A DNA stretch of 64,000 bases. Origin: Cytophagaceae bacterium. Its GTDB lineage: Bacteria > Bacteroidota > Bacteroidia > Cytophagales > Cytophagaceae. The stretch spans positions 28,726-92,725 of the forward strand of contig JAQZBV010000026.1 in the NCBI GenBank assembly GCA_029237685.1. The letters are read 5' to 3'. Both the position numbers and the translations under genes were made by a program. The notes under the pieces are model-generated. The model was not told the origin of the DNA and did not search any database. It saw only the letters and a program-made list of their open reading frames with translations. Below are positions 1-64,000 of the stretch, piece after piece. Position 1 is the first letter of the stretch. Every line of letters starts with the position of its first letter.

Positions 1-686
1 CCTCTTTAAATACAGGCGGTACATGGGCTACAAGAACACTCACTGGTATCAACCTTCCCGCCGGCCAGCAAAAAATTTACCTGACGGCTAGTAACGGAGC
101 TCCGCTCAAATTGAATTGGCTGCGCATCAATTGCAGCGCAAACTGTGGCACCTTGCCTGTTACACTGACTTCATTCGATGTTATTGCGTTATCCGATCAT
201 TCTGCTCAGCTTACATGGGTGACAGCCTCAGAAGAAAATAACAAAGAGTTTAGTATTGAGAAAAGCCATGACGGTATAAACTTTACAGAAATTGGGATGG
301 TTCCGTCTGGAAGTAACAGTAACTTAAAACAAGAATATTATTTTACGGATGAGCATGTTGCAGGCACAACAAACTATTACCGATTAAAGCAAGTGGATCA
401 TGACGGAGAGTTTTCATACTCTCCCATAAAATCATTATCACGCTCCCCACAAACTGTGGTAGCAATTACGCCAACCACTATCCTAACCACATTAGAGAAC
501 CCACAAGATATTTATTATCTTATTACTACCTCCACAGGTCAGGTGCTGGACCGAGGAAATTATAAGGCTTCATCAGGAGTCATGGAGAAGAAGCTGCAGC
601 TTCGAGGATTATCAAGTGGTATTTATTTGATTCAGGTAGCTACTCAAGACATTTACTATTCAGGCAAACTATTTATTCAGGAATAA
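1..686 (+). CDS. C-terminal part of a secreted protein: end of a CBM6-like module plus T9SS type A sorting domain (truncated by window start)
   Basis: Frame is open from base 3 (SLNTGGTWATRTLTGINLPAGQQKIYLTASNGAPLKLNWLRINC, a CBM6-like ending); then LPVTLTSFDVIAL...LTWVTASEENNKEFSIEKSHDGINF and a C-terminal sorting-like domain ending SGIYLIQVATQDIYYSGKLFIQE. Confidence 0.8.
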   Translation, partial: SLNTGGTWATRTLTGINLPAGQQKIYLTASNGAPLKLNWLRINCSANCGTLPVTLTSFDVIALSDHSAQLTWVTASEENNKEFSIEKSHDGINFTEIGMVPSGSNSNLKQEYYFTDEHVAGTTNYYRLKQVDHDGEFSYSPIKSLSRSPQTVVAITPTTILTTLENPQDIYYLITTSTGQVLDRGNYKASSGVMEKKLQLRGLSSGIYLIQVATQDIYYSGKLFIQE

Positions 687-830
687 TTTGACGTATTCAG
701 ATCTATTTAGGACTCTTCCTTGCTAATCTAAAAGAATTATCTAAAAGAGATCGATCTGGAGTAGAGGTATACTTCCCTGTATTTTTTACAAATTCACATT
801 TTATTCATTTTTCAACTGTAAGTTTGTATC

Positions 831-1505
831 ATGAAGATACTCGCCATTGCAGATGGCTCTACTTATACTTTGCATGCTAAGTCTTTAGCAAAAGAAACTG
901 GCTTTACCATAGAGCTTGTTTCTTCTTTTGCTGAGGCTTCGGAAAAGGTACATCTGTACGAGTACGATTGTATTTTATTATTCAGTGCTACTAAAGGCAA
1001 CTGGCAACAAATCCTTACGGAACTCATACTTCAAAGTCAAAACAGCGGACTTATTTTATTAAAGCCGGAATTGGCGGTAGACGAAAAAGTCAACGCCTTT
1101 CAGGCAGGCGCTGACGATTGCCTTTCGATTCCATACCACACCGAAGAACTTAAAGCACGTATTCTTGCGATTGTACGACGCAAAAAATTCAATACCCGCC
1201 ATTTAATACATTTTGCAAATACTGTGATAGACCTGGGCAGTAAAAATGTTTGTGTATGGGACAATCCCATAACGCTCACACCCAAAGAGTACGACATTCT
1301 TCTTTACCTCATCATGAACAGGCACAAGGCTGTGCAAACAATCAGTCTAGCGGAGTACTTGTGGGGAGAAGAATCTGAAAACAAAGAATCCAACAACCTG
1401 TTGATTACACACATTCGCAACCTTAGGAAAAAATTAGTCCAAGCGAAAGCAGAAGTGGAAATCAAAAACATCTATGCTGTAGGTTATCAAATTATAGAAC
1501 TTTAA
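831..1505 (+). CDS. OmpR-family winged-helix regulator with atypical receiver domain
   Basis: Receiver-like fold followed by Trans_reg_C (ITLTPKEYDILLYLIMNRHKAVQTISLAEYLWG...NNLLITHIRNLRKKL...IYAVGYQI). Confidence 0.85.
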   Translation: MKILAIADGSTYTLHAKSLAKETGFTIELVSSFAEASEKVHLYEYDCILLFSATKGNWQQILTELILQSQNSGLILLKPELAVDEKVNAFQAGADDCLSIPYHTEELKARILAIVRRKKFNTRHLIHFANTVIDLGSKNVCVWDNPITLTPKEYDILLYLIMNRHKAVQTISLAEYLWGEESENKESNNLLITHIRNLRKKLVQAKAEVEIKNIYAVGYQIIEL

Positions 1506-1514
1506 TGTATCGCT

Positions 1515-1967
1515 ATGAAATGGATTACCAGAGAACGTCCTAAAATAGACCGCATCGCCTGTCCATGGCTGATCAAACGTTTCGTGGATCCGGAAGCGGA
1601 ATTTATTTATGTTCCCACCGAACAAGTGATTGAAAAATCACAGGAATTGAATGCGATTCCTTATGATATAGCCGGTGTTGAATATACACACGAAGGAGAA
1701 TTTTGCACCTTTGATTATATTCTTAAAAAACACCACTTGCAAGACGAAGGACTTCAACGCCTTGCTGTAATTGTGAGAGCAGCGGATACTGACGATTATA
1801 ATTTATCTATACAAGCCGCAGGATTATTTGCCATCTCCGCGGGTCTTTCTTACAACTTCAAAAACGATCATGAAATGTTAGGACACGGCATGATACTATA
1901 CGATGCATTATACAGCTGGTGCAAATACGTGAGTACCGAAACACACGGTTGGGAATTCAAAAAATAA
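1515..1967 (+). CDS. ChrB C-terminal-domain protein (chromate resistance)
   Basis: KWITRERPKIDRIACPWLIKRFVDPEAEFIYVP motif typical of ChrB; immediately upstream of chrA. Confidence 0.85.
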   Translation: MKWITRERPKIDRIACPWLIKRFVDPEAEFIYVPTEQVIEKSQELNAIPYDIAGVEYTHEGEFCTFDYILKKHHLQDEGLQRLAVIVRAADTDDYNLSIQAAGLFAISAGLSYNFKNDHEMLGHGMILYDALYSWCKYVSTETHGWEFKK

Positions 1968-1975
1968 TATATGCT

Positions 1976-2506
1976 ATGAATTACAAACAGCTTTTAATCA
2001 TTTTAACTTTTTCAATAAATGCCCTGACACTTTTCGGGCAATCCGATTCTTTACAAAACAAAGTCGAAAACCATAAATACCCTGAAATTAAAGGTTACAC
2101 AGGCCTTGTGCATCCGCTGTACAGTTGGAGCGACGATGGAAATCATGCGAACTTCACAGATTATTATGTAGTAGGAAATCCCTGGGGCATCAACATCTGG
2201 AAAAGCTCTAAGTTCGGCGTTTCTTTGGAGTTTACTCCTTTTATTAAGTTCGCGAATAACGACAGTAAACTTTCTAATTTCTTATTCCATCCCGGTGTCC
2301 TGTACCGTTTGGGACATGACTTTACACTCATAGGACGTGTAGCGTATGAAGCCTCTGGACGTTATGGTTTTACTCCTATACTAAACAAAGTCATTTACAG
2401 AGATCAAGGCAATACTGTTTTTATTGCGGCGCTGTTTCCTGCGCGTTATGGAAATCTCTCCGCCCCTTCTTATACAGTAGCTTTTCAATTTGGCATCGGA
2501 TTTTAA
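1976..2506 (+). CDS. Outer-membrane/secreted protein in chromate operon
   Basis: Signal peptide MNYKQLLIILTFSINALTLFGQ; beta-rich sequence ending in aromatic F; start trimmed to ATG 1976. Confidence 0.6.
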   Translation: MNYKQLLIILTFSINALTLFGQSDSLQNKVENHKYPEIKGYTGLVHPLYSWSDDGNHANFTDYYVVGNPWGINIWKSSKFGVSLEFTPFIKFANNDSKLSNFLFHPGVLYRLGHDFTLIGRVAYEASGRYGFTPILNKVIYRDQGNTVFIAALFPARYGNLSAPSYTVAFQFGIGF

Positions 2507-2515
2507 TCTATTGTT

Positions 2516-3667
2516 ATGCAGGCATTACCTTCTTATTCTCTAAAAGATTTAATTATCTACTTTCTGAAGTTAGGCACCTGGGGTTTCGGAGGTCCGGTAG
2601 CACTGGTCGGTTACATGCACAGAGATTTGGTAGAACGCAAGCAGTGGATATCAGAAGACGATTACAAAGAAGGCATAGCGCTTTCACAACTGGCTCCAGG
2701 CCCTTTAGCGGCACAGCTTTCTATCTACCTGGGTTATGTACACTATCATATACTGGGAGCCACACTGGTGGGCTTAGCTTTTGTACTCCCTTCCTTTTTA
2801 ATGGTATTAGGCATTGGCTGGGCTTATGTTTCCTTAGGAGGTCTATCCTGGATGCAAGCCGTATTCTATGGTGTAGGCGCAGCGGTGATTGGTATCATTA
2901 CGGTCAGCAGTTATAAACTGACCACTAAAAGTATTGGCAAAGACCTTTGGTTATGGAGCATTTTTACAGTGCTAGGCGTTTTTACATTTGTCACAGAAGA
3001 AGAAAACATTTGGCTCATTCTCGCTTCCGGTATTTTGATCTGGTTTAAGAAATGTCCTCCGACATTTCGAAGGCCACAATTGGGTATGATCATCTGGCCT
3101 TCCTTGTTACAAATACCCGTAGCGACTGCCACAGGCAGTAAGCTTTGGCAGATTACCTGGTTCTTTACCAAAGCGGGGGCTTTTGTTTTTGGAAGCGGCT
3201 TAGCGATTGTCCCCTTTTTGTACGGAGGTGTAGTGAAAGAGTACCAGTGGTTAAATGAGCAACAATTTGTAGACGCCGTAGCCGTAGCTATGATTACTCC
3301 CGGACCTGTCGTTATCACAGTAGGATTTATCGGTTACCTCACCGCCGGTGCAGCGGGTGCTTGCATAGCCGCTTTGGCTACTTTTATTCCTTGTTATTTA
3401 TTTACGATTTTACCGGCTCCCTATTTTAAAAAATATGGAAAACATCTGGGCATCAAAGCCTTTGTAGACGGCGTTACTGCTGCAGCTATTGGTGCTATAG
3501 CAGGTGCGGTATTGGTGCTGGCTAAAAGAAATTTAATCGACATTCCCACTCTTTTGATCGCTGTCACTACGGCGTTGGTTTTATTGCGCTTCAAAAAACT
3601 ACAGGAACCGCTGGTCATTTTAGCCGCTTCTATTATCGGTATTGTGCTCAAATTATGGATACTATAA
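2516..3667 (+). CDS. chrA: Chromate transporter, CHR family (two-domain)
   Basis: FLKLGTWGFGGPVALVGYMHRDLVERKQWISEDDYKEGIALSQLAPGPLAAQLSIYLGY; second half FTKAGAFVFGSGLAIVPFLYGGVVKEYQWLNEQQFVDAVAVAMITPGPVVITVGFIGY. Confidence 0.95.
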   Translation: MQALPSYSLKDLIIYFLKLGTWGFGGPVALVGYMHRDLVERKQWISEDDYKEGIALSQLAPGPLAAQLSIYLGYVHYHILGATLVGLAFVLPSFLMVLGIGWAYVSLGGLSWMQAVFYGVGAAVIGIITVSSYKLTTKSIGKDLWLWSIFTVLGVFTFVTEEENIWLILASGILIWFKKCPPTFRRPQLGMIIWPSLLQIPVATATGSKLWQITWFFTKAGAFVFGSGLAIVPFLYGGVVKEYQWLNEQQFVDAVAVAMITPGPVVITVGFIGYLTAGAAGACIAALATFIPCYLFTILPAPYFKKYGKHLGIKAFVDGVTAAAIGAIAGAVLVLAKRNLIDIPTLLIAVTTALVLLRFKKLQEPLVILAASIIGIVLKLWIL

Positions 3668-3798
3668 AACCATTCTAGTAACATTTTAATTTCCAACACT
3701 CTACTAAATAAATACAAAATCGTAACCTCGGGAAAACTTTTACCGTATAAACTTTCAATAATATTTGAAAGTTCAATAAGATTACTTAGGTTTACAGC

Positions 3799-4296
3799 AT
3801 GAAATATTCAGAAGCCAAAGAGAAATACATACAAGCCTGGGGTACCCTGGGGTCAAGCTGGGGTGTCAACCGCACCATGGCTCAGATCCATGCCTTGTTG
3901 ATGATCTCGACGGTACCTTTGTCTACAGAGGAATTGATGGAAGAACTAAAAATTTCACGCGGCAATACCAACATGAATGTACGTGCCCTGATGGATTGGG
4001 GCCTGGCAGAAAAAGTATTGGTACCCGGTGAACGCAAAGAATATTTCAAAGCCGACAAGAACATCATGAACATCGGTGTGCAAGTGGCAAAAGAAAGAAA
4101 ACGCAGAGAACTCGATCCTATCATAAAATTATTGAATGACATTACACTGGTGGAAGGCGATACAGCCGAAGTAAAAGAATTTAGAAAAGTGACCAAGGAC
4201 CTTCAAAAATTTGCCACACAAACTGAATCTGTACTAGATCTCTTTATCAAGTCTAATCAAAACTGGTTCTTTAAAATTTTAGGAAAACTACGTTAA
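3799..4296 (+). CDS. GbsR/MarR-family transcriptional regulator
   Basis: WGVNRTMAQIHALLMISTVPLSTEELMEELKISRGNTNMNVRALMDWGLAEKVLVPGERKEYFKADKN. Confidence 0.9.
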   Translation: MKYSEAKEKYIQAWGTLGSSWGVNRTMAQIHALLMISTVPLSTEELMEELKISRGNTNMNVRALMDWGLAEKVLVPGERKEYFKADKNIMNIGVQVAKERKRRELDPIIKLLNDITLVEGDTAEVKEFRKVTKDLQKFATQTESVLDLFIKSNQNWFFKILGKLR

Positions 4297-4350
4297 AAAA
4301 ATTTAAACCAATGTTTCAATAGTTATTGAAAGTTATGAAATAGTATAATT

Positions 4351-4713
4351 ATGAATCCTACTGTACTCACCTTCGTCTTATACTTACTGGTTGCCGGAAA
4401 CACGACATACTTCCTGGGTCGGAGTTTGTATACCAACGGCGAACATTTTCTGGCTTCTATCTTTATACAACGTCCGGAGATTGTACAACCGCTGAATACT
4501 ATTTTACTCATTGGTTTTTACCTCATCAACCTGGGATTTGTATTGTTGTTCTTCACTCAGCAAAAAGACTTGCACAACAGCATCTCCATCGCAGAATTCC
4601 TGGCAGAAAAAATAGGTGTCGTATACCTGGTACTCGGCAGCATGCACCTCTTCAACATCTTTGTATTCATTACGATTGAAAAAAGACTTTATACACCTAA
4701 CCCTAAACGCTAA
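4351..4713 (+). CDS. Small integral membrane protein
   Basis: Hydrophobic segments; paralogous to the next ORF. Confidence 0.7.
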   Translation: MNPTVLTFVLYLLVAGNTTYFLGRSLYTNGEHFLASIFIQRPEIVQPLNTILLIGFYLINLGFVLLFFTQQKDLHNSISIAEFLAEKIGVVYLVLGSMHLFNIFVFITIEKRLYTPNPKR

Positions 4714-4717
4714 TTAT

Positions 4718-5110
4718 ATGGAAACTACACTAAGTACCTCAGAACTGACCAACAAACTGATTGTTCAAACTTACCTGATCTACCTGCCTATCGCAGTCAT
4801 CATGACTATCCTGGTTGCAAGAACGTTATTCAAAAACAGTAAAATATTTATGCTCGATATTTTTCACGGCAGAGCTGAAATTGCGTTCGCCACCAATCGC
4901 TTGTTTGAGATTGGCTTTTACCTGCTCAATGTCGGCGCCGCGCTGCTTATTTTGAAAACGTACCACATTCACAATTATCAGGAAATGATTGAAGCCTTGA
5001 GTGAAAAAATTGGAGGGTTTTCAATTTACCTTGGCGTGATTCTCTTCCTGAATTTATTGCTTTTCTTCCGCGGAAAAAGAAAAGCCAGTCAAAGCTTACA
5101 ACGCAACTGA
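4718..5110 (+). CDS. Small integral membrane protein, paralog of preceding ORF
   Basis: ATG at 4718; shared pattern R(S/T)L..N...F...IF..R.EI......L..IGFYL(I/L)N(L/V)G. Confidence 0.7.
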   Translation: METTLSTSELTNKLIVQTYLIYLPIAVIMTILVARTLFKNSKIFMLDIFHGRAEIAFATNRLFEIGFYLLNVGAALLILKTYHIHNYQEMIEALSEKIGGFSIYLGVILFLNLLLFFRGKRKASQSLQRN

Positions 5111-5206
5111 CTATGATAAAAATTAGACCTCTGTTTTAGTTAAGATCTTTTGTTTCCATGAAATGAATGATTTAATGATTAACAGAATACTTGGTCTAAC
5201 GAATAT

Positions 5207-5674
5207 ATGGAACTAAACAAATACAATCCCATGGAAGCGAACCGACCGATGATTTATAGAGTAGCGATTATGCTGAGTGCCATAGCCTTCACCGCTTTTA
5301 CTCTTAGCCGATTTTCTCTCCTGATTCAATCGTTTTTGGCCATCCCTTATGATTGGAGACTTGAGCTGGCTATCGTTACAGGACAATTGGTGTTTCAATT
5401 TCCTTTTATATACCACAAACCCTTTGCTGTAAAATGGGTATATTTCGAAAACATGTTGATGGTTTCCATGATCGGTTCGCTTTTGTTGATTCCTCTTCTT
5501 GTGGTGAATCACTTTTATTCTCTACCGGTAGAAGTCAATGTGGGGTACTTTGCCTTGGTGCTAGCGACGCTCTTCTTTGAACACCGTCGCAGGATTCATC
5601 GTTTGCAATTGCCAAGCTACCTTTGCTATACCTGGATTCTGTATCGCTTATTGATTTTACCTTTTATCCTTTAA
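5207..5674 (+). CDS. Integral membrane protein of unknown function
   Basis: Four to five hydrophobic segments; in tight cluster. Confidence 0.6.
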   Translation: MELNKYNPMEANRPMIYRVAIMLSAIAFTAFTLSRFSLLIQSFLAIPYDWRLELAIVTGQLVFQFPFIYHKPFAVKWVYFENMLMVSMIGSLLLIPLLVVNHFYSLPVEVNVGYFALVLATLFFEHRRRIHRLQLPSYLCYTWILYRLLILPFIL

Positions 5675-5678
5675 TCTT

Positions 5679-6566
5679 ATGAAAAAGAAAGTTGTACTTG
5701 CCGGAGGAACAGGTTTTATAGGAACGTATTTAGCGGAATACTTTTCTGCACAAGACTATCAGGTCGTCATTATTGCACGCAGCGCAGGAGCTGTATCATG
5801 GAACGATCAGCAAGGTATTGTCAATGCCTTAGAGGATGCTGAAATGCTCATTAACCTCGCCGGTAAATCGGTTGACTGCCGTTACAATGAAAAAAACAAA
5901 ACAGAAATTTTGTTGTCCCGTACTGAAACCACCAAAACTTTAGGTGAGGCTTTGCAAAAATGCCAGCGACCTCCTGAATTATGGTTGAACTCCAGTACAG
6001 CGACCATATACAGACACGCGGAAGACAGACCAATGACTGAAAGTCAAGGTGAAATAGGTAAAGGTTTTTCAGTCCATGTGGCCACTAGCTGGGAAAAAGC
6101 ATTGTTTGATTTTCAACTTCCTAAAACCCGTTTAGTCGCTTTGCGTATCGCTGTTGTACTCGGTAAACAGGCACCGGTTATGGTGCCTCTCAAACGCCTG
6201 GTACGATTTGGCTTAGGTGGTCATCAGGGAAACGGACAGCAGCTATTCAGTTGGATACACATAGAAGATTTGAAAAACATCATCCTCTTTATTCAGAAAA
6301 ACAAATCCCTATCCGGTGCTTACAATTGCGCTGCCCCCCACCCTGTAAAGAATCATGTATTCATGCAAGAGTTGCGCAAAGCCATGGGGGTTCCCTTTGG
6401 ATTGCCATCTCCTAAATGGCTGTTAGAACCCGGAGCTTTTCTCATTCGTACAGAAACAGAATTGATACTCAAAAGCCGTTGGGTGATCCCTGAAAAATTA
6501 CTGGAAAGTGGATTCTCTTTTAAATATGAAAACATTGATCAGGCTTTTGAAGACATTATAAACTAA
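5679..6566 (+). CDS. TIGR01777-type NAD-dependent epimerase (SDR39U1/YfcH-like)
   Basis: VVLAGGTGFIGTYLAEYF; LINLAGKSVDCRYNEKNKTEILLSRTETTKTLGEAL; GLGGHQGNGQQLFSWIHIEDL. Confidence 0.92.
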   Translation: MKKKVVLAGGTGFIGTYLAEYFSAQDYQVVIIARSAGAVSWNDQQGIVNALEDAEMLINLAGKSVDCRYNEKNKTEILLSRTETTKTLGEALQKCQRPPELWLNSSTATIYRHAEDRPMTESQGEIGKGFSVHVATSWEKALFDFQLPKTRLVALRIAVVLGKQAPVMVPLKRLVRFGLGGHQGNGQQLFSWIHIEDLKNIILFIQKNKSLSGAYNCAAPHPVKNHVFMQELRKAMGVPFGLPSPKWLLEPGAFLIRTETELILKSRWVIPEKLLESGFSFKYENIDQAFEDIIN

Positions 6567-6570
6567 ATAG

Positions 6571-6999
6571 ATGAAGACCGAGTATTTACACGTGTTAATT
6601 TTTCTTGCCGGGATAGCTCATATGGTGCTGAGTATCGCGAGTACCTTTATTCCTAAGGCACTGGAATGGCATAAATCATTGAACACATTGCCGGTGCTTT
6701 TGAAACAAATGTTTTGGGCTTATGCAGGCTATATACTCATCATCAATTTTAGTTTTGGATTACTTTCTGTTTTAGGAACGAAAGAACTACTCGATCGTTC
6801 TTTTCTGGCTCAATACATCACACTGTTCATAACCATCTATTGGTTTGCAAGACTTCTGATTCAATTCTTCTATTTCGACACGACGCAAGCTCCAAAAGGT
6901 TTCTGGTATAAATCAGGAGAGATCGCATTAATTCTTTTGTTCGCATTATTCACAGGCATTTATTTCACCGCCTTTTTATACAATGGCACATGGATTTAG
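6571..6999 (+). CDS. Integral membrane protein
   Basis: Hydrophobic; overlaps next gene by 10 bp, suggesting translational coupling. Confidence 0.6.
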   Translation: MKTEYLHVLIFLAGIAHMVLSIASTFIPKALEWHKSLNTLPVLLKQMFWAYAGYILIINFSFGLLSVLGTKELLDRSFLAQYITLFITIYWFARLLIQFFYFDTTQAPKGFWYKSGEIALILLFALFTGIYFTAFLYNGTWI

Positions 7000-7943
7000 T
7001 CCTCTTCTATAGTGTGGCATGCTCCATCTTGTTACTCTTCACCGGATACTTTGTTCCTTTTATCAGAAATAAAACAACGGCGAGAGGAATCAGCTGGACT
7101 ATCGCTGTGATGAGTACCGTGATTTCTATCTACAGTACACTGGATCAGCCGCCACTGGTAAGAATGCTCCTTATTACATCCATACAATTGTTAAGCATGA
7201 AGGGATTGGTGATGGTTGAAACATATACAGGAAAACCACGCCTTCACTTTTTGCAATGGTTGCCTTTTGCACAAGGTTGGTTTGGCATGAGACCTGTATT
7301 ATTTGAAGCGTTGATTTCAAGGGCACAATCAGGCGTTTGGTATTTTATATTGAAAGGCTGTTCAAGAATCCTGTTGGGTCTCCTCTTATTGCTGCTTTCT
7401 ACGTTCATCTCTTTAGAGTTCTTGTCCAATCTTCTCTTACTGGTTGGCTTAAGTTTTATCCTGCATTTTGGAATACTAAATTTAAGCACCGGGCTGTGGA
7501 GAGCATTAGGGCTGGATGTAAAAGAACTCTTCATCGCTCCTTACAAAGCCAGGTCTCTAAAAGAATTTTGGGGCAAACGATGGAACATGGCTTTTTCTGA
7601 GATGACAGCAAGCATTGTGTACAAACCGTTTTTACCTGTTTTAGGCAAACAAAAATCCGTGGCCGCTTCCTTTCTATTCTCCGGTATCTTGCATGAGGTT
7701 GCCATTTCTTTTCCCGTGCAAGCCGGTTATGGATTGCCTTTATTGTATTTTGCTTTACATGCATTCCTTATGTTTATAGAAAACAAAACGATGGTTATTC
7801 AAAAAATTACGGCACATCGTGTATGGGGACATGTATGGGTAATGACTTGGTTAATACTACCTCTTCCTTTACTCTTTCATAAGAATTTCATAGATGCTGT
7901 AGCAAAACCTTTGGCCCTTTCTATTCTGCATTTAATCTATTAA
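6990..7943 (+). CDS. MBOAT/wax-synthase-like membrane acyltransferase
   Basis: Polytopic; SLKEFWGKRWNMAFSEMTASIVYKPF and SFLFSGILHEVAI with the FW..RWN and conserved His motifs of MBOAT_2 wax synthases. Confidence 0.75.
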   Translation: MDLVLFYSVACSILLLFTGYFVPFIRNKTTARGISWTIAVMSTVISIYSTLDQPPLVRMLLITSIQLLSMKGLVMVETYTGKPRLHFLQWLPFAQGWFGMRPVLFEALISRAQSGVWYFILKGCSRILLGLLLLLLSTFISLEFLSNLLLLVGLSFILHFGILNLSTGLWRALGLDVKELFIAPYKARSLKEFWGKRWNMAFSEMTASIVYKPFLPVLGKQKSVAASFLFSGILHEVAISFPVQAGYGLPLLYFALHAFLMFIENKTMVIQKITAHRVWGHVWVMTWLILPLPLLFHKNFIDAVAKPLALSILHLIY

Positions 7944-7944
7944 T

Positions 7945-8418
7945 ATGGCAACAATACTTCTTGAAACCGCTATCAATGCTCCCGTTTCACGAGTCTTTGA
8001 CTTATCCAGAAGCATAGACCTTCATCTACAATCGATGGCGCACAGCAATGAAACGGCCATTGCGGGAAGGACATCCGGTCTGATTGAATGGAATGAAACA
8101 GTAACCTGGAAAGCCAAACACTTTGGTGTCTACCATCAATTGACTGTCAGAATAACTGCGTTAGAAAAATACAGTCATTTCACAGACATCATGGAAAAAG
8201 GAATCTTTGCTTCGATGGAACATATTCATTCTTTCAGAACACAGGGCGATGCAACCATTATGAACTGTCGGTTTGAATTTAAAGCGCCATGCGGTCCACT
8301 GGGGAGACTGGCCGAAACCCTGTTCTTAAAACAATACATGCGCAATCTTCTTCTGGAAAGAAACCGCGTCATCAAAAGAATCGCCGAATCTGACGAATGG
8401 AAAAATTTACTGAACTAG
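7945..8418 (+). CDS. SRPBCC-family (START/Bet v1-like) protein
   Basis: [69 protein letters not shown]. Confidence 0.85.
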
Positions 8419-8825
8419 AACGAACAATATTTTTCCAAAACGAAATCCAGCATTTCCTTGGTTAAAGGCTTGGTTTGAAAATCAAAAGGAATACCTAATA
8501 GTTTAGCTTTCGTTTTATCGTCCGGGTCATCTGATGTAGTAAGCATGACAACGATCGCTCGGCTTTGAAGTTCTTTATCCAGTTTCCTGTACTCTTCCAA
8601 AAATTCCCATCCGTTCATACCCGGCATATTGATGTCCAGAAAAATAAGATCGGGATGCTCTTCCTTGTGCAATGATCTTGCTTTCAGGTATTCTAACGCT
8701 TCTAATCCGGAAGGTTGAGTAATCACCTTGATACCGACCAGATTTTTCCTGATGACGCGTTCGTGAATAAAATTATCATCCGGATTATCATCTACCAGCA
8801 TGATGCAATTTACCTTATTATTCAT
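8415..8825 (-). CDS. Response regulator (single receiver domain)
   Basis: [20 protein letters not shown]...[20 protein letters not shown]...[23 protein letters not shown]. Confidence 0.92.
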
Positions 8826-9913
8826 TTTATATTTTTTGCTATAGTAAACGAAAACGTACTTCCTTCTCCAACTACTGATTCCACTGTCATGTGTCCACGG
8901 TGCAATTCTATAATTTTCTTACAATTGGCCAATCCTATACCGTTTCCTTCGTATTGATCCCTTTGGTGCAAGCGTTGAAAGATTTCAAAGATCCGGTCAA
9001 AATGAATTTTATCGATTCCTATACCATTATCCTGAATGGAAAACTGCCATGCCTCTTCTTTTTCTTTGCAAGAAATATTAATTGCTATTGCAGATTTTTT
9101 TTTCTTAAACTTCAACGCATTGGTCAATAGGTTCTGAAATACCTGGCGCATTTCTACCTCATAAGCATTGATGGTTGGTAATTGTTCGACTGTAATTTTT
9201 GCCGCTGAAGAGGTGATAACCTGTGAAAGATCATCGATGACTTCTTTTACCAACTTTGAAAAATCAACGGTCTTTATTTCTCTGTCTCTTCCTAATCTTG
9301 AATAATCCAATAAAGCAGAAGTCAATTGACTCATGCGATGATTGGCTCGATTCATCACATCCAGGTATTTTAATGCAATTTCATCCAATTGATCTGAATA
9401 ATCTTCCTTCAAAACACCTATATAGTTAGCGACCGTACGGATGGGTTCCTGTAAATCATGGGAAGCAATGTAGGCAAATTGTTCTAACTCTCTATTTTTC
9501 GCAGTCAATTCAGCCGTTCGTACTTTCACTTTCTCCTCTAATAAAGCATTGCTGTGTTGAAGAAAATATTCCGCTTGCTTTTGTTTCGTGACATCAAAAG
9601 ATAATATTAAAACACCATCTGTTACAGGATCCATTCTTAATTCAAAATATCCGGTAGAGCCGTCCGGAAAATTAAATTCATTAATCATCTGCACATGTTT
9701 CCGATCTGTCATGCATTGTTTCAGACTAGCAAACATCTCCGTAGTTTCTATTCCCGGATATTTTTCCATCATGGTATAGCCCAATAATTCCTGTTTACTG
9801 TATTTCCCATGCAATGCCACGGTATTATTTACATATACATAACGCCAATCGCTGTCTACGATTTGCACGCCCTCTATTATTTCATCAAAAACACTGTATT
9901 TATCCTGAGGCAT
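8822..9913 (-). CDS. PAS-domain sensor histidine kinase
   Basis: PAS, then [16 protein letters not shown] (H box) and NALKFKKK...[22 protein letters not shown]...[10 protein letters not shown]; overlaps the response regulator by 4 bp. Confidence 0.93.
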
Positions 9914-10035
9914 TCCTGTTTCTTTTAATCCTTTATTGATGGATATTCAAAACAAGATAAATGTTTTATTGAATAAAATCAATGCTCTTTCAGCCGATAT
10001 GCGCAGCCAATGAAGTAACTGTTTAAACACGCGTA

Positions 10036-11301
10036 TCAATCTTCACAACGCCACAACAATTGTTCTTCCGGCGTTGAATAATGATAATCGGGTTGCGTAA
10101 ATTCTTTGACATAAATGACATCCAATCCTTGAATCGTTCGGTCCGGTTTTGCTTTTAAAATATACCAGCCATCGTCTTTAAATACACCGGGTGCAAACAT
10201 TCCCCAACTCTGATCTAATCTTAAGCTGTAACCAATAAACCTCAACTGATCGGACAACTTACTATGAATAAAACTGAGGTTACTGAAATTCCAATCGAAT
10301 ACAAAAACGGTTAAAAAAATCAGCATTGCAGTCTGCGCATTTCTTAACCAAGAAGGCACAACAATAGATGGTTTCCAGGCTATAAAATTTTGTATGCGAA
10401 GCGCTATTGCTGAAACAATTATAATCAGGAGTGATCGCCCTTTCATAAACCAAAGATCGCCCCTATCCATGACAAAAGTAGGCAATATACCTAATGCTGT
10501 TACGATACCGATAAGAGGAAATAATCCGATGAATAAAGTAATGGAATTGAAAGCGTGAAATATAACAATCAATGCTACGGCAACCAATCGAAAGACAGAA
10601 TGAGCAAAGGGTACGAAAAACAGAACAGGGATAAGCAATTCAAAATAGAAAGCGATGCGTGTCAATTCTTTCAATAAACCGGGATGGTAATACAAATACT
10701 TGGTGATCGGATAAGCAATTTGGTCAAGACTATAGGTATAATATAAAGCCGTAAAATCACTGCTCCACTCAGGCCCTTTTAGCAAAGCAGATCCTGTATA
10801 CAAATATGCCACTTGTACCAAATAAGCAAACAAAGCAACACTTGTCGGCATCACAACTATTTTAGGTACATAAGGCGAAGCTATACTATCGTAAGAGTAA
10901 CGAAGACCCCATGGAATAAACATACACCAGAACAATACCATGCGCAACAAATCATCCCCGCCCTGTAGAATGAACCCATTTCGATTATGAAGTGACAATA
11001 ATAAAAACCAAGACAAAAAGGTAAACAATTGTGTGCGATACCCGATGAGCAACATCAAGGCGCAGAAGAAGGAAAGTAAAAACAAGATCAGTTGAACTTG
11101 CCAGAGACCACTCATGGTATGGACAGAAATGAAGTATTCGTTCCATCCGTAGCGAAATAACATTTCCAGCGGTATTACACCGGTATCAGAATAGAAGGCT
11201 TCCAGATCAGTGGATCGAATGATCAGGTCGATCATAATGACAGCAGCCACGCCAATACGCATAAAGGCCAGGGCCCTTAAATCAAAAGACAAGTATTTCA
11301 T
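10036..11301 (-). CDS. HTTM (horizontally transferred TM / gamma-carboxylase-like) membrane protein
   Basis: LRIGVAAVIMIDLIIRSTDLEAFYSDTGVIP...NRNGFILQGGDDLLRMVLFWCMFIPWG. Confidence 0.85.
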   Translation of the reverse strand: MKYLSFDLRALAFMRIGVAAVIMIDLIIRSTDLEAFYSDTGVIPLEMLFRYGWNEYFISVHTMSGLWQVQLILFLLSFFCALMLLIGYRTQLFTFLSWFLLLSLHNRNGFILQGGDDLLRMVLFWCMFIPWGLRYSYDSIASPYVPKIVVMPTSVALFAYLVQVAYLYTGSALLKGPEWSSDFTALYYTYSLDQIAYPITKYLYYHPGLLKELTRIAFYFELLIPVLFFVPFAHSVFRLVAVALIVIFHAFNSITLFIGLFPLIGIVTALGILPTFVMDRGDLWFMKGRSLLIIIVSAIALRIQNFIAWKPSIVVPSWLRNAQTAMLIFLTVFVFDWNFSNLSFIHSKLSDQLRFIGYSLRLDQSWGMFAPGVFKDDGWYILKAKPDRTIQGLDVIYVKEFTQPDYHYSTPEEQLLWRCED

Positions 11302-11311
11302 TGGTTAAAAA

Positions 11312-11343
11312 AAATAAGAAGCCGGTCCATCAAGACCGGCTTC
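11312..11343 (-). terminator. Rho-independent terminator of the Thr-rich protein gene
   Basis: GAAGCCGGTCTTGATGGACCGGCTTC followed by TTATTTTTTTT on the minus strand. Confidence 0.85.
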
Positions 11344-11356
11344 GATACATTCCTAA

Positions 11357-11815
11357 TTACATCGTTGTTCCTGTTGTTCCTCCTGTAGTAGTAGAAGTAG
11401 TTCCTGTGGTACCTGTAGTACCTGTAGTACGGGTTGTAGAACCGGTAGAACGTGTAGTAGAAGTACTTTTTGTAGAAGAAGTTGTTTTGGTAGTAGATGT
11501 TGTAGCAGTAGTTCCTGTACTGGAAGTAGTGCCTGTTGTAGAAGTTGTTCTGGTTGTGCTGCCAGTCGTACCGGCTGTGCTCGCATCGGTAGTTCCGTTG
11601 TGAGTGGTGCTTGTCGTACCATCGTTACCAGTTGTGGTGCTTGTAGTGGATGTGGTTCCTGTCCCGGACGTACTTCCTGTACCAGATGTAGTCGGATTAC
11701 CAGTAGTCTGCGCAGTGCTACCTGTTGTATCCGCAAATGAATTTGTTCTGGTGAAACTCAATAATCCAACAGAACCGCTTAAACATAAAGCAATAAATAA
11801 ATGACTCTTTTTCAT
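11357..11815 (-). CDS. Secreted Thr/Ser/Gly low-complexity protein
   Basis: Signal peptide MKKSHLFIALCLSGSVGLLSF then (T/S/G)-rich repeats to the C-terminus; start at 11815. Confidence 0.7.
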   Translation of the reverse strand: MKKSHLFIALCLSGSVGLLSFTRTNSFADTTGSTAQTTGNPTTSGTGSTSGTGTTSTTSTTTGNDGTTSTTHNGTTDASTAGTTGSTTRTTSTTGTTSSTGTTATTSTTKTTSSTKSTSTTRSTGSTTRTTGTTGTTGTTSTTTGGTTGTTM

Positions 11816-11944
11816 GGTAGTAAAATTTTGGTTGAAGATTTCACAACACATTCCAAAGACCGTGCCTTTGCTATTCCTGCATTTATTTACACTATTTAAT
11901 AAATGTTAAAGGGAAACAATTACTCTCACTGTGCAAAAAATCCA

Positions 11945-13192
11945 CTATTCATTCTTCTTAATCAAATTGAGTTTGCGCAAGCGAGGAGCTTTAACCGCCG
12001 TATAGGCAACTACCAATAAAGTCATGCATCCTCCAAATACCACGGAAGGAATGGTCCCCATCAAGCGTGCAGCAACACCGGATTCAAAAGCACCGATCTC
12101 ATTAGAAGATCCAATAAACATAGAATTGACCGCCGATACTCTTCCCTTCATATGAGCAGGAGTCAGTGTTTGCATAATAATAGAACGGATGACCACACTT
12201 ACACTATCAAAAGCGCCACTCAATACAAGAAGCAGGAGAGAAAGATAGAAATATTCCGACCAGGCAAATAAAATCATACACACACCAAATCCGGCCACTG
12301 ATATGAGCAAGAGTTTTCCTGTGTTATACAAAGGGGGACGATAAATTTGATAAACAGCCATAGCGAAAGTACCCAAAGCAGGTGCTGCACGCAACAGCCC
12401 TAAACCCTGAGGCCCTGCATGTAAGATTTCTTCCGCAAATATAGGAAGCAAAGCGATGGCTCCGCCAAATAATACGGCGAAGAGATCCAATGAAAGTGCT
12501 CCCAAAAATACCTGGTTGCTAAAAACAAATTTTACTCCGGCAAATATACTTTCCAACAAACGCTCCCCTGCTATGGGCAGAGGCTTGGGCTTGGGACTGA
12601 TGAAGGTAATAGAGACTACAGCCATCATCAGCAGCGCAGCAGAAATAAAATAACTGGTGGCAAATCCGGTAAAACCATAAATAACTCCGCTCATCGCTGC
12701 ACCGGTCACTATAGACAATTGACCGATGGTGCTGTTCCAGGCAGAAGAATTCGGATATAAATGTTCGGGTACACACTGAGTCATCAAACCAAACATAGCT
12801 GGTGAAATAAAACCTCGGGCAATACCTGTAATAAATATCAAGGTATAAATCGACAGTATAAGTTGGGCATTATTTTCTTGCTGAATGTTTGTAGACAAAA
12901 TACCCAATGCCAAAGAACACAAAAACAAGGTCGCATAGGCTAGCCGCACAATGTGCTTGCGACTCGCCTTATCTGCCAGGTGTCCGGCATACAAACCCAG
13001 TGCAATAGCGGGTACTGCTTCGGCAAGCCCAATCATTCCCAAAGACAATGGATCTTTAGTAAGCATATAAATTTGCCAACCTACGAGCACACCTTGTATT
13101 CGAATGGCAACTGTAAATAGCACGCGGGCCATGATGAAAAACTGAAAGTCGCGGTGCTTTAATACGGCATATGGATCTGTGTTTGATTTCAT
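11945..13192 (-). CDS. MFS transporter (EntS-like)
   Basis: MKSNTDPYAVLKHRDFQFFIMARVLFTVAIRIQGVLVGWQIYMLTKDPLSLGMIGLAEAVPAIALGLYAGHLADKASRK; start moved to ATG 13192. Confidence 0.9.
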   Translation of the reverse strand: MKSNTDPYAVLKHRDFQFFIMARVLFTVAIRIQGVLVGWQIYMLTKDPLSLGMIGLAEAVPAIALGLYAGHLADKASRKHIVRLAYATLFLCSLALGILSTNIQQENNAQLILSIYTLIFITGIARGFISPAMFGLMTQCVPEHLYPNSSAWNSTIGQLSIVTGAAMSGVIYGFTGFATSYFISAALLMMAVVSITFISPKPKPLPIAGERLLESIFAGVKFVFSNQVFLGALSLDLFAVLFGGAIALLPIFAEEILHAGPQGLGLLRAAPALGTFAMAVYQIYRPPLYNTGKLLLISVAGFGVCMILFAWSEYFYLSLLLLVLSGAFDSVSVVIRSIIMQTLTPAHMKGRVSAVNSMFIGSSNEIGAFESGVAARLMGTIPSVVFGGCMTLLVVAYTAVKAPRLRKLNLIKKNE

Positions 13193-13231
13193 CTGCAATT
13201 TTCCCTTTAAAGATGCAATTAATGCATACAA

Positions 13232-13263
13232 TAAAAAAGGGTTCCGTATGAACGAAACCCTTT
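13232..13263 (-). terminator. Intrinsic terminator in leader of the MFS gene (proximal)
   Basis: AAAGGGTTTCGTTCATACGGAACCCTTTTTT on the minus strand. Confidence 0.8.
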
Positions 13264-13266
13264 GAT

Positions 13267-13415
13267 GAATCTTTAAATCCCTACGGCAGCATGAACTGTT
13301 TTCCGATTCTGTGATGGTATACACAAGGGGCATAACATCTCAACAGATCCATACTTCAGCATGCAAGTGTCGGTTCTCCGGGTGACCTGACGGATCAGGA
13401 GCCCCTTAAAGATTC
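13267..13415 (-). promoter_or_regulatory. TPP-riboswitch-like leader element (proximal, divergent core)
   Basis: P1 arms GAATCTTTAA...TTTAAAGATTC as in the canonical copy at 20989-21091; GGGG..., TTGAGATGTTATGCCCC and GCTGCCGTAGGGA remain recognisable; terminator follows. Confidence 0.55.
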
Positions 13416-13582
13416 GTTGTATAGTAAGTATAGAAAATAGTATGCCATTGATCCAAAAACTATATTTATGCAGCAATAAGCTACTTCTGGTAAAATTATT
13501 TTTAATGATTGATAAAAAGCCTCTACAATTCATCAGCTAGCTGGTTAATACACTACTCACACTTCTTATCAATTCTGGATAT

Positions 13583-13616
13583 AAAAAAAGGATCCTGCTT
13601 TTCAGAGGGATCCTTT
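13583..13616 (-). terminator. Intrinsic terminator after the distal TPP-like element
   Basis: AAAGGATCCCTCTGAAAAGCAGGATCCTTTTTTT on the minus strand. Confidence 0.8.
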
Positions 13617-13619
13617 GGT

Positions 13620-13767
13620 AAATCTTTAATTCCTTACGCAGTATGTATTACAGGCGCTAAAGGTATCTTCTCAGTTCTAGTGATGAAGCACCATATAAAG
13701 AGTCGGTAGTCATAGACTGTCTCAGTTGAGGGTTGCTGTTGTATATCCAAAAACCCTTTAAAGATTC
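13620..13767 (-). promoter_or_regulatory. TPP-riboswitch-like leader element (distal, divergent core)
   Basis: GAATCTTTAAAGGG...ACTGAGAAGATACCTTT...CTGCGTAAGGAATTAAAGATTT on the minus strand; terminator follows. Confidence 0.5.
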
Positions 13768-13922
13768 GTTGTATATATACTATTGAAAATTTTAAGCCTA
13801 ATCAATCGATGAGGAGAAACAGAAGAAAATGAGCCAATTAGATCATGACAAAATAAAAACACATTAAAAAAAATACCCAATTGCACAAAATATGATGACT
13901 CTATTACTCAAATTTCTGACAC

Positions 13923-14318
13923 CTATGAATCACTGGTCTTTCGTTGATCCTGGCTAACCAAAACATGTCGGCGCTTCAATATTTTTTTTCCTTTCATTTT
14001 CATGTAGCGCATGTACTCCTGATCAAAATTCTTTTCTGACAGGTCTTTCGCAGCAAAGATATTATTGTATACTAACTTCCCTTTGGAATCTACGACCCAC
14101 ACTTCTACTTCTACAATGGTCTCTCCCATCAAAGAACTTTTGATATCAATATTGATCAATCCTGTAACGGGATAAGTAATGGCAGAGTCTACGACCTGAA
14201 TAATATCCGGTTGAATCTCATTCTTCAATGCTTTGAGTTGATCCAGGGTCAGACTACTCTGAGCAGAAGTCCAGTGACTAATCAGCAAGAAGAGGCTTAT
14301 GAATGCTGTCTTTTTCAT
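13923..14318 (-). CDS. Secreted hypothetical protein
   Basis: Signal peptide MKKTAFISLFLLISHWTSAQ; start trimmed to 14318. Confidence 0.65.
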   Translation of the reverse strand: MKKTAFISLFLLISHWTSAQSSLTLDQLKALKNEIQPDIIQVVDSAITYPVTGLINIDIKSSLMGETIVEVEVWVVDSKGKLVYNNIFAAKDLSEKNFDQEYMRYMKMKGKKILKRRHVLVSQDQRKTSDS

Positions 14319-14492
14319 GTCATTTTTCTTTAATCTGCTTAACGATCCCATAAGATACTAAAGATTAAAATTGAACCCGCACGAACGGTTTAAAAAGAAG
14401 CGATCATACACTATTTTTGAAGATTTTTTAGCATTTTTAGAGGCCTGAAGGCTTTTAGAGAGCAACAAAATCACTTACACTTCAATAGAGCT

Positions 14493-15044
14493 ATGCCTAT
14501 CGTACTAAATGAAGAGATCGTTTTCAACAATAAGCTTGTGGTTGAAAAAGCAACGATACAAGAAGACGAAAACACATCTTATACACGCCTTCGAATCAAA
14601 AGACAAGACGCATCGGCGGTATTGTTGTTCAATACCTTCACCAATAAAATTATACTGACCAGACAGTTTCGTTATCCGGTGGCGGATCAAACGAATGAAT
14701 ACTTGCTTGAGCTGCTCGCAGGAAAAATAGATGAAGGAGAAGAACCACTAGAAGCAGCCATCAGAGAAGCCGAAGAAGAAACGGGATATACCATTAAAAA
14801 GGAAAACATTCGTTTCCTACTCTCCTGTTTCGCCTCTCCAGGTTATAGTTCCGAGCGCTTTCATATTTACTATGCTACCGTAACCCCTGCTGATCAACAA
14901 TCAAAAGGCGGAGGACTAGCCAGCGAAAATGAACGTATAGAATTGGCGGAATTCGACTTGAATGAATTCAAATTGATGGTAAAAGACGGACGGATACAAG
15001 ACGCTAAAACCATATTGGCGGGTCTATATGCCTTTGCTGTTTAA
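14493..15044 (+). CDS. NUDIX hydrolase (ADP-ribose pyrophosphatase type)
   Basis: Nudix box GKIDEGEEPLEAAIREAEEETGY. Confidence 0.95.
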   Translation: MPIVLNEEIVFNNKLVVEKATIQEDENTSYTRLRIKRQDASAVLLFNTFTNKIILTRQFRYPVADQTNEYLLELLAGKIDEGEEPLEAAIREAEEETGYTIKKENIRFLLSCFASPGYSSERFHIYYATVTPADQQSKGGGLASENERIELAEFDLNEFKLMVKDGRIQDAKTILAGLYAFAV

Positions 15045-15046
15045 GC

Positions 15047-15088
15047 AAAAAAAAATAAGAACGGACAAAGGATTGTCCGTTCTTTTAT
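15047..15088. terminator. Bidirectional intrinsic terminator
   Basis: AAAAAAAAATAAGAACGGACAAAGGATTGTCCGTTCTTTTA between convergent genes. Confidence 0.85.
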
Positions 15089-15091
15089 ACA

Positions 15092-15412
15092 CTATGACTG
15101 TTTTTTAGTCGCTTTCTTTTTTGATGAAGCTTTCTTGGTCTTCTTAACAGCCTTCTTAACGGTTTTCGTAGCCTTGTCAACGACTTTCTTTGTCGCCTTT
15201 TTGATCGCTTTTTTGACCGCTTTGCCAGATGCTTTTTTGGAAACTTTCTTCGCTTTCTTTTCGCCTGTTCCAAGTTTATGAAGTACCTCCACCGCTAGTT
15301 CCAATGCTGCCGTCAATACTTTTCTTTTGCCTTTCTTAATTGCATCTTTTGCCAGTTGTTTAACATGGTCTATCGAAGATTCAGAAATAGCTTTAGCTTT
15401 CTTTTTTGCCAT
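15092..15412 (-). CDS. Lys/Ala-rich histone H1-like basic protein
   Basis: MAKKKAKAISES...KKAKKVSKKASGKAVKKAIKKATKKVVDKATKTVKKAVKKTKKASSKKKATKKQS. Confidence 0.75.
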   Translation of the reverse strand: MAKKKAKAISESSIDHVKQLAKDAIKKGKRKVLTAALELAVEVLHKLGTGEKKAKKVSKKASGKAVKKAIKKATKKVVDKATKTVKKAVKKTKKASSKKKATKKQS

Positions 15413-15614
15413 AGTAAATTTATTTGTTTTGAGTAAGGGATCTGTTGAATGAATATATCAATTATTCTATAAAAACCAATATTATCTTTTTCATCCTTCC
15501 TCCAATTGGTATAAAACAACCAAAGCGAACCCAGAAATAAAAGGTTTCAAAGTGGTAATCAAAACAGAATTGCATATTTTAGTCCTCGCATTGGTGCAGC
15601 AAAGTCTAAAACAC

Positions 15615-17156
15615 ATGGCATTCCATAAACACTCTTTTCTTTTTACAGGCCTGTTGACCTTGTGCTTTTTTATCCTGAGTCTTTGGGGAATCCTCAACCA
15701 TGAAATCTGGCTGGACGAAGCGCATAGTTTTACGCTGAGCAGAGACAGCGCTTCTTTTTGGGATTTGATAGTCAACACCAGACAGGAAGGTCACCCGATG
15801 ATCTGGTACATTTTGCTCTGGCTGATCACTAAAGTATCGCATGATGTGTTGTGCATGCAATTGCTGCATATCTTTATCACTACCCTGTCCATTTTTTTAA
15901 TGGCACGTTATGCACCCTTCAGCAAAATCAAGCAACTGTTGTTTGCCTTTAGCTATTTTTTCTTTTACGAGTACAACATCATCAGTAGAAATTATGCGTT
16001 GGGTATACTGTTCATCACCTGTTATGCGTTGCTCCTCTGCCGTGAGCGAAAAAACTATCCTTTGATTGCCTTGACTTTATTCCTGCTCGCCAATTCCCAT
16101 TTCATTGCACTTATTTTGTCTATTCCATTGGCAGTGGTCTGTCTGCTGGAGATGCAACGAGAGGAAGCTGTCACAAAAAAAACGTGGGGCTTAGTCCTTA
16201 CAGTAATGGCTACAGGTATACTCCTGGGGATTTTGCAAATACTTCCTGTAGAAGATACGATCTTCGCGCATGTAGCAAAACCTGCCTTCTTTAGTATGGA
16301 TCGGCTGAGAGCATTTACTGTTCCCTTTAAAGCTTTTTATCACTTCCCGGATTTGCGAGAACCCTATCCATTGAACACCAATATTTTCACCGCCAATAAA
16401 CTCATAGGAACTGTTCTGGCACTGATTTTCCCTTTCATATTAATCAAGGCATTCGGAAATAAGCCGCTGTCTTTACTGATTGTGCTGCTTACCTCTATTG
16501 GTATTTGTTCGTTCTTTTATACAGAGCTGATGTATAACTATACCGTAAGGCATTGGGGCTATATCTTTCTTGCTTATTATGTGGCCGTATGGTTATCCTA
16601 TGGATTGGATCAACGTAACTATACGCCATACCTCCACCGATTTATCCCTCCTTTTTTAACCAGGGAAAATAAATGGATCAGTCAGGGATTATTCTACAGC
16701 ACATTGATTTTACAGGTCGTCGCGGCGGGTTATGCTTATACTATGGATCTTCAAAAAAACTTTTGCAATGCAAAAGAAGCGGCCCAGTATATTCAACAGC
16801 ATCACTACGAAAATGAATTGATCATCCTCAGTAGCTTCAATGCCGGTGCAGCGGTATCGGCTTATTTGGACAAACCCTTGTATTATCCTGAATATAAAGG
16901 CTGGGGAAGCTATGGAAAATGGACGGTCATGACCTGGCAAGTCAGTAAGGAAGAATTAATTGAACAGATTCATTCACTTAACAACCACAAACAAGCCTAT
17001 CTTTTGATGGATAGCGAAATTTTAACCATTGACAAACTAAGGGATGAAATTGTATTCAGTGACGAGTATTGTTCCATACAATACATCACCCGTTTTGACG
17101 ATGGTATAATCAACCATGAAAAATTTAAATTCTATAAAATCACTTACCTGAAATAA
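15615..17156 (+). CDS. Polytopic membrane glycosyltransferase, GT39/ArnT-like
   Basis: HEIWLDEAHSFTLSRDSASFWDLIVNTRQEGHPMIWYILLW (DE motif in first periplasmic loop) plus many TM segments; an upstream in-frame start at 15552 is possible. Confidence 0.8.
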   Translation: MAFHKHSFLFTGLLTLCFFILSLWGILNHEIWLDEAHSFTLSRDSASFWDLIVNTRQEGHPMIWYILLWLITKVSHDVLCMQLLHIFITTLSIFLMARYAPFSKIKQLLFAFSYFFFYEYNIISRNYALGILFITCYALLLCRERKNYPLIALTLFLLANSHFIALILSIPLAVVCLLEMQREEAVTKKTWGLVLTVMATGILLGILQILPVEDTIFAHVAKPAFFSMDRLRAFTVPFKAFYHFPDLREPYPLNTNIFTANKLIGTVLALIFPFILIKAFGNKPLSLLIVLLTSIGICSFFYTELMYNYTVRHWGYIFLAYYVAVWLSYGLDQRNYTPYLHRFIPPFLTRENKWISQGLFYSTLILQVVAAGYAYTMDLQKNFCNAKEAAQYIQQHHYENELIILSSFNAGAAVSAYLDKPLYYPEYKGWGSYGKWTVMTWQVSKEELIEQIHSLNNHKQAYLLMDSEILTIDKLRDEIVFSDEYCSIQYITRFDDGIINHEKFKFYKITYLK

Positions 17157-17168
17157 AATTTTCGACCG

Positions 17169-17192
17169 ATGGCCTATCACCTGACAGGCCAT
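17169..17192. repeat. 24-bp palindrome ATGGCCTATC-ACCT-GACAGGCCAT (family 2)
   Basis: Stem extended by GACCG/CGGTC; related to the palindrome at 42764-42787. Confidence 0.75.
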
Positions 17193-17217
17193 CGGTCGAT
17201 GTGAACCTCGTTTTTGG

Positions 17218-17303
17218 GTGTCAGGTTTTCAAACCTGACACTGTTGGACAATAGCAGGCAGTCAACGTTAACTCCATCCGTGTCAGGTCTGAAGACCTGA
17301 CAC
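17218..17303. repeat. Paired 24-bp palindromes GTGTCAGGT-n-ACCTGACAC (REP/BIME-like), copy 1
   Basis: Palindromes at 17218-17241 and 17280-17303; same arrangement at 33396-33472. Confidence 0.9.
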
Positions 17304-17321
17304 ACCAAGTCTAATAAAATT

Positions 17322-17846
17322 TTAAAGACTTTTCAAGTGTGCCAAAAGCGGTTCGTAGTCCCAACTGTTGCTGTATTTTTCTCCATTGATAAAAAAGGAA
17401 GGAGTACCGTTTACCCCGCTGCGCATACCGCTTTCAAAGTCGTCTTCTACTTTTGTGATCACCGGTTCGCTGAGCATGTCGTTTTTAAATTGTTCGACAT
17501 TCAAACCCAATTCTTCTGCATAAGAGATCAAATGATGTTCAAGCAGTCTGTTTTGATGTTCAAAAATAACATCGTGCATTTCCCAAAATTTACCCTGTAG
17601 CCCTGCCGCTTCTGCTGCTACAGCTGCATTCATCGCATCCGGGTGTATATTGGTCAAAGGAAAATTGCGGAATACAAATTTCAATTTGTCTCCCATAGCC
17701 TCTTGTATTTTTTGAATGATCGGATAAGCCCTCCCGCAATGGGGGCACTGGTAATCGCCATATTCAACCAATTCTATAGCCGCAGAAAGATTCCCTTGTA
17801 CCTGATCTTTGTCCGTCACTTTTTTTGTCAATAAAGAGCCGCTCAT
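17322..17846 (-). CDS. DsbA-family thioredoxin-fold protein
   Basis: AAIELVEYGDYQCPHCGRAYPIIQKI (CPHC) and SGVNGTPSFFINGEKY (cis-Pro). Confidence 0.92.
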   Translation of the reverse strand: MSGSLLTKKVTDKDQVQGNLSAAIELVEYGDYQCPHCGRAYPIIQKIQEAMGDKLKFVFRNFPLTNIHPDAMNAAVAAEAAGLQGKFWEMHDVIFEHQNRLLEHHLISYAEELGLNVEQFKNDMLSEPVITKVEDDFESGMRSGVNGTPSFFINGEKYSNSWDYEPLLAHLKSL

Positions 17847-17847
17847 A

Positions 17848-18318
17848 TTAATTTTGTTTCACGTTATCCAATTCTTCCAGGGCATTCAAAATGCCATCTG
17901 CTCCGGGATTCATACCCACCGGTGATAAGTAGGCCCAACGGATGATACCTTCTTCGTCGATGACATACAAAGCACGCTTGGTCTCTCCTTCTTTATCGTC
18001 GTAGACATCGTACAAGCGAGCTACCTCACCCTTGGGTTCGAAATCTGCCAATAAAGGGAAATGAAATTTACGATCCTGACTAAAGGCGAGGTGACACCAT
18101 TTGCTGTCTACAGAAATGCCGAGCAATTCGGCATTGTGCTTTTTGAAGAAGCGCAGCGTTTCATTGTATAAGCCCATCTGATCGCCGCATACAGGACTCC
18201 AGTCTGCAGGGTAAAAAGCGAGAATCACTCTCTTCCCTCTCAATTCACTTAACTTCAATTTTTGATCCGGCGTGGAATGCAAGGCAAAATCCGGCGCAGG
18301 TGTTCCGATAGCTAGCAT
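17848..18318 (-). CDS. Peroxiredoxin (AhpC/TSA family)
   Basis: LRGKRVILAFYPADWSPVCGDQMGLYNETLRFF. Confidence 0.92.
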   Translation of the reverse strand: MLAIGTPAPDFALHSTPDQKLKLSELRGKRVILAFYPADWSPVCGDQMGLYNETLRFFKKHNAELLGISVDSKWCHLAFSQDRKFHFPLLADFEPKGEVARLYDVYDDKEGETKRALYVIDEEGIIRWAYLSPVGMNPGADGILNALEELDNVKQN

Positions 18319-18342
18319 ATTATGATGTTTTGATTATTATGA

Positions 18343-18741
18343 TTAAAGTAAATGATTATTGATCTGAATCGGTTGCGAAAGCAGATGATGAACGGGACAT
18401 CTTTTAGAAATATCCAACAAACTATACCGCTGTTCTGTAGTAAGCAATCCGCTAAGCTCTATGTGCTGATCCAAAATAATCCCTTCTGTTTCTTCTGCCG
18501 CTTTTTCCATCGACAAGGTAACTTTGACACTGTCTAATGGCCACTGCTTGCGATCGGCATACATCCTTAAGGTCATGCAGGTACAGGCAGCTAATGCCGA
18601 ATAGAATAACTCTTTAGGAGTAAAACCTTCTTCTGTACCACCCACTGCTACTGGTTCATCTGCTACCAGCTGAAGTGTTCCATTGCTAACGATCGTAGTA
18701 TAATGTTCTTTCCCAATGGTGGCTTCGATGACTTTAGGCAT
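18343..18741 (-). CDS. OsmC-family protein
   Basis: GGTEEGFTPKELFYSALAACTCMTLRMYADRKQWPLDSVKVTL and CPVHHLL. Confidence 0.92.
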   Translation of the reverse strand: MPKVIEATIGKEHYTTIVSNGTLQLVADEPVAVGGTEEGFTPKELFYSALAACTCMTLRMYADRKQWPLDSVKVTLSMEKAAEETEGIILDQHIELSGLLTTEQRYSLLDISKRCPVHHLLSQPIQINNHLL

Positions 18742-18822
18742 TTGTACTCTGGATTAAATGATTGTCTATAATAACAACAATTATCGGGTCAGGCAAAATT
18801 TGCAAGTAATTATTTTATTGCC

Positions 18823-19530
18823 TTAGCAATTTCCATCCACTCCACAGCTATCGCTGTTTTCAGTGGGTGTCACCTGGCTTACAGCATCAATCTTTTCTTT
18901 TTCTTTCCAGGCATGCTCAAGCGCTTCTAAAAACGTATCCGGCATTTGCGCGCCGGATATGCCATATTGTTGATCCACCACGAAAAAAGGAACGCCCCGT
19001 ATGCCCAAACGCTGCGCAGTCGCTTCATCGCTTCTCACCTCTTCTGTAAACGCTCCTACTTGAAGTACATGTTCTACTTCCTCTTTTTCTAATCCGGTAT
19101 CGATGCCTAATTGCAATAAAGTAGGATGATCGGCGATATTGGCTCCCTCTGTGAAATAAGCTTTCAACAAACGTTCTTTGGCCTGATCTCCCAAATCTTT
19201 TGTCTTTGCAAACTGAATCAAACGATGCGCGTCGAAAGAATTAGCGACTACACACTTTTCAAAATTAAAAGTTAATCCTGCTGCAGCTGCTGTGCCGGTC
19301 AATTGCTCGTGCATTTGCTCCGACCATTGCAAGGTTTGCCCTTTAATCTCCGCCAAATATTCCAAAGGATTTTTATCGGGTTGTGTTTTCATAGCAGGAT
19401 CCAGTTCAAAGCTGTGCCAAGTCACCTCGATATGATCCTTATGTTCAAAACGACTCAGTGCTTCTTCAAACCTGCGTTTTCCTATGTAACAAAACGGACA
19501 GCGGATGTCCGACCAAATGTCTACTTTCAT
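18823..19530 (-). CDS. DsbA-family oxidoreductase, FrnE-like
   Basis: MKVDIWSDIRCPFCYIGKRRFEEAL...LGIRGVPFFVVDQQYGISGAQ. Confidence 0.93.
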   Translation of the reverse strand: MKVDIWSDIRCPFCYIGKRRFEEALSRFEHKDHIEVTWHSFELDPAMKTQPDKNPLEYLAEIKGQTLQWSEQMHEQLTGTAAAAGLTFNFEKCVVANSFDAHRLIQFAKTKDLGDQAKERLLKAYFTEGANIADHPTLLQLGIDTGLEKEEVEHVLQVGAFTEEVRSDEATAQRLGIRGVPFFVVDQQYGISGAQMPDTFLEALEHAWKEKEKIDAVSQVTPTENSDSCGVDGNC

Positions 19531-19595
19531 AACTATTCGCCATTAATGCTTTTGAAATTACTTAACCCTTTGAGGGGAAAAGAAGTTCCATGATA

Positions 19596-19637
19596 GTTTT
19601 CAGTTATCAGTTATCAGTTATCAGTTTTCAGTTATCA
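19596..19637. repeat. 7-bp tandem repeat (AACTGAA/AACTGAT on minus strand) overlapping a gene 3' end
   Basis: AGTTTTCAGTTATCAGTTATCAGTTATCAGTTTTCAGTTAT. Confidence 0.9.
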
Positions 19638-20928
19638 TTTCCTTCACTACCTCCAATCCGCTTCCCAGTGCTGCTTCTACCGTGCCTGTACCATGCCCCC
19701 GGTCCAGTGCTTCACCGGCAAAAAACAGTCTTTGTCCTACCGGTTTCATGAATTGCTGCATGAATTTATCGGCCTCTAAAGTAGAATACGAATAGGCCCC
19801 TAAAGCATAAGGATCATTTGTCCAATGAAAGACACGGCTGGCCAGTAATTCTTTTCTTAACTCTTCTATTTCAATTTTGAAAATATCAGACAGTGATTGT
19901 AAAGCATCGGTTGTCATGTGTTGTTCATCCCCTGTATACTGCAAGGCCGCAGGTCCCGACAGCCAACCGGTGAGTACAGGAGCAGGATTGGGTTCTTGTG
20001 TCCACCAGGTAGGAACAGTGGCATCTGAAAATAAAAAGAAAAACTTATGCAAATCTGCACCTATAGCTTGCTGTACCGATTTATCCTTCCAGAAAGCATG
20101 CTTGAATTCTAACACAAACTTCACCACATGTCCAAAACCCAAGGCATAAGCGGCTTCTACTTTTTTAGGCAAAGGAGGAAAAAAAGCGATCGCTGCTTCT
20201 GCTCCTTCAGGAGCCTGCCATACACCTAAGGGAACGGTAATCAATACTTGATCTGCCGTGTAAGTAGTCTTCACATCTGTGATGACTTCCACATGCGAAG
20301 CGCTCCAATGAATTTCCTTGACCACTTCCGATAAGAATAGTTTTACACCGTGTTCATGACACTCCTGCCATAGGGCATGCATCAACATGCTGTAGCCTCC
20401 GTTGATGTGGTATTGTTCCCAGGGCTGTTCCTGCTGCCATTCCTCTTTGAAAGCCAATGTACTGGCTCGGGCTATATCTGCCGCATCATAACCTTCAATG
20501 TATCCGCGAATGGCATCCACCATTTCTTCATAGCGTTCACCGGAAAAGTGAGTGTTGATAAATTCTTCAATGGAAATATCTTCTTTGATACCACGCAGCT
20601 TTTCTTCCAAAATTTCCTGGTGTTGAATCACATCATAGCCTTTAAAAAATTTACCTTTTCTAAAATTCCAGATCTCTCCTTCTACATGATGGTAGACAAT
20701 GCCGTATTCCTGCAAGAGTTGTAAGGTCAGGGGAAGATTACCGTGTACAAATTCGGCTCCGGCTTCTATGCGCACATCAAAGCCTTCGCCTTTCATGCTG
20801 TGGATACGACCCCCTATGCGATCTCTTGCTTCAAGTATGATCACTTTCTTCCCTTTTTTGCTCAACTCACGTGCTGCCGAAAGTCCTGAAGCACCTGCTC
20901 CGATAATGATCGCATCTACTTTTGTCAT
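19621..20928 (-). CDS. Flavin monoamine oxidase family protein
   Basis: DAIIIGAGASGLSAARELSKKGKKVIILEARDRIGGRI (FAD Rossmann) and RLFFAGEALDRGHGTGTVEAALGSG. Confidence 0.93.
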   Translation of the reverse strand: MTKVDAIIIGAGASGLSAARELSKKGKKVIILEARDRIGGRIHSMKGEGFDVRIEAGAEFVHGNLPLTLQLLQEYGIVYHHVEGEIWNFRKGKFFKGYDVIQHQEILEEKLRGIKEDISIEEFINTHFSGERYEEMVDAIRGYIEGYDAADIARASTLAFKEEWQQEQPWEQYHINGGYSMLMHALWQECHEHGVKLFLSEVVKEIHWSASHVEVITDVKTTYTADQVLITVPLGVWQAPEGAEAAIAFFPPLPKKVEAAYALGFGHVVKFVLEFKHAFWKDKSVQQAIGADLHKFFFLFSDATVPTWWTQEPNPAPVLTGWLSGPAALQYTGDEQHMTTDALQSLSDIFKIEIEELRKELLASRVFHWTNDPYALGAYSYSTLEADKFMQQFMKPVGQRLFFAGEALDRGHGTGTVEAALGSGLEVVKEMITEN

Positions 20929-20952
20929 GGTTTTTTTTTCTTATCACAATAT

Positions 20953-20985
20953 AAAAAAAGGATCCCGCTTTCAGTGGGATCCTTT
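20953..20985 (-). terminator. Intrinsic terminator after TPP riboswitch
   Basis: AAAGGATCCCACTGAAAGCGGGATCCTTTTTTT on the minus strand. Confidence 0.88.
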
Positions 20986-20988
20986 GAT

Positions 20989-21091
20989 GAATCTTTAAAT
21001 TCCCTACGTCAGTATTACCTGCTTCAGGTCCGATGGGTATTTCTCAGTCTGTTCCGATGTGATCGGAAGGTATGACACCCCTTAAAGATTC
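20989..21091 (-). promoter_or_regulatory. TPP riboswitch (THI box)
   Basis: Minus strand GAATCTTTAAGGGGTGTC...CTGAGAAATACCCATCGGACCTGAAGCAGGTAATACTGACGTAGGGAATTTAAAGATTC matches the THI-box consensus (GGGGUGC, CUGAGA, ACCC, ACCUGA, UAAUxC, GCGUAGGGA). Confidence 0.93.
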
Positions 21092-21214
21092 GTTACATTC
21101 TACTAAAGAGGAAATAACGTGCCAATGCGATGAGGTGTCCCGAAACAGTATTTTTATAGTATCCAATGGATAAATGTGCCACAATTTGACTATAAATGTG
21201 GTTAAATTTCTATG

Positions 21215-23440
21215 CTAATTTCTTACGGCGTCTTCCAGGTCAATGCTAGTGATATCTACCAGAAATGAAAGCACCTGATGCTGGCCGGGTAAATTATATT
21301 GTGCATGCGTAGATTTATTACCAACTTTTATACTGTGTGCGTAAGAAGGTAAAGAAACAAACATATCTTCATCTGTCACATCATCGCCTATACATAAAAT
21401 AAAATCGGGCTGAATGTATTGAATGAGTTTAGCTGCTATAATTCCTTTATTGCAATCACTGGGTTTGACTTCGATGACCTTATTTCCATCGAGTACATTC
21501 AGATTAAATTGGTTACTGATCACATTACTCAGCTCTTCCAATAATTCTCTCGATCGTGTAAAAGAGAAACTGGCTTCTGCTTTACGATAATGCCAGCAAA
21601 GACCGGTCTCTTTGTTTTCAATAAATGTTCCGGGACAGCGGTTCACATATTTTTCAAATATCGGCATCACATACTCTTTCCATTTAGAATCCTGTACCCG
21701 ATCGGATATCCAGGCTTCAGAAGGTTTTTTAAGAAAGGCACCATGTTCAGCCGATAAATAGACAGGAAGTTCGGCAAACACTTGCTGCATAAAATCCTTA
21801 TCCCTTCCACTGATAATAGCAATCTGATTGTCCGATGAGGCAGCCAACTCTCGTATTAATGTAAATATAGATTCGGATGGAAAAGCTAAAGAAGGAATCA
21901 AATTAAACGCAGCCAATGTACCGTCGTAATCAAATAAGAACAAACGTTTGGTACTTTGACTATAGTCTTCATGAATGCTTCGAACAATCTTCTGATCCAC
22001 CAAACGAGTTTTCATTCTATTCTGCTTGTTTTTAATGGCATCCAATTCACTGATAAAGTCCTCTGACCATCTGAAGATATCGTATGATTTAATTCTATGC
22101 TGCATATTTTCCATCCGCACATTTTTCTCTGCGGCAGACATATTTAAGGCCTGGTATAAAGAATGCGCGATTTGGCTTTTATCTGTAGGATTAATTTGAA
22201 TAGCACCTTCCAATTCGGCTGCGGCTCCTGCCATTTCACTTAAAATTAATACTCCGTCTTTATCTTTCCGGCTTGCAATAAATTCTTTGGCCACCAGATT
22301 CATTCCGTCTCTTACAGGTGTGATAAGAGCTACATCGCACACAGAATACAAACCCAAAAGTTCTGAGAAACTCAATGACGTATACATGTAAATAATGGGA
22401 CGCCAGTTAAAACTGCCATACTTCCCATTGATACGACCTATGGTTTCTTCCAATTCGTGCTTCATGTCCTGGTATTGAAGAATGGTATCTCTTGATGGTA
22501 CAATGACCATAATAAACACCACCTTTTCTTTCCACTCCGGATAAGCTTCCAGGAAAGCTTGGTAACCTGTCAAGCGATGAATCAGACCTTTGGAATAGTC
22601 CAAGCGATCCACAGAGAAAATAATTTTCTTTTCTTTCTGTTCTGTTTTTACTTTTTCACGAAATTCAATTACTTCCGGTAGATCATACGCCTCATTGAAT
22701 TTCTTATAATCAATACTGATGGGAAAAGTATCCGTACGCACCGGCCGATCTTCCACCATGATATCTTTCAACGCGTAATCGTAACCCAGCACACGCGCTA
22801 CAGCTTTGGCAAAGTATTGCGTATAATCATTGATGTGAAAGCCTGCCAAATCTGCGCCTAAGATGCCGTTCAACAATTCTCTTTGCCATTGTCGTGGCAA
22901 TAACCGAAACAATTCAAAAGAAGGAAAAGGAATATGAAGAAAGAATCCGATAGTAGCCTTGTTGTATTTTTGTCTAAGAAGATCAGGCAGCAACAGCAAG
23001 TGATAATCATGAACCCATATCAAATCGCCTTCTTCATAGAGCGGTTCAATGGCTTTGCAGAACAATTCATTGGCTTCTTTGTAGGCGTGAAAATTCTCTT
23101 CTTCGAATTGTGTGATAAAGGGATAGTAATGAAACAAAGGCCATATTGTACTGTTACAAAATCCTCCGTAGAATTTTTCATTGAGACTTGTCTCCAAATA
23201 AACGGGAGCCAATTCAAATTCTTTATTCTTTAAAACTTCTGGTGAAGTATCTTCCGGTAAGCCATCGGCACAGCCTACCCAAGTTATCTTTTGATCCGCA
23301 GGCAGCTGTCCCGTTTGTTTCAACTGACTGGCCAAAGATAAAATAGCCGATACCAATCCTCCTGAATTTTGTACCAATACCCCTTCTTCCAGTTTGAAAG
23401 GCATTCGGTAAGCAACGATGATGAGTTTGTTAATCTTCAT
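21215..23440 (-). CDS. Bifunctional trehalose-6-phosphate synthase / trehalose-phosphatase
   Basis: GT20: [49 protein letters not shown] phosphatase: [13 protein letters not shown]...[10 protein letters not shown]...[12 protein letters not shown]. Confidence 0.96.
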
Positions 23441-23455
23441 AGTGTATTCGTTTTA

Positions 23456-25228
23456 TTAATAGAAGGTAGGATGATCCTGCTTGGCAGATATCCGATACAC
23501 CGCATTCATCAAACCTACATGGCTGTATGTTTGCGGGAAGTTGCCCCACTGACTGCCGTCTACTCCTACATCCTCGCTGAAAAGATTCAAATGATTGGCA
23601 TGCTGAATGACGCGGTCCAATGTTTTAACGGCATCGTCTACCCTTCCTACACAAGCCAGGGCTTCTACATACCAGAAAGAACATACCAGGAAAGTAGTTT
23701 CAGGGAGACCGAAATCATCTTTATGTACGTAACGATAAAACAATCCATTGTCGGACATCAATTCTTTTTCCATAGCCTGCAAATGAAGTTGAGCTTTTTC
23801 GGAAGAAGGATCCAGGTAATGCATGGTGATCAGTTGCAAACAGCTTGCATCAAGGTGTTTGGAATCCACAGCCTGCATATAGGCCTTGCGTTCCGGATCG
23901 TAAGCCCGTTCGATGTATGAAGCCGCTTTATCCATCAGTACTTCGGCTTCTTGCTGCATAGCCTCGTCTTTTGTAAAGATCGCAATGCGTTTGGCTGCTT
24001 TCGCTCCTGCCCAATGGAACAAATAGGTATAAGTATGATGCTGACTAAGATTTCTGAACTCCCAAATACCGGCATCTTTTTCTTCCATTGTTTTTGAAAT
24101 CAAACGCATCAATTGACGTATGTTTTCATGATCAAGCCTGCCAAGATGAACGAGTCGCGCATCTATGTACATCGGCAGAATACTCGCCAAGACTTGTCCG
24201 TATACATCGTTTTGTATATGTGTAAACGCATCATTCCCTATTCTTACAGGAGTATTACCTAAATAGCCGCTCAAAGGAATTTCTATTTCGGTAAGTTTGT
24301 GTTCGCCTGTAATAGAAAATAAAGGTTGAATCCTGTTGCTCTCTTTGCGTATGATATTTACAATGTATTCAAAGTATTTTTCCGACTCTTCAAAATGGCC
24401 GATACTGTTTAACGCGTTGAGTGTATAATAGGTATCACGCATCCAGCAATAACGGTAATCCCAATTTCTTGTACTGCCTGGAAACTCTGGCAAACTCGTC
24501 GTACCGGCTGCGATAATGCCTCCTGTATCTTCGTATTGGTGAAGTTTCAACACTAAACCTGAACGGATGACCTGCTCCTGGTACAACTGTGAAATGGACA
24601 TCGACTTCACCCACTTTTGCCAATACTGTGTCGTCTTAAATAAAAACTCTTCTGCGGTTTCCGCTAAGGGCGCTTCCAGCGGAATACCGTAACTAAAACA
24701 CAAATATTTGTTTTGTGTCAGTACAAATTCTTTTTCTTCTTTAATGTATGCTAAAGGCACATCGGTTGTTAATCGCACCTGATCATTATATCCTAAAAAA
24801 CGCAAGTGATTACTGCCTTCAGAAACCTCCGCTTTATGCTGTCCATAGTGATGTGTAGGAGTACATACAATTTTTATCTGTGGTGCGCCATTCAATAATT
24901 CTATTTTCCGAAACAACATTAAAGGCTTAAACGCACGACTAACCTGCAAAAATCGCGGGGCATAATCCAATACTCTAAACCGGCTTCCATCTGACATCAC
25001 AAATTCTGTAGCCAGAATATTTGTATTGGGTAAATAATACTGATGGCTTTCTGCACGGCTATCTACCGGCCGAATAGAAAACTCGCCTCCTTTTTCTTCA
25101 TCCAACAAAGATCCAAACAAAAAATCACTGTCAAACCGAGGCATACACATCCACCGCACATTAGACGAAGTGTCTACATAAGCCATGAACGAGCAATTCC
25201 CTATCAATCCCATTTTATACTTATGCAT
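23456..25228 (-). CDS. Glycoside hydrolase family 15 (trehalase/glucoamylase-like)
   Basis: GLIGNCSFMAYVDTSSNVRWMCMPRFDSDFLFGSLLD; GTTSLPEFPGSTRNWDYRYCWMRDTYYTL; GVDGSQWGNFPQTYSHVGLMNA. Confidence 0.94.
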   Translation of the reverse strand: MHKYKMGLIGNCSFMAYVDTSSNVRWMCMPRFDSDFLFGSLLDEEKGGEFSIRPVDSRAESHQYYLPNTNILATEFVMSDGSRFRVLDYAPRFLQVSRAFKPLMLFRKIELLNGAPQIKIVCTPTHHYGQHKAEVSEGSNHLRFLGYNDQVRLTTDVPLAYIKEEKEFVLTQNKYLCFSYGIPLEAPLAETAEEFLFKTTQYWQKWVKSMSISQLYQEQVIRSGLVLKLHQYEDTGGIIAAGTTSLPEFPGSTRNWDYRYCWMRDTYYTLNALNSIGHFEESEKYFEYIVNIIRKESNRIQPLFSITGEHKLTEIEIPLSGYLGNTPVRIGNDAFTHIQNDVYGQVLASILPMYIDARLVHLGRLDHENIRQLMRLISKTMEEKDAGIWEFRNLSQHHTYTYLFHWAGAKAAKRIAIFTKDEAMQQEAEVLMDKAASYIERAYDPERKAYMQAVDSKHLDASCLQLITMHYLDPSSEKAQLHLQAMEKELMSDNGLFYRYVHKDDFGLPETTFLVCSFWYVEALACVGRVDDAVKTLDRVIQHANHLNLFSEDVGVDGSQWGNFPQTYSHVGLMNAVYRISAKQDHPTFY

Positions 25229-25433
25229 CCTTACGAGGGTTAATGATTAACAATAGCTGTACTTCTGCAATAATTGATCCTTGGGTAAAAAAAAGAAGCC
25301 GAATCTGTCATCACAGTAAAAGTAAAACTCATACTACTGGTGACCAGTACCTAAAAAAAAGGAATAAAATCCTCAAAACTATTTTTTTTATGCTCAGCAA
25401 TTCCACATTATGAGGAATTAGTACACAAAAAAA

Positions 25434-25466
25434 ATAAGCCAGCGAATTACTCACTGGCTTATTGAA
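25434..25466 (-). terminator. Intrinsic terminator
   Basis: AATAAGCCAGTGAGTAATTCGCTGGCTTATTTTTTTT on the minus strand. Confidence 0.8.
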
Positions 25467-25484
25467 ATGAATAATCATGAGATA

Positions 25485-26171
25485 TTATTCATAGATGATC
25501 TTATTATTACGATCCAACAATAAATACTCTTCTGTTTCAATGTAATTTCTAAAGTTTTCTATGTCATCTTTCACTAGCTTCTCGAACAAAGGTGTAAACA
25601 GACGAGCTACTTTTTCTCCTGCTATACCTAGCGGAGCACGGTAAGAAATGACCGCTTCTATACCTGTTGTATTTTCATCTATTTCCCTGAATCGAACATT
25701 ACCGGCATTTTCAATCGTTGCACCATGCAGCGATTGCCAGCCAATCATGTGATTGGGATATTGTTTTACAATTTCTGCTTTCCAGGTGATGGTACCCAAA
25801 CCTCCCGGAACTTTTGCTTTCCATTCTGATAAGGTTTCATCCCACTCTTCTACACTCTTCAAATGTGTCATGAACAAAGGAAGATTCTCCAGTCTTCTCC
25901 AAAAGGCATACACTTCGCTTACCGGTTTGTTCACAATCAGCGCAGTTTCAATGGTAATGTTCTTGGCCGGATTGGGTAATCTTTTTTTATTGAAAGCAGA
26001 ATATACGACGCAATTGCCCGTAGCACCACGATAAACCAAATAGGCACCCAATGCTGCGTTTAAGATACTTTTATTTTTTCCTGTCAGGGCTTTATATAAC
26101 AAGGCGGAACCGGCAGTGACTGAAACAAGGCGTTCAGGTCCCGATACGTTGATGTTTGATTTTACTTCCAT
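25485..26171 (-). CDS. SRPBCC-family protein with N-terminal DUF2892-like membrane segment
   Basis: NVSGPERLVSVTAGSALLYKALTGK... then ITIETALIVNKPVSEVYAFWRRLENLPLFMTHLKSVEE. Confidence 0.85.
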   Translation of the reverse strand: MEVKSNINVSGPERLVSVTAGSALLYKALTGKNKSILNAALGAYLVYRGATGNCVVYSAFNKKRLPNPAKNITIETALIVNKPVSEVYAFWRRLENLPLFMTHLKSVEEWDETLSEWKAKVPGGLGTITWKAEIVKQYPNHMIGWQSLHGATIENAGNVRFREIDENTTGIEAVISYRAPLGIAGEKVARLFTPLFEKLVKDDIENFRNYIETEEYLLLDRNNKIIYE

Positions 26172-26321
26172 AATGGTAAGGTTTGATGAATACGATTGAA
26201 TTGTATTCATAAATTATACCAGTATGGATAGACGATTTGTCTTGCCCCTAAATTGAGAGCGGCGTGCAATCACTGTTCTCCGCTCTGCTTAATTTCTCTT
26301 TCTCTGTTACTCTTGCTGTCC

Positions 26322-26517
26322 TGCCCCTAAATCCCCTAAAGGGGACTTATTTATTATTCTGTTTTTTAGCTATAGGCATGTCGTCCCGCTGGGGACGAAT
26401 GATAACATGATTTAATGCACCCCGCCACACTGAATGGCTGGTTGTCTCGGAGGGACAAAATGTCTATAATCTTTATTAAGACGGGAAATAAAGTCCCCTT
26501 TAGGGGATTTAGGGGCA
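26322..26517. repeat. MITE-like inverted-repeat element, copy 1
   Basis: Termini TGCCCCTAAATCCCCTAAAGGGGACTT / AAGTCCCCTTTAGGGGATTTAGGGGCA; inner TCGTCCCGCTGGGGACGA and ATGTCTATA motifs. Confidence 0.92.
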
Positions 26518-26578
26518 AGCCGGATAGAGTTAACGCAAGCTTTTTACTAATGTCCGACAGTCAGCTCCGCTCTCTTAT

Positions 26579-27733
26579 TCATGCTCCTATCGCACGTCCC
26601 AATATATGTTCGCCATGTTTCGCTCTGATCTTATCCATGGCCTGGTACAGATTGATCGTACGCTTGGGATCATCGAACAGACTGATCTGGTAATTGCCAT
26701 GCACCAAATCGCTCAGGCGAACACCAATCAAGCGAACCAGCATGCGCTTGTTGTATAATTTTTCAAATAGATCCGTGACTTTCTCCATTAAAAATTCATC
26801 CGAGGAGGTATAGAGAAAAGAACACTGCTTGGTTTGTGTATCAAAATTGGAGTAACGCAGTTTCACCGTCAGGCAACCGGTCAGAAAATTTTCTTTGCGC
26901 AAACTAAAACACAACTCTTCCACCATCTTCAGCATCTTGGCACGCAGCATTTTTACATCGATGGTATCGGTTTCGAAAGTCGTTTCTGTAGAAAGTGATT
27001 TGCGTTCGGAATAAGGTTCTACCGGTGTATGGTCGATGCCATTGGCGCGCTGCCAAAGCAATGGCCCTGTTTTACCAAACATCGATTCCAATAGTTTAAC
27101 CGGCATGGCGCTTAATGTTTTTACATCGACCACACCTACCTGCTGCAATTGTTCTGCAGTTTTTCTGCCGATCATCGGTATTTTCTCTACGCCTAAGGGA
27201 GAAAGAAATTGTTTTTCATTGCCGAATGGAATTTGCATTTGTCCATTGGGTTTCGACTCTCCCGTAGCCACTTTGGAAACCATTTTATTTTTAGACAAAC
27301 CAAATGAAATGGGAAGCTCTGCTTCTTTCATTACGTATTGTCGGAGTTCGCTTGTCCATTTCATGCAACCGAAAAATTTATCCAATCCTGAAATATCCAA
27401 GTAAAATTCGTCAATGGAGGCTTGTTCAAATACCGGTGCCTTCTCTGAAATAATCTCCCGAATCACTTTCGATTCCCGGCTGTATTCTTCCATGTCTCCT
27501 TTGATCCATATCGCATGCGGACAAAGTAAGCGAGCCATTTTAGAAGGCATGGCGGAATGCACACCGAACTTTCTCGCTTCATAACTGCAGGAGGCTACCA
27601 CTCCACGATCACTTGAGCCTCCTATGATGACAGGTTTACCGGCAAGTTCTCTGCGCTTTTTCACTTCTACTGAAACAAAAAAAGAATCCAAATCCATGTG
27701 TACGATGGAGCGTTTTTCATTGTCCTGCATCAT
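26579..27733 (-). CDS. dinB: Y-family DNA polymerase IV
   Basis: SIVHMDLDSFFVSVEVKKRRELAGKPVIIGGSSDRGVVASCSYEARKFGVHSAMPS; ASIDEFYLDISG. Confidence 0.96.
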   Translation of the reverse strand: MMQDNEKRSIVHMDLDSFFVSVEVKKRRELAGKPVIIGGSSDRGVVASCSYEARKFGVHSAMPSKMARLLCPHAIWIKGDMEEYSRESKVIREIISEKAPVFEQASIDEFYLDISGLDKFFGCMKWTSELRQYVMKEAELPISFGLSKNKMVSKVATGESKPNGQMQIPFGNEKQFLSPLGVEKIPMIGRKTAEQLQQVGVVDVKTLSAMPVKLLESMFGKTGPLLWQRANGIDHTPVEPYSERKSLSTETTFETDTIDVKMLRAKMLKMVEELCFSLRKENFLTGCLTVKLRYSNFDTQTKQCSFLYTSSDEFLMEKVTDLFEKLYNKRMLVRLIGVRLSDLVHGNYQISLFDDPKRTINLYQAMDKIRAKHGEHILGRAIGA

Positions 27734-30672
27734 ATGATTTCTTTTTGCACGAGGGGTAATTTTTCCATGTAATCCACTTCCAGTGTGGGGTAATTAAATT
27801 CTTCCGAGATCTTGCCCGTCAGTTTGTAAAATCCGTTTCCTTTAAAAGGATAGCGCTTTAACGAAGGAGGAAAATGTACCGTATCAAACGTTTTACTTTC
27901 CCTGTCGTAGAAATGACCGAAAGCCATGCGCTCTCCTTTTGAAGTATAACTATTTTTTAACGTAACGAAATAACCGACCATCGTTACTTTTTTATTCAGG
28001 TACTTCAATTGTTCCGAAGCGAGAATGCCTGTGTTGTATTTTTCAGGAAGCAGATCAAAAGGAAAGCACAACGGAAACTCCAGCAATTCGATTTGATCGT
28101 AGGCTTCTTCGTAAGAGTAATTTTTCAATTCCGGTAGTTCAAGATCTTTCAGATCCGGTTCAAAGAGCTCTGCACCGCGGGAGATGTGAGCCGTTTTGGA
28201 GAACAAACGAAAACCTTCGAGTAACAATACCTTTTTTGATTTGCCTGTAAACCGAAAAGCATCCATACGAATCAACAACATCAGTTGCTGATGAGAAACA
28301 GGAATGCGTTTGGTAAAATCATACAGATCTTTGTAAGGCCCATTGATCGAACGCTCCAAGGCAATGACCTCTCCTATTTTACTTTCCAGGGAATGAATAT
28401 ACCGGAAGCCGATATACAGTTGTACCCCTTCAATGGTATCTCTGTAATCGCCCTTGTTTACACAAGGTGCGTTGATGACTGCGCCCGCCATGCGCGCCTG
28501 CTGTACATAATATTCGCGGGGATAGAAGCCGCCTTCATTGTTCAGCACAGCGACATAAAACTCCATGGGATAATGTACCTTCAAATACAAACTGTGGTAA
28601 CTCTCCACGGCAAAACTTGCGGAGTGCGCCTTAGAAAAAGAGAAACTCGCAAAGCTCTCGATCTGACGCCATATCTCTGTGACCACAAATTCTTCGTGTC
28701 CCTGCTTAAAACAAGATTCAAAGAATTCTTCTTTGATCATATCGAAGCCTGTAGATCCTTTGTACTTACCGCTCATGGCACGACGAAGGATATCCGATTT
28801 TCCCATATCTAATCCGGCAAACTCATGCGCGATTTTAATCACGTCCTCCTGATACACCATGACACCATAAGTTCCTCCTAACAATTCTTTTATTTTGGGA
28901 TGTAAATATTCCACCTTATCGGGATCCTGGAAATTGCGTACGTATTGATTCATCATCCCGGATTGAGCAACTCCAGGCCTGATGATCGAACTGGCGGCCA
29001 CGAGGGTGAGGTAATCCTTGCACTTCAACTTTTTAAACAGCATGCGCATGCCTGGAGATTCTACATAAAAACAACCGACGGTATCCGCCGTATACAAAGC
29101 CTCTTGCACCAAAGGATCATCTATCGCTTTTTGTGTATTGAATGCTATGTCTTCCCCTCTGTTCTTTTTCACAATCTTCACCGTATCGCGAATGTGTCCC
29201 AGACCGCGTTGACCCAAGATATCGTATTTGTACAAACCCATTTCGTCTGCATCAAACATATCGAAATGCGTCAAGGGATAACCTTTGGGAGGAAGATCAG
29301 TAGCTGTATAGCAATTCACCGGTTCTTCCGAAATCAAAATCCCTCCGGCATGAATGGATAAGTGATTGGGTATACCTTCCAGCTCTACTCCATATTTAAA
29401 AATCAAATCAATGATTTTATCGCGGTCTGCATTGTTGGTCTTTAATACTGCACGGTTATCAACCAGTGCATCAATCTCCTGTTTGGGTAAGCCAAAGACT
29501 TTTCCCAACTCACGTAAAATGGATTTGCCTTTGAACCTGTTGTAAGTGGCCAGCAAAGCGGTATGTTCCAGCCCGTGTTTTTTGAAAATATATTCTGTAA
29601 TTTTTTCCCGCTCGTAATGTTCGAAATCTAAATCGAAATCCGGCGGTGACGTGCGGTAAGGATTAAGGAAGCGTTCAAAGTACAAATCCAGTTTGATGGG
29701 ATCCACTTCTGTAATGAACAAACAATAAGCGACAATGCTATTGGCGCCACTGCCTCTGCCCACATAAGCAAAATCTTGTGATTGCGCATACTGCAAAATA
29801 TCCCAGGTGATGAGAAAATAAGCGTTAAAGTTTAACCGCTGAATGACTTCCAGCTCTTTCTTCACACGCTGCAAGGCTTCTTCATCGTTTGGCGGATAGC
29901 GTTTCGCCAAGCCTTCCATGGCCAGCTGCTCTAATAAACGATGATCTTCTTCCACCGTGCCGGTAAACGTTTTTCTATTTTTACTCTGAGTATCAAATAC
30001 GATTTCACATTGATCCAACAGCTGTTGTGTAGTTTGAATCACTTGTGGTACCTCTTCAAATCTTTGATGCAGCTCGGCAACAGTCGGCATGCATTCATCC
30101 GGCTGTGCTTGTTGTTCCGGAAGAAGTTTAGACAATAAAGTATTCTTATCAATGGCCCTCAGCAAACGGTGTACGTTATAGCCCTTCTTATCCATGAACG
30201 TCACCGGATGCCAGATGACACAGCGGTCTTGTTGCTTGGCTTCCTTAGAAAATCTAAAACGGTTAAGATCCGACACGCGGATACCAAGGTATTCGTTTTC
30301 TGCCAATTCTTCGATCCGCTTCTGTTTCCAGGGATAAATAAAAAAAACATGTTCCAGTTCAGGCGCCGATGCCGGTAGAGGAAGCGATGAACGATTGTGC
30401 TCGGATAGAAATTGATTCAGGAGTTGAAAGCCTTTGTTGTTTTTTGCCAACCCGATATACAGCAAACGATCATCTTGATGAAAGGCGATACCAAGTACAG
30501 GTTTTATGTTTTCTTTTTTACAGGCTTTGTAAAAAGAAAAGGAAGCAGAAGTATTGTGAATATCTGTGAGTGCCAGAACGGTCATTCCTTGTTTGACCGC
30601 TTCAGCAACCAGATCAGCGGGAGCCATGGTACCGTAGCGAAGGCTAAAATGACTGTGTGCGTTGATGATCAT
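27730..30672 (-). CDS. DNA polymerase III alpha subunit, short (error-prone-type) DnaE
   Basis: N-terminal PHP domain (INAHSHFSLRYGTMAPADLVAEA); YVGRGSGANSIVAYCLFITEVDPIKLDLYFERFLNPYRTSPPDFDLDFEH; 980 aa; overlaps dinB by 4 bp. Confidence 0.94.
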   Translation of the reverse strand: MIINAHSHFSLRYGTMAPADLVAEAVKQGMTVLALTDIHNTSASFSFYKACKKENIKPVLGIAFHQDDRLLYIGLAKNNKGFQLLNQFLSEHNRSSLPLPASAPELEHVFFIYPWKQKRIEELAENEYLGIRVSDLNRFRFSKEAKQQDRCVIWHPVTFMDKKGYNVHRLLRAIDKNTLLSKLLPEQQAQPDECMPTVAELHQRFEEVPQVIQTTQQLLDQCEIVFDTQSKNRKTFTGTVEEDHRLLEQLAMEGLAKRYPPNDEEALQRVKKELEVIQRLNFNAYFLITWDILQYAQSQDFAYVGRGSGANSIVAYCLFITEVDPIKLDLYFERFLNPYRTSPPDFDLDFEHYEREKITEYIFKKHGLEHTALLATYNRFKGKSILRELGKVFGLPKQEIDALVDNRAVLKTNNADRDKIIDLIFKYGVELEGIPNHLSIHAGGILISEEPVNCYTATDLPPKGYPLTHFDMFDADEMGLYKYDILGQRGLGHIRDTVKIVKKNRGEDIAFNTQKAIDDPLVQEALYTADTVGCFYVESPGMRMLFKKLKCKDYLTLVAASSIIRPGVAQSGMMNQYVRNFQDPDKVEYLHPKIKELLGGTYGVMVYQEDVIKIAHEFAGLDMGKSDILRRAMSGKYKGSTGFDMIKEEFFESCFKQGHEEFVVTEIWRQIESFASFSFSKAHSASFAVESYHSLYLKVHYPMEFYVAVLNNEGGFYPREYYVQQARMAGAVINAPCVNKGDYRDTIEGVQLYIGFRYIHSLESKIGEVIALERSINGPYKDLYDFTKRIPVSHQQLMLLIRMDAFRFTGKSKKVLLLEGFRLFSKTAHISRGAELFEPDLKDLELPELKNYSYEEAYDQIELLEFPLCFPFDLLPEKYNTGILASEQLKYLNKKVTMVGYFVTLKNSYTSKGERMAFGHFYDRESKTFDTVHFPPSLKRYPFKGNGFYKLTGKISEEFNYPTLEVDYMEKLPLVQKEII

Positions 30673-30701
30673 AATGCTAATATATTTAGTATTATGATCA
30701 T
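30665..30701. promoter_or_regulatory. 37-bp near-perfect palindrome overlapping the dnaE start codon (candidate operator or RNA hairpin)
   Basis: ATGATCATAATGCTAA-TATAT-TTAGTATTATGATCAT: 16-bp arms, one mismatch. Confidence 0.7.
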
Positions 30702-30828
30702 AAAAAAGCTGTTAAGCCAATTTATTTAGTATTTCAAATTTACATAAGAGTCTATTTACTAATAATTTAACACAAGAAGAATATTTAAAAAATCCATAAG
30801 GGGCCTAGGAGAACCTAATAGGTTCACA

Positions 30829-30911
30829 GGAGGACTTCGGAAGTACAAAAATAGTAGTTCGAGGTACGACGGAGGGCTTCTGATGTACTAAAGTAGTGAC
30901 GAGTACTAAAT
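30829..30911. repeat. Two imperfect ~41-bp tandem units
   Basis: GGAGGACTTCGGAAGTACAAAAATAGTAGTTCGAGGTACGAC / GGAGGGCTTCTGATGTACTAAAGTAGTGACGAGTACTAAA. Confidence 0.6.
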
Positions 30912-30993
30912 CGAAATGAAAAAACTTTGACATGAGCGATTGTAAAAACTGTTTCTACGCTCTGTTTCTATTTCTATTTTTATTCTGTCTGTC

Positions 30994-31199
30994 TTGCCCC
31001 TAAATCCCCTAAAGGGGACTTGATTTATTATTATATTTTTTGCCATAGACATGTCGTCCCGCTGGGACGAGTTATTAATCGTTCCATGATTTTAATATGA
31101 CCCCGTAGATAAAATAGCTGCTTGTCCCAGAGTGACAAAATGTCTATAGTCTTTTATTTAAACGGAAAATAAAGTCCCCTTTAGGGGATTTAGGGGCAA
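30994..31199. repeat. MITE-like inverted-repeat element, copy 2
   Basis: Same termini and internal motifs as 26322-26517. Confidence 0.92.
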
Positions 31200-31252
31200 G
31201 ACAGCATGAAGTGCGAGCGCGAGTATGGAGTAAGAAATCTTAATGCAAAGCC

Positions 31253-31507
31253 TTACTTGATGCTTATAGGTATTAGTATACCATTTTTAGGTTGCAGAAC
31301 ATCAACTTTCTCGAATTGCACTTTTGTGTGGAGGTATTCATTAAAAAATGCATGGTACCTATCTAAATCTTTCACCTTGTATGGAAGTACAAAAACAGGA
31401 TCTATAATCTCAGTAACATCTTCATCCTGCTTATCGCTACTACTTGGTCTGTTGCAGCAATAAAAAATAGCACAAACGATCAATAAATAGGAAATGCTAT
31501 TCTTCAT
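31253..31507 (-). CDS. Small secreted/lipoprotein-like hypothetical protein
   Basis: MKNSISYLLIVCAIFYCCNRPSSS, lipobox-like cysteines; 84 aa. Confidence 0.5.
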   Translation of the reverse strand: MKNSISYLLIVCAIFYCCNRPSSSDKQDEDVTEIIDPVFVLPYKVKDLDRYHAFFNEYLHTKVQFEKVDVLQPKNGILIPISIK

Positions 31508-31524
31508 GATTTATCATTCTTCAA

Positions 31525-32688
31525 TTACAACAACAACGCATCAATCCGATGGGCCTGTACCATGTGTTCATATTCCGACCAGGTAAAGACCGTAAACTTT
31601 CCGTCCTGGGAAGCCACTAATGCCATAGCATCGCGTTGATCGAACACAAACTGTGCAGCAGACAAATGGCGCGTACCTCCGTTTTGCGCGGGATCTACGA
31701 CGAGTGCTTCTCCTCCCAATACAGGTTCTGTCATCACCACTTGTTCAATAGGATCACCGCCTGCTTTCCTTCTTATTTTTTCTCCGAAGGCCAGCAATTC
31801 ATACTTGTCGTTCATCACAATGGCTCCGTCAATAGCGGTCAATCCCGATATGATCTCTACTTCCTTGCTGATCGCATTGCGCCACACCGTGAAATTGGTT
31901 TCACTCACATTTTCTCTCATGCGGTCCGACAAGCCGGAGAAAGCCGGATCAATGGAATGGTGTAAAGGATGGCGAACCGACTGGCGCCAGTCGTCAGAGC
32001 CGGAAGGAACGAACAACAAGGTACCTCCTCTTTTATGCGCGCGCATGGAAACCGCCAACTGAAGTAAAACATTCAAGGCATCATTGGTATCTGTGGAAGA
32101 TCCCTGATCAAGCATCTTCTTCAATAAAGTGGGGCTATCCGTTAAGCCCGCATTGTAATCGTCGACGATTTTCACTTCATCACCGGTCAAAACGGCAACG
32201 TTTGAAAATTTACCCAAGGCATCGGAACGTCGGTGTTTAATGACTACTAGTCCGGGTTCGGACACATCGATGACAAAACATAAATTAGGAATTTGAAACG
32301 TAGCACCCCAAACGTACAGCTCTTCGTTTTTGCACCAAACGCCCAAATGCACACCGGCCCTTTCAAAACCCGGAGCAATTTTGGTCAGCATGGTAGGATC
32401 AAGTGGTATCGGCTGAGCAAATGATATCGGTTGGCCCGCTTGTTCAGGAGAAAGAAAAGCCAAAGAAATACGCGGTGAATGTCCTTCCTCTCTGCGAAGA
32501 CTGATCCAGAAGGCTGCTTCAATGATCGCTTGTATTTGATGAGCTTTTGGTATATCGGCTAAATAATCTTTCCCGTTACTAAGCGCCTTGGACCTGTGGT
32601 TCTGAAAAATCTCTTCTACTATATGTGCTACCGTCTTGGCTGCCTGATAAGTGGACTCGCGGGTCATGGTGGATGGAAATAAATTCAT
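31525..32688 (-). CDS. DAC-like (DisA_N-related) sensor protein, DACNV type
   Basis: C-terminal half LTAIDGAIVMNDKYELLAFGEKI...GGTRHLSAAQFVFDQRDAMALVASQDGKFTVFTW retains DGA and G-T-R-H motifs of diadenylate cyclase domains. Confidence 0.65.
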   Translation of the reverse strand: MNLFPSTMTRESTYQAAKTVAHIVEEIFQNHRSKALSNGKDYLADIPKAHQIQAIIEAAFWISLRREEGHSPRISLAFLSPEQAGQPISFAQPIPLDPTMLTKIAPGFERAGVHLGVWCKNEELYVWGATFQIPNLCFVIDVSEPGLVVIKHRRSDALGKFSNVAVLTGDEVKIVDDYNAGLTDSPTLLKKMLDQGSSTDTNDALNVLLQLAVSMRAHKRGGTLLFVPSGSDDWRQSVRHPLHHSIDPAFSGLSDRMRENVSETNFTVWRNAISKEVEIISGLTAIDGAIVMNDKYELLAFGEKIRRKAGGDPIEQVVMTEPVLGGEALVVDPAQNGGTRHLSAAQFVFDQRDAMALVASQDGKFTVFTWSEYEHMVQAHRIDALLL

Positions 32689-32720
32689 TACGAAGGTAGT
32701 AAAAAAGGTGGTTTTATCAA

Positions 32721-32806
32721 TCTACAGGATTTAGACAGATTAATAAAGTAGATTAATAGGATAGATGTATTTGTGATGAAAACCAGTTATTGTTTAAAAA
32801 CGTTCC
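32721..32806 (+). repeat. ~86-bp direct repeat, copy 1
   Basis: TCTACAGGATTTAGACAGATTAATAAAGTAGATTAATAGGATAGATGTATTTGTGATGAAAACCAGTTATTGTTTAAAAACGTTCC. Confidence 0.9.
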
Positions 32807-32862
32807 CTATCATATCATTGGTTATTATAGGATAGATAAAGAGTCACATGGTGATAAATTGG

Positions 32863-32983
32863 GCGTGTCCCTTCGGGTCGGGCTATCCGCTCCAAGTCCT
32901 CGCTCGGAACAACCTTTCTCTCCAATAATACCTAGTTGCTCGCTGTGGGCTTTCCGCTCCTATCCCTCACGCAGCCACACCTA
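32863..32983 (+). repeat. Dispersed ~120-bp element, forward copy
   Basis: GGCGTGTCCCTTCGGGTCGGGCTATCCGCTCCAAGTCCTCGCTCGGAA...GCTCGCTGTGGGCTTTCCGCTCCTATCCCTCACGCA. Confidence 0.9.
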
Positions 32984-33084
32984 TAAAAAACATTATTTTC
33001 TTGTCGGCATCCCGCCAACAAGTGATGGTATGAAAACGTGTTCATACAATCCAGTTGTTGGCGAGACGCCAACAACCAATAAAA

Positions 33085-33169
33085 TCTACAGGATTTACAC
33101 AGATTAATAAAGTAGATTAATAGATAGATGTATTTGTGATGAGAACCAGTTATTCTTTAAAGACGTTCC
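33085..33169 (+). repeat. ~85-bp direct repeat, copy 2
   Basis: TCTACAGGATTTACACAGATTAATAAAGTAGATTAATAGATAGATGTATTTGTGATGAGAACCAGTTATTCTTTAAAGACGTTCC. Confidence 0.9.
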
Positions 33170-33233
33170 AATTTATTGAGATGAGAAATGTGAAATGAGA
33201 GATGAGACATGATAAATGGGAGGATGAAATACG

Positions 33234-33350
33234 ATTGCGTGAGGGATAGGAGCGGAAAGCCCACAGCGAGCCTGTGAGGTTTGTTATTCGCACAAAAAAG
33301 TTCCGAGCGAGGACTTGGAGCGGATAGCCCGACCCAGAGGGGCACGCCCT
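33234..33350 (-). repeat. Dispersed ~120-bp element, inverted copy
   Basis: TGCGTGAGGGATAGGAGCGGAAAGCCCACAGCGAGC...TTCCGAGCGAGGACTTGGAGCGGATAGCCCGACCC...GGCACGCCC. Confidence 0.9.
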
Positions 33351-33395
33351 AATTCTATACCCTACTTCACATGACCAAAATAATTCCTTTCAAGG

Positions 33396-33472
33396 GTGTC
33401 AGGTCTTTCGACCTGACACTGTTTGAGTCACACGTACGCTGAACCTCCGTGTCAGGTCGAAAGACCTGACAC
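33396..33472. repeat. Paired 24-bp palindromes GTGTCAGGT-n-ACCTGACAC (REP/BIME-like), copy 2
   Basis: Palindromes at 33396-33419 and 33449-33472. Confidence 0.9.
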
Positions 33473-33574
33473 CCAGAAAAACTCCTTAACTCCAATTTCT
33501 CTTTATTTATATAAAACTATAACAGACTAATTCTATATTAATACTTCAAAAGCATCCACTTTCAATCTATACCT

Positions 33575-34642
33575 ATGGCACAAAACATTTCAACCTTACT
33601 CGGCAAAGAATACGATGATTTAATCTCTCACGTATGTAAAACGATTCCAAAAGAAAACCTATACCTTCCGAATCCCAACAATGTCATTGACCAATTCGGA
33701 CATTCGGACCGTAACCCGCAAACCCTACGAAGCCTGGGACAATTGTTTCAAAAAGGAAGGCTAGCCAATACCGGGTATGTCTCTATCCTACCCGTGGATC
33801 AAGGCATCGAACACAGTGCAGGCGCTTCCTTTGCTAAAAATCCTTTATATTTTAATCCGGAGAACATCATCAAACTGGCCATTGAAGGAGGCTGCAATGC
33901 GGTAGCTTCCACGTTTGGCGGTTTGTCTTTGCATGCCAGAAAGTACGCGCATCAAATTCCTTTCATCGTCAAAATCAATCACAACGAACTGTTAAGTTAT
34001 CCCAACACCAGCGACGAGACCTTGTTCGGATCGGTACGCAACGCCTGGAACATGGGCGCTGCAGCTGTAGGGGCTACAATTTATTTTGGGTCAGAACAAT
34101 CGAGACGACAACTCATTGAAATCGCCGAAGCCTTTGAAGAAGCGCATAACCTGGGGATGTTTACGATTCTGTGGTGCTACTTGCGTAACGATGCGTTCAA
34201 GAAAGACAAAGATTATCACTTGTCTGCCGACCTTACCGGACAAGCGAATCACCTGGGTGTAACGATCAAGGCCGATATCATCAAACAAAAATTGCCAGAG
34301 AACAACGGCGGTTACAAAGCCTTGAACACAGGCGGTTCTTCTTATGGCAAATTGGATGAACGCATTTACACCGAATTAACCACCGATCACCCGATTGATT
34401 TATGCCGCTACCAAGTAGCCAACTGTTACATGGGCAACATCGGATTGATCAATTCCGGCGGAGCTTCTGCGGGTGCCGATGATTTTAAAGACGCCGCCAA
34501 AACAGCCATCATCAATAAACGCGCAGGCGGCATGGGATTGATCTCCGGAAGAAAAGCCTTCCAACGTCCCTTTGCAGAAGGAGTACAGATTTTGAATACG
34601 ATACAGGATGTTTATTTGGATGGGAAGATTACGGTAGCATAG
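33575..34642 (+). CDS. Class I fructose-bisphosphate aldolase (DhnA/FbaB type)
   Basis: [78 protein letters not shown]. Confidence 0.94.
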
Positions 34643-34813
34643 AAGAGAGAACTGAAAACTGAAAACTGAAAGAAGAAAAGATCAGTTCTCTGTTTTCAGT
34701 TCTCTGTTTTCAGTTCTCTGTTTTCAGTTCTCTGTTGTCAGTTCTCTGTTTTCAGTTTTCAGTCAGTTTTCAGTTTTCAGTTTTCAGCTCTCAGCTCTCA
34801 GTTTTCAGTTCCT
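34643..34813. repeat. 7-bp AACTGAA-type repeat array between convergent genes
   Basis: (TTTTCAGTTCTCTG)n and CAGTTTTCAGTTTTCAG arrays, with inverted AACTGAAAACTGAAAACTGAA at the left end. Confidence 0.92.
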
Positions 34814-35803
34814 GCAATTCTCGCAGCATCCCGAATGCGAAATCGAATCTTCCATGTTAAACAAAGTGCCGCACTTTTCGCACAAGTGCCAGGATTGGAA
34901 AAGCGAAGAGGGTTCTGCCAGAAAACGGTTTGACAATTCACTTTCTTTGGACCGGATAAATAAATGATCGAGGCTGCTGCCTATTTCTAATTTGGTAGCC
35001 TGGTCTATTTTCAATGCATCGATTTTTTGCTTTAACTCCTCGATCATCTTTTCTCTTTCAATGATCGCATTACGGTGTGTCAAATCTTTTTTCGTGAGTT
35101 CTGTTTGCAGGTACTTGAGGTAAGTCCCCATTTCATCGGCATTGCCGGCCAGGCGGTTGAATAAGATGAGGTATTGCTTCAACAAAGGATTTTCCAAATC
35201 ATACGGATAGCGTACGTTGTGATCGATTTCACTCCATCCCTCTTCAAATATGGTGCGCACCTGGAGTTCCGCTGTAAACGATTGCTTGGTAGGACTTGTC
35301 TCTATGATGTAATGCACCGAACGGTAACCGTACTTGTGTTCTGTGATGTCGTAGCCTTTCGCTTCAAATCGTTTGGTCAGTTCATCCGGATCACCTTTGC
35401 GAATATTAGCCGTCGGTGTTTCTTTTGTTTCCCAAGTCCGTACAATGTAATCGTCGATCAATTCCCAATCGTCTTTGAACAAATGCAACGCCCTCACACC
35501 AATGATGTCTGTGAGCTTGGTGTAATAATTCTGCAACGAATACGATTTACTCGGATCTTCTATCTTCTTTCGAATGATTTTTTCGATGACATGTTCACTC
35601 TCTTTTACCCTGTACCTTACAGAGTGCACTTTCTTGGCTTGCAACAATCGTTCGGCGATGTCTTTGGCCGTGGGTTCGTATTGTTTTCTGCGCTCTTCAA
35701 AATCCGCATGGATCTTCTCCAGGTCCTTCCATTTTAATCCGGTGGATCTGAATTCCAATTCCAATATATTATACTTCGCAAAAAACTCTTTCTGGGTAAT
35801 CAT
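34805..35803 (-). CDS. RelA/SpoT-domain (p)ppGpp synthetase-like protein with C-terminal zinc-ribbon-like motif
   Basis: VRYRVKESEHVIEKIIRKKIEDPSKSYSLQNYYTKLTDIIGVRALHLF; YRSVHYII; AELQVRTIFEEGWSEIDHNVRYP; CEKCGTLFN...CCENC. Confidence 0.9.
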   Translation of the reverse strand: MITQKEFFAKYNILELEFRSTGLKWKDLEKIHADFEERRKQYEPTAKDIAERLLQAKKVHSVRYRVKESEHVIEKIIRKKIEDPSKSYSLQNYYTKLTDIIGVRALHLFKDDWELIDDYIVRTWETKETPTANIRKGDPDELTKRFEAKGYDITEHKYGYRSVHYIIETSPTKQSFTAELQVRTIFEEGWSEIDHNVRYPYDLENPLLKQYLILFNRLAGNADEMGTYLKYLQTELTKKDLTHRNAIIEREKMIEELKQKIDALKIDQATKLEIGSSLDHLFIRSKESELSNRFLAEPSSLFQSWHLCEKCGTLFNMEDSISHSGCCENCRN

Positions 35804-35927
35804 GTAAATAAATACGGGCTGAATGAATTCCACAAATGGTCTCGTGAATCATTTGGTTAATTCCTTTGAACTTAAACTACGCTTCAGACGATAAGAATCA
35901 TGTCAATCATTCAACTCATTTGATGGG

Positions 35928-37298
35928 TTAAAAATACATCACCGACGATTCATCAGCTCTGTAGGTATAATTTTCGATGATGCCTCGCACGTCTTGATTA
36001 TCTGGATACAGGTGAATGTAGGCTTTCAATTCTTCAAAAGACGTACAGGCAATATCCTGCGGCACGAATCCATAGCCCAGGTACCTGCCGGACTCCATCA
36101 ATACCACCGCGTATTCTTCTTGTGTCCTGCCCTTTTGTTTGATGGCCAATGTGACTTGTTGCTCAGCAAAAGTCAATACCGTGCGTGCCACCTTTTTATT
36201 GTAACGGCTCAGGTCTTCTCCTTGTTCGCATACTTTGCAGCTGCTGAGAAGAGATGCCTGTGTGCAAGACACGGAAGATTTTTGCAAACCACACAAGCGG
36301 CCGCATAACTGATGTTCGTGCGCCGCCTCCAGCAGAAATGTTCGTGCTTCCACTGCTGTACGAAAAGACAATATGGGTTGTTGAAATTTTTGAATCAGAC
36401 CTACCGATAAGCGTGTATAACCTTGCTGGTCGGTGTATTGATAAATGCAGTAATTTTTAACGACACGTTTTTGTGAACGGTTGTAAGCCGGCCAGTATCG
36501 TTTGATTTCATTGGATTCCAAGAGCAGGGAGATCAATTCACTTCCGCAGCGTTCAAAACTCACGCTGTAGATTTCATTCATGAATCGCTGACTCTGTTTG
36601 CTGTTTTGCTTTCCTGAAAAATGACTGATGACTCTTTTCTTGATGTTGATGGCTTTACCTACATAAATGACCTTGCTCTTATGGTCATGAAAATAATAGA
36701 CACCCGGTTCTTCCGGCAAAGCATCGAACTGCTCACGAGGCAAATGCGCGGGCAACAAGGTTTCACGTGAATGGCGATGCAGGGATTGATCGATAAATTT
36801 TTCCTGATCATTTTCCAGCAAAAGCTTCAGCAGTTTCACAGTAGCCTCTGCATCTCCCTTGGCACGGTGCCTGTCGGTAATTTCTATATTGAGAGAACCG
36901 CATAAATTCCCCAAGCTATAAGATGGAAGCTTAGGGAATATTTTACGGCTCAGTCTAACCGTACATAATTTTTTTCGTTCGAAGTTTAAGTCTAGCGTCT
37001 TGAACGATTGTTTCAAAAAAGTAAAATCAAAATTGACATTGTGCGCCACAAACACACAGCCCTCCGTAAAATCCAGGATATCCTGCGCCACTTCGGAAAA
37101 AGTGGGGGCATCTTCTACCATCTCCGTGGTGATACCGGTCAATGAAGTAATGAAAGAAGGAATACGTTGCTCCGGATTGATCAGCGTGTGGTAGCAATCA
37201 GTAACTTCCTTACCATCAAAACGAAAGATGGCAATTTCAGTGATGTTGTTACCGGAAGCATAACCTCCTGTAGTTTCGATATCGACAATGGCGTACAT
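35928..37298 (-). CDS. DnaQ-like 3'-5' exonuclease fused to GIY-YIG (UvrC/Cho-like) nuclease
   Basis: YAIVDIETTGGYASGNNITEIAIFRFDG...VAHNVNFDFTFL...HRAKGDAEATVKL; then EEPGVYYFHDHKSKVIYVGKAINIKKRVISHF. Confidence 0.93.
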   Translation of the reverse strand: MYAIVDIETTGGYASGNNITEIAIFRFDGKEVTDCYHTLINPEQRIPSFITSLTGITTEMVEDAPTFSEVAQDILDFTEGCVFVAHNVNFDFTFLKQSFKTLDLNFERKKLCTVRLSRKIFPKLPSYSLGNLCGSLNIEITDRHRAKGDAEATVKLLKLLLENDQEKFIDQSLHRHSRETLLPAHLPREQFDALPEEPGVYYFHDHKSKVIYVGKAINIKKRVISHFSGKQNSKQSQRFMNEIYSVSFERCGSELISLLLESNEIKRYWPAYNRSQKRVVKNYCIYQYTDQQGYTRLSVGLIQKFQQPILSFRTAVEARTFLLEAAHEHQLCGRLCGLQKSSVSCTQASLLSSCKVCEQGEDLSRYNKKVARTVLTFAEQQVTLAIKQKGRTQEEYAVVLMESGRYLGYGFVPQDIACTSFEELKAYIHLYPDNQDVRGIIENYTYRADESSVMYF

Positions 37299-37367
37299 GG
37301 CAATAAGCTAACTTTATTAGCAAATATACTACAAATCGAAATAAAACTAATTATTTTGGCAAATAAA

Positions 37368-37484
37368 AATAGAGAACTGAGAAACTGAGAACTGAGAACG
37401 GAAAACTGAGAACAGAATGAAAAATACATGTTCAGCCATACTATCTGACTAATTAAGTCAGTTCTCAGTTCTCTATTTATTTAA
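37368..37484. repeat. Hairpin element of the AACTGA family with ~17-bp terminal inverted repeats
   Basis: AAATAGAGAACTGAGAA...(~80 nt)...TTCTCAGTTCTCTATTT. Confidence 0.85.
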
Positions 37485-39408
37485 GGTTATGCAGCAAAAG
37501 ATAATCAAGGTCCATCTTCTTCCCTTCCTTACACTCCAGTACTTTGTTCTTGAATTCCCAGACGGTACTTTTTCTCATTTCAAGTTCTCTTGACAGTTCC
37601 GCGCAATTTACCTCGTCGCTGTACTTGTTGACTTTCATCATGATGTAAAAGGCTTTCACCAAGGAGAACTTACACTTGTGCAAAAAAGTAAAAGCAGTCA
37701 CCGACTCACTATAGCCACAGCGTGTACAGCGTCTTGAAAAAATCCGTGCGCCGGTAAAGTATTTTTTATTGGCGCATTTTTTACATTGAAAGCCCTCTGT
37801 CCATTTGATCTCTTCAATGTACCGCTGACAAGCCAGGTCATCAGGGAAAATCTGTAAAAATTCTTCATAGCTCACATCATCTGATTTGATACGGGCTTCG
37901 TTGACTTGTTTGATCTTTTGTTTTAATTTATGATTGTCCAGGTCTAGGATTTGATTCCACTTGTTGATCTCCTGCGCTTGTAGTTCCAATTTGACATTGA
38001 GTTGTTCCAGTTCCACGGATTTCTCTGACAACTCCTTGGTACGTTCCATTACCTTCTGTTCCAGTTCCTGGTTTACTTTCTGACTCAGGGCTTCGTTCTC
38101 TTCCAGCTGTGTAATGATCTTCGCTTGCGCTTCTTCTTTTTGAACTTTCAAAAACCGGAAACGATCGCCAAGCGCAATGAACAATATACAAATTTCCAGG
38201 ATGATGGCACCGTCACGGCTGTAGATGGCCACAATAGAAATGTTGCCGGAGATATCAAGAATGCCGAGATCCTTGATCAAACGAAGAATAAAACCCAGAA
38301 TAATGAACGTATTACCAATGATAAAGAAACGTGCCGGTTTAAAACCTTCCCGATATAGGCGTATGGAAACAACGTATACAAATAAGAAGTGGATCAGGAA
38401 TAGAAAATAGATCACACCGCCGGGATAAGCAACAAATTTATCCAGGACATAATTAGCGAGGTAGAAAAACATCGAATAGTTGATCCATCGGTCGTACTTA
38501 GGATGCAACGTTTTACTGTCTAAGAACCACTTGGAGTATAGGGTGAAGAATACCAACAATAAAGGATTGGATAAAATAAAACCAATCTGTGAAACAACAG
38601 GATGAGAAGACCAGAGGTACTGATAACCTATGCCATCGTCCAACATAGAGTTGAATCCCCAGGACAGCACGTATACGGAATAAACCAGGTATATTTTTTC
38701 TTTGAGAGAAAAATAAAGAATTAAGTTCAGCAAGCAAATGATCAGGATGATGCCATAATAGATACCCAGAAAATAATACTCATTAAAGGCATAGGAAGAA
38801 AACTCATCGTTGGACCGGATCTTGAATAAAATACTGCCGATTACTTTAGAATGAATTTTTAAGTAATAGGTATTGGTTGTACCCGTTTTCAGGTCAAGAT
38901 CCATGACCAGATTTTTATGCAGGTAATTTCTGGAAGCGAAGGGTTGCTTCAGTCCACTGGAAATGACTTGATACGTTCCTCCGTTTAGCGCATACAATTC
39001 TACATCGTAATGTCTTGAATCCAGAATTTCCAGTACCCATTTTTTTCTTTCTTTGATGTCAGGCTCTACTACAAACTTGATCCAATACGTAGCATTCGGA
39101 TCTTCTGTATACAACATGGAGTCTTGCTTGAAAGCGGAAGCCGGTAACTTTAGAATATCTTGTATCTGCAGGATACGATCGGGATCTTTGAATTTGGTAA
39201 TGTAATGAGGAGCTACTTCAAAAAAGTTGGTTTGATCCGTAATACGAATAACATCTAAAGCATAGCCCTTTGCAGGTGCAAGAAATAGCAATAGCCCGTA
39301 AACAATACCAATACAAAATACTTTCATTCTTAAGAATAGCTGGGAAGACGAAAATATACGCAACAAAAAACATTTCAATGGTATTGAAGTTCGTGATACA
39401 AAAAACAA
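37477..39408 (-). CDS. 7TM-DISM receptor, coiled coil, C-terminal IS1595-transposase-type zinc ribbon + HTH
   Basis: 7TMR-DISMED2/7TM region (WVLEILDSRHYDVELYALNG...EYYFLGIYYGIILIICLLNLILYFSLKEKIYLVYSVYVLSW); coiled coil; then CKKCANKKYFTGARIFSRRCTRCGYSESVTAFTFLHKCKFSLVKAFYIMM. Confidence 0.85.
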   Translation of the reverse strand: MFFVSRTSIPLKCFLLRIFSSSQLFLRMKVFCIGIVYGLLLFLAPAKGYALDVIRITDQTNFFEVAPHYITKFKDPDRILQIQDILKLPASAFKQDSMLYTEDPNATYWIKFVVEPDIKERKKWVLEILDSRHYDVELYALNGGTYQVISSGLKQPFASRNYLHKNLVMDLDLKTGTTNTYYLKIHSKVIGSILFKIRSNDEFSSYAFNEYYFLGIYYGIILIICLLNLILYFSLKEKIYLVYSVYVLSWGFNSMLDDGIGYQYLWSSHPVVSQIGFILSNPLLLVFFTLYSKWFLDSKTLHPKYDRWINYSMFFYLANYVLDKFVAYPGGVIYFLFLIHFLFVYVVSIRLYREGFKPARFFIIGNTFIILGFILRLIKDLGILDISGNISIVAIYSRDGAIILEICILFIALGDRFRFLKVQKEEAQAKIITQLEENEALSQKVNQELEQKVMERTKELSEKSVELEQLNVKLELQAQEINKWNQILDLDNHKLKQKIKQVNEARIKSDDVSYEEFLQIFPDDLACQRYIEEIKWTEGFQCKKCANKKYFTGARIFSRRCTRCGYSESVTAFTFLHKCKFSLVKAFYIMMKVNKYSDEVNCAELSRELEMRKSTVWEFKNKVLECKEGKKMDLDYLLLHNLK

Positions 39409-39561
39409 AATCCAAATGATTTGTTCATTAGAATTTTAAAAACTCTTCTTTTTTAGCATATTCACTCCCATTGAAAAAACTTGTCGAATCAAATACCATG
39501 TATGGTGTCTTGCATGAGTTTTACTATGAAATGTCTCCATTCAGCAAAATAGCATGAAACA

Positions 39562-40479
39562 ATGAACGACGATAACATAGAATTTTACAATATACAAGCG
39601 CCAAGTTTTAAAAGCCTTCTGTTTAAGCGGGCATTTCAATGGAGCGGATTAAAAAAAATCATGGAACGTTTTTCTGCGCCGGGCCCGCTTCTTTACCTCA
39701 TCAATGCCCCTTACCCTACCCGTTCTCTAAAAACAGTGGCCAATGTCCAACGGCATACGCAGAATGGTAAAAATGTATTTACCCTTTCTTCTAAAGTTAA
39801 AACTTCTGCAATCGTTGTGCTGTACTTACACGGAGGAGCCTTTACAATCAACTTTACTCGTCCGCACTGGCGTTTTATCCGAGATTTAATTCACCGAAAT
39901 CATTGCACCGTAGTGGCTCCAGACTTTCCACTGCTTCCTTTCGATTACCAAACAAGGCTGGAGATGGTATATCATGTTTACCAATCGCTCCTGCTAAAAA
40001 CTGAGAGTAAAAACATTATTTTCATGGGTGATTCTTCAGGAGGCAATATGGCGCTTGCGTTAGCGCAATTGGCACATGAAAGAAAAATAAATGCGCCGGG
40101 TCAGGTTATTATGCTTTCCCCATGGCTCGATGTATCCATGTCTAATCCTGAATTGAAAACCAACTTACCGTATGATCCCATGTTATCCTATCCGGCAGCC
40201 ATTAAAGTAGGAAAAGTGCATGCGGGGATTGCGGGTCCTACTTTTTATCAGGTCAGTCCATTATATGGGCAATTAAAAGACATTGGAAGAATCAGTATAT
40301 TTACTGGCACCCATGACATTCTCTATCCCGATGCAAAAAAATTAAAAGCATTAGCTAACGCACAGCAAGTACCTTTCAACTACTTCGAATACCGATCGAT
40401 GATGCATACCTGGATGTTGTTCGACATGCCGGAGTCGCAAATGGTTAAAGAACAAATCGCTTCCTTGATTGCTTCTTAA
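39562..40479 (+). CDS. Alpha/beta hydrolase fold-3 (HSL-like) esterase
   Basis: LYLHGGAFTINF (HGG), FMGDSSGGNMALALAQ (GDSSGG). Confidence 0.92.
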   Translation: MNDDNIEFYNIQAPSFKSLLFKRAFQWSGLKKIMERFSAPGPLLYLINAPYPTRSLKTVANVQRHTQNGKNVFTLSSKVKTSAIVVLYLHGGAFTINFTRPHWRFIRDLIHRNHCTVVAPDFPLLPFDYQTRLEMVYHVYQSLLLKTESKNIIFMGDSSGGNMALALAQLAHERKINAPGQVIMLSPWLDVSMSNPELKTNLPYDPMLSYPAAIKVGKVHAGIAGPTFYQVSPLYGQLKDIGRISIFTGTHDILYPDAKKLKALANAQQVPFNYFEYRSMMHTWMLFDMPESQMVKEQIASLIAS

Positions 40480-40595
40480 CTTAATACTCAAAGACGAGAT
40501 CCTCTATGGGTTAAGCATCTTCTTTGAATTAAAGACATTGGAACTGGTAATAATAAGGGCCATGGAATGTAGAATACAGGTGAAAAAATCGCTTT

Positions 40596-42689
40596 ATGCA
40601 ACTATTCATACAGCACTGCGTAAAACCATTTAATCTATTGAATGTCTTTATACTTTTTGTAATGATTTTACGAGACTCCTTATACGGTAGGTATACAAAG
40701 ATCGTTTTCACCTTTCTTTGTTTTTTCATTCTCAGCGCAAACAACTCTTTTGCTCAGGGTGTAATCACTGTATTAGACGATGCCGACAAAATGTATCAAC
40801 CTCGTCAGCAAGTTTACTATTTATGGGACAAAGGGAATAATCTCACGCTAGAACACGTAAAATCTCCTGACTTCGATAAACAATTTATTCATTCGGGAAA
40901 AGGAGCCATTAGTTTTGGCATCACCGATGAAAACATGTGGTTTAAAGTTAAAGTAAAAAACAACATCCCTGCACAACAAAAGGATTGGATCTTTGAAATG
41001 GCTTACCCACACTTCGACAGCCTGGAATTTTATTACCAGGACGAAAAAGGGACATGGCAAAAAGAATTAACCGGAGATCAAACACCTTTCCATACCAGAA
41101 AAATATTCAACAAGCACTTCGCCTTTCCAATGCAGCTTGACGATACGACTACGCATACATTTTATTTTCATATTGGAGGACAGGGGTCCAGACAGTTTCC
41201 TCTTTATATACAAAGTCCCCAGACCTTTTATGCTGCCCAGGAAGAAATCAGCATGATTTACGGAGGCATGTTTTTCGGAACCATCATCATCATGATGTTC
41301 TATAATCTATTTATTTTCTTTTCGCTAAAAGATAAAGTCTACATCTATTACGTATTGACAAACTTCTCTGTCATCATTTATTACTGCGGTTATACCGGCT
41401 ATGGCTTCCAATACATATGGCCGGAATATTATTGGATCAATGAAAAAATCATTCCTTTCGGAGCCATACTGACAGGTATAACTACGATTATATTCTCCAA
41501 AATTTTCCTTGAAACAAAAAAATACCTGACATGGGTACACAAACTTCATATCTATTTTATTGCCGCTTATCTCCTTGAACTGGCAACTCTTTTCTTTGTA
41601 TCATATGAAGTAGCATTAAAAGGAGCATCCTTGATGGCCTCTTTATCTGCTATGCTGGTATTGATTTCAAGCTATGCCATTTGGATCAAAGGGAACAAAT
41701 CCGCGCGTTTTATCGCTTTTGCCTTTTCCTTTTACTTGATTGGGATTGTGTTATTAAACCTGAACATTACGGGCGTTATACACCGAAACTTCTTCGTCGC
41801 GCATGCCATGGAAATGGGTACGATCATAGAAATTTCTTTACTATCACTCGCATTGAGTGATAAATATAGTCGTCTGAAGAAAGAGAAAGAACAAGCGCAA
41901 GCTGAATTGATCCATGTACAGCGAGTGGCCAATGAAGAATTGGAAAAGAAAATAGAGCGTCGTACACAAAAGATCAACCAGCAAAAAGTAGAGCTGGAAG
42001 AATCTAATAAGGTAAAAGACAAATTGCTGTCTATTATTTCACATGACCTTAAAGGTCCTTTAAATTCTTTTCAAACATTGCTGGCGATGATGTTGAAAGA
42101 TGAATTGACCAAGGACAACATCAATATGTACACCTCGCATCTCAACAATAAATTGGGATTGATGATCAACCTGGTAGACAACATTTTAAACTGGGTACGC
42201 ACACAAATGGGCGGAATGAAATTTGATATCATCAAATTGAACCTGAAAGAATTGGTCAAAGAAAACATTCATCTCTTCAGTAGTCAAGCCGAATTGAAAG
42301 CCATTAAGATTTTCGACCAGGTGCCTGAAGGCCTCATGGTCATGGGAGATAAAAACGTTGTACGCATGGTGATTCGTAACCTCATGGCCAATGCTTTAAA
42401 GTTTACCAAGAACGAAGGACAAGTTTTCATCTCTGCTGTTGTGCAGGAGAATTGTATTTTGATTGAAGTAAGAGATACCGGCATTGGTATTCCTCCTGAA
42501 AAAATGAACCTGTTATTTACAGATGCGCACTTTACTTCACCCGATACCAATCACAATGCCGGCACCGGTATAGGCTTGTTGTTGTGCAAAGAATTTTTAT
42601 CTAAAACATCCGGAGAGATTTGGGTGGAGAGCGAAGTTGATAAAGGCTCTTCGTTTAAGTTTACCTTGCCTCAAGTACAAGTAGAATAA
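40596..42689 (+). CDS. 7TM-DISM sensor histidine kinase
   Basis: DISMED2 + 7TM; LLSIISHDLKGPLNSFQTLLAMM; NALKFTKNEGQVF; DTGIGIPPEKMNLLF; GTGIGLLLCKEFL; likely start at 40662 or later Met. Confidence 0.93.
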   Translation: MQLFIQHCVKPFNLLNVFILFVMILRDSLYGRYTKIVFTFLCFFILSANNSFAQGVITVLDDADKMYQPRQQVYYLWDKGNNLTLEHVKSPDFDKQFIHSGKGAISFGITDENMWFKVKVKNNIPAQQKDWIFEMAYPHFDSLEFYYQDEKGTWQKELTGDQTPFHTRKIFNKHFAFPMQLDDTTTHTFYFHIGGQGSRQFPLYIQSPQTFYAAQEEISMIYGGMFFGTIIIMMFYNLFIFFSLKDKVYIYYVLTNFSVIIYYCGYTGYGFQYIWPEYYWINEKIIPFGAILTGITTIIFSKIFLETKKYLTWVHKLHIYFIAAYLLELATLFFVSYEVALKGASLMASLSAMLVLISSYAIWIKGNKSARFIAFAFSFYLIGIVLLNLNITGVIHRNFFVAHAMEMGTIIEISLLSLALSDKYSRLKKEKEQAQAELIHVQRVANEELEKKIERRTQKINQQKVELEESNKVKDKLLSIISHDLKGPLNSFQTLLAMMLKDELTKDNINMYTSHLNNKLGLMINLVDNILNWVRTQMGGMKFDIIKLNLKELVKENIHLFSSQAELKAIKIFDQVPEGLMVMGDKNVVRMVIRNLMANALKFTKNEGQVFISAVVQENCILIEVRDTGIGIPPEKMNLLFTDAHFTSPDTNHNAGTGIGLLLCKEFLSKTSGEIWVESEVDKGSSFKFTLPQVQVE

Positions 42690-42763
42690 TCTGATCTTGT
42701 TACTTGGCCAAAATTTCCATTTCAACATTTTCGATCTCCAATCTTTAGTTGTTATACAAGCAA

Positions 42764-42787
42764 ATGGCCTGTCAGGGGACAGGCCAT
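42764..42787. repeat. 24-bp palindrome ATGGCCTGTC-AGGG-GACAGGCCAT (family 2)
   Basis: Perfect 10-bp arms; related to 17169-17192. Confidence 0.8.
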
Positions 42788-42826
42788 GGATAGGAGAAGA
42801 GACCTGGCACCAAGTTAATCTTTCAA

Positions 42827-44311
42827 TTACTTAGACAGAATTTCCATTTCCACTCTCCTATTCAGTTTTCGTGATTCTTCAGTCAAGTTATCGGCAATAG
42901 GGAAAGCTCCGCCATACCCTACCGTTTCTATGCGTTCTGCAGCAATGCCTTTTGCCAGGAGGTACTTCTTGACATTGAGCACACGCTCCTCGGAAAGGCG
43001 GATATTTAATATCGGATCACCCTGATTATCGGTATGACCGATAAAACGAATGCGTACAGCCTTATCTCTCATCATCCACAAAGCCACTAAATCAAGTTCT
43101 GCCATCGCAGACGACTTCAACTCCGCTTTGGTCTGATCAAAGCTTAATCGATGCAGGGCAATACGTTCTATTATGCTGTCCACTTTTGTAACCGATGGCA
43201 AAGGATCCACCATAATGGGACGCCACGGTTTAGGATGCAATACATAAACACCTTCCGTGACGGTATCAGGGTATTCAAACTCTCCGTATGTACTCAATGG
43301 TACTTTCTTCTTTACAGAATCCAGAGGAGCTACATAATAACGATCTACTAGGGTTACTGTTTTCTTAGGCGGTTGATACCCTTCCGGCATGGTCTCCAAA
43401 TAAATGAAAGAAATATCATCCAATGCGACATCGTTGCCGAAAACAGAAGTGTTCGTATTTTCTATACAAACATCCACATTACTGCTGTGCCCATCTGAAT
43501 ACCAGGTACCGGAAATTGCAACCCAGCGAAACAAGTGAAAAAAATCTTTTTCCAGCGCAATCACTTCTGAACCGATCGTTACTTTGAGTTCCGGATCATT
43601 GCCTTTGACATCGCCTTCATCAAAGGCGAAATTTGTTTTGGAAGGAAGCAAAGCAAACACATTACAAAAGTAAGCCGTGAATTCGTAGCGGGTATTCGGT
43701 TTTACTTTCACATTACCGCACCATAATTTTCTTCCGGACCTCCCATCGGCATTTGCAATCAAAAAACTCCCCCGACCTTTGGTATGATCGCCATAGGTAG
43801 GATTCGCAAAATCAGCATGATGTAAAGGAGCATTATTAGTGACTACATAAGAACCCGTGGCGCCGAAATCATCGTAACGGTATTCACTTGTGAAACCATA
43901 GTTTCCGAGTTCGAAATCACCGTTAGAAATTAAATTGACAACTGCCGGACTGCTCGTTTTCGTTTTTTTCTTTTTAGGAGATTGAGCATGCACTTCCGAT
44001 GCAAGCATCATTGTCCACACCAGAAAAAAAGCCAGACTTATGAGAGGAAACTTGTTCAAGCGTATAATTATAATGACTCTATTTAATGCTTTTTCAACGA
44101 AAGTACAACGCTTTCCAGCTACAACGCGAAATAATACCCACATAGTGTAGAACTCATACCACAATTTAGCATCAATTATAATCCTATAAATCCCTGCTAA
44201 ATAATTGATCCACAAATAAGTTGAGATGCGCGCATGGAAAAATGCAGTGTATCCTTTTTTATTCAAAGATCTTGAATACCATTGAAGGTATGTTTTCCAG
44301 ATATCTTTCAA
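42827..44311 (-). CDS. OmpA-family protein with N-terminal carbohydrate-binding-like jelly roll region (start uncertain)
   Basis: NLISNGDFELGNYGFTSEYRY...VALDDISFIYL; OmpA C-terminal IRFIGHTDNQGDPILNIRLSEERVLNVKKYLLAKGIAAERIETVGYG; true start probably ~44070 before the signal peptide. Confidence 0.85.
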   Translation of the reverse strand: MKDIWKTYLQWYSRSLNKKGYTAFFHARISTYLWINYLAGIYRIIIDAKLWYEFYTMWVLFRVVAGKRCTFVEKALNRVIIIIRLNKFPLISLAFFLVWTMMLASEVHAQSPKKKKTKTSSPAVVNLISNGDFELGNYGFTSEYRYDDFGATGSYVVTNNAPLHHADFANPTYGDHTKGRGSFLIANADGRSGRKLWCGNVKVKPNTRYEFTAYFCNVFALLPSKTNFAFDEGDVKGNDPELKVTIGSEVIALEKDFFHLFRWVAISGTWYSDGHSSNVDVCIENTNTSVFGNDVALDDISFIYLETMPEGYQPPKKTVTLVDRYYVAPLDSVKKKVPLSTYGEFEYPDTVTEGVYVLHPKPWRPIMVDPLPSVTKVDSIIERIALHRLSFDQTKAELKSSAMAELDLVALWMMRDKAVRIRFIGHTDNQGDPILNIRLSEERVLNVKKYLLAKGIAAERIETVGYGGAFPIADNLTEESRKLNRRVEMEILSK

Positions 44312-44381
44312 AAAGCACCTTAGCTTAACATTGGGGCACTATTTTTATCACCATACAGGCATCACTTAAAACCACAGCTTT

Positions 44382-45047
44382 ATGGACCTCAATCAGCCTT
44401 CTCTCTATTCAAAGCCAAGTTATTCACCGAAAAAGGTAGAACCGAAGGCCTCGTATTACGACATGATTGTTTTTTCTCCGGTGAGATGGAACTTCATTTT
44501 CCAAAGACCTCAGCACATTGTAAGTCGCCTGGCAAAAAAACGCAATATTTTATTTGTTGAACTGCCGATTGATTTTGATGCGAATGAAAAGGGCGAAATC
44601 AATTTGGTGATGATCAACGATCAAATCACAGTATTGCAACCTAAAGTAGCTCATATAGATGACCTAAGAGAAATACTACAGACTTATGTAACAAATGACA
44701 TTGTTTCTATCGGTTTATTCTTCTCTCCGATCTTCAGTTCATTTCTGGAGGTATTCACTTTTGATAAAGTAGTATACGATTGTGTGACAGACAGCGGTAA
44801 ATCATCCCATCGTTCATTTGAAATGCAAGAGAAAGAAGGTCACTTGATTGCCGAAGCCGATTTGATATTGACCAATGAACAAACCATTTACGATGCCAAA
44901 TACAAGGATCATCCCAATGTTCATTGCCTTCCTGACTTGAGCGAGCAGTACCACGGCAAGTCTATGCCTACAGCCATTCTGGATCGCACCGCCGAACGCA
45001 TGGAAGTATTGATCAGATCTTGCAGAAACTATGGTGTATTGATCTAG
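44382..45047 (+). CDS. Stand-alone glycosyltransferase N-terminal-domain-like protein, copy 1
   Basis: YDMIVFSPVRWNFIFQRPQHIVSRLAKKRNILFVELPIDF resembles N-domain of GT4-type transferases; no C-terminal catalytic half. Confidence 0.65.
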   Translation: MDLNQPSLYSKPSYSPKKVEPKASYYDMIVFSPVRWNFIFQRPQHIVSRLAKKRNILFVELPIDFDANEKGEINLVMINDQITVLQPKVAHIDDLREILQTYVTNDIVSIGLFFSPIFSSFLEVFTFDKVVYDCVTDSGKSSHRSFEMQEKEGHLIAEADLILTNEQTIYDAKYKDHPNVHCLPDLSEQYHGKSMPTAILDRTAERMEVLIRSCRNYGVLI

Positions 45048-45069
45048 GTGATCTTACTGTTCACGTGAG

Positions 45070-45106
45070 GAAAAGGAGTTCATTATAAAATGAACTCCTT
45101 TTTTTG
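45070..45106 (+). terminator. Intrinsic terminator
   Basis: AAAAGGAGTTCATTATAAAATGAACTCCTTTTTTT. Confidence 0.88.
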
Positions 45107-45346
45107 GAGTATGATAAAAAAGCAATGCTAGCATAAGGCTATGTTACAATAATGATCCATAACCTTCAACTGACAACATTTAGTTAGTATGCAGACATAG
45201 GAAAAACATTACCGATCAATCAGAAGGATATATTGTTCACAATTATATGTATGTATGCATTTCGAATGTCCTATTAAAAATGCGATAGTTAAATAAGGAG
45301 TGATTATATTTAAGAAGATAAACGTATCACCTAAACAGTAAACGTT

Positions 45347-45994
45347 ATGGACTTCAATCAGCCTTCTCTTTATTTAAAACCTTCCTTCTCTCCTAAGAAA
45401 GTAGAAGCAAAGGCCGCTCATTATGATATGATTGTTTTTTCTCCATTGAGATGGAACTTCATGTATGAAAGACCCCACCATATTGTAAGCCGTTTGGCCA
45501 AAAAACGTAATGTATTGTTCGTTGAACTGCCCGTAGACTTTCATTCAAAAGATGAAGGACAAGTCGACCTGATAGCTATCAATGATCAAATCACCGTATT
45601 GCAAGCCAAAGTAGCCACCTTAAATGAATTAAGAGATATTATCTCCTCTTACGTGACCAATGAAGTAGTTCCTTTCGGATTGTTTTTCTCTCCGGTATTT
45701 AATTCTTTCATAGAAGTATTTACCTTTGACAAGGTCATTTATGATTGTGTCAACGACCCTATCGCATCTGCAGATGCATCGTTTGAAATGATTGAAAGAG
45801 AGCATCACCTTATCGCGGAATCTGACTTGGTATTGACCAATGAGCAGAAGATCTATGATTCCAAATACCAGGATCATCCGAATGTACATTGTATTAAAAA
45901 CATAGCGGAATTTTCAGCCGCTCTATTAGACCGTATCACAGACCGCATGGAAGTATTGATCAGGTCTTGCAGAAACTATGGTGTAAGAATATAA
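45347..45994 (+). CDS. Stand-alone glycosyltransferase N-terminal-domain-like protein, copy 2 (paralog of 44382-45047)
   Basis: YDMIVFSPLRWNFMYERPHHIVSRLAKKRNVLFVELPVDF; near-identical C-terminal ITDRMEVLIRSCRNYGVRI. Confidence 0.65.
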   Translation: MDFNQPSLYLKPSFSPKKVEAKAAHYDMIVFSPLRWNFMYERPHHIVSRLAKKRNVLFVELPVDFHSKDEGQVDLIAINDQITVLQAKVATLNELRDIISSYVTNEVVPFGLFFSPVFNSFIEVFTFDKVIYDCVNDPIASADASFEMIEREHHLIAESDLVLTNEQKIYDSKYQDHPNVHCIKNIAEFSAALLDRITDRMEVLIRSCRNYGVRI

Positions 45995-46021
45995 TGATCA
46001 GAACCTGTGATCAGCTATACT

Positions 46022-46062
46022 AAAAAAGGGAGTTCATTTATCATGAACTCCCTTTTTATTGT
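46022..46062 (+). terminator. Intrinsic terminator
   Basis: AAAAAAGGGAGTTCATTTATCATGAACTCCCTTTTTATT. Confidence 0.88.
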
Positions 46063-46082
46063 TTATAATTCAGTTTTGTTGT

Positions 46083-46841
46083 TTATTTCCCCTCTTCTTT
46101 CTCTTTCTCTTCCTTCTTCTCTTCCTTCTTCTCTTCTTTCATTTCTCTTTTTTCTTCCTTTTTTTCCTGACGCTCTTCTTTTTTCATTCGTTTGAAGGCA
46201 CCTTTCAATAGCACCGAATGTTTAGCGGCCTCCATATTGTCACCGAAGCCTTTGGTGGCGTACTTCAGGTTCACTAAAGTTTTATCTAAGTTGTCAGCAA
46301 ATACCGTATCAGAGAATAACTTGCCTACACTTCCTTTACCGTTGCGGATATTTTTGGTGATGACAGCCATGTCAGTAGTGATAGCAGAAGCATTATCAGC
46401 CGTCGTATTCAATTTTGCCATGATCATATCCATATCTGCCGGCTTTATTGTAGCGATGGAGTCACCGTCCTTTATAACTACTCCGCTATCTCCCGGGGTC
46501 AAACTGATGGCCTTGTTGCCCATTAAACCTTCTGAAGAGATAATGGCTTTGGAATCTGTTTTGATAAACTTCTGAATATCTTGTTCAATTTGCATGTCCA
46601 CACGAACCGTAGAATCGGTCATAATGGAAATACCATCTATTGTTCCGACGTTGATGCCTAAAAAGCGAACATTGTTTCCAACCATCAAACCGCTGGCGTC
46701 TTTGAATATACCGGTAATCATAATGGTACGATTAAATAAATGTTGTCTCGCACCGATAAAGTATATGGCGACTAAAAGCAAAACAGATCCTGCTGTGATG
46801 AATATGCCCAACTTGATTTTATTTCCTGTATCGTTTTTCAT
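46083..46841 (-). CDS. MlaD/MCE-domain protein with Lys/Glu-rich tail
   Basis: KLGIFITAGSVLLLVAIYFIGARQHLF...ITGIFKDASGLMVGNNVRFLGINVGTIDGI. Confidence 0.92.
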   Translation of the reverse strand: MKNDTGNKIKLGIFITAGSVLLLVAIYFIGARQHLFNRTIMITGIFKDASGLMVGNNVRFLGINVGTIDGISIMTDSTVRVDMQIEQDIQKFIKTDSKAIISSEGLMGNKAISLTPGDSGVVIKDGDSIATIKPADMDMIMAKLNTTADNASAITTDMAVITKNIRNGKGSVGKLFSDTVFADNLDKTLVNLKYATKGFGDNMEAAKHSVLLKGAFKRMKKEERQEKKEEKREMKEEKKEEKKEEKEKEEGK

Positions 46842-46860
46842 AATTGTATAGTTGTATTTA

Positions 46861-47634
46861 TTATTCAAAAAAAGAACGAACCCATTCGTCTTCTGATTTT
46901 TTCAATTCTTCGTATGTACCTTCCATAGCCACTTCCCCTTCCTTAAGAATGACGATGCGGTTGGCTGTAATTCTCGCGCATTCCATATCGTGTGTGATGA
47001 TAATGGAGGAAGTATTGTACTTCTTCTGCACTTCTAGAATAAGCTTGCTTATTTCCTTTGAAGTAATAGGATCCAAACCAGTAGTAGGTTCGTCGTACAA
47101 CATGATTTGAGGTTTGAGCATCATTGTTCTTGCCAAACCGATTCGTTTGCGCATTCCTCCTGATAATTCAGATGGCATTTTATGAATCGAATCTTCTAAG
47201 CCCACATTTTGCAAGGCTTCCAGCACACGCTTATTCGTTTCTTCGACCGATACATCCTTTTCTCCTCTTAACGGAAACTCGAGGTTTTCACCTACCGTCA
47301 TCGAATCATACAGCGCTGCACTTTGAAATAGAAATCCAATACACTTCCTCATGTCATTGAGTTCGTGTTCTTTGAGCTCCAAAATGTTTTTATCCAGCAC
47401 TTCGATCTCTCCTTCGTCCGGTTGAATCAGTCGCATCATGCATTTGATCAAGACTGATTTTCCGGTACCTGATTTTCCGAGTACAACCAGATTCTCACCT
47501 TTTGCCAAAGTCAAATTGATGTTTTGCAATACATGTTTGTTGCCAAAAGATTTTTTCAATCCTTTGATATCAACAACCGTATTACTGCTTTCAACGTCCT
47601 CTGTAGGATTCTCTATTGTAGTTTTCTCTTCCAT
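46861..47634 (-). CDS. MlaF-like ABC transporter ATP-binding protein
   Basis: GKSGTGKSVLIKCMMRL (Walker A), ELSGGMRKRIGLARTMMLKPQIMLYDEPTTGLDPI. Confidence 0.95.
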   Translation of the reverse strand: MEEKTTIENPTEDVESSNTVVDIKGLKKSFGNKHVLQNINLTLAKGENLVVLGKSGTGKSVLIKCMMRLIQPDEGEIEVLDKNILELKEHELNDMRKCIGFLFQSAALYDSMTVGENLEFPLRGEKDVSVEETNKRVLEALQNVGLEDSIHKMPSELSGGMRKRIGLARTMMLKPQIMLYDEPTTGLDPITSKEISKLILEVQKKYNTSSIIITHDMECARITANRIVILKEGEVAMEGTYEELKKSEDEWVRSFFE

Positions 47635-47638
47635 ATCT

Positions 47639-48475
47639 TTACATAAAAAAGCTAGTGATTTGAACCGCGATCATATCAATGACAAAGATTGACAGCGAAG
47701 CCATGACAACCGCTGAATTGGCCGCTTTACCTACTCCTTCTGTTCCTTGATTGCAATTGTATCCTTTGTAACAACCAATGATACCCACCGCTTGTCCGAA
47801 GAAAAACGATTTGATCAAAGCTGGAAAGAGATCAATAAAATCAAGGCTGTTGAATACTTGTAAAAAGTATAAAGAGAAACTGGTATCGCCCTTAATGTTT
47901 ACTCCCGCAAATCCTCCCAATAAACCTATCGCATCTGCGAATATGGTTAACAAAGGGATCATAAAGGTGCAAGCCAATACGCGTGTCACTACGATATAAT
48001 TAAAGGGATTGATTCCAGAAACCTCCATGGCATCAATCTGTTCCGTTACTTTCATCGAAGCCAGTTCAGCTCCTATACTAGAGCCTACTTTACCCGCGCA
48101 AATCACAGCCGTAATGACAGGACCTATTTCACGGACAATAGAAATAGCCACCATCGCGGGCAGCCAGGCTTCCGCACCGAAGACCGCTAAGGTAGGTCGG
48201 GATTGTATGGTGAGTACAAGTCCCATGATGAATCCCGTAATACCAACCAATCCCAACGATTTAAAACCGATCAAATAACACTGTCTTAGAAATTCGTTAA
48301 ATTCATAGGGCGGTCGAAAGGCTTCTTTGAAAAACCGAAGGGTGAATGTAGCAAGAGCACCCATGTCCGCAAAAAACGAAGTCAATGTATACCCTTCACG
48401 ATTATTTACCACTTCACAAATGGTCTGTGCATCTTTCGTTTCTTTGTTTTTCTCTTTATCGATCGTATCGACCAT
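47639..48475 (-). CDS. MlaE-like ABC transporter permease
   Basis: IGFKSLGLVGITGFIMGLVLTIQSRPTLAVFGAEAWLPAMVAISIVREIGPVITAVICAGKVGSSIGAELASMKVTEQIDAMEVSGINPFNYIVVTRVLA. Confidence 0.95.
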   Translation of the reverse strand: MVDTIDKEKNKETKDAQTICEVVNNREGYTLTSFFADMGALATFTLRFFKEAFRPPYEFNEFLRQCYLIGFKSLGLVGITGFIMGLVLTIQSRPTLAVFGAEAWLPAMVAISIVREIGPVITAVICAGKVGSSIGAELASMKVTEQIDAMEVSGINPFNYIVVTRVLACTFMIPLLTIFADAIGLLGGFAGVNIKGDTSFSLYFLQVFNSLDFIDLFPALIKSFFFGQAVGIIGCYKGYNCNQGTEGVGKAANSAVVMASLSIFVIDMIAVQITSFFM

Positions 48476-48538
48476 GGCACATAAAAATTAGATTTTGAAT
48501 TAAAAACAGAGGGTAATATCTCTAAAACCCTCGATGTA

Positions 48539-48898
48539 TTATTTTCTAGGACGATCGTACTTGCAGCACTCTGGTAATCTTCTATATTTTCTATTCGGTG
48601 CATCTACTGTTTCGGTATCATGTCCTACAGCAGCAATGTTTTCATTGATCTTTTGCAACGACACTCCTTCTTCATCGTAAACCACTGTTAGCATTTTGGT
48701 TTCGAGATTCCAAACTGCACTTTTCACATGTTTATCTTCCATCGCAGCATCTTGTATACGCTCTATGCACATGGGACAATTGCCATATACTTTAAACGTA
48801 GCCGTTTTCTCGTGCTCTACAATAGAAGCAAAAGCCGTGGAGAAAAAAGCAAGAAATAGTAAAACAGCGAGCGAGCGTAGCGTTGAATTTTTCATCAT
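48539..48898 (-). CDS. Secreted heavy-metal-associated (HMA) domain protein
   Basis: Signal peptide + FKVYGNCPMCIERIQDAAMEDKHVKSAVWNLETKMLTVVYDE (CPMC metal site). Confidence 0.88.
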   Translation of the reverse strand: MMKNSTLRSLAVLLFLAFFSTAFASIVEHEKTATFKVYGNCPMCIERIQDAAMEDKHVKSAVWNLETKMLTVVYDEEGVSLQKINENIAAVGHDTETVDAPNRKYRRLPECCKYDRPRK

Positions 48899-49174
48899 GA
48901 TCTTTAGTTTATTTCAATCGAGAATGTGTTAAAATAATGCCACAGCTATGGAGATTTAAAAAGAATACATCCACATGAAAATAATTGGCGCTATTACTAT
49001 GTAAATGAGAAAAATAAGCCAGACAAAGTAGTTTCTGTTATTTTACTTCGGGTGAACGAACCACTGGATAAATTACCCCAATTAAAATATATGAGTAAAA
49101 GTATTCTCACTATTCCCCAGTTTTAACACCTGAATAAATACTATCTTCGCAAAATAAGGTTCACAAAGCATGGC

Positions 49175-50518
49175 ATGATGATATCCAAACGTTCACCGGA
49201 AGAAGAATACATTATTAGTGAAAGTCCGGAAATCTGTGTAGGAGAAAATACCGGTTGGATCAAACAGGTAGCACGCGCTTTTCCTGCTCTGCAGAATAAA
49301 AGTTACAGAGCTTATTTTTCAGGACAATTAATTTCGCTCATCGGTACCTGGTTGCAGATCGTGTCACAAGGTTGGCTGGTGTTGCAACTGACCAATTCTG
49401 CCTTGCAAATTGGTCTCATCGCCGCTTTGTCCACCCTGCCCTCTTTATTTCTTACACTTTTTGGCGGTGTGATTGTCGATCAATTTCCGAAACAGAAAAT
49501 CCTGCTCGCTACGCAAGCGGCCTCTATGCTGCTTGCCTTTACGCTGGGTATACTGACTTTAACCGGAGAAGTGACGGTATGGATGATTGGGATTACCGCT
49601 TTCTTACTAGGCATCGTCACCGCTATTGATTCACCGGCAAGACAAGCTTTTATTTCTGAGATTGTCACCAAAGAACAATTGCCATCGGCCATCGCATTGA
49701 ACTCAGGCATCTTCAATGCAGCCCGTGTGATAGGCCCTAGCATAGCAGGATTACTAATCGCCTTGATAGGCACGGGAGGTGCGTTTATCGTGAATGGGTT
49801 CAGTTATATCGCAGTGCTTATTGCCTTGTTGTGGATGAAGGTACAATTTCCCACCGAACGCAGAAAGCTTCACGCCATTCGCGCCATCAAAGAAGGTCTT
49901 ACCTATTCCTTTACACATCCGATTATACGCACGCTAATTATCTTTACTGGTGTATCTTCGGTGTTTGGCTGGTCCTATACTACTCTTATGCCGTTGATTG
50001 CACAAAACACCTTTCACCTTGGTGCGGCGGGGTTAGGCTACCTATACGCAGCAAGCGGCCTGGGGTCTTTGCTGGCTACCCTATTGATCGCTACCTTTTC
50101 AAAGAAAATATCACCCGAGATCTTCATTCTGGGGGGCAGTATACTCTTTGCCATCAGTCTGATTTTATTCAGCTATACTTCACATCTGCTGATGGGGTTA
50201 ATTTTATTGTTCCTGACTGGACTAGGTTTGCTGTCTCAGTTTGCCATGATGAACACCGTCATTCAAAGTTTAGTGAGCAGTGAATTAAGAGGGCGTGTGA
50301 TCAGCATCTACATCCTGATGTTTATTGGTCTTACACCGATTGGTAATATTGGCGCCGGCTGGCTGGCAGAACATATTGGGACAGGAGCAACCATGAGAAC
50401 AGGCGCCCTGGTCATATTGATTTTTAGTAGCGTCATACTTTACTACCGCAACAAAATCAGGACAGCCTATGATGCCTATAAAAAGAAAATAGAAAAGCCG
50501 GATTACACGACTGGCTAA
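49175..50518 (+). CDS. MFS transporter (EntS-like)
   Basis: FPALQNKSYRAYFSGQLISLIGTWLQIVSQGWLVLQLTNSALQIGLIAALSTLPSLFLTLFGGVIVDQFPKQKIL. Confidence 0.94.
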   Translation: MMISKRSPEEEYIISESPEICVGENTGWIKQVARAFPALQNKSYRAYFSGQLISLIGTWLQIVSQGWLVLQLTNSALQIGLIAALSTLPSLFLTLFGGVIVDQFPKQKILLATQAASMLLAFTLGILTLTGEVTVWMIGITAFLLGIVTAIDSPARQAFISEIVTKEQLPSAIALNSGIFNAARVIGPSIAGLLIALIGTGGAFIVNGFSYIAVLIALLWMKVQFPTERRKLHAIRAIKEGLTYSFTHPIIRTLIIFTGVSSVFGWSYTTLMPLIAQNTFHLGAAGLGYLYAASGLGSLLATLLIATFSKKISPEIFILGGSILFAISLILFSYTSHLLMGLILLFLTGLGLLSQFAMMNTVIQSLVSSELRGRVISIYILMFIGLTPIGNIGAGWLAEHIGTGATMRTGALVILIFSSVILYYRNKIRTAYDAYKKKIEKPDYTTG

Positions 50519-50710
50519 GAATAATACAAATACAGACTATTCCATCTTTTTACCAAGACGGTAATAAGCATTGCATCACAGATAACAAAAACAAAATCAA
50601 TACCTTATATTTATATCATATCAAAAAAAAGAAGCAACAACAATCATTATTTTTAAGTATATTCAACTGTATTTTAGCAATATTTTAGATCTACCTTTTT
50701 ATTTACTTTT

Positions 50711-51538
50711 ATGGCCAAACCTAAGTCGGATGATTCGCTGTCTATACCAGAAACCATCCAATCGCTGACGCAGTTTTTCTTTCCGGCTGCTGCCGAAGAC
50801 AAAAAAGAAGAACCGGCCGCGGATTTCAATTTTGCCGAACTCAATAATTTTTATGACAATTCTCCTTCTGTAGCCTTTATATACAATCATAAATCCACTA
50901 CTTACGATTATTTCAGTCCGAATATTAAAAAAGTAATGGGCTATGAAAATACAGATTTTCAAAACGGCGGATTAAAATTTTCTATGTCCCTTGTACATCC
51001 TGACCACGTGAAAGTTTACAACCGCCATGTGTTGCCCTTGATGTTCAAGTATTATTCCATCTATGCTTTTAAAGGAAAAGTAAAAAACCTCGTCTTCTCC
51101 TACACCTTCCGCATCAAACGCAACGACGGTGAATACATATGGGCCTTGCATTACATGAACAGTATACGCGTGAGCAAATGGGGACTTCCCATACTTACTT
51201 TGGTAAATATTACCGACATCACCTCTCTTAAAAAGGACGACGGTATTGATTTCTCTGTTTCTGTAAAAGAAGATAACGCCATTACCAAAACAATCTTATC
51301 GCGTGTTTTCCCATCAAAAAACAGTACACTTCATTTTTCAGGACGCGAAATTGAAATACTTTCTTTAATGGCACAAGGTAAACGGAGCAAAGAAATAGCG
51401 GAAGAGCTTTGCATCAGCAAACATACCGTGAGCACCCATCGCAAAAACATGATGGAGAAATCACGCGTAAAGAACAGCTATGAGTTGATACATCTGGCAA
51501 GGACAAAAGGAATCATTACTGAAACCAAAATGGTTTGA
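50711..51538 (+). CDS. LuxR-type regulator with PAS-like sensor region
   Basis: FHFSGREIEILSLMAQGKRSKEIAEELCISKHTVSTHRKNMMEKSRVKNSYELI-like HTH; PAS-like YTFRIKRNDGEYIWALHYM. Confidence 0.92.
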   Translation: MAKPKSDDSLSIPETIQSLTQFFFPAAAEDKKEEPAADFNFAELNNFYDNSPSVAFIYNHKSTTYDYFSPNIKKVMGYENTDFQNGGLKFSMSLVHPDHVKVYNRHVLPLMFKYYSIYAFKGKVKNLVFSYTFRIKRNDGEYIWALHYMNSIRVSKWGLPILTLVNITDITSLKKDDGIDFSVSVKEDNAITKTILSRVFPSKNSTLHFSGREIEILSLMAQGKRSKEIAEELCISKHTVSTHRKNMMEKSRVKNSYELIHLARTKGIITETKMV

Positions 51539-51743
51539 TGTGACTATATATAATTTGAATTACCCATTAAAAATAATTGGATGATACCCTCCGTAAAGCA
51601 TTCAATGGTTAAAGTGTTGTTGGGCCATATAAAAGCTTTCCACAACGAGATAAAATAATCCATCCAAACACCAACCTTATTTAAAGGATACCGTTTGTTA
51701 ACAAAATACGAGTACAACTTTTCTGACCTATATTTTTGCTTTC

Positions 51744-53276
51744 ATGCAGCATAATGAACAAAGACTGATAGAAGAGAACCAAAAACTTTTAGAGGAAATA
51801 CAGCGTTTGCAACGTGCATTGAATGAGAATATATACGAGACACTCTTTCATGCCTCCCCAGACATCATCATTCAGGTTGATCCATCTTATAAGATTATTG
51901 TTCTTCACATGCCTGAAGTTCCACGTGAACGATTGGAAGCCATGAAAGGTACTGATCTTTTTAGTGTGACTCCCCTTTCAGTGCATGGTCAGATGCGTAA
52001 TGCACTGGAAAAAGTATTTCAACAAGGAGAAACCCTTCACTACGAATCAGAGGCGGAAGCCCTCGGCGAATACCGCCACTACCTCAATTACCTCACTCCG
52101 TTAAAAGATGAAAACGGTAAAACTTACTCTGCATATTTTATCAGCAGAGAAATTACCGCGCAAAAAGTTTCGGAAAAACTAAGGAGAGAAAGTGACAAAA
52201 AACTGATGGCACTCTTTGGGAGCTCACAGCATTTGCACATCCTGATGGATAAAAATCAAAAGCTTTTGTGGTTTAATCAAAAAGCAACAGAGACTGCTTT
52301 ATTCCTTTTTAACAGAGAGCTGGTAGTAGGAAAATCAATGCTTGATTACCTGCAAGGCGAATACCAAGATAGTTTTGCGGCCTACTTCACCAGAGCCATC
52401 GCCGGAGAAATTGTGGTCTTTCCAAGGCACTATATCATTGACGATAATCAGCATTTTTACTTAGAGATGATGCTTCAATGCATTTATGAGGACGAAGCGA
52501 AAACCAACATGATTGGCATTTCCCTTGTCGGCGTAGAAACTACGGATCGAAGAGCCAATGAAGCGAAACTGGAAAGAATCAATAAAGAATTGATTCTGCA
52601 CAACCAACAACTCAACCAATACTCGTTTGTCATTTCGCACAACTTAAGAGGGCCGATCGTTACGTTATTGGGACTGATTAATCTCTTCGAACAAAAATCA
52701 ACAGACGAAGCGTTTAAGAATGAAATCATCCATCACATCAAAAAATCAACCCTTCATCTCGACAGCATCATACTGGATCTGAACATGATTCTATCTCAAT
52801 CCGACGGAAGAGAAACGATGCGCAGCGAAGTCTATTTATCCAACGAATTGCAGATGGTAAAAGACTTACTCAAAAGTCAGATTGATTTTGCAGAAGCACA
52901 AATACATATGGACTTTCATGAAATCAATTCACTGTACTCTGTCAGAAGTTATATACAAAGTATCTTCATGAACCTGGTATCTAATTCGCTCAAATACAAA
53001 AGACCTCATGTTCCGGCCATTATACATATCAGGAGTAGTATATCTGACAACAACATGTTGCGTATTGATATTCAAGACAACGGCATTGGTCTAAACCTAG
53101 AGAAACATAGCGATTCGCTATTTGGCTTCTATAAGCGTTTCCACACCCACGTCGACGGAAAGGGATTGGGATTGCACCTCATTAAAACACAAGTGGATTT
53201 ATTGGGGGGAAAAATTGAAGTAAAAAGCATCGTGAATGAAGGAACCACTTTTTCTGTTTACCTTCCGATACGATAA
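51744..53276 (+). CDS. PAS-domain sensor histidine kinase
   Basis: PAS repeats; YSFVISHNLRGPIVTLLGLINLF; DIQDNGIGLNLEKHSDSLFGFYKRFHTHVDGKGLGLHLIKTQV. Confidence 0.93.
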   Translation: MQHNEQRLIEENQKLLEEIQRLQRALNENIYETLFHASPDIIIQVDPSYKIIVLHMPEVPRERLEAMKGTDLFSVTPLSVHGQMRNALEKVFQQGETLHYESEAEALGEYRHYLNYLTPLKDENGKTYSAYFISREITAQKVSEKLRRESDKKLMALFGSSQHLHILMDKNQKLLWFNQKATETALFLFNRELVVGKSMLDYLQGEYQDSFAAYFTRAIAGEIVVFPRHYIIDDNQHFYLEMMLQCIYEDEAKTNMIGISLVGVETTDRRANEAKLERINKELILHNQQLNQYSFVISHNLRGPIVTLLGLINLFEQKSTDEAFKNEIIHHIKKSTLHLDSIILDLNMILSQSDGRETMRSEVYLSNELQMVKDLLKSQIDFAEAQIHMDFHEINSLYSVRSYIQSIFMNLVSNSLKYKRPHVPAIIHIRSSISDNNMLRIDIQDNGIGLNLEKHSDSLFGFYKRFHTHVDGKGLGLHLIKTQVDLLGGKIEVKSIVNEGTTFSVYLPIR

Positions 53277-53506
53277 TGAGTGATAACGACAACAGGATGG
53301 ATCCCGCTATACTGACGCAATTAGTCAGTGTAAAAATGCCTTTTGGAAAATACAAAGACGTGTTGCTGTGTGACCTGCCGGTCCATTACCTGGAATGGTT
53401 TCAAAGCAAAGGTTTTCCTCCGGGCAAGCTGGGCATGCAGCTGGCAACGATCTATGAGATTAAGATCAATGGATTGACGCATTTGTTGAGGCCGTTGAAA
53501 CGATAA
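53276..53506 (+). CDS. DUF3820-family protein
   Basis: VKMPFGKYKDVLLCDLPVHYLEWFQSKGFPPGKLGMQLATIYEIKINGLTHLLRPLK; ATGA overlap with preceding kinase. Confidence 0.9.
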   Translation: MSDNDNRMDPAILTQLVSVKMPFGKYKDVLLCDLPVHYLEWFQSKGFPPGKLGMQLATIYEIKINGLTHLLRPLKR

Positions 53507-53539
53507 CATCAATAACAATAAACAAAAAGGGGGATAACA

Positions 53540-53573
53540 AATGAATTTCGTTATCCCCCTTTTGTATGTAATA
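53540..53573. terminator. Intrinsic terminator between convergent genes
   Basis: GGGGGATAACAAATGAATTTCGTTATCCCCCTTTT. Confidence 0.88.
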
Positions 53574-53580
53574 GTATACG

Positions 53581-56253
53581 CTACTGTTTGATCAGCTTCA
53601 GGTTAAAGGTTTCATTAGCCGTAAATACTTTTACAACATAAACGCCTGAAACAAAATTTTCTCCTATTATTTCAACTCCTTCAGATGCTTCTAATGTACC
53701 TGCCGCAACGACAGCACCTCTTACATCAAACACCTGGTATTGAGCGGCAGTTTCTGCATGCCATTCCATACTGAAATCATGGGAAGACGGGTTAGGATAA
53801 ATAGAAATCAGATGTAACCCATTTTCAGGATATACCACCACAATGGTGCTGCTTGAAAATTTCCCGTCTACATCATACTGTACTACTTTATAGTATGTTT
53901 TCACATGGACAGCATACTGGTCATCGAAGTCATATACTCTATAGCCGTTGTAGTCCCCCTTTGAAGGCACACTACCTACCGCGGTGAAGTTTATTCCATC
54001 CAAAGATCTTTGGACGTCAAAACGTGAATTATTTTCTTCCTTTGCCAAATCCCATTTCACTTTTACAATATTCCCGACCTTCTTAGCTTCAAGAGATAGC
54101 CACTCAACAGGTAAAGAACAGGTCACAGAATAACAGGCAGGAGTCGCACAAGTACCGGTTGCGGTATAAGTAAAGGCATCGTATACCAAACTGGCTATTG
54201 AAACAGTATTGGGAGATGGACCGCTATTGTAGGCGATTTCACCAGGAACCAAGGCCCCATTCCATACACCATATTGTAACTGATCACTACCAGGAGTACT
54301 GATTGTAATGGTATAACCTGTGCCTCTTAACAAGGATGTATTCACGTTTACAGGAAAGCTTACTCCACCTCCTACAGCTCCGGTACTTGCTGTATTCGTA
54401 TACACTACAGTTGCTCCCTGTCTGATGGTTACGGTAAGCGAATAAGTACCCGCAAATCGGAAGGCTGTTCTGAATGATCTCAACACCAATCGATCGGCAA
54501 GTACATCGAAAGTAGGAGAAGTATAAGGAGCCACGTTCGCAGCACTTCCTAAAGCATTACTCCCTGCTATAGTTCTGTTAAGAGAAGACACTACAGTTGG
54601 CGCACTGGAAGCTACGCTCACACAAATGCTGCTCGGTGCAGAACCATCTGAACCTAAAGCGTAAGTTACCGGGGTCCCTGTTCCAATGATGTTAGCATCG
54701 GACACAGAGTTTTTATACCAAATATAATTCGGTTCATCTGGATCGACGAGCGGATTATCCAATATTAAATTAGGGGCAGAACAAGTCACTGTTCCGGAAG
54801 GTGTTTTTAATGCTTCGATTTCAAAGGTCATCGTTTCAGTATAAGTTCTACCGCAAATGTCATTGAAAGTAAGCGTCACTGTTTTGGTACCAAAAGTAGA
54901 AAAACTAACAGAAGGGCTGGCACTTGTAGAAGATGCGCCTCCCGGAGTAAACGTTTGTCCGCCTCCGGTAGCGGTCCAGCTTATCGTAGCAGCATTGATA
55001 GATCCTGTGAAGGAAAAGCTAAGTGGTATGGCCGTGTTCACACAAAAGCCTCCATCACCGGGATTCACCACCAGAGTACCTACAATAAGATTTTTAGGAA
55101 AGGTAGGTAAACCTCTGAAGCTAAAACCAGTATTTCCTCCTGTGGAAGTAACACCTGAAAGCAGCACGGCATTTTGCGTATAAGTTGCACCGGCTGCACC
55201 TGGGTTATTGATGGCATCCAGGTAACTCGGAGGTATTGTAGGACTTGCATTTTTAACCGCCATGTATATTTTACCATCCGGAGCCGATTGCAACTCACCT
55301 GCTTCTTTACCTGCTGTTACCGTACCAAATACGGCTGTGGTATTAGCCACAATATCATGACGGTATAAAAGTCCACCCGATAAATTCGTGATGTATAAAT
55401 AAGCATCGTTGGAAGAAAACTCGATGCCATAACTTCCTGAGTTACCTCCTGCGCTGGCTACCGTAATCCTTCTTGCCGTATTAGTTACCACTTGACCCGT
55501 TGCCGCATCAAAATCGACCATATCAACATGACCGTTTAGATAGGTAAAAGCTAATCTGTTTTGACAAGTGTTTGCTTTGATAGAACCAATGGTAGAACCG
55601 TAAGCCGTATTTGTAAATCCGGCAGGACCTGATAGTGTGCTGGTCACAGGCGTAGCATTGACCACACCCGTGTTGGTTACTTCAAAAGTACGTACCACAC
55701 CTGTACCGCCATTATCACGCACCACTACCCAAAAGGCAGAACCTGCTTTCGTACTTCCTATGATCGATAATCCTTCACCGGCAACACCGCCTGCTACTAA
55801 ATTCGTTACACTGGAAAGTGTAAAAGGGCTTACACCAGGAGAGCCTGTTCCTGTCACGGTATAATAACTCAAACCGGGGCTTCCGTTATCACCAGAGGTA
55901 AATACCAACCATTGATTATTAGTACCTGGCTTAGGCATAATGACCGCCGATTGGGTAGAAGACTGTCCGCCATTCATTCCTGTTCCAAAGGCCACATTGG
56001 TTGAGGCATCCCAGATGGAAACGCCGTTGGTATAGAATAAGGGATTGCCGTTCGCATCACTGATGGATGAACTGCCTTCTTCTGTTAACATGGGTATATA
56101 AGTAGATACGACCGGACTTCCCGATGTAAAATCGATACGGATACCAGTATTAGGAAAACCACCGGATGAACCGAAGTACCAGTTGTTAGTTTCCTGCGAC
56201 CGGAGAGCAGCAGGTAAAGAAAGGATCAGTGAAAAGATCACACCTTGTAGCAA
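53581..56253 (-). CDS. Large secreted T9SS-sorted protein (T9SS type A C-terminal domain)
   Basis: N-terminal NNWYFGSSGGFPNTGIRIDFTSG...; PKD-like segment; C-terminal LPVEWLSLEAKKVGNIVKVKWDLAKEENNSRFDVQRSLDGINF...LHLISIYPNPSSHDFSMEW...FNLKLIKQ; start codon TTG or uncertain. Confidence 0.88.
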   Translation of the reverse strand: MLQGVIFSLILSLPAALRSQETNNWYFGSSGGFPNTGIRIDFTSGSPVVSTYIPMLTEEGSSSISDANGNPLFYTNGVSIWDASTNVAFGTGMNGGQSSTQSAVIMPKPGTNNQWLVFTSGDNGSPGLSYYTVTGTGSPGVSPFTLSSVTNLVAGGVAGEGLSIIGSTKAGSAFWVVVRDNGGTGVVRTFEVTNTGVVNATPVTSTLSGPAGFTNTAYGSTIGSIKANTCQNRLAFTYLNGHVDMVDFDAATGQVVTNTARRITVASAGGNSGSYGIEFSSNDAYLYITNLSGGLLYRHDIVANTTAVFGTVTAGKEAGELQSAPDGKIYMAVKNASPTIPPSYLDAINNPGAAGATYTQNAVLLSGVTSTGGNTGFSFRGLPTFPKNLIVGTLVVNPGDGGFCVNTAIPLSFSFTGSINAATISWTATGGGQTFTPGGASSTSASPSVSFSTFGTKTVTLTFNDICGRTYTETMTFEIEALKTPSGTVTCSAPNLILDNPLVDPDEPNYIWYKNSVSDANIIGTGTPVTYALGSDGSAPSSICVSVASSAPTVVSSLNRTIAGSNALGSAANVAPYTSPTFDVLADRLVLRSFRTAFRFAGTYSLTVTIRQGATVVYTNTASTGAVGGGVSFPVNVNTSLLRGTGYTITISTPGSDQLQYGVWNGALVPGEIAYNSGPSPNTVSIASLVYDAFTYTATGTCATPACYSVTCSLPVEWLSLEAKKVGNIVKVKWDLAKEENNSRFDVQRSLDGINFTAVGSVPSKGDYNGYRVYDFDDQYAVHVKTYYKVVQYDVDGKFSSSTIVVVYPENGLHLISIYPNPSSHDFSMEWHAETAAQYQVFDVRGAVVAAGTLEASEGVEIIGENFVSGVYVVKVFTANETFNLKLIKQ

Positions 56254-56346
56254 ATATTATAACTAAAAAAAGACAAAAACAATAGTTTCAACAAATACCA
56301 TCCCATTAAATCTCATGTATATAAATCAAAAAAACGACAAAATATT

Positions 56347-56434
56347 AGATGGGTATTGAGTTGCAACTGCCAAGAAAGGTCTATTAAATCAAGATCATGG
56401 CTTAACGCATTTATTGAGGCTGTTAAAGTAATAG
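56347..56434 (+). pseudogene. Degraded fragment of a DUF3820 gene
   Basis: ATGGGTATTGAGTTGCAACTG...AAGATCATGGCTTAACGCATTTATTGAGGCTGTTAAA parallels the 3' end of 53276-53506 (CTGGGCATGCAGCTGGCAAC...AAGATCAATGGATTGACGCATTTGTTGAGGCCGTTGAAA). Confidence 0.7.
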
Positions 56435-56480
56435 AAAGAAATATTATCTCATTAGAAGTATTGGCAATTTCTATCTTAAT

Positions 56481-56834
56481 TCAATCAAAACTAGAAATAT
56501 AATTAGTCCAATCTTTTAAAAGATGATGCAAATCTTTAGTTGCAATTTCTCCTACAATACTCCAATTATCAGTTACATCTTTGACTAAACTTATATCTCT
56601 TAAACATTCAATAGTATAAACTTCATATCCAAAATCATACTGACTCAACTCTCCTATTAGCACCTTCTCTAACCCATCCAATATCTTTAAAAGATAATCT
56701 TTAGACAAATTGGTTATCTCGTCAATAAAATAATAACCATACTCTTCTGCATTTTCAAGATATAATTGAGGGACAACTTTTTCTTTACTCTCTCTTTTAT
56801 CAAAATAGGTATGTTTTCCAAAACTATAATTCAT
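56481..56834 (-). CDS. Candidate immunity protein for the EndoU-like toxin
   Basis: 117-aa acidic soluble protein, start 8 bp after toxin stop, same strand; family not recognised. Confidence 0.65.
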   Translation of the reverse strand: MNYSFGKHTYFDKRESKEKVVPQLYLENAEEYGYYFIDEITNLSKDYLLKILDGLEKVLIGELSQYDFGYEVYTIECLRDISLVKDVTDNWSIVGEIATKDLHHLLKDWTNYISSFD

Positions 56835-56842
56835 AAACTGTC

Positions 56843-59800
56843 TTAATTTTTCTTAGGGAAAAACGATCTAATAGACCCATCTGATGTGTTGTAGTAAAAA
56901 TGAATTTCAACTTTGCCGTCAATTGAAAATCCATAATACTCATTACCATTGGGCTTTGAAGGAATTTTCCCATGATTGTTACTAATTGCATGCTCTACTT
57001 CATCAAGTATCCTATCCTTATCCCAATTCTTCGGAAAAAAAGAAGACACTCCTCCATTATTTGTTTTAACTAATTGCGTTCCATCCGGTTTTACAACTAC
57101 AGGATTCCCTTCATAAACCCTTGATAAATCATCGATACCTGAATTCATATCATAAGTTACATTTTGGACTACATATCTTGAGTTAGGATTAGCGGCAACA
57201 TATTTTTTCAACGAAATTTCACTGTGGCATCCTGAAAAACCAGTTCCAGCCGCATTAAGTTCTAAATCTTCGATTACGTGACCAACTTTAGCATTTATCT
57301 TAGTTCTTATATCTAACACTTCCACCCAGTTTGGATCTCTTACCGGAGGTAAATCATCTAACTGATCAGCTAAATCATCATCTGCATTAACATTGTCCTC
57401 AATAATAAGCGAACCATCATCATCGACTTCAATTTTATCACTTTCAATATCATTTGACAACTCTTCAATTAAATCATTATTGTTTGAAGTAGTTTCATCA
57501 ATTTGAACTTCTATTGCGACATCTCCTTTTTTACGTTTCCATTTAAACTTCGCATATCTCTCAGATATTTTCAATACATCTAAAGCACCTTTTGAAAAAG
57601 TAATAACATTCCCAACTACTTTTTTAGTCAACGAGGCAAACTTAGCTGCAGCTTTAAACGATAAACCTACAAGCATATCAGGCAAACCTTCAGGAGCAAC
57701 TACAGCAGTGACTACAATACCTACTACTTGACCTTTGTAATAGGCCAACTGACAAGCATCTGCATCAGCCAACTTGGTTTTTATGCCCGTGTACATATTG
57801 CTGCTCCATTCTACTACAGCATCTACCTTATCATCACTATTCAAATAATCAACGGTCCATTTTTTCCCTTTAGACCATTGCTCTGAAGAAAACACAGATG
57901 AAACGGCAGCCACACCACTTACTAATTCACTTGGAATACTAATAATACTATTCCATTTACCCATTGCATCTGCACAGTAAACATTATCCGGCAAATCAGG
58001 AGGATTGTCATTCCCTACTTTTGATGACAAGACAAAAATCATATATTTCGTATAATGATCATCTTTGTATTTGTCTATTGTCGTACATTTATAATCAGCT
58101 AGTCCGACATTGACGTAGGTATCAGTTGAAGTTTCTAATAGTTCCGCAAGCTCAACCCATGCTTCATGATATTGATTCCCCGCAAACACTAATCCTTGTC
58201 CATAAGCAACAAAAAAGTTCCCTACTTTTGTCAAAGCATCTTCATCCTCTTTAAAATATTGATTAGCAAAATCTTGTTTAAACTTATCCGAAACTTTAAT
58301 GTCGTATGAATAATCAGGTTTTTGCACCATTAAAACACCTTTATTCTTATTCAATTGAGATTGACTCGGTAAGCGATCAAAAGGCGTGAACGTTCTTGCT
58401 GTGTAAGATTGAGTAGAAGTATTGTACTGAATAATCTCATTATCCTTCGTAACAATACAGAGATTACTATTAGGATTTCCTTTTTGTTTAAAAGCTGTTA
58501 ACTCTGTATTGATTACAGGATTTGAAACAATACTAGGATACCTGTAAGCAGAAAAATCATAAACTGTTTCTGATGATTTAATTAAATGAACGGTTTTAGC
58601 ACCATATGTAAAATCCGTATAGGTGATATTAGTTTTGTCCGTAAACGTTACTTCACCAATCAACTCTTTGAAAGATTCCTCCTTCAAATTACTGTAGTCC
58701 CACATAAAAAGAACACCCGCAGAATTATAAAGCGTTGCATCCTTTGAGAATACACCTACTTGAGGAGAATTATTCAATTCATTTGTAGAACAATCACTGC
58801 AAACTAAGGTAGAAAAATCACTTAACGGATCATCATGCACCTTAGTTTCTAAAAACTTCCATGCATAGTGATCTCCTTTCTTCACTACAACGTGTATCCT
58901 AACATCAATACCTAAAGACAAATCATCAGTAAATTCTTGTTTAAAAGGTCTATTGCCATCTTTCGACTTATACCCTGTAAACTTCCCTGAAGCGTCATAT
59001 CTTGCCGTGTAAATATCTGTACTCGTACTAGTCTTAAAGTAAGTAAATTCCAATACAGGTCCATATTCAATGGCTGCCAGGATATCTATTGGATTGCCAT
59101 CAGTACTGAAAACTCTTCCTGCAGGATCTAATAGATTGTAATGAACTTGGAGATTCTGCGCATCCTTATCCCTCTTCAACACTCCCCACACATGTCCCGG
59201 ATCATGCACGATATCCCATTGGTATTTCCAAAGGTCTAATCCAGTACCATAATCCATGATATTGGTGGTCTTTGTTTTGGAATCTGAACCTAAATAAATA
59301 TTATGGAACGAGTGTTCCATGTGATAGGCGCCATGCCCCAATTCGTGCGCTACAGTTCTAACAAGTGAAGTTTCCTGTGCACCTCCGACATATATAAATC
59401 CAAATTGTTCTTCTGCAGGCATTTTACCCAACAAATTATCTTCTAAATTTGCAGCTTCGTAAACAGCCAAAATATAAGCGGTGCTTGGATCCAATTTATC
59501 TTCTCCACCTTTTGAATCCGCATAAGCCAGAATCATTGCCGCTTCTTCACCTTTGTATTCAGTACTCAATAATTTACTACCAGCAGCTTGTACTTTGCCA
59601 TCTCCATCCCCATCCCAAGTCTTATTGTTCTTGAACGAATCATCTACAGTAACGGTATAAGTAATACCGATCTTTCCATATACATCATTCAATCCTTTCT
59701 GGTATTTAGCTGCATCAATAACAGACTTACCCACCGTTATGATCACTACTTCTTTCTGTTGCGGCGCGTAACTTGGAACCAATAACTTTCCGATCGCTTT

Positions 59801-62800
59801 CTTCGTCTCGCCGTCTACAAACCAGGCATAGATGTACTGTCCGTCTGCTGCAGGACCGCCGGCAATGTTGATCGTGAATGTACTTCCTGACAAAGAATGA
59901 TCGTAGACCATTCCTTTACCGTTAGCAAATTTGATCTTTGTTTTATCGTAACTGCCTCCTACTATGGAAGCATTCACTTTATCCAGTTCTCCCGGCAATA
60001 TCAGTTTCGCCGGTACATAATAATCTATTCCTATTTTCTCATACTCACGTTCTACTTGAATCTTACCAGCGTAGGTACTTTTCCATTCATCAAAATCATA
60101 CTTGGATGGAATAAACTCAGTATAAACAATTTTCCCATCTTCCAAATCCAATGTAGGATTGCTGGCTAATGCCGGATCGTATTTACCCACGTGCGTCACG
60201 GCTCCAGTAGGTGAAACCTGGAACACATCGCCATTATTATCTTTGATTAAACCAGGTACCGCAAAGGTCTTGCCGCCAAGCGTAGCCTGACCACCGCTGA
60301 CCGGTGCTGTCGTCGCTGTGATCACTTGTGTTGTAGTCGTTTCGCCTAAGCCGCCGTCAACGACTCCTCCTACGTTATCTCCTCCCTGGAAATAATCTAC
60401 TGCTGTTTGTAATGCTTCTTGTGCCTGATCAATACCTTCCTGCGCCGCTGTGATGGCTGTCTGTGCCTGGTCGATGGTAGCACTGATTTGTTCTTCTGCC
60501 GCTTTGATCTTATCACGTAACTCCAATGGCATGGCCGAGGCATTGACACTGTCGATGTTGATCGTACCATCGTAAATACAACTGTTTGGCTTGGCATTAA
60601 TCTTTACATTCTTAAAGCTCACACTCATTCGCACAAAATCACTCAAACCAGGGAATGGCATGTTCATAAAACCTGATCCCGTATAAGTACCTGTTGCTGG
60701 ATTGGATGCTGTAATCTTATCTACCAGAATCCCGTAGTCCGCACAATGGATGCTGTCTCCGGGAGCAAGCGATGCCAAAGGAGTGACATTGGTTTTATCA
60801 CAAGATTGCGTTCTTCCACATTCGCCTGTACTCTTCGCATCTGCAACAGTTGAAACTTTCAACGGTGCATTTCTCAATGCTTCGTCTGTTCCACACAAAA
60901 CCTGCAACTTGAAGATGTAAGCCGTACCTGACTTTAGATTATCAAACGTATACCGCAATGTATCATTCAATAAATGGTCTCGCTTGAAAGCCACCATGTC
61001 TGCAAAGGTCTGCGTATACTCGTCCGCCGGAGATTGCGCTTCTTCTCTGTAGGTTAGCTTATAGCCGGTATCTGCTGCTTTGTTCGGCCAGCATAAACGA
61101 ATGTCTGTGGTCGTTTGACCTTTGGTAATAAAGTAAGCGGCAGAATCACAATTCGCATTCGTTCTACCTCCCGCCAAGTCTACCAAAGCGGTATCGGAGA
61201 AGATGCTGTATTGCCCGCCACAACGGCTGCGTACCATGTACTGGTACTTCTCTGAATCAATCAAATCTTTGATCTGCGCTGAATTGGAGATCGTGTTGAA
61301 TGGTTTGAATTGATTGGCTCCTTTAACAGAATAGAACAATTGGTATTCATCCACACCGTCTACTTTTGACCAATCAAAGAGAGCCGATGTTGTAGAACGT
61401 GGTTCGGCTTGTAACACTGCCGGAGGAAAACAATTAGCCGTTGTTGGATCTGTCACTACTCCTCCTGCATTACCTTCTACCCTAAACATGCCTGGAGGTG
61501 TAGTCGTACTCTTCGTTCCACAAAGGAATGTTATCTGATAGTAATACAACTGATCATCGTAAATATATCCGGCAATCACTCGCGGATCGGTGCTGGTGAT
61601 CGTTCGTTTTACTGCTGAGGAATCGCGGTGCCAATATGTAATCGAATAACCCGTATGAGCAGTACTCACAGGCCAGGACAATTGGGCCGTATCTGATTTT
61701 ATTCTTGTAGCTAGCAATTGAAAAGGTGTCGGTATCGGACATGGTCCCACAACGCCTGTTTCATCAAAAGCTATTGTATTAGGACTCCCTTCTACAGTCT
61801 CTGCATCACAAACGCCATCTACTTTTATGATATAACCTCCCGATGTCAACTTAGGTAATTCATAACGTTGATCCGAACTTAATAGATCTACGCTGGTATA
61901 GGCCGCTGATGGACTTGATGAATTCTTATATTGAAAACGATAAGCCGTTGCTCCATTCACTACAGGCCATGTCAATATCGTCTTGTCTGTTTCTGAGTTA
62001 TCTACAGCAACAGGTGCCGGTGCCGAACAGGTAGGAACAGCCATCGTAAAGGTTCCGCCATATACGGCATCCGTCCAGTTTTTACATTTGGCTTTTATCG
62101 TGTACTCATAAGTCACTCCGGCTTGTAATACGGTATTATCAAGGTTATATAAATTATCAACTGTACTTACCGGTGTCCACGGAAGACTCGTGGCAAAGGG
62201 ACGGTAAGCGATTTCATATTCCTTATGGCTCGGATCATAGTTCCATTGAAGGGCAACCAAGTTCTTACTCACGACAGGCGCTTTGATCGGGGTAACCGGC
62301 TGACAATTTTCCTTGATAGAAAACGTAAATACCTCACTTTGTCCTAAATTTTTAAACCGTGCCGAAGAACTCTGCATTTGTGCTCCTACCATTACTTCCT
62401 CATAAGCAATGACCTGCCAGGCATACACACAGCCTTCTTCCAAGGGCAAATCTGCAGGTGTATAAACAAACACCGGAAAATCTAATCCTTCCTGATCAAT
62501 CACTGCCGGTAAGGTAACATTCATCGCATCATAGGGATTACGATCTACCGGTTGCACCTTGATCAATCGGAAACGATACTTCACCTGTTGCTTAGGTGAA
62601 AACACAATATGACGTGGTGTCCAGGTAAAGAAAATGTTCTGATTGATCGTCATCACATCAAAAGATTCTTTATTAGCCGGTGAGGTAAGCATCGGTGGAT
62701 CGTAGCGATTGACAGAAAACACTGTAAAATCTGTCGCTGCATTCGACACTACAATATTACCCGGGACGGTAGCATCGAAGGCTTCGAAGGCCATCGTGTA

Positions 62801-63232
62801 AACGCCTTCCGGTAAGGAATTATCTGTATTAGTGGGAACGTTGGTGTTAATCGATAAATTCGATGGAGTAAATAAATCTCCCAGTTCTGTATCACTTAAA
62901 AAATAAACCTGTCCTCCCTGCAAGACCAATTCTATGCCGGTAGTGCTGATCGCACTTAACTTCTCACTGGTCAACCTCACTTTCAATCGGATGCGGTAAT
63001 CCGTCTTGGTGATATCCGAAAGAAAAACACGAACATTCAAATTAGAAGGATCGTTGTAATCAGATAAAAAGGTAGATGGAAAACTAATCGTCGGCTGGAT
63101 CTGTACAGGATACGTTTGACTGTAAACAGAAAAAGTCTGAACTGCCAGAATCAATACCAATAGACCTCTTAGGTAAGAGAAAAAAGAATTCCTTCTGTAT
63201 TGGTCTGTCGAATGCGTAATTATTTTTTTCAT
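56843..63232 (-). CDS. Giant secreted FN3-repeat / zincin protein with C-terminal EndoU-like nuclease toxin domain
   Basis: Signal peptide MKKIITHS...LLVLILAVQTFSVYSQ; FN3 modules; TVAHELGHGAYHMEHSF...NIMDYGTGLDLWKYQWDIVHDPG; C-terminal GHVIEDLELNAAGTGFSGCHSE...FFPKNWDKDRILDEVEHAISNN...YYGFSIDGKVEIHFYYNTSDGSIRSFFPKKN. Confidence 0.88.
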   Translation of the reverse strand: MKKIITHSTDQYRRNSFFSYLRGLLVLILAVQTFSVYSQTYPVQIQPTISFPSTFLSDYNDPSNLNVRVFLSDITKTDYRIRLKVRLTSEKLSAISTTGIELVLQGGQVYFLSDTELGDLFTPSNLSINTNVPTNTDNSLPEGVYTMAFEAFDATVPGNIVVSNAATDFTVFSVNRYDPPMLTSPANKESFDVMTINQNIFFTWTPRHIVFSPKQQVKYRFRLIKVQPVDRNPYDAMNVTLPAVIDQEGLDFPVFVYTPADLPLEEGCVYAWQVIAYEEVMVGAQMQSSSARFKNLGQSEVFTFSIKENCQPVTPIKAPVVSKNLVALQWNYDPSHKEYEIAYRPFATSLPWTPVSTVDNLYNLDNTVLQAGVTYEYTIKAKCKNWTDAVYGGTFTMAVPTCSAPAPVAVDNSETDKTILTWPVVNGATAYRFQYKNSSSPSAAYTSVDLLSSDQRYELPKLTSGGYIIKVDGVCDAETVEGSPNTIAFDETGVVGPCPIPTPFQLLATRIKSDTAQLSWPVSTAHTGYSITYWHRDSSAVKRTITSTDPRVIAGYIYDDQLYYYQITFLCGTKSTTTPPGMFRVEGNAGGVVTDPTTANCFPPAVLQAEPRSTTSALFDWSKVDGVDEYQLFYSVKGANQFKPFNTISNSAQIKDLIDSEKYQYMVRSRCGGQYSIFSDTALVDLAGGRTNANCDSAAYFITKGQTTTDIRLCWPNKAADTGYKLTYREEAQSPADEYTQTFADMVAFKRDHLLNDTLRYTFDNLKSGTAYIFKLQVLCGTDEALRNAPLKVSTVADAKSTGECGRTQSCDKTNVTPLASLAPGDSIHCADYGILVDKITASNPATGTYTGSGFMNMPFPGLSDFVRMSVSFKNVKINAKPNSCIYDGTINIDSVNASAMPLELRDKIKAAEEQISATIDQAQTAITAAQEGIDQAQEALQTAVDYFQGGDNVGGVVDGGLGETTTTQVITATTAPVSGGQATLGGKTFAVPGLIKDNNGDVFQVSPTGAVTHVGKYDPALASNPTLDLEDGKIVYTEFIPSKYDFDEWKSTYAGKIQVEREYEKIGIDYYVPAKLILPGELDKVNASIVGGSYDKTKIKFANGKGMVYDHSLSGSTFTINIAGGPAADGQYIYAWFVDGETKKAIGKLLVPSYAPQQKEVVIITVGKSVIDAAKYQKGLNDVYGKIGITYTVTVDDSFKNNKTWDGDGDGKVQAAGSKLLSTEYKGEEAAMILAYADSKGGEDKLDPSTAYILAVYEAANLEDNLLGKMPAEEQFGFIYVGGAQETSLVRTVAHELGHGAYHMEHSFHNIYLGSDSKTKTTNIMDYGTGLDLWKYQWDIVHDPGHVWGVLKRDKDAQNLQVHYNLLDPAGRVFSTDGNPIDILAAIEYGPVLEFTYFKTSTSTDIYTARYDASGKFTGYKSKDGNRPFKQEFTDDLSLGIDVRIHVVVKKGDHYAWKFLETKVHDDPLSDFSTLVCSDCSTNELNNSPQVGVFSKDATLYNSAGVLFMWDYSNLKEESFKELIGEVTFTDKTNITYTDFTYGAKTVHLIKSSETVYDFSAYRYPSIVSNPVINTELTAFKQKGNPNSNLCIVTKDNEIIQYNTSTQSYTARTFTPFDRLPSQSQLNKNKGVLMVQKPDYSYDIKVSDKFKQDFANQYFKEDEDALTKVGNFFVAYGQGLVFAGNQYHEAWVELAELLETSTDTYVNVGLADYKCTTIDKYKDDHYTKYMIFVLSSKVGNDNPPDLPDNVYCADAMGKWNSIISIPSELVSGVAAVSSVFSSEQWSKGKKWTVDYLNSDDKVDAVVEWSSNMYTGIKTKLADADACQLAYYKGQVVGIVVTAVVAPEGLPDMLVGLSFKAAAKFASLTKKVVGNVITFSKGALDVLKISERYAKFKWKRKKGDVAIEVQIDETTSNNNDLIEELSNDIESDKIEVDDDGSLIIEDNVNADDDLADQLDDLPPVRDPNWVEVLDIRTKINAKVGHVIEDLELNAAGTGFSGCHSEISLKKYVAANPNSRYVVQNVTYDMNSGIDDLSRVYEGNPVVVKPDGTQLVKTNNGGVSSFFPKNWDKDRILDEVEHAISNNHGKIPSKPNGNEYYGFSIDGKVEIHFYYNTSDGSIRSFFPKKN

Positions 63233-63284
63233 TGTAAAAAAAAGAAAATTAAATACTATATATAGCAATGCTTGTATCGATAAA

Positions 63285-64000
63285 TCAGAACGTATAATTG
63301 TAGCCTAAGGAAGCCATAAATTCATTGAAGCTGCCGTTATATCTGCCCAAGGAAGCCTCTCCTACTTTGGCTCTTCCGGAATACCTTGCACTGGCATTGA
63401 TAGCATGTTTTTTAGCCAATCTTAAAGAGTAGCTATTGGTCACTGAATATAGACGCGCAACCAATGTTCCCTTCTCATAGTTTTCATTGATATTCAAACC
63501 CAGAGACACCCTCACTTTCTTTTGAAAAACAGGAATCCCTCCCGTTAATCCGGCTCCAACAAAAATATTATCACCTTGTGCATAGGATGTTTGATTGCCA
63601 TTCACATTCAATCCTAAATTGAATCCGCTTTTCTTCCAGAGTTGATTGAAAAGAATTCCTCCATTCAACATGGAGTTGGTTTGTTTGGTAGTGCCTTGTT
63701 TATTGGAAGCATCCATGCGGGATGCATTGAATGCAATCATACTGCTTTTGTTGTCGTTCTCCGCTAACTTATAATTTACAGAACCCGTAATGGTTTGAGC
63801 GACCTGTGTATAATTCAGGGTGTCAAATTGCGCAAACGTTCCGCCTTGTAAGAACTGCAAGTCAACCGGCTTTACATTGACAAAGCTGTAAAAATTGGAA
63901 TAAGATAAATTGACGTTTACTCGTTTGGAAGCCACGATACCAACATTTATAGAACCTACCGTTCGCTTCATGGATGAAGCTTTCGTTTTGGCTAAGTCAT
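63285..64000 (-). CDS. Outer-membrane beta-barrel-like protein, C-terminal part (continues beyond the window)
   Basis: Alternating beta-strand pattern ending LGRYNGSFNEFMASLGYNYTF; frame remains open to base 64000. Confidence 0.65.
   Translation of the reverse strand, partial: DLAKTKASSMKRTVGSINVGIVASKRVNVNLSYSNFYSFVNVKPVDLQFLQGGTFAQFDTLNYTQVAQTITGSVNYKLAENDNKSSMIAFNASRMDASNKQGTTKQTNSMLNGGILFNQLWKKSGFNLGLNVNGNQTSYAQGDNIFVGAGLTGGIPVFQKKVRVSLGLNINENYEKGTLVARLYSVTNSYSLRLAKKHAINASARYSGRAKVGEASLGRYNGSFNEFMASLGYNYTF

Follow-up and report, generated by a model that had tools for sequence, protein, structure and literature searches.

The question raised by the 64,000-nucleotide stretch of DNA analysed here (hereafter the window) is what two TPP-riboswitch-like leaders do in series in front of a single gene, which encodes an MFS transporter on the minus strand (Table 1). 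The source lineage is an uncultured Chitinophagaceae-type bacterium, and we compared four genomes of its genus, all contig-level assemblies: that of the window (G000) and the MAGs Cytophagaceae bacterium LF-bin-428 (G001), Chitinophagaceae bacterium RYN_301 (G002) and Chitinophagaceae bacterium RYN_299 (G003), the last of which is a sister species. We consider that the two leaders are probably serial terminator switches of TPP descent with rebuilt double cores, selected together with the MFS gene, and that they would follow an OFF logic with weakened or altered sensing.

The two elements share extended P1 arms, as the initial annotation had proposed. The 5′ arm GAATCTTTAA is exact in the distal leader, in the proximal leader (13415-13406) and in a third leader located before a flavin amine oxidase gene (21091-21082), and the matching 3′ arm is exact in the proximal and amine-oxidase leaders (20998-20989 in the latter, minus strand), the arms common to the MFS and amine-oxidase leaders being GAATCTTTAA and TTAAAGATTC/T. 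In the distal leader, the 3′ arm carries one change. The strong intrinsic terminator claimed for each element is present, with a T-run, and both leaders have their terminators in G000 and G003 alike. Arm copies with at most one mismatch are not unusual over the 64 kb (13 found vs 10.6 expected); the unusual feature is that exact arms are paired around cores, with a terminator behind each. Aptamer folding is somewhat better than that of shuffled sequences (z = −2.4, −2.0, and −1.4). The locus holds two aptamer-terminator units in series before one gene, and both are selectively kept, as described below.

Table 1 Features of the two MFS leaders and of the amine-oxidase leader in the window.
Feature	Position	Strand	Remarks
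MFS transporter CDS, 415 aa	11945..13192	−	PF07690/PF05977 matches; downstream of both leaders
Distal leader	13583..13770	−	P1 5′ arm, two-part core, P1 3′ arm, terminator
Distal P1 5′ arm GAATCTTTAA	13758..13767	−	Exact; P1 pair probabilities 0.7-1.0 in both species
Distal P2A stem GGGTT...AACCC	13730..13756	−	Compensatory outer pair (G-C in G000, A-U in G003)
Distal core A relic ACTGAGACAGTCTATGACTACCGA	13703..13726	−	In the stretch that aligns with proximal core A in G003
Distal core B, TPP P2-P3-J3/2 half GGTGCTTCATCACTAGAACTGAGAAGATACC	13662..13692	−	31-nt stretch identical in G000 and G003
Distal core B, rebuilt P4/P5 half ending GCGTAAGG	13632..13661	−	Without ACCTGA and the P5 5′ side
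Distal P1 3′ arm TTAAAGATTT	13620..13629	−	One change; G-U pairing still possible
Distal intrinsic terminator with T-run	13583..13616	−	Hairpin 13616-13588, −13.4 kcal/mol, z −3.0
Promoter-like block TGGCATACTATTTTC before proximal leader	13433..13447	−	
Proximal leader	13231..13418	−	P1, core A, core B, P1′, terminator
Proximal core A, P4/P5-like half AACCGACACTTGCATGCTGAAGTATGGATC	13346..13375	−	Half-to-half match above shuffles; clearer in G003
TTGAGATGTTATGCCCC, possible J3/2-P2′ of proximal core B	13327..13343	−	TTGACT instead in G003
Proximal core B, P4/P5 half AATCGGAAAACAGTTCATGCTGCCGTAGGGA	13278..13308	−	R2 match 17.9 bits, E 0.02
Proximal P1 3′ arm TTAAAGATTC	13267..13276	−	Exact
Proximal intrinsic terminator with T-run	13231..13263	−	Hairpin 13263-13236, −15.9 kcal/mol, z −6.5
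Promoter-like block TGGCACGTTATTTCC before amine-oxidase leader	21110..21124	−	
Reference TPP-type aptamer before flavin amine oxidase gene	20989..21091	−	Same P1 arms; RF00059 49.0 bits
Amine-oxidase leader terminator	20953..20985	−	

A promoter-like block lies between the two leaders. Eight of nine leaders, belonging to three types, carry a block TKGCAY-N5-TT whose distance to the end of AACGAA is 33-36 nt (fixed relative to P1, at −33 to −36); it is present before both proximal copies and upstream of leaders in congeners, and it is lost in the G000 distal leader. Its conservation raises the possibility that the locus comprises two promoter-switch-terminator cassettes that are independent of each other, and not a single two-gate leader, in which case the short terminated RNAs may also act in trans. 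The narrower motif TGGCAY-N5-TTYC, with 5 matches in the window against 0.64 expected (two of the five before leaders), fits such an arrangement, as do two TPP-type elements of the genome without a downstream gene. On the other hand, the distal block of G000 is missing, the exact motif is not enriched genome-wide (5 matches vs 5 in the control), and the block resembles a −24/−12 promoter but has T at −13, where sigma-54 sites carry G. Although rather unlikely in our judgement, the arrangement in cassettes is compatible with the main explanation. A sigma-54 promoter was considered, rpoN being present in three of the four congeners, and rejected, since the −12 element and the genome-wide counts give it no firm support.

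The TPP descent of the MFS leaders is not visible to the family-wide model. RF00059, with a gathering score of 54.3 bits, gives 13.9 bits for the distal and 13.3 bits for the proximal leader of the window, no match above noise in either, and 26.2 bits for the G003 proximal leader. No Rfam family is called at the gathering threshold anywhere in the 64-kb window, including the HMP-PP (thiS) motif, provided that the Rfam copy covers it. The RF00059 check proposed at the outset thus yields no match above threshold, while a homology signal comes from a genus-specific model and from the relatives. With the arms removed, the cores align locally to the amine-oxidase TPP core better than shuffles in all four leaders (p = 0.000-0.005), and R2, a genus TPP model built from ten leaders, matches the G003 proximal leader twice (E = 7e-4 and 4e-5), the distal leader of the window at E = 0.011 and its proximal leader at E = 0.02. 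These alignments and matches bear out the initial description of the leaders as TPP-riboswitch-like and support a common descent of both with TPP aptamers. The RF00059 model is too blunt for them, and conserved TPP-derived switches are here entirely missed by the standard Rfam threshold. The amine-oxidase leader, initially taken as a canonical TPP riboswitch, also scores below the gathering score (Table 1); since its G002 orthologue reaches 60.2 bits, the family assignment stands.

The TPP aptamer binds the pyrimidine through CTGAGA and the pyrophosphate through the P4-P5 loop with ACCTGA/CGTAGG. CTGAGA and ACCTGA are kept in 10 of 10 canonical or near-canonical leaders of the genus, ACCTGA being judged by alignment columns with one-letter gaps in places. 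The cores of the MFS leaders are about 1.5 times the normal length, with two partial copies under one P1, and the core motifs quoted in the initial annotation are present in both leaders. By alignment, a single P1 in the G003 proximal leader encloses two partial TPP cores. The alignment of proximal core B covers P4-P5, as does that of core A in G003, and the two halves in that species match each other with a score of 24, the largest score of 200 shuffles being 13. The extra hairpins first noticed in the proximal copy are present but are largely this second partial core, which is clearest in G003. The distal leader seems to be built in the same way. Its core B aligns to the TPP core from ACTGAGA to CGTAAGGAA, with the P5 5′ side and ACCTGA missing or changed, in agreement with the earlier remark that the distal copy lacks ACCTGA in place. 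Proximal core A resembles distal core A in G003 (p = 0.003), and the G000 pair is not significant. ACTGAGA occurs twice in the distal leader, where the second copy aligns with the TPP J3/2 motif and the first, in G003, lies within the stretch that aligns with the proximal first core (P4/P5). Taken alone, this repeat is not significant (p = 0.45), and a real half-site duplication of CTGAGA was not accepted. We read these alignments as pointing to one ancestral double-core leader that was later duplicated, the distal part of this reading being weaker than the proximal part.

The half-pockets are split among the cores. Distal leaders keep only CTGAGA, and the G003 proximal leader keeps only ACCTGA, with ACCTGA...CTGACGTAGGG fully kept in its core B and TTGACT at the CTGAGA position; the G000 proximal leader combines TTGAGA with ATCGGA. 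No core unites an intact CTGAGA in J3/2 with ACCTGA/CGTAGG, and the designation as TPP riboswitch therefore fails on two tested features, while TPP descent and build pass. Since neither leader has both normal halves of the binding site, the leaders may sense something other than TPP, and they would be expected either to bind TPP more weakly or to recognise a related molecule (thiamin, thiamin monophosphate, HMP, or a phosphorylated relative).

The same distribution weighs against the reading of both leaders as ordinary TPP sensors with drifted sequence, in which the pair would steepen the TPP response as a pseudo-cooperative tandem. The P1 arms and terminator design are those of the near-canonical amine-oxidase leader, the ACCTGA half of G003 proximal core B is complete, and there is ample precedent for tandem TPP pairs in which each member has a terminator (PMC9481103). 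Such sensors would nevertheless have to work with no single core holding both pockets, a distal core without ACCTGA and one P5 side, and a G003 proximal core with TTGACT, whereas the canonical positions are strictly kept in the other TPP leaders of the genus. We regard this reading as unlikely. It is also doubtful, and somewhat more so, that the leaders represent a genus-level riboswitch type, a fused double TPP core under one P1 with divided labour, in which the pyrimidine half would fall to the distal leader and the phosphate half to the proximal one, and the transporter would be gated by two different thiamin-related ligands.

Comparison with known systems places the MFS leaders near TPP riboswitches (RF00059), with which they share a P1-enclosed core, CTGAGA in J3/2 (distal), ACCTGA/CGTAGG in P4-P5 (G003 proximal), and a downstream terminator. 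They differ in that no core has both half-pockets and in scoring 13-14 bits against 54.3. Tandem TPP riboswitches are common, with 213 reported (PMC9481103). The Bacillus anthracis tenA-type tandem (Welz and Breaker 2007, as cited in PMC9481103) likewise places a series of two complete leaders, each with a terminator, ahead of a single gene; in contrast, that source interprets the known pairs as TPP sensors that are probably pseudo-cooperative, whereas here the cores are rebuilt and a promoter-like block separates the leaders. The source also attributes a preference for thiamin or thiamin monophosphate to some TPP-class RNAs, and the MFS leaders, compared with such variants by description only, are similar as members of the TPP lineage with core changes that may shift specificity (PMC9481103). 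TPP/HMP-PP tandems (thiS motif) are also known and resemble the present locus in having thiamin-pathway switches in series with two terminators (PMC6478431). The thiS aptamer, however, sits within the terminator stem, while each MFS leader has its terminator apart from a P1 of the TPP type. The TPP riboswitches described for Bacteroides stand before operons for thiamin biosynthesis, OMthi and pnuT, and the accessible part of the report contains no mention of an MFS or amine-oxidase target (PMC5613172).

In the preferred reading of two terminator switches, both derive from one TPP riboswitch type of the genus and act in cis, in series before the MFS gene, each with a long P1 helix around a rebuilt core of two partial TPP aptamer copies, followed by the terminator. 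When the core folds on the putative ligand, P1 and the P2-like stem would form, leaving the terminator hairpin free and stopping transcription; when ligand is absent, the 5′ side of the terminator could pair with an upstream strand, of which AGGGTTTTTGG in the distal leader is the best case, and read-through would follow. This OFF logic is drawn from known terminator-type TPP switches. In the distal leader, pairing of the P2A 5′ strand with the terminator 5′ strand amounts to −10.9 and −11.1 kcal/mol in the two species (p = 0.024 against shuffles in G003, 0.18 in G000), and the terminator strand changes along with the P2A pair (ATCCCT to GACCTTT). No antiterminator pairing stands out against shuffles in the proximal leader, and an antiterminator formed by the P1 5′ arm and the terminator in the amine-oxidase and proximal leaders was rejected as no better than shuffles. 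Most likely, the MFS leaders function as terminator switches whose TPP-type sensing is altered or weakened.

The relatives show how the leaders are maintained. G003 keeps both leaders and the MFS orthologue, which lies over two contigs (80% and 92% amino acid identity) without an internal stop. G002 has the amine-oxidase leader only, and in G001 (C44, L054/L051) all that remains of the MFS gene behind the distal leader is a 3′ remnant carrying frameshifts and a stop, the proximal leader being absent. Between G000 and G003, identity is 132/152 (87%) in the distal aptamer and 116/161 (72%) in the proximal aptamer, against 41-47% outside the leaders (56/137 in the spacer, 59/126 in the 5′ flank) and 127/318 (40%) at the pooled fourfold sites of neighbouring genes (36-41% by gene), for which dS is ~2 or undefined. 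Fisher tests give p = 4e-19 (distal) and 1e-8 (proximal) against the flanks, and 4e-23 and 3e-11 against the pooled fourfold sites, which supports selection on both leaders together with the MFS gene. Since both leaders occur in two species only, the covariation looked for in relatives rests on one or two pairs, one being the compensatory change in distal P2A (Table 1).

In G001, the distal leader has changed at sites invariant in G000 and G003 (CTGAGA to CAGAGA, GCGTAAGG to TCGTGAGG, a 2-nt deletion), and its P1 3′ arm is broken (TTAAAGATT to TTAGAAAT). With gap columns excluded, 11 sites changed in G001 alone and 4 in G003 alone (binomial p = 0.12), the counts in the amine-oxidase CDS being 73 and 77. 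At this p value, the evidence for decay is the identity of the changed sites and not a significant rate, and relaxed selection on the G001 distal leader is likely from the nature of these sites and the loss of the gene and of the proximal leader. The initial suggestion of decaying copies fits G001, where the MFS gene is broken; where the gene is intact (G000 and G003), we reject it for the distal leader and consider it unlikely for its proximal counterpart. That both leaders are decaying amine-oxidase leader copies with no present function is highly improbable, because, despite the low RF00059 scores and clear decay elsewhere in the genus (the G000 C174 element and the G001 distal leader), the distal core including its 31-nt stretch is nearly invariant while fourfold identity is 40%, and decay is seen where the MFS gene is broken.

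Model R1 finds distal-type leaders, over 59 genomes, in the genus only, and RF00059 detects no TPP element within about 1.5 kb of MFS orthologues outside it. A contig scan for CGTARGGAN{1,2}TTAAAGATTCA returned three genus records and five unrelated ones, one of which is a canonical Luteibacter TPP element.

TPP riboswitches are the most widespread riboswitch class, and, to our knowledge, few natural routes are known by which they gain new ligands or logic. The small genus studied here combines near-canonical, rebuilt and broken states of one leader, whose order is known, and this series, with natural gene loss as a control, makes steps in riboswitch re-specialisation testable. The locus also points to the MFS protein as a candidate in thiamin-related transport. 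Its family is MFS_1/MFS_3, the best NCBIfam match is EntS, far below the cut-off, the likeness to EntS-like/MFS_3 exporters being likewise below cut-off, and no sequence relatives were found in the PDB.

Further TPP-type elements occur in the genus. The flavin amine oxidase behind its TPP-type leader (19621-21124, minus strand) is kept in all four congeners. Other RF00059 matches in the genome are a thiC leader (73.5 bits), an element lacking a downstream gene (70.9 bits) and a degenerate element adjoining tRNA-Leu (23.3 bits). The degenerate element (G000 C174, L004:1499-1596, minus strand) has the same P1 3′ arm and a terminator, is preceded by TTGGCACGAGATTTTC and has no gene downstream. 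A long-P1 TPP aptamer with a conserved stretch downstream is present in all four congeners (G000 C62, L002; also L048, L046, and L040). Its terminator is GAACAAACG...CGTTTGTTC, it converges on a yihY-like gene, no gene evidently belongs to it, and CGTAGGG is lost in G001 and G002; this element is possibly a TPP-linked small RNA.
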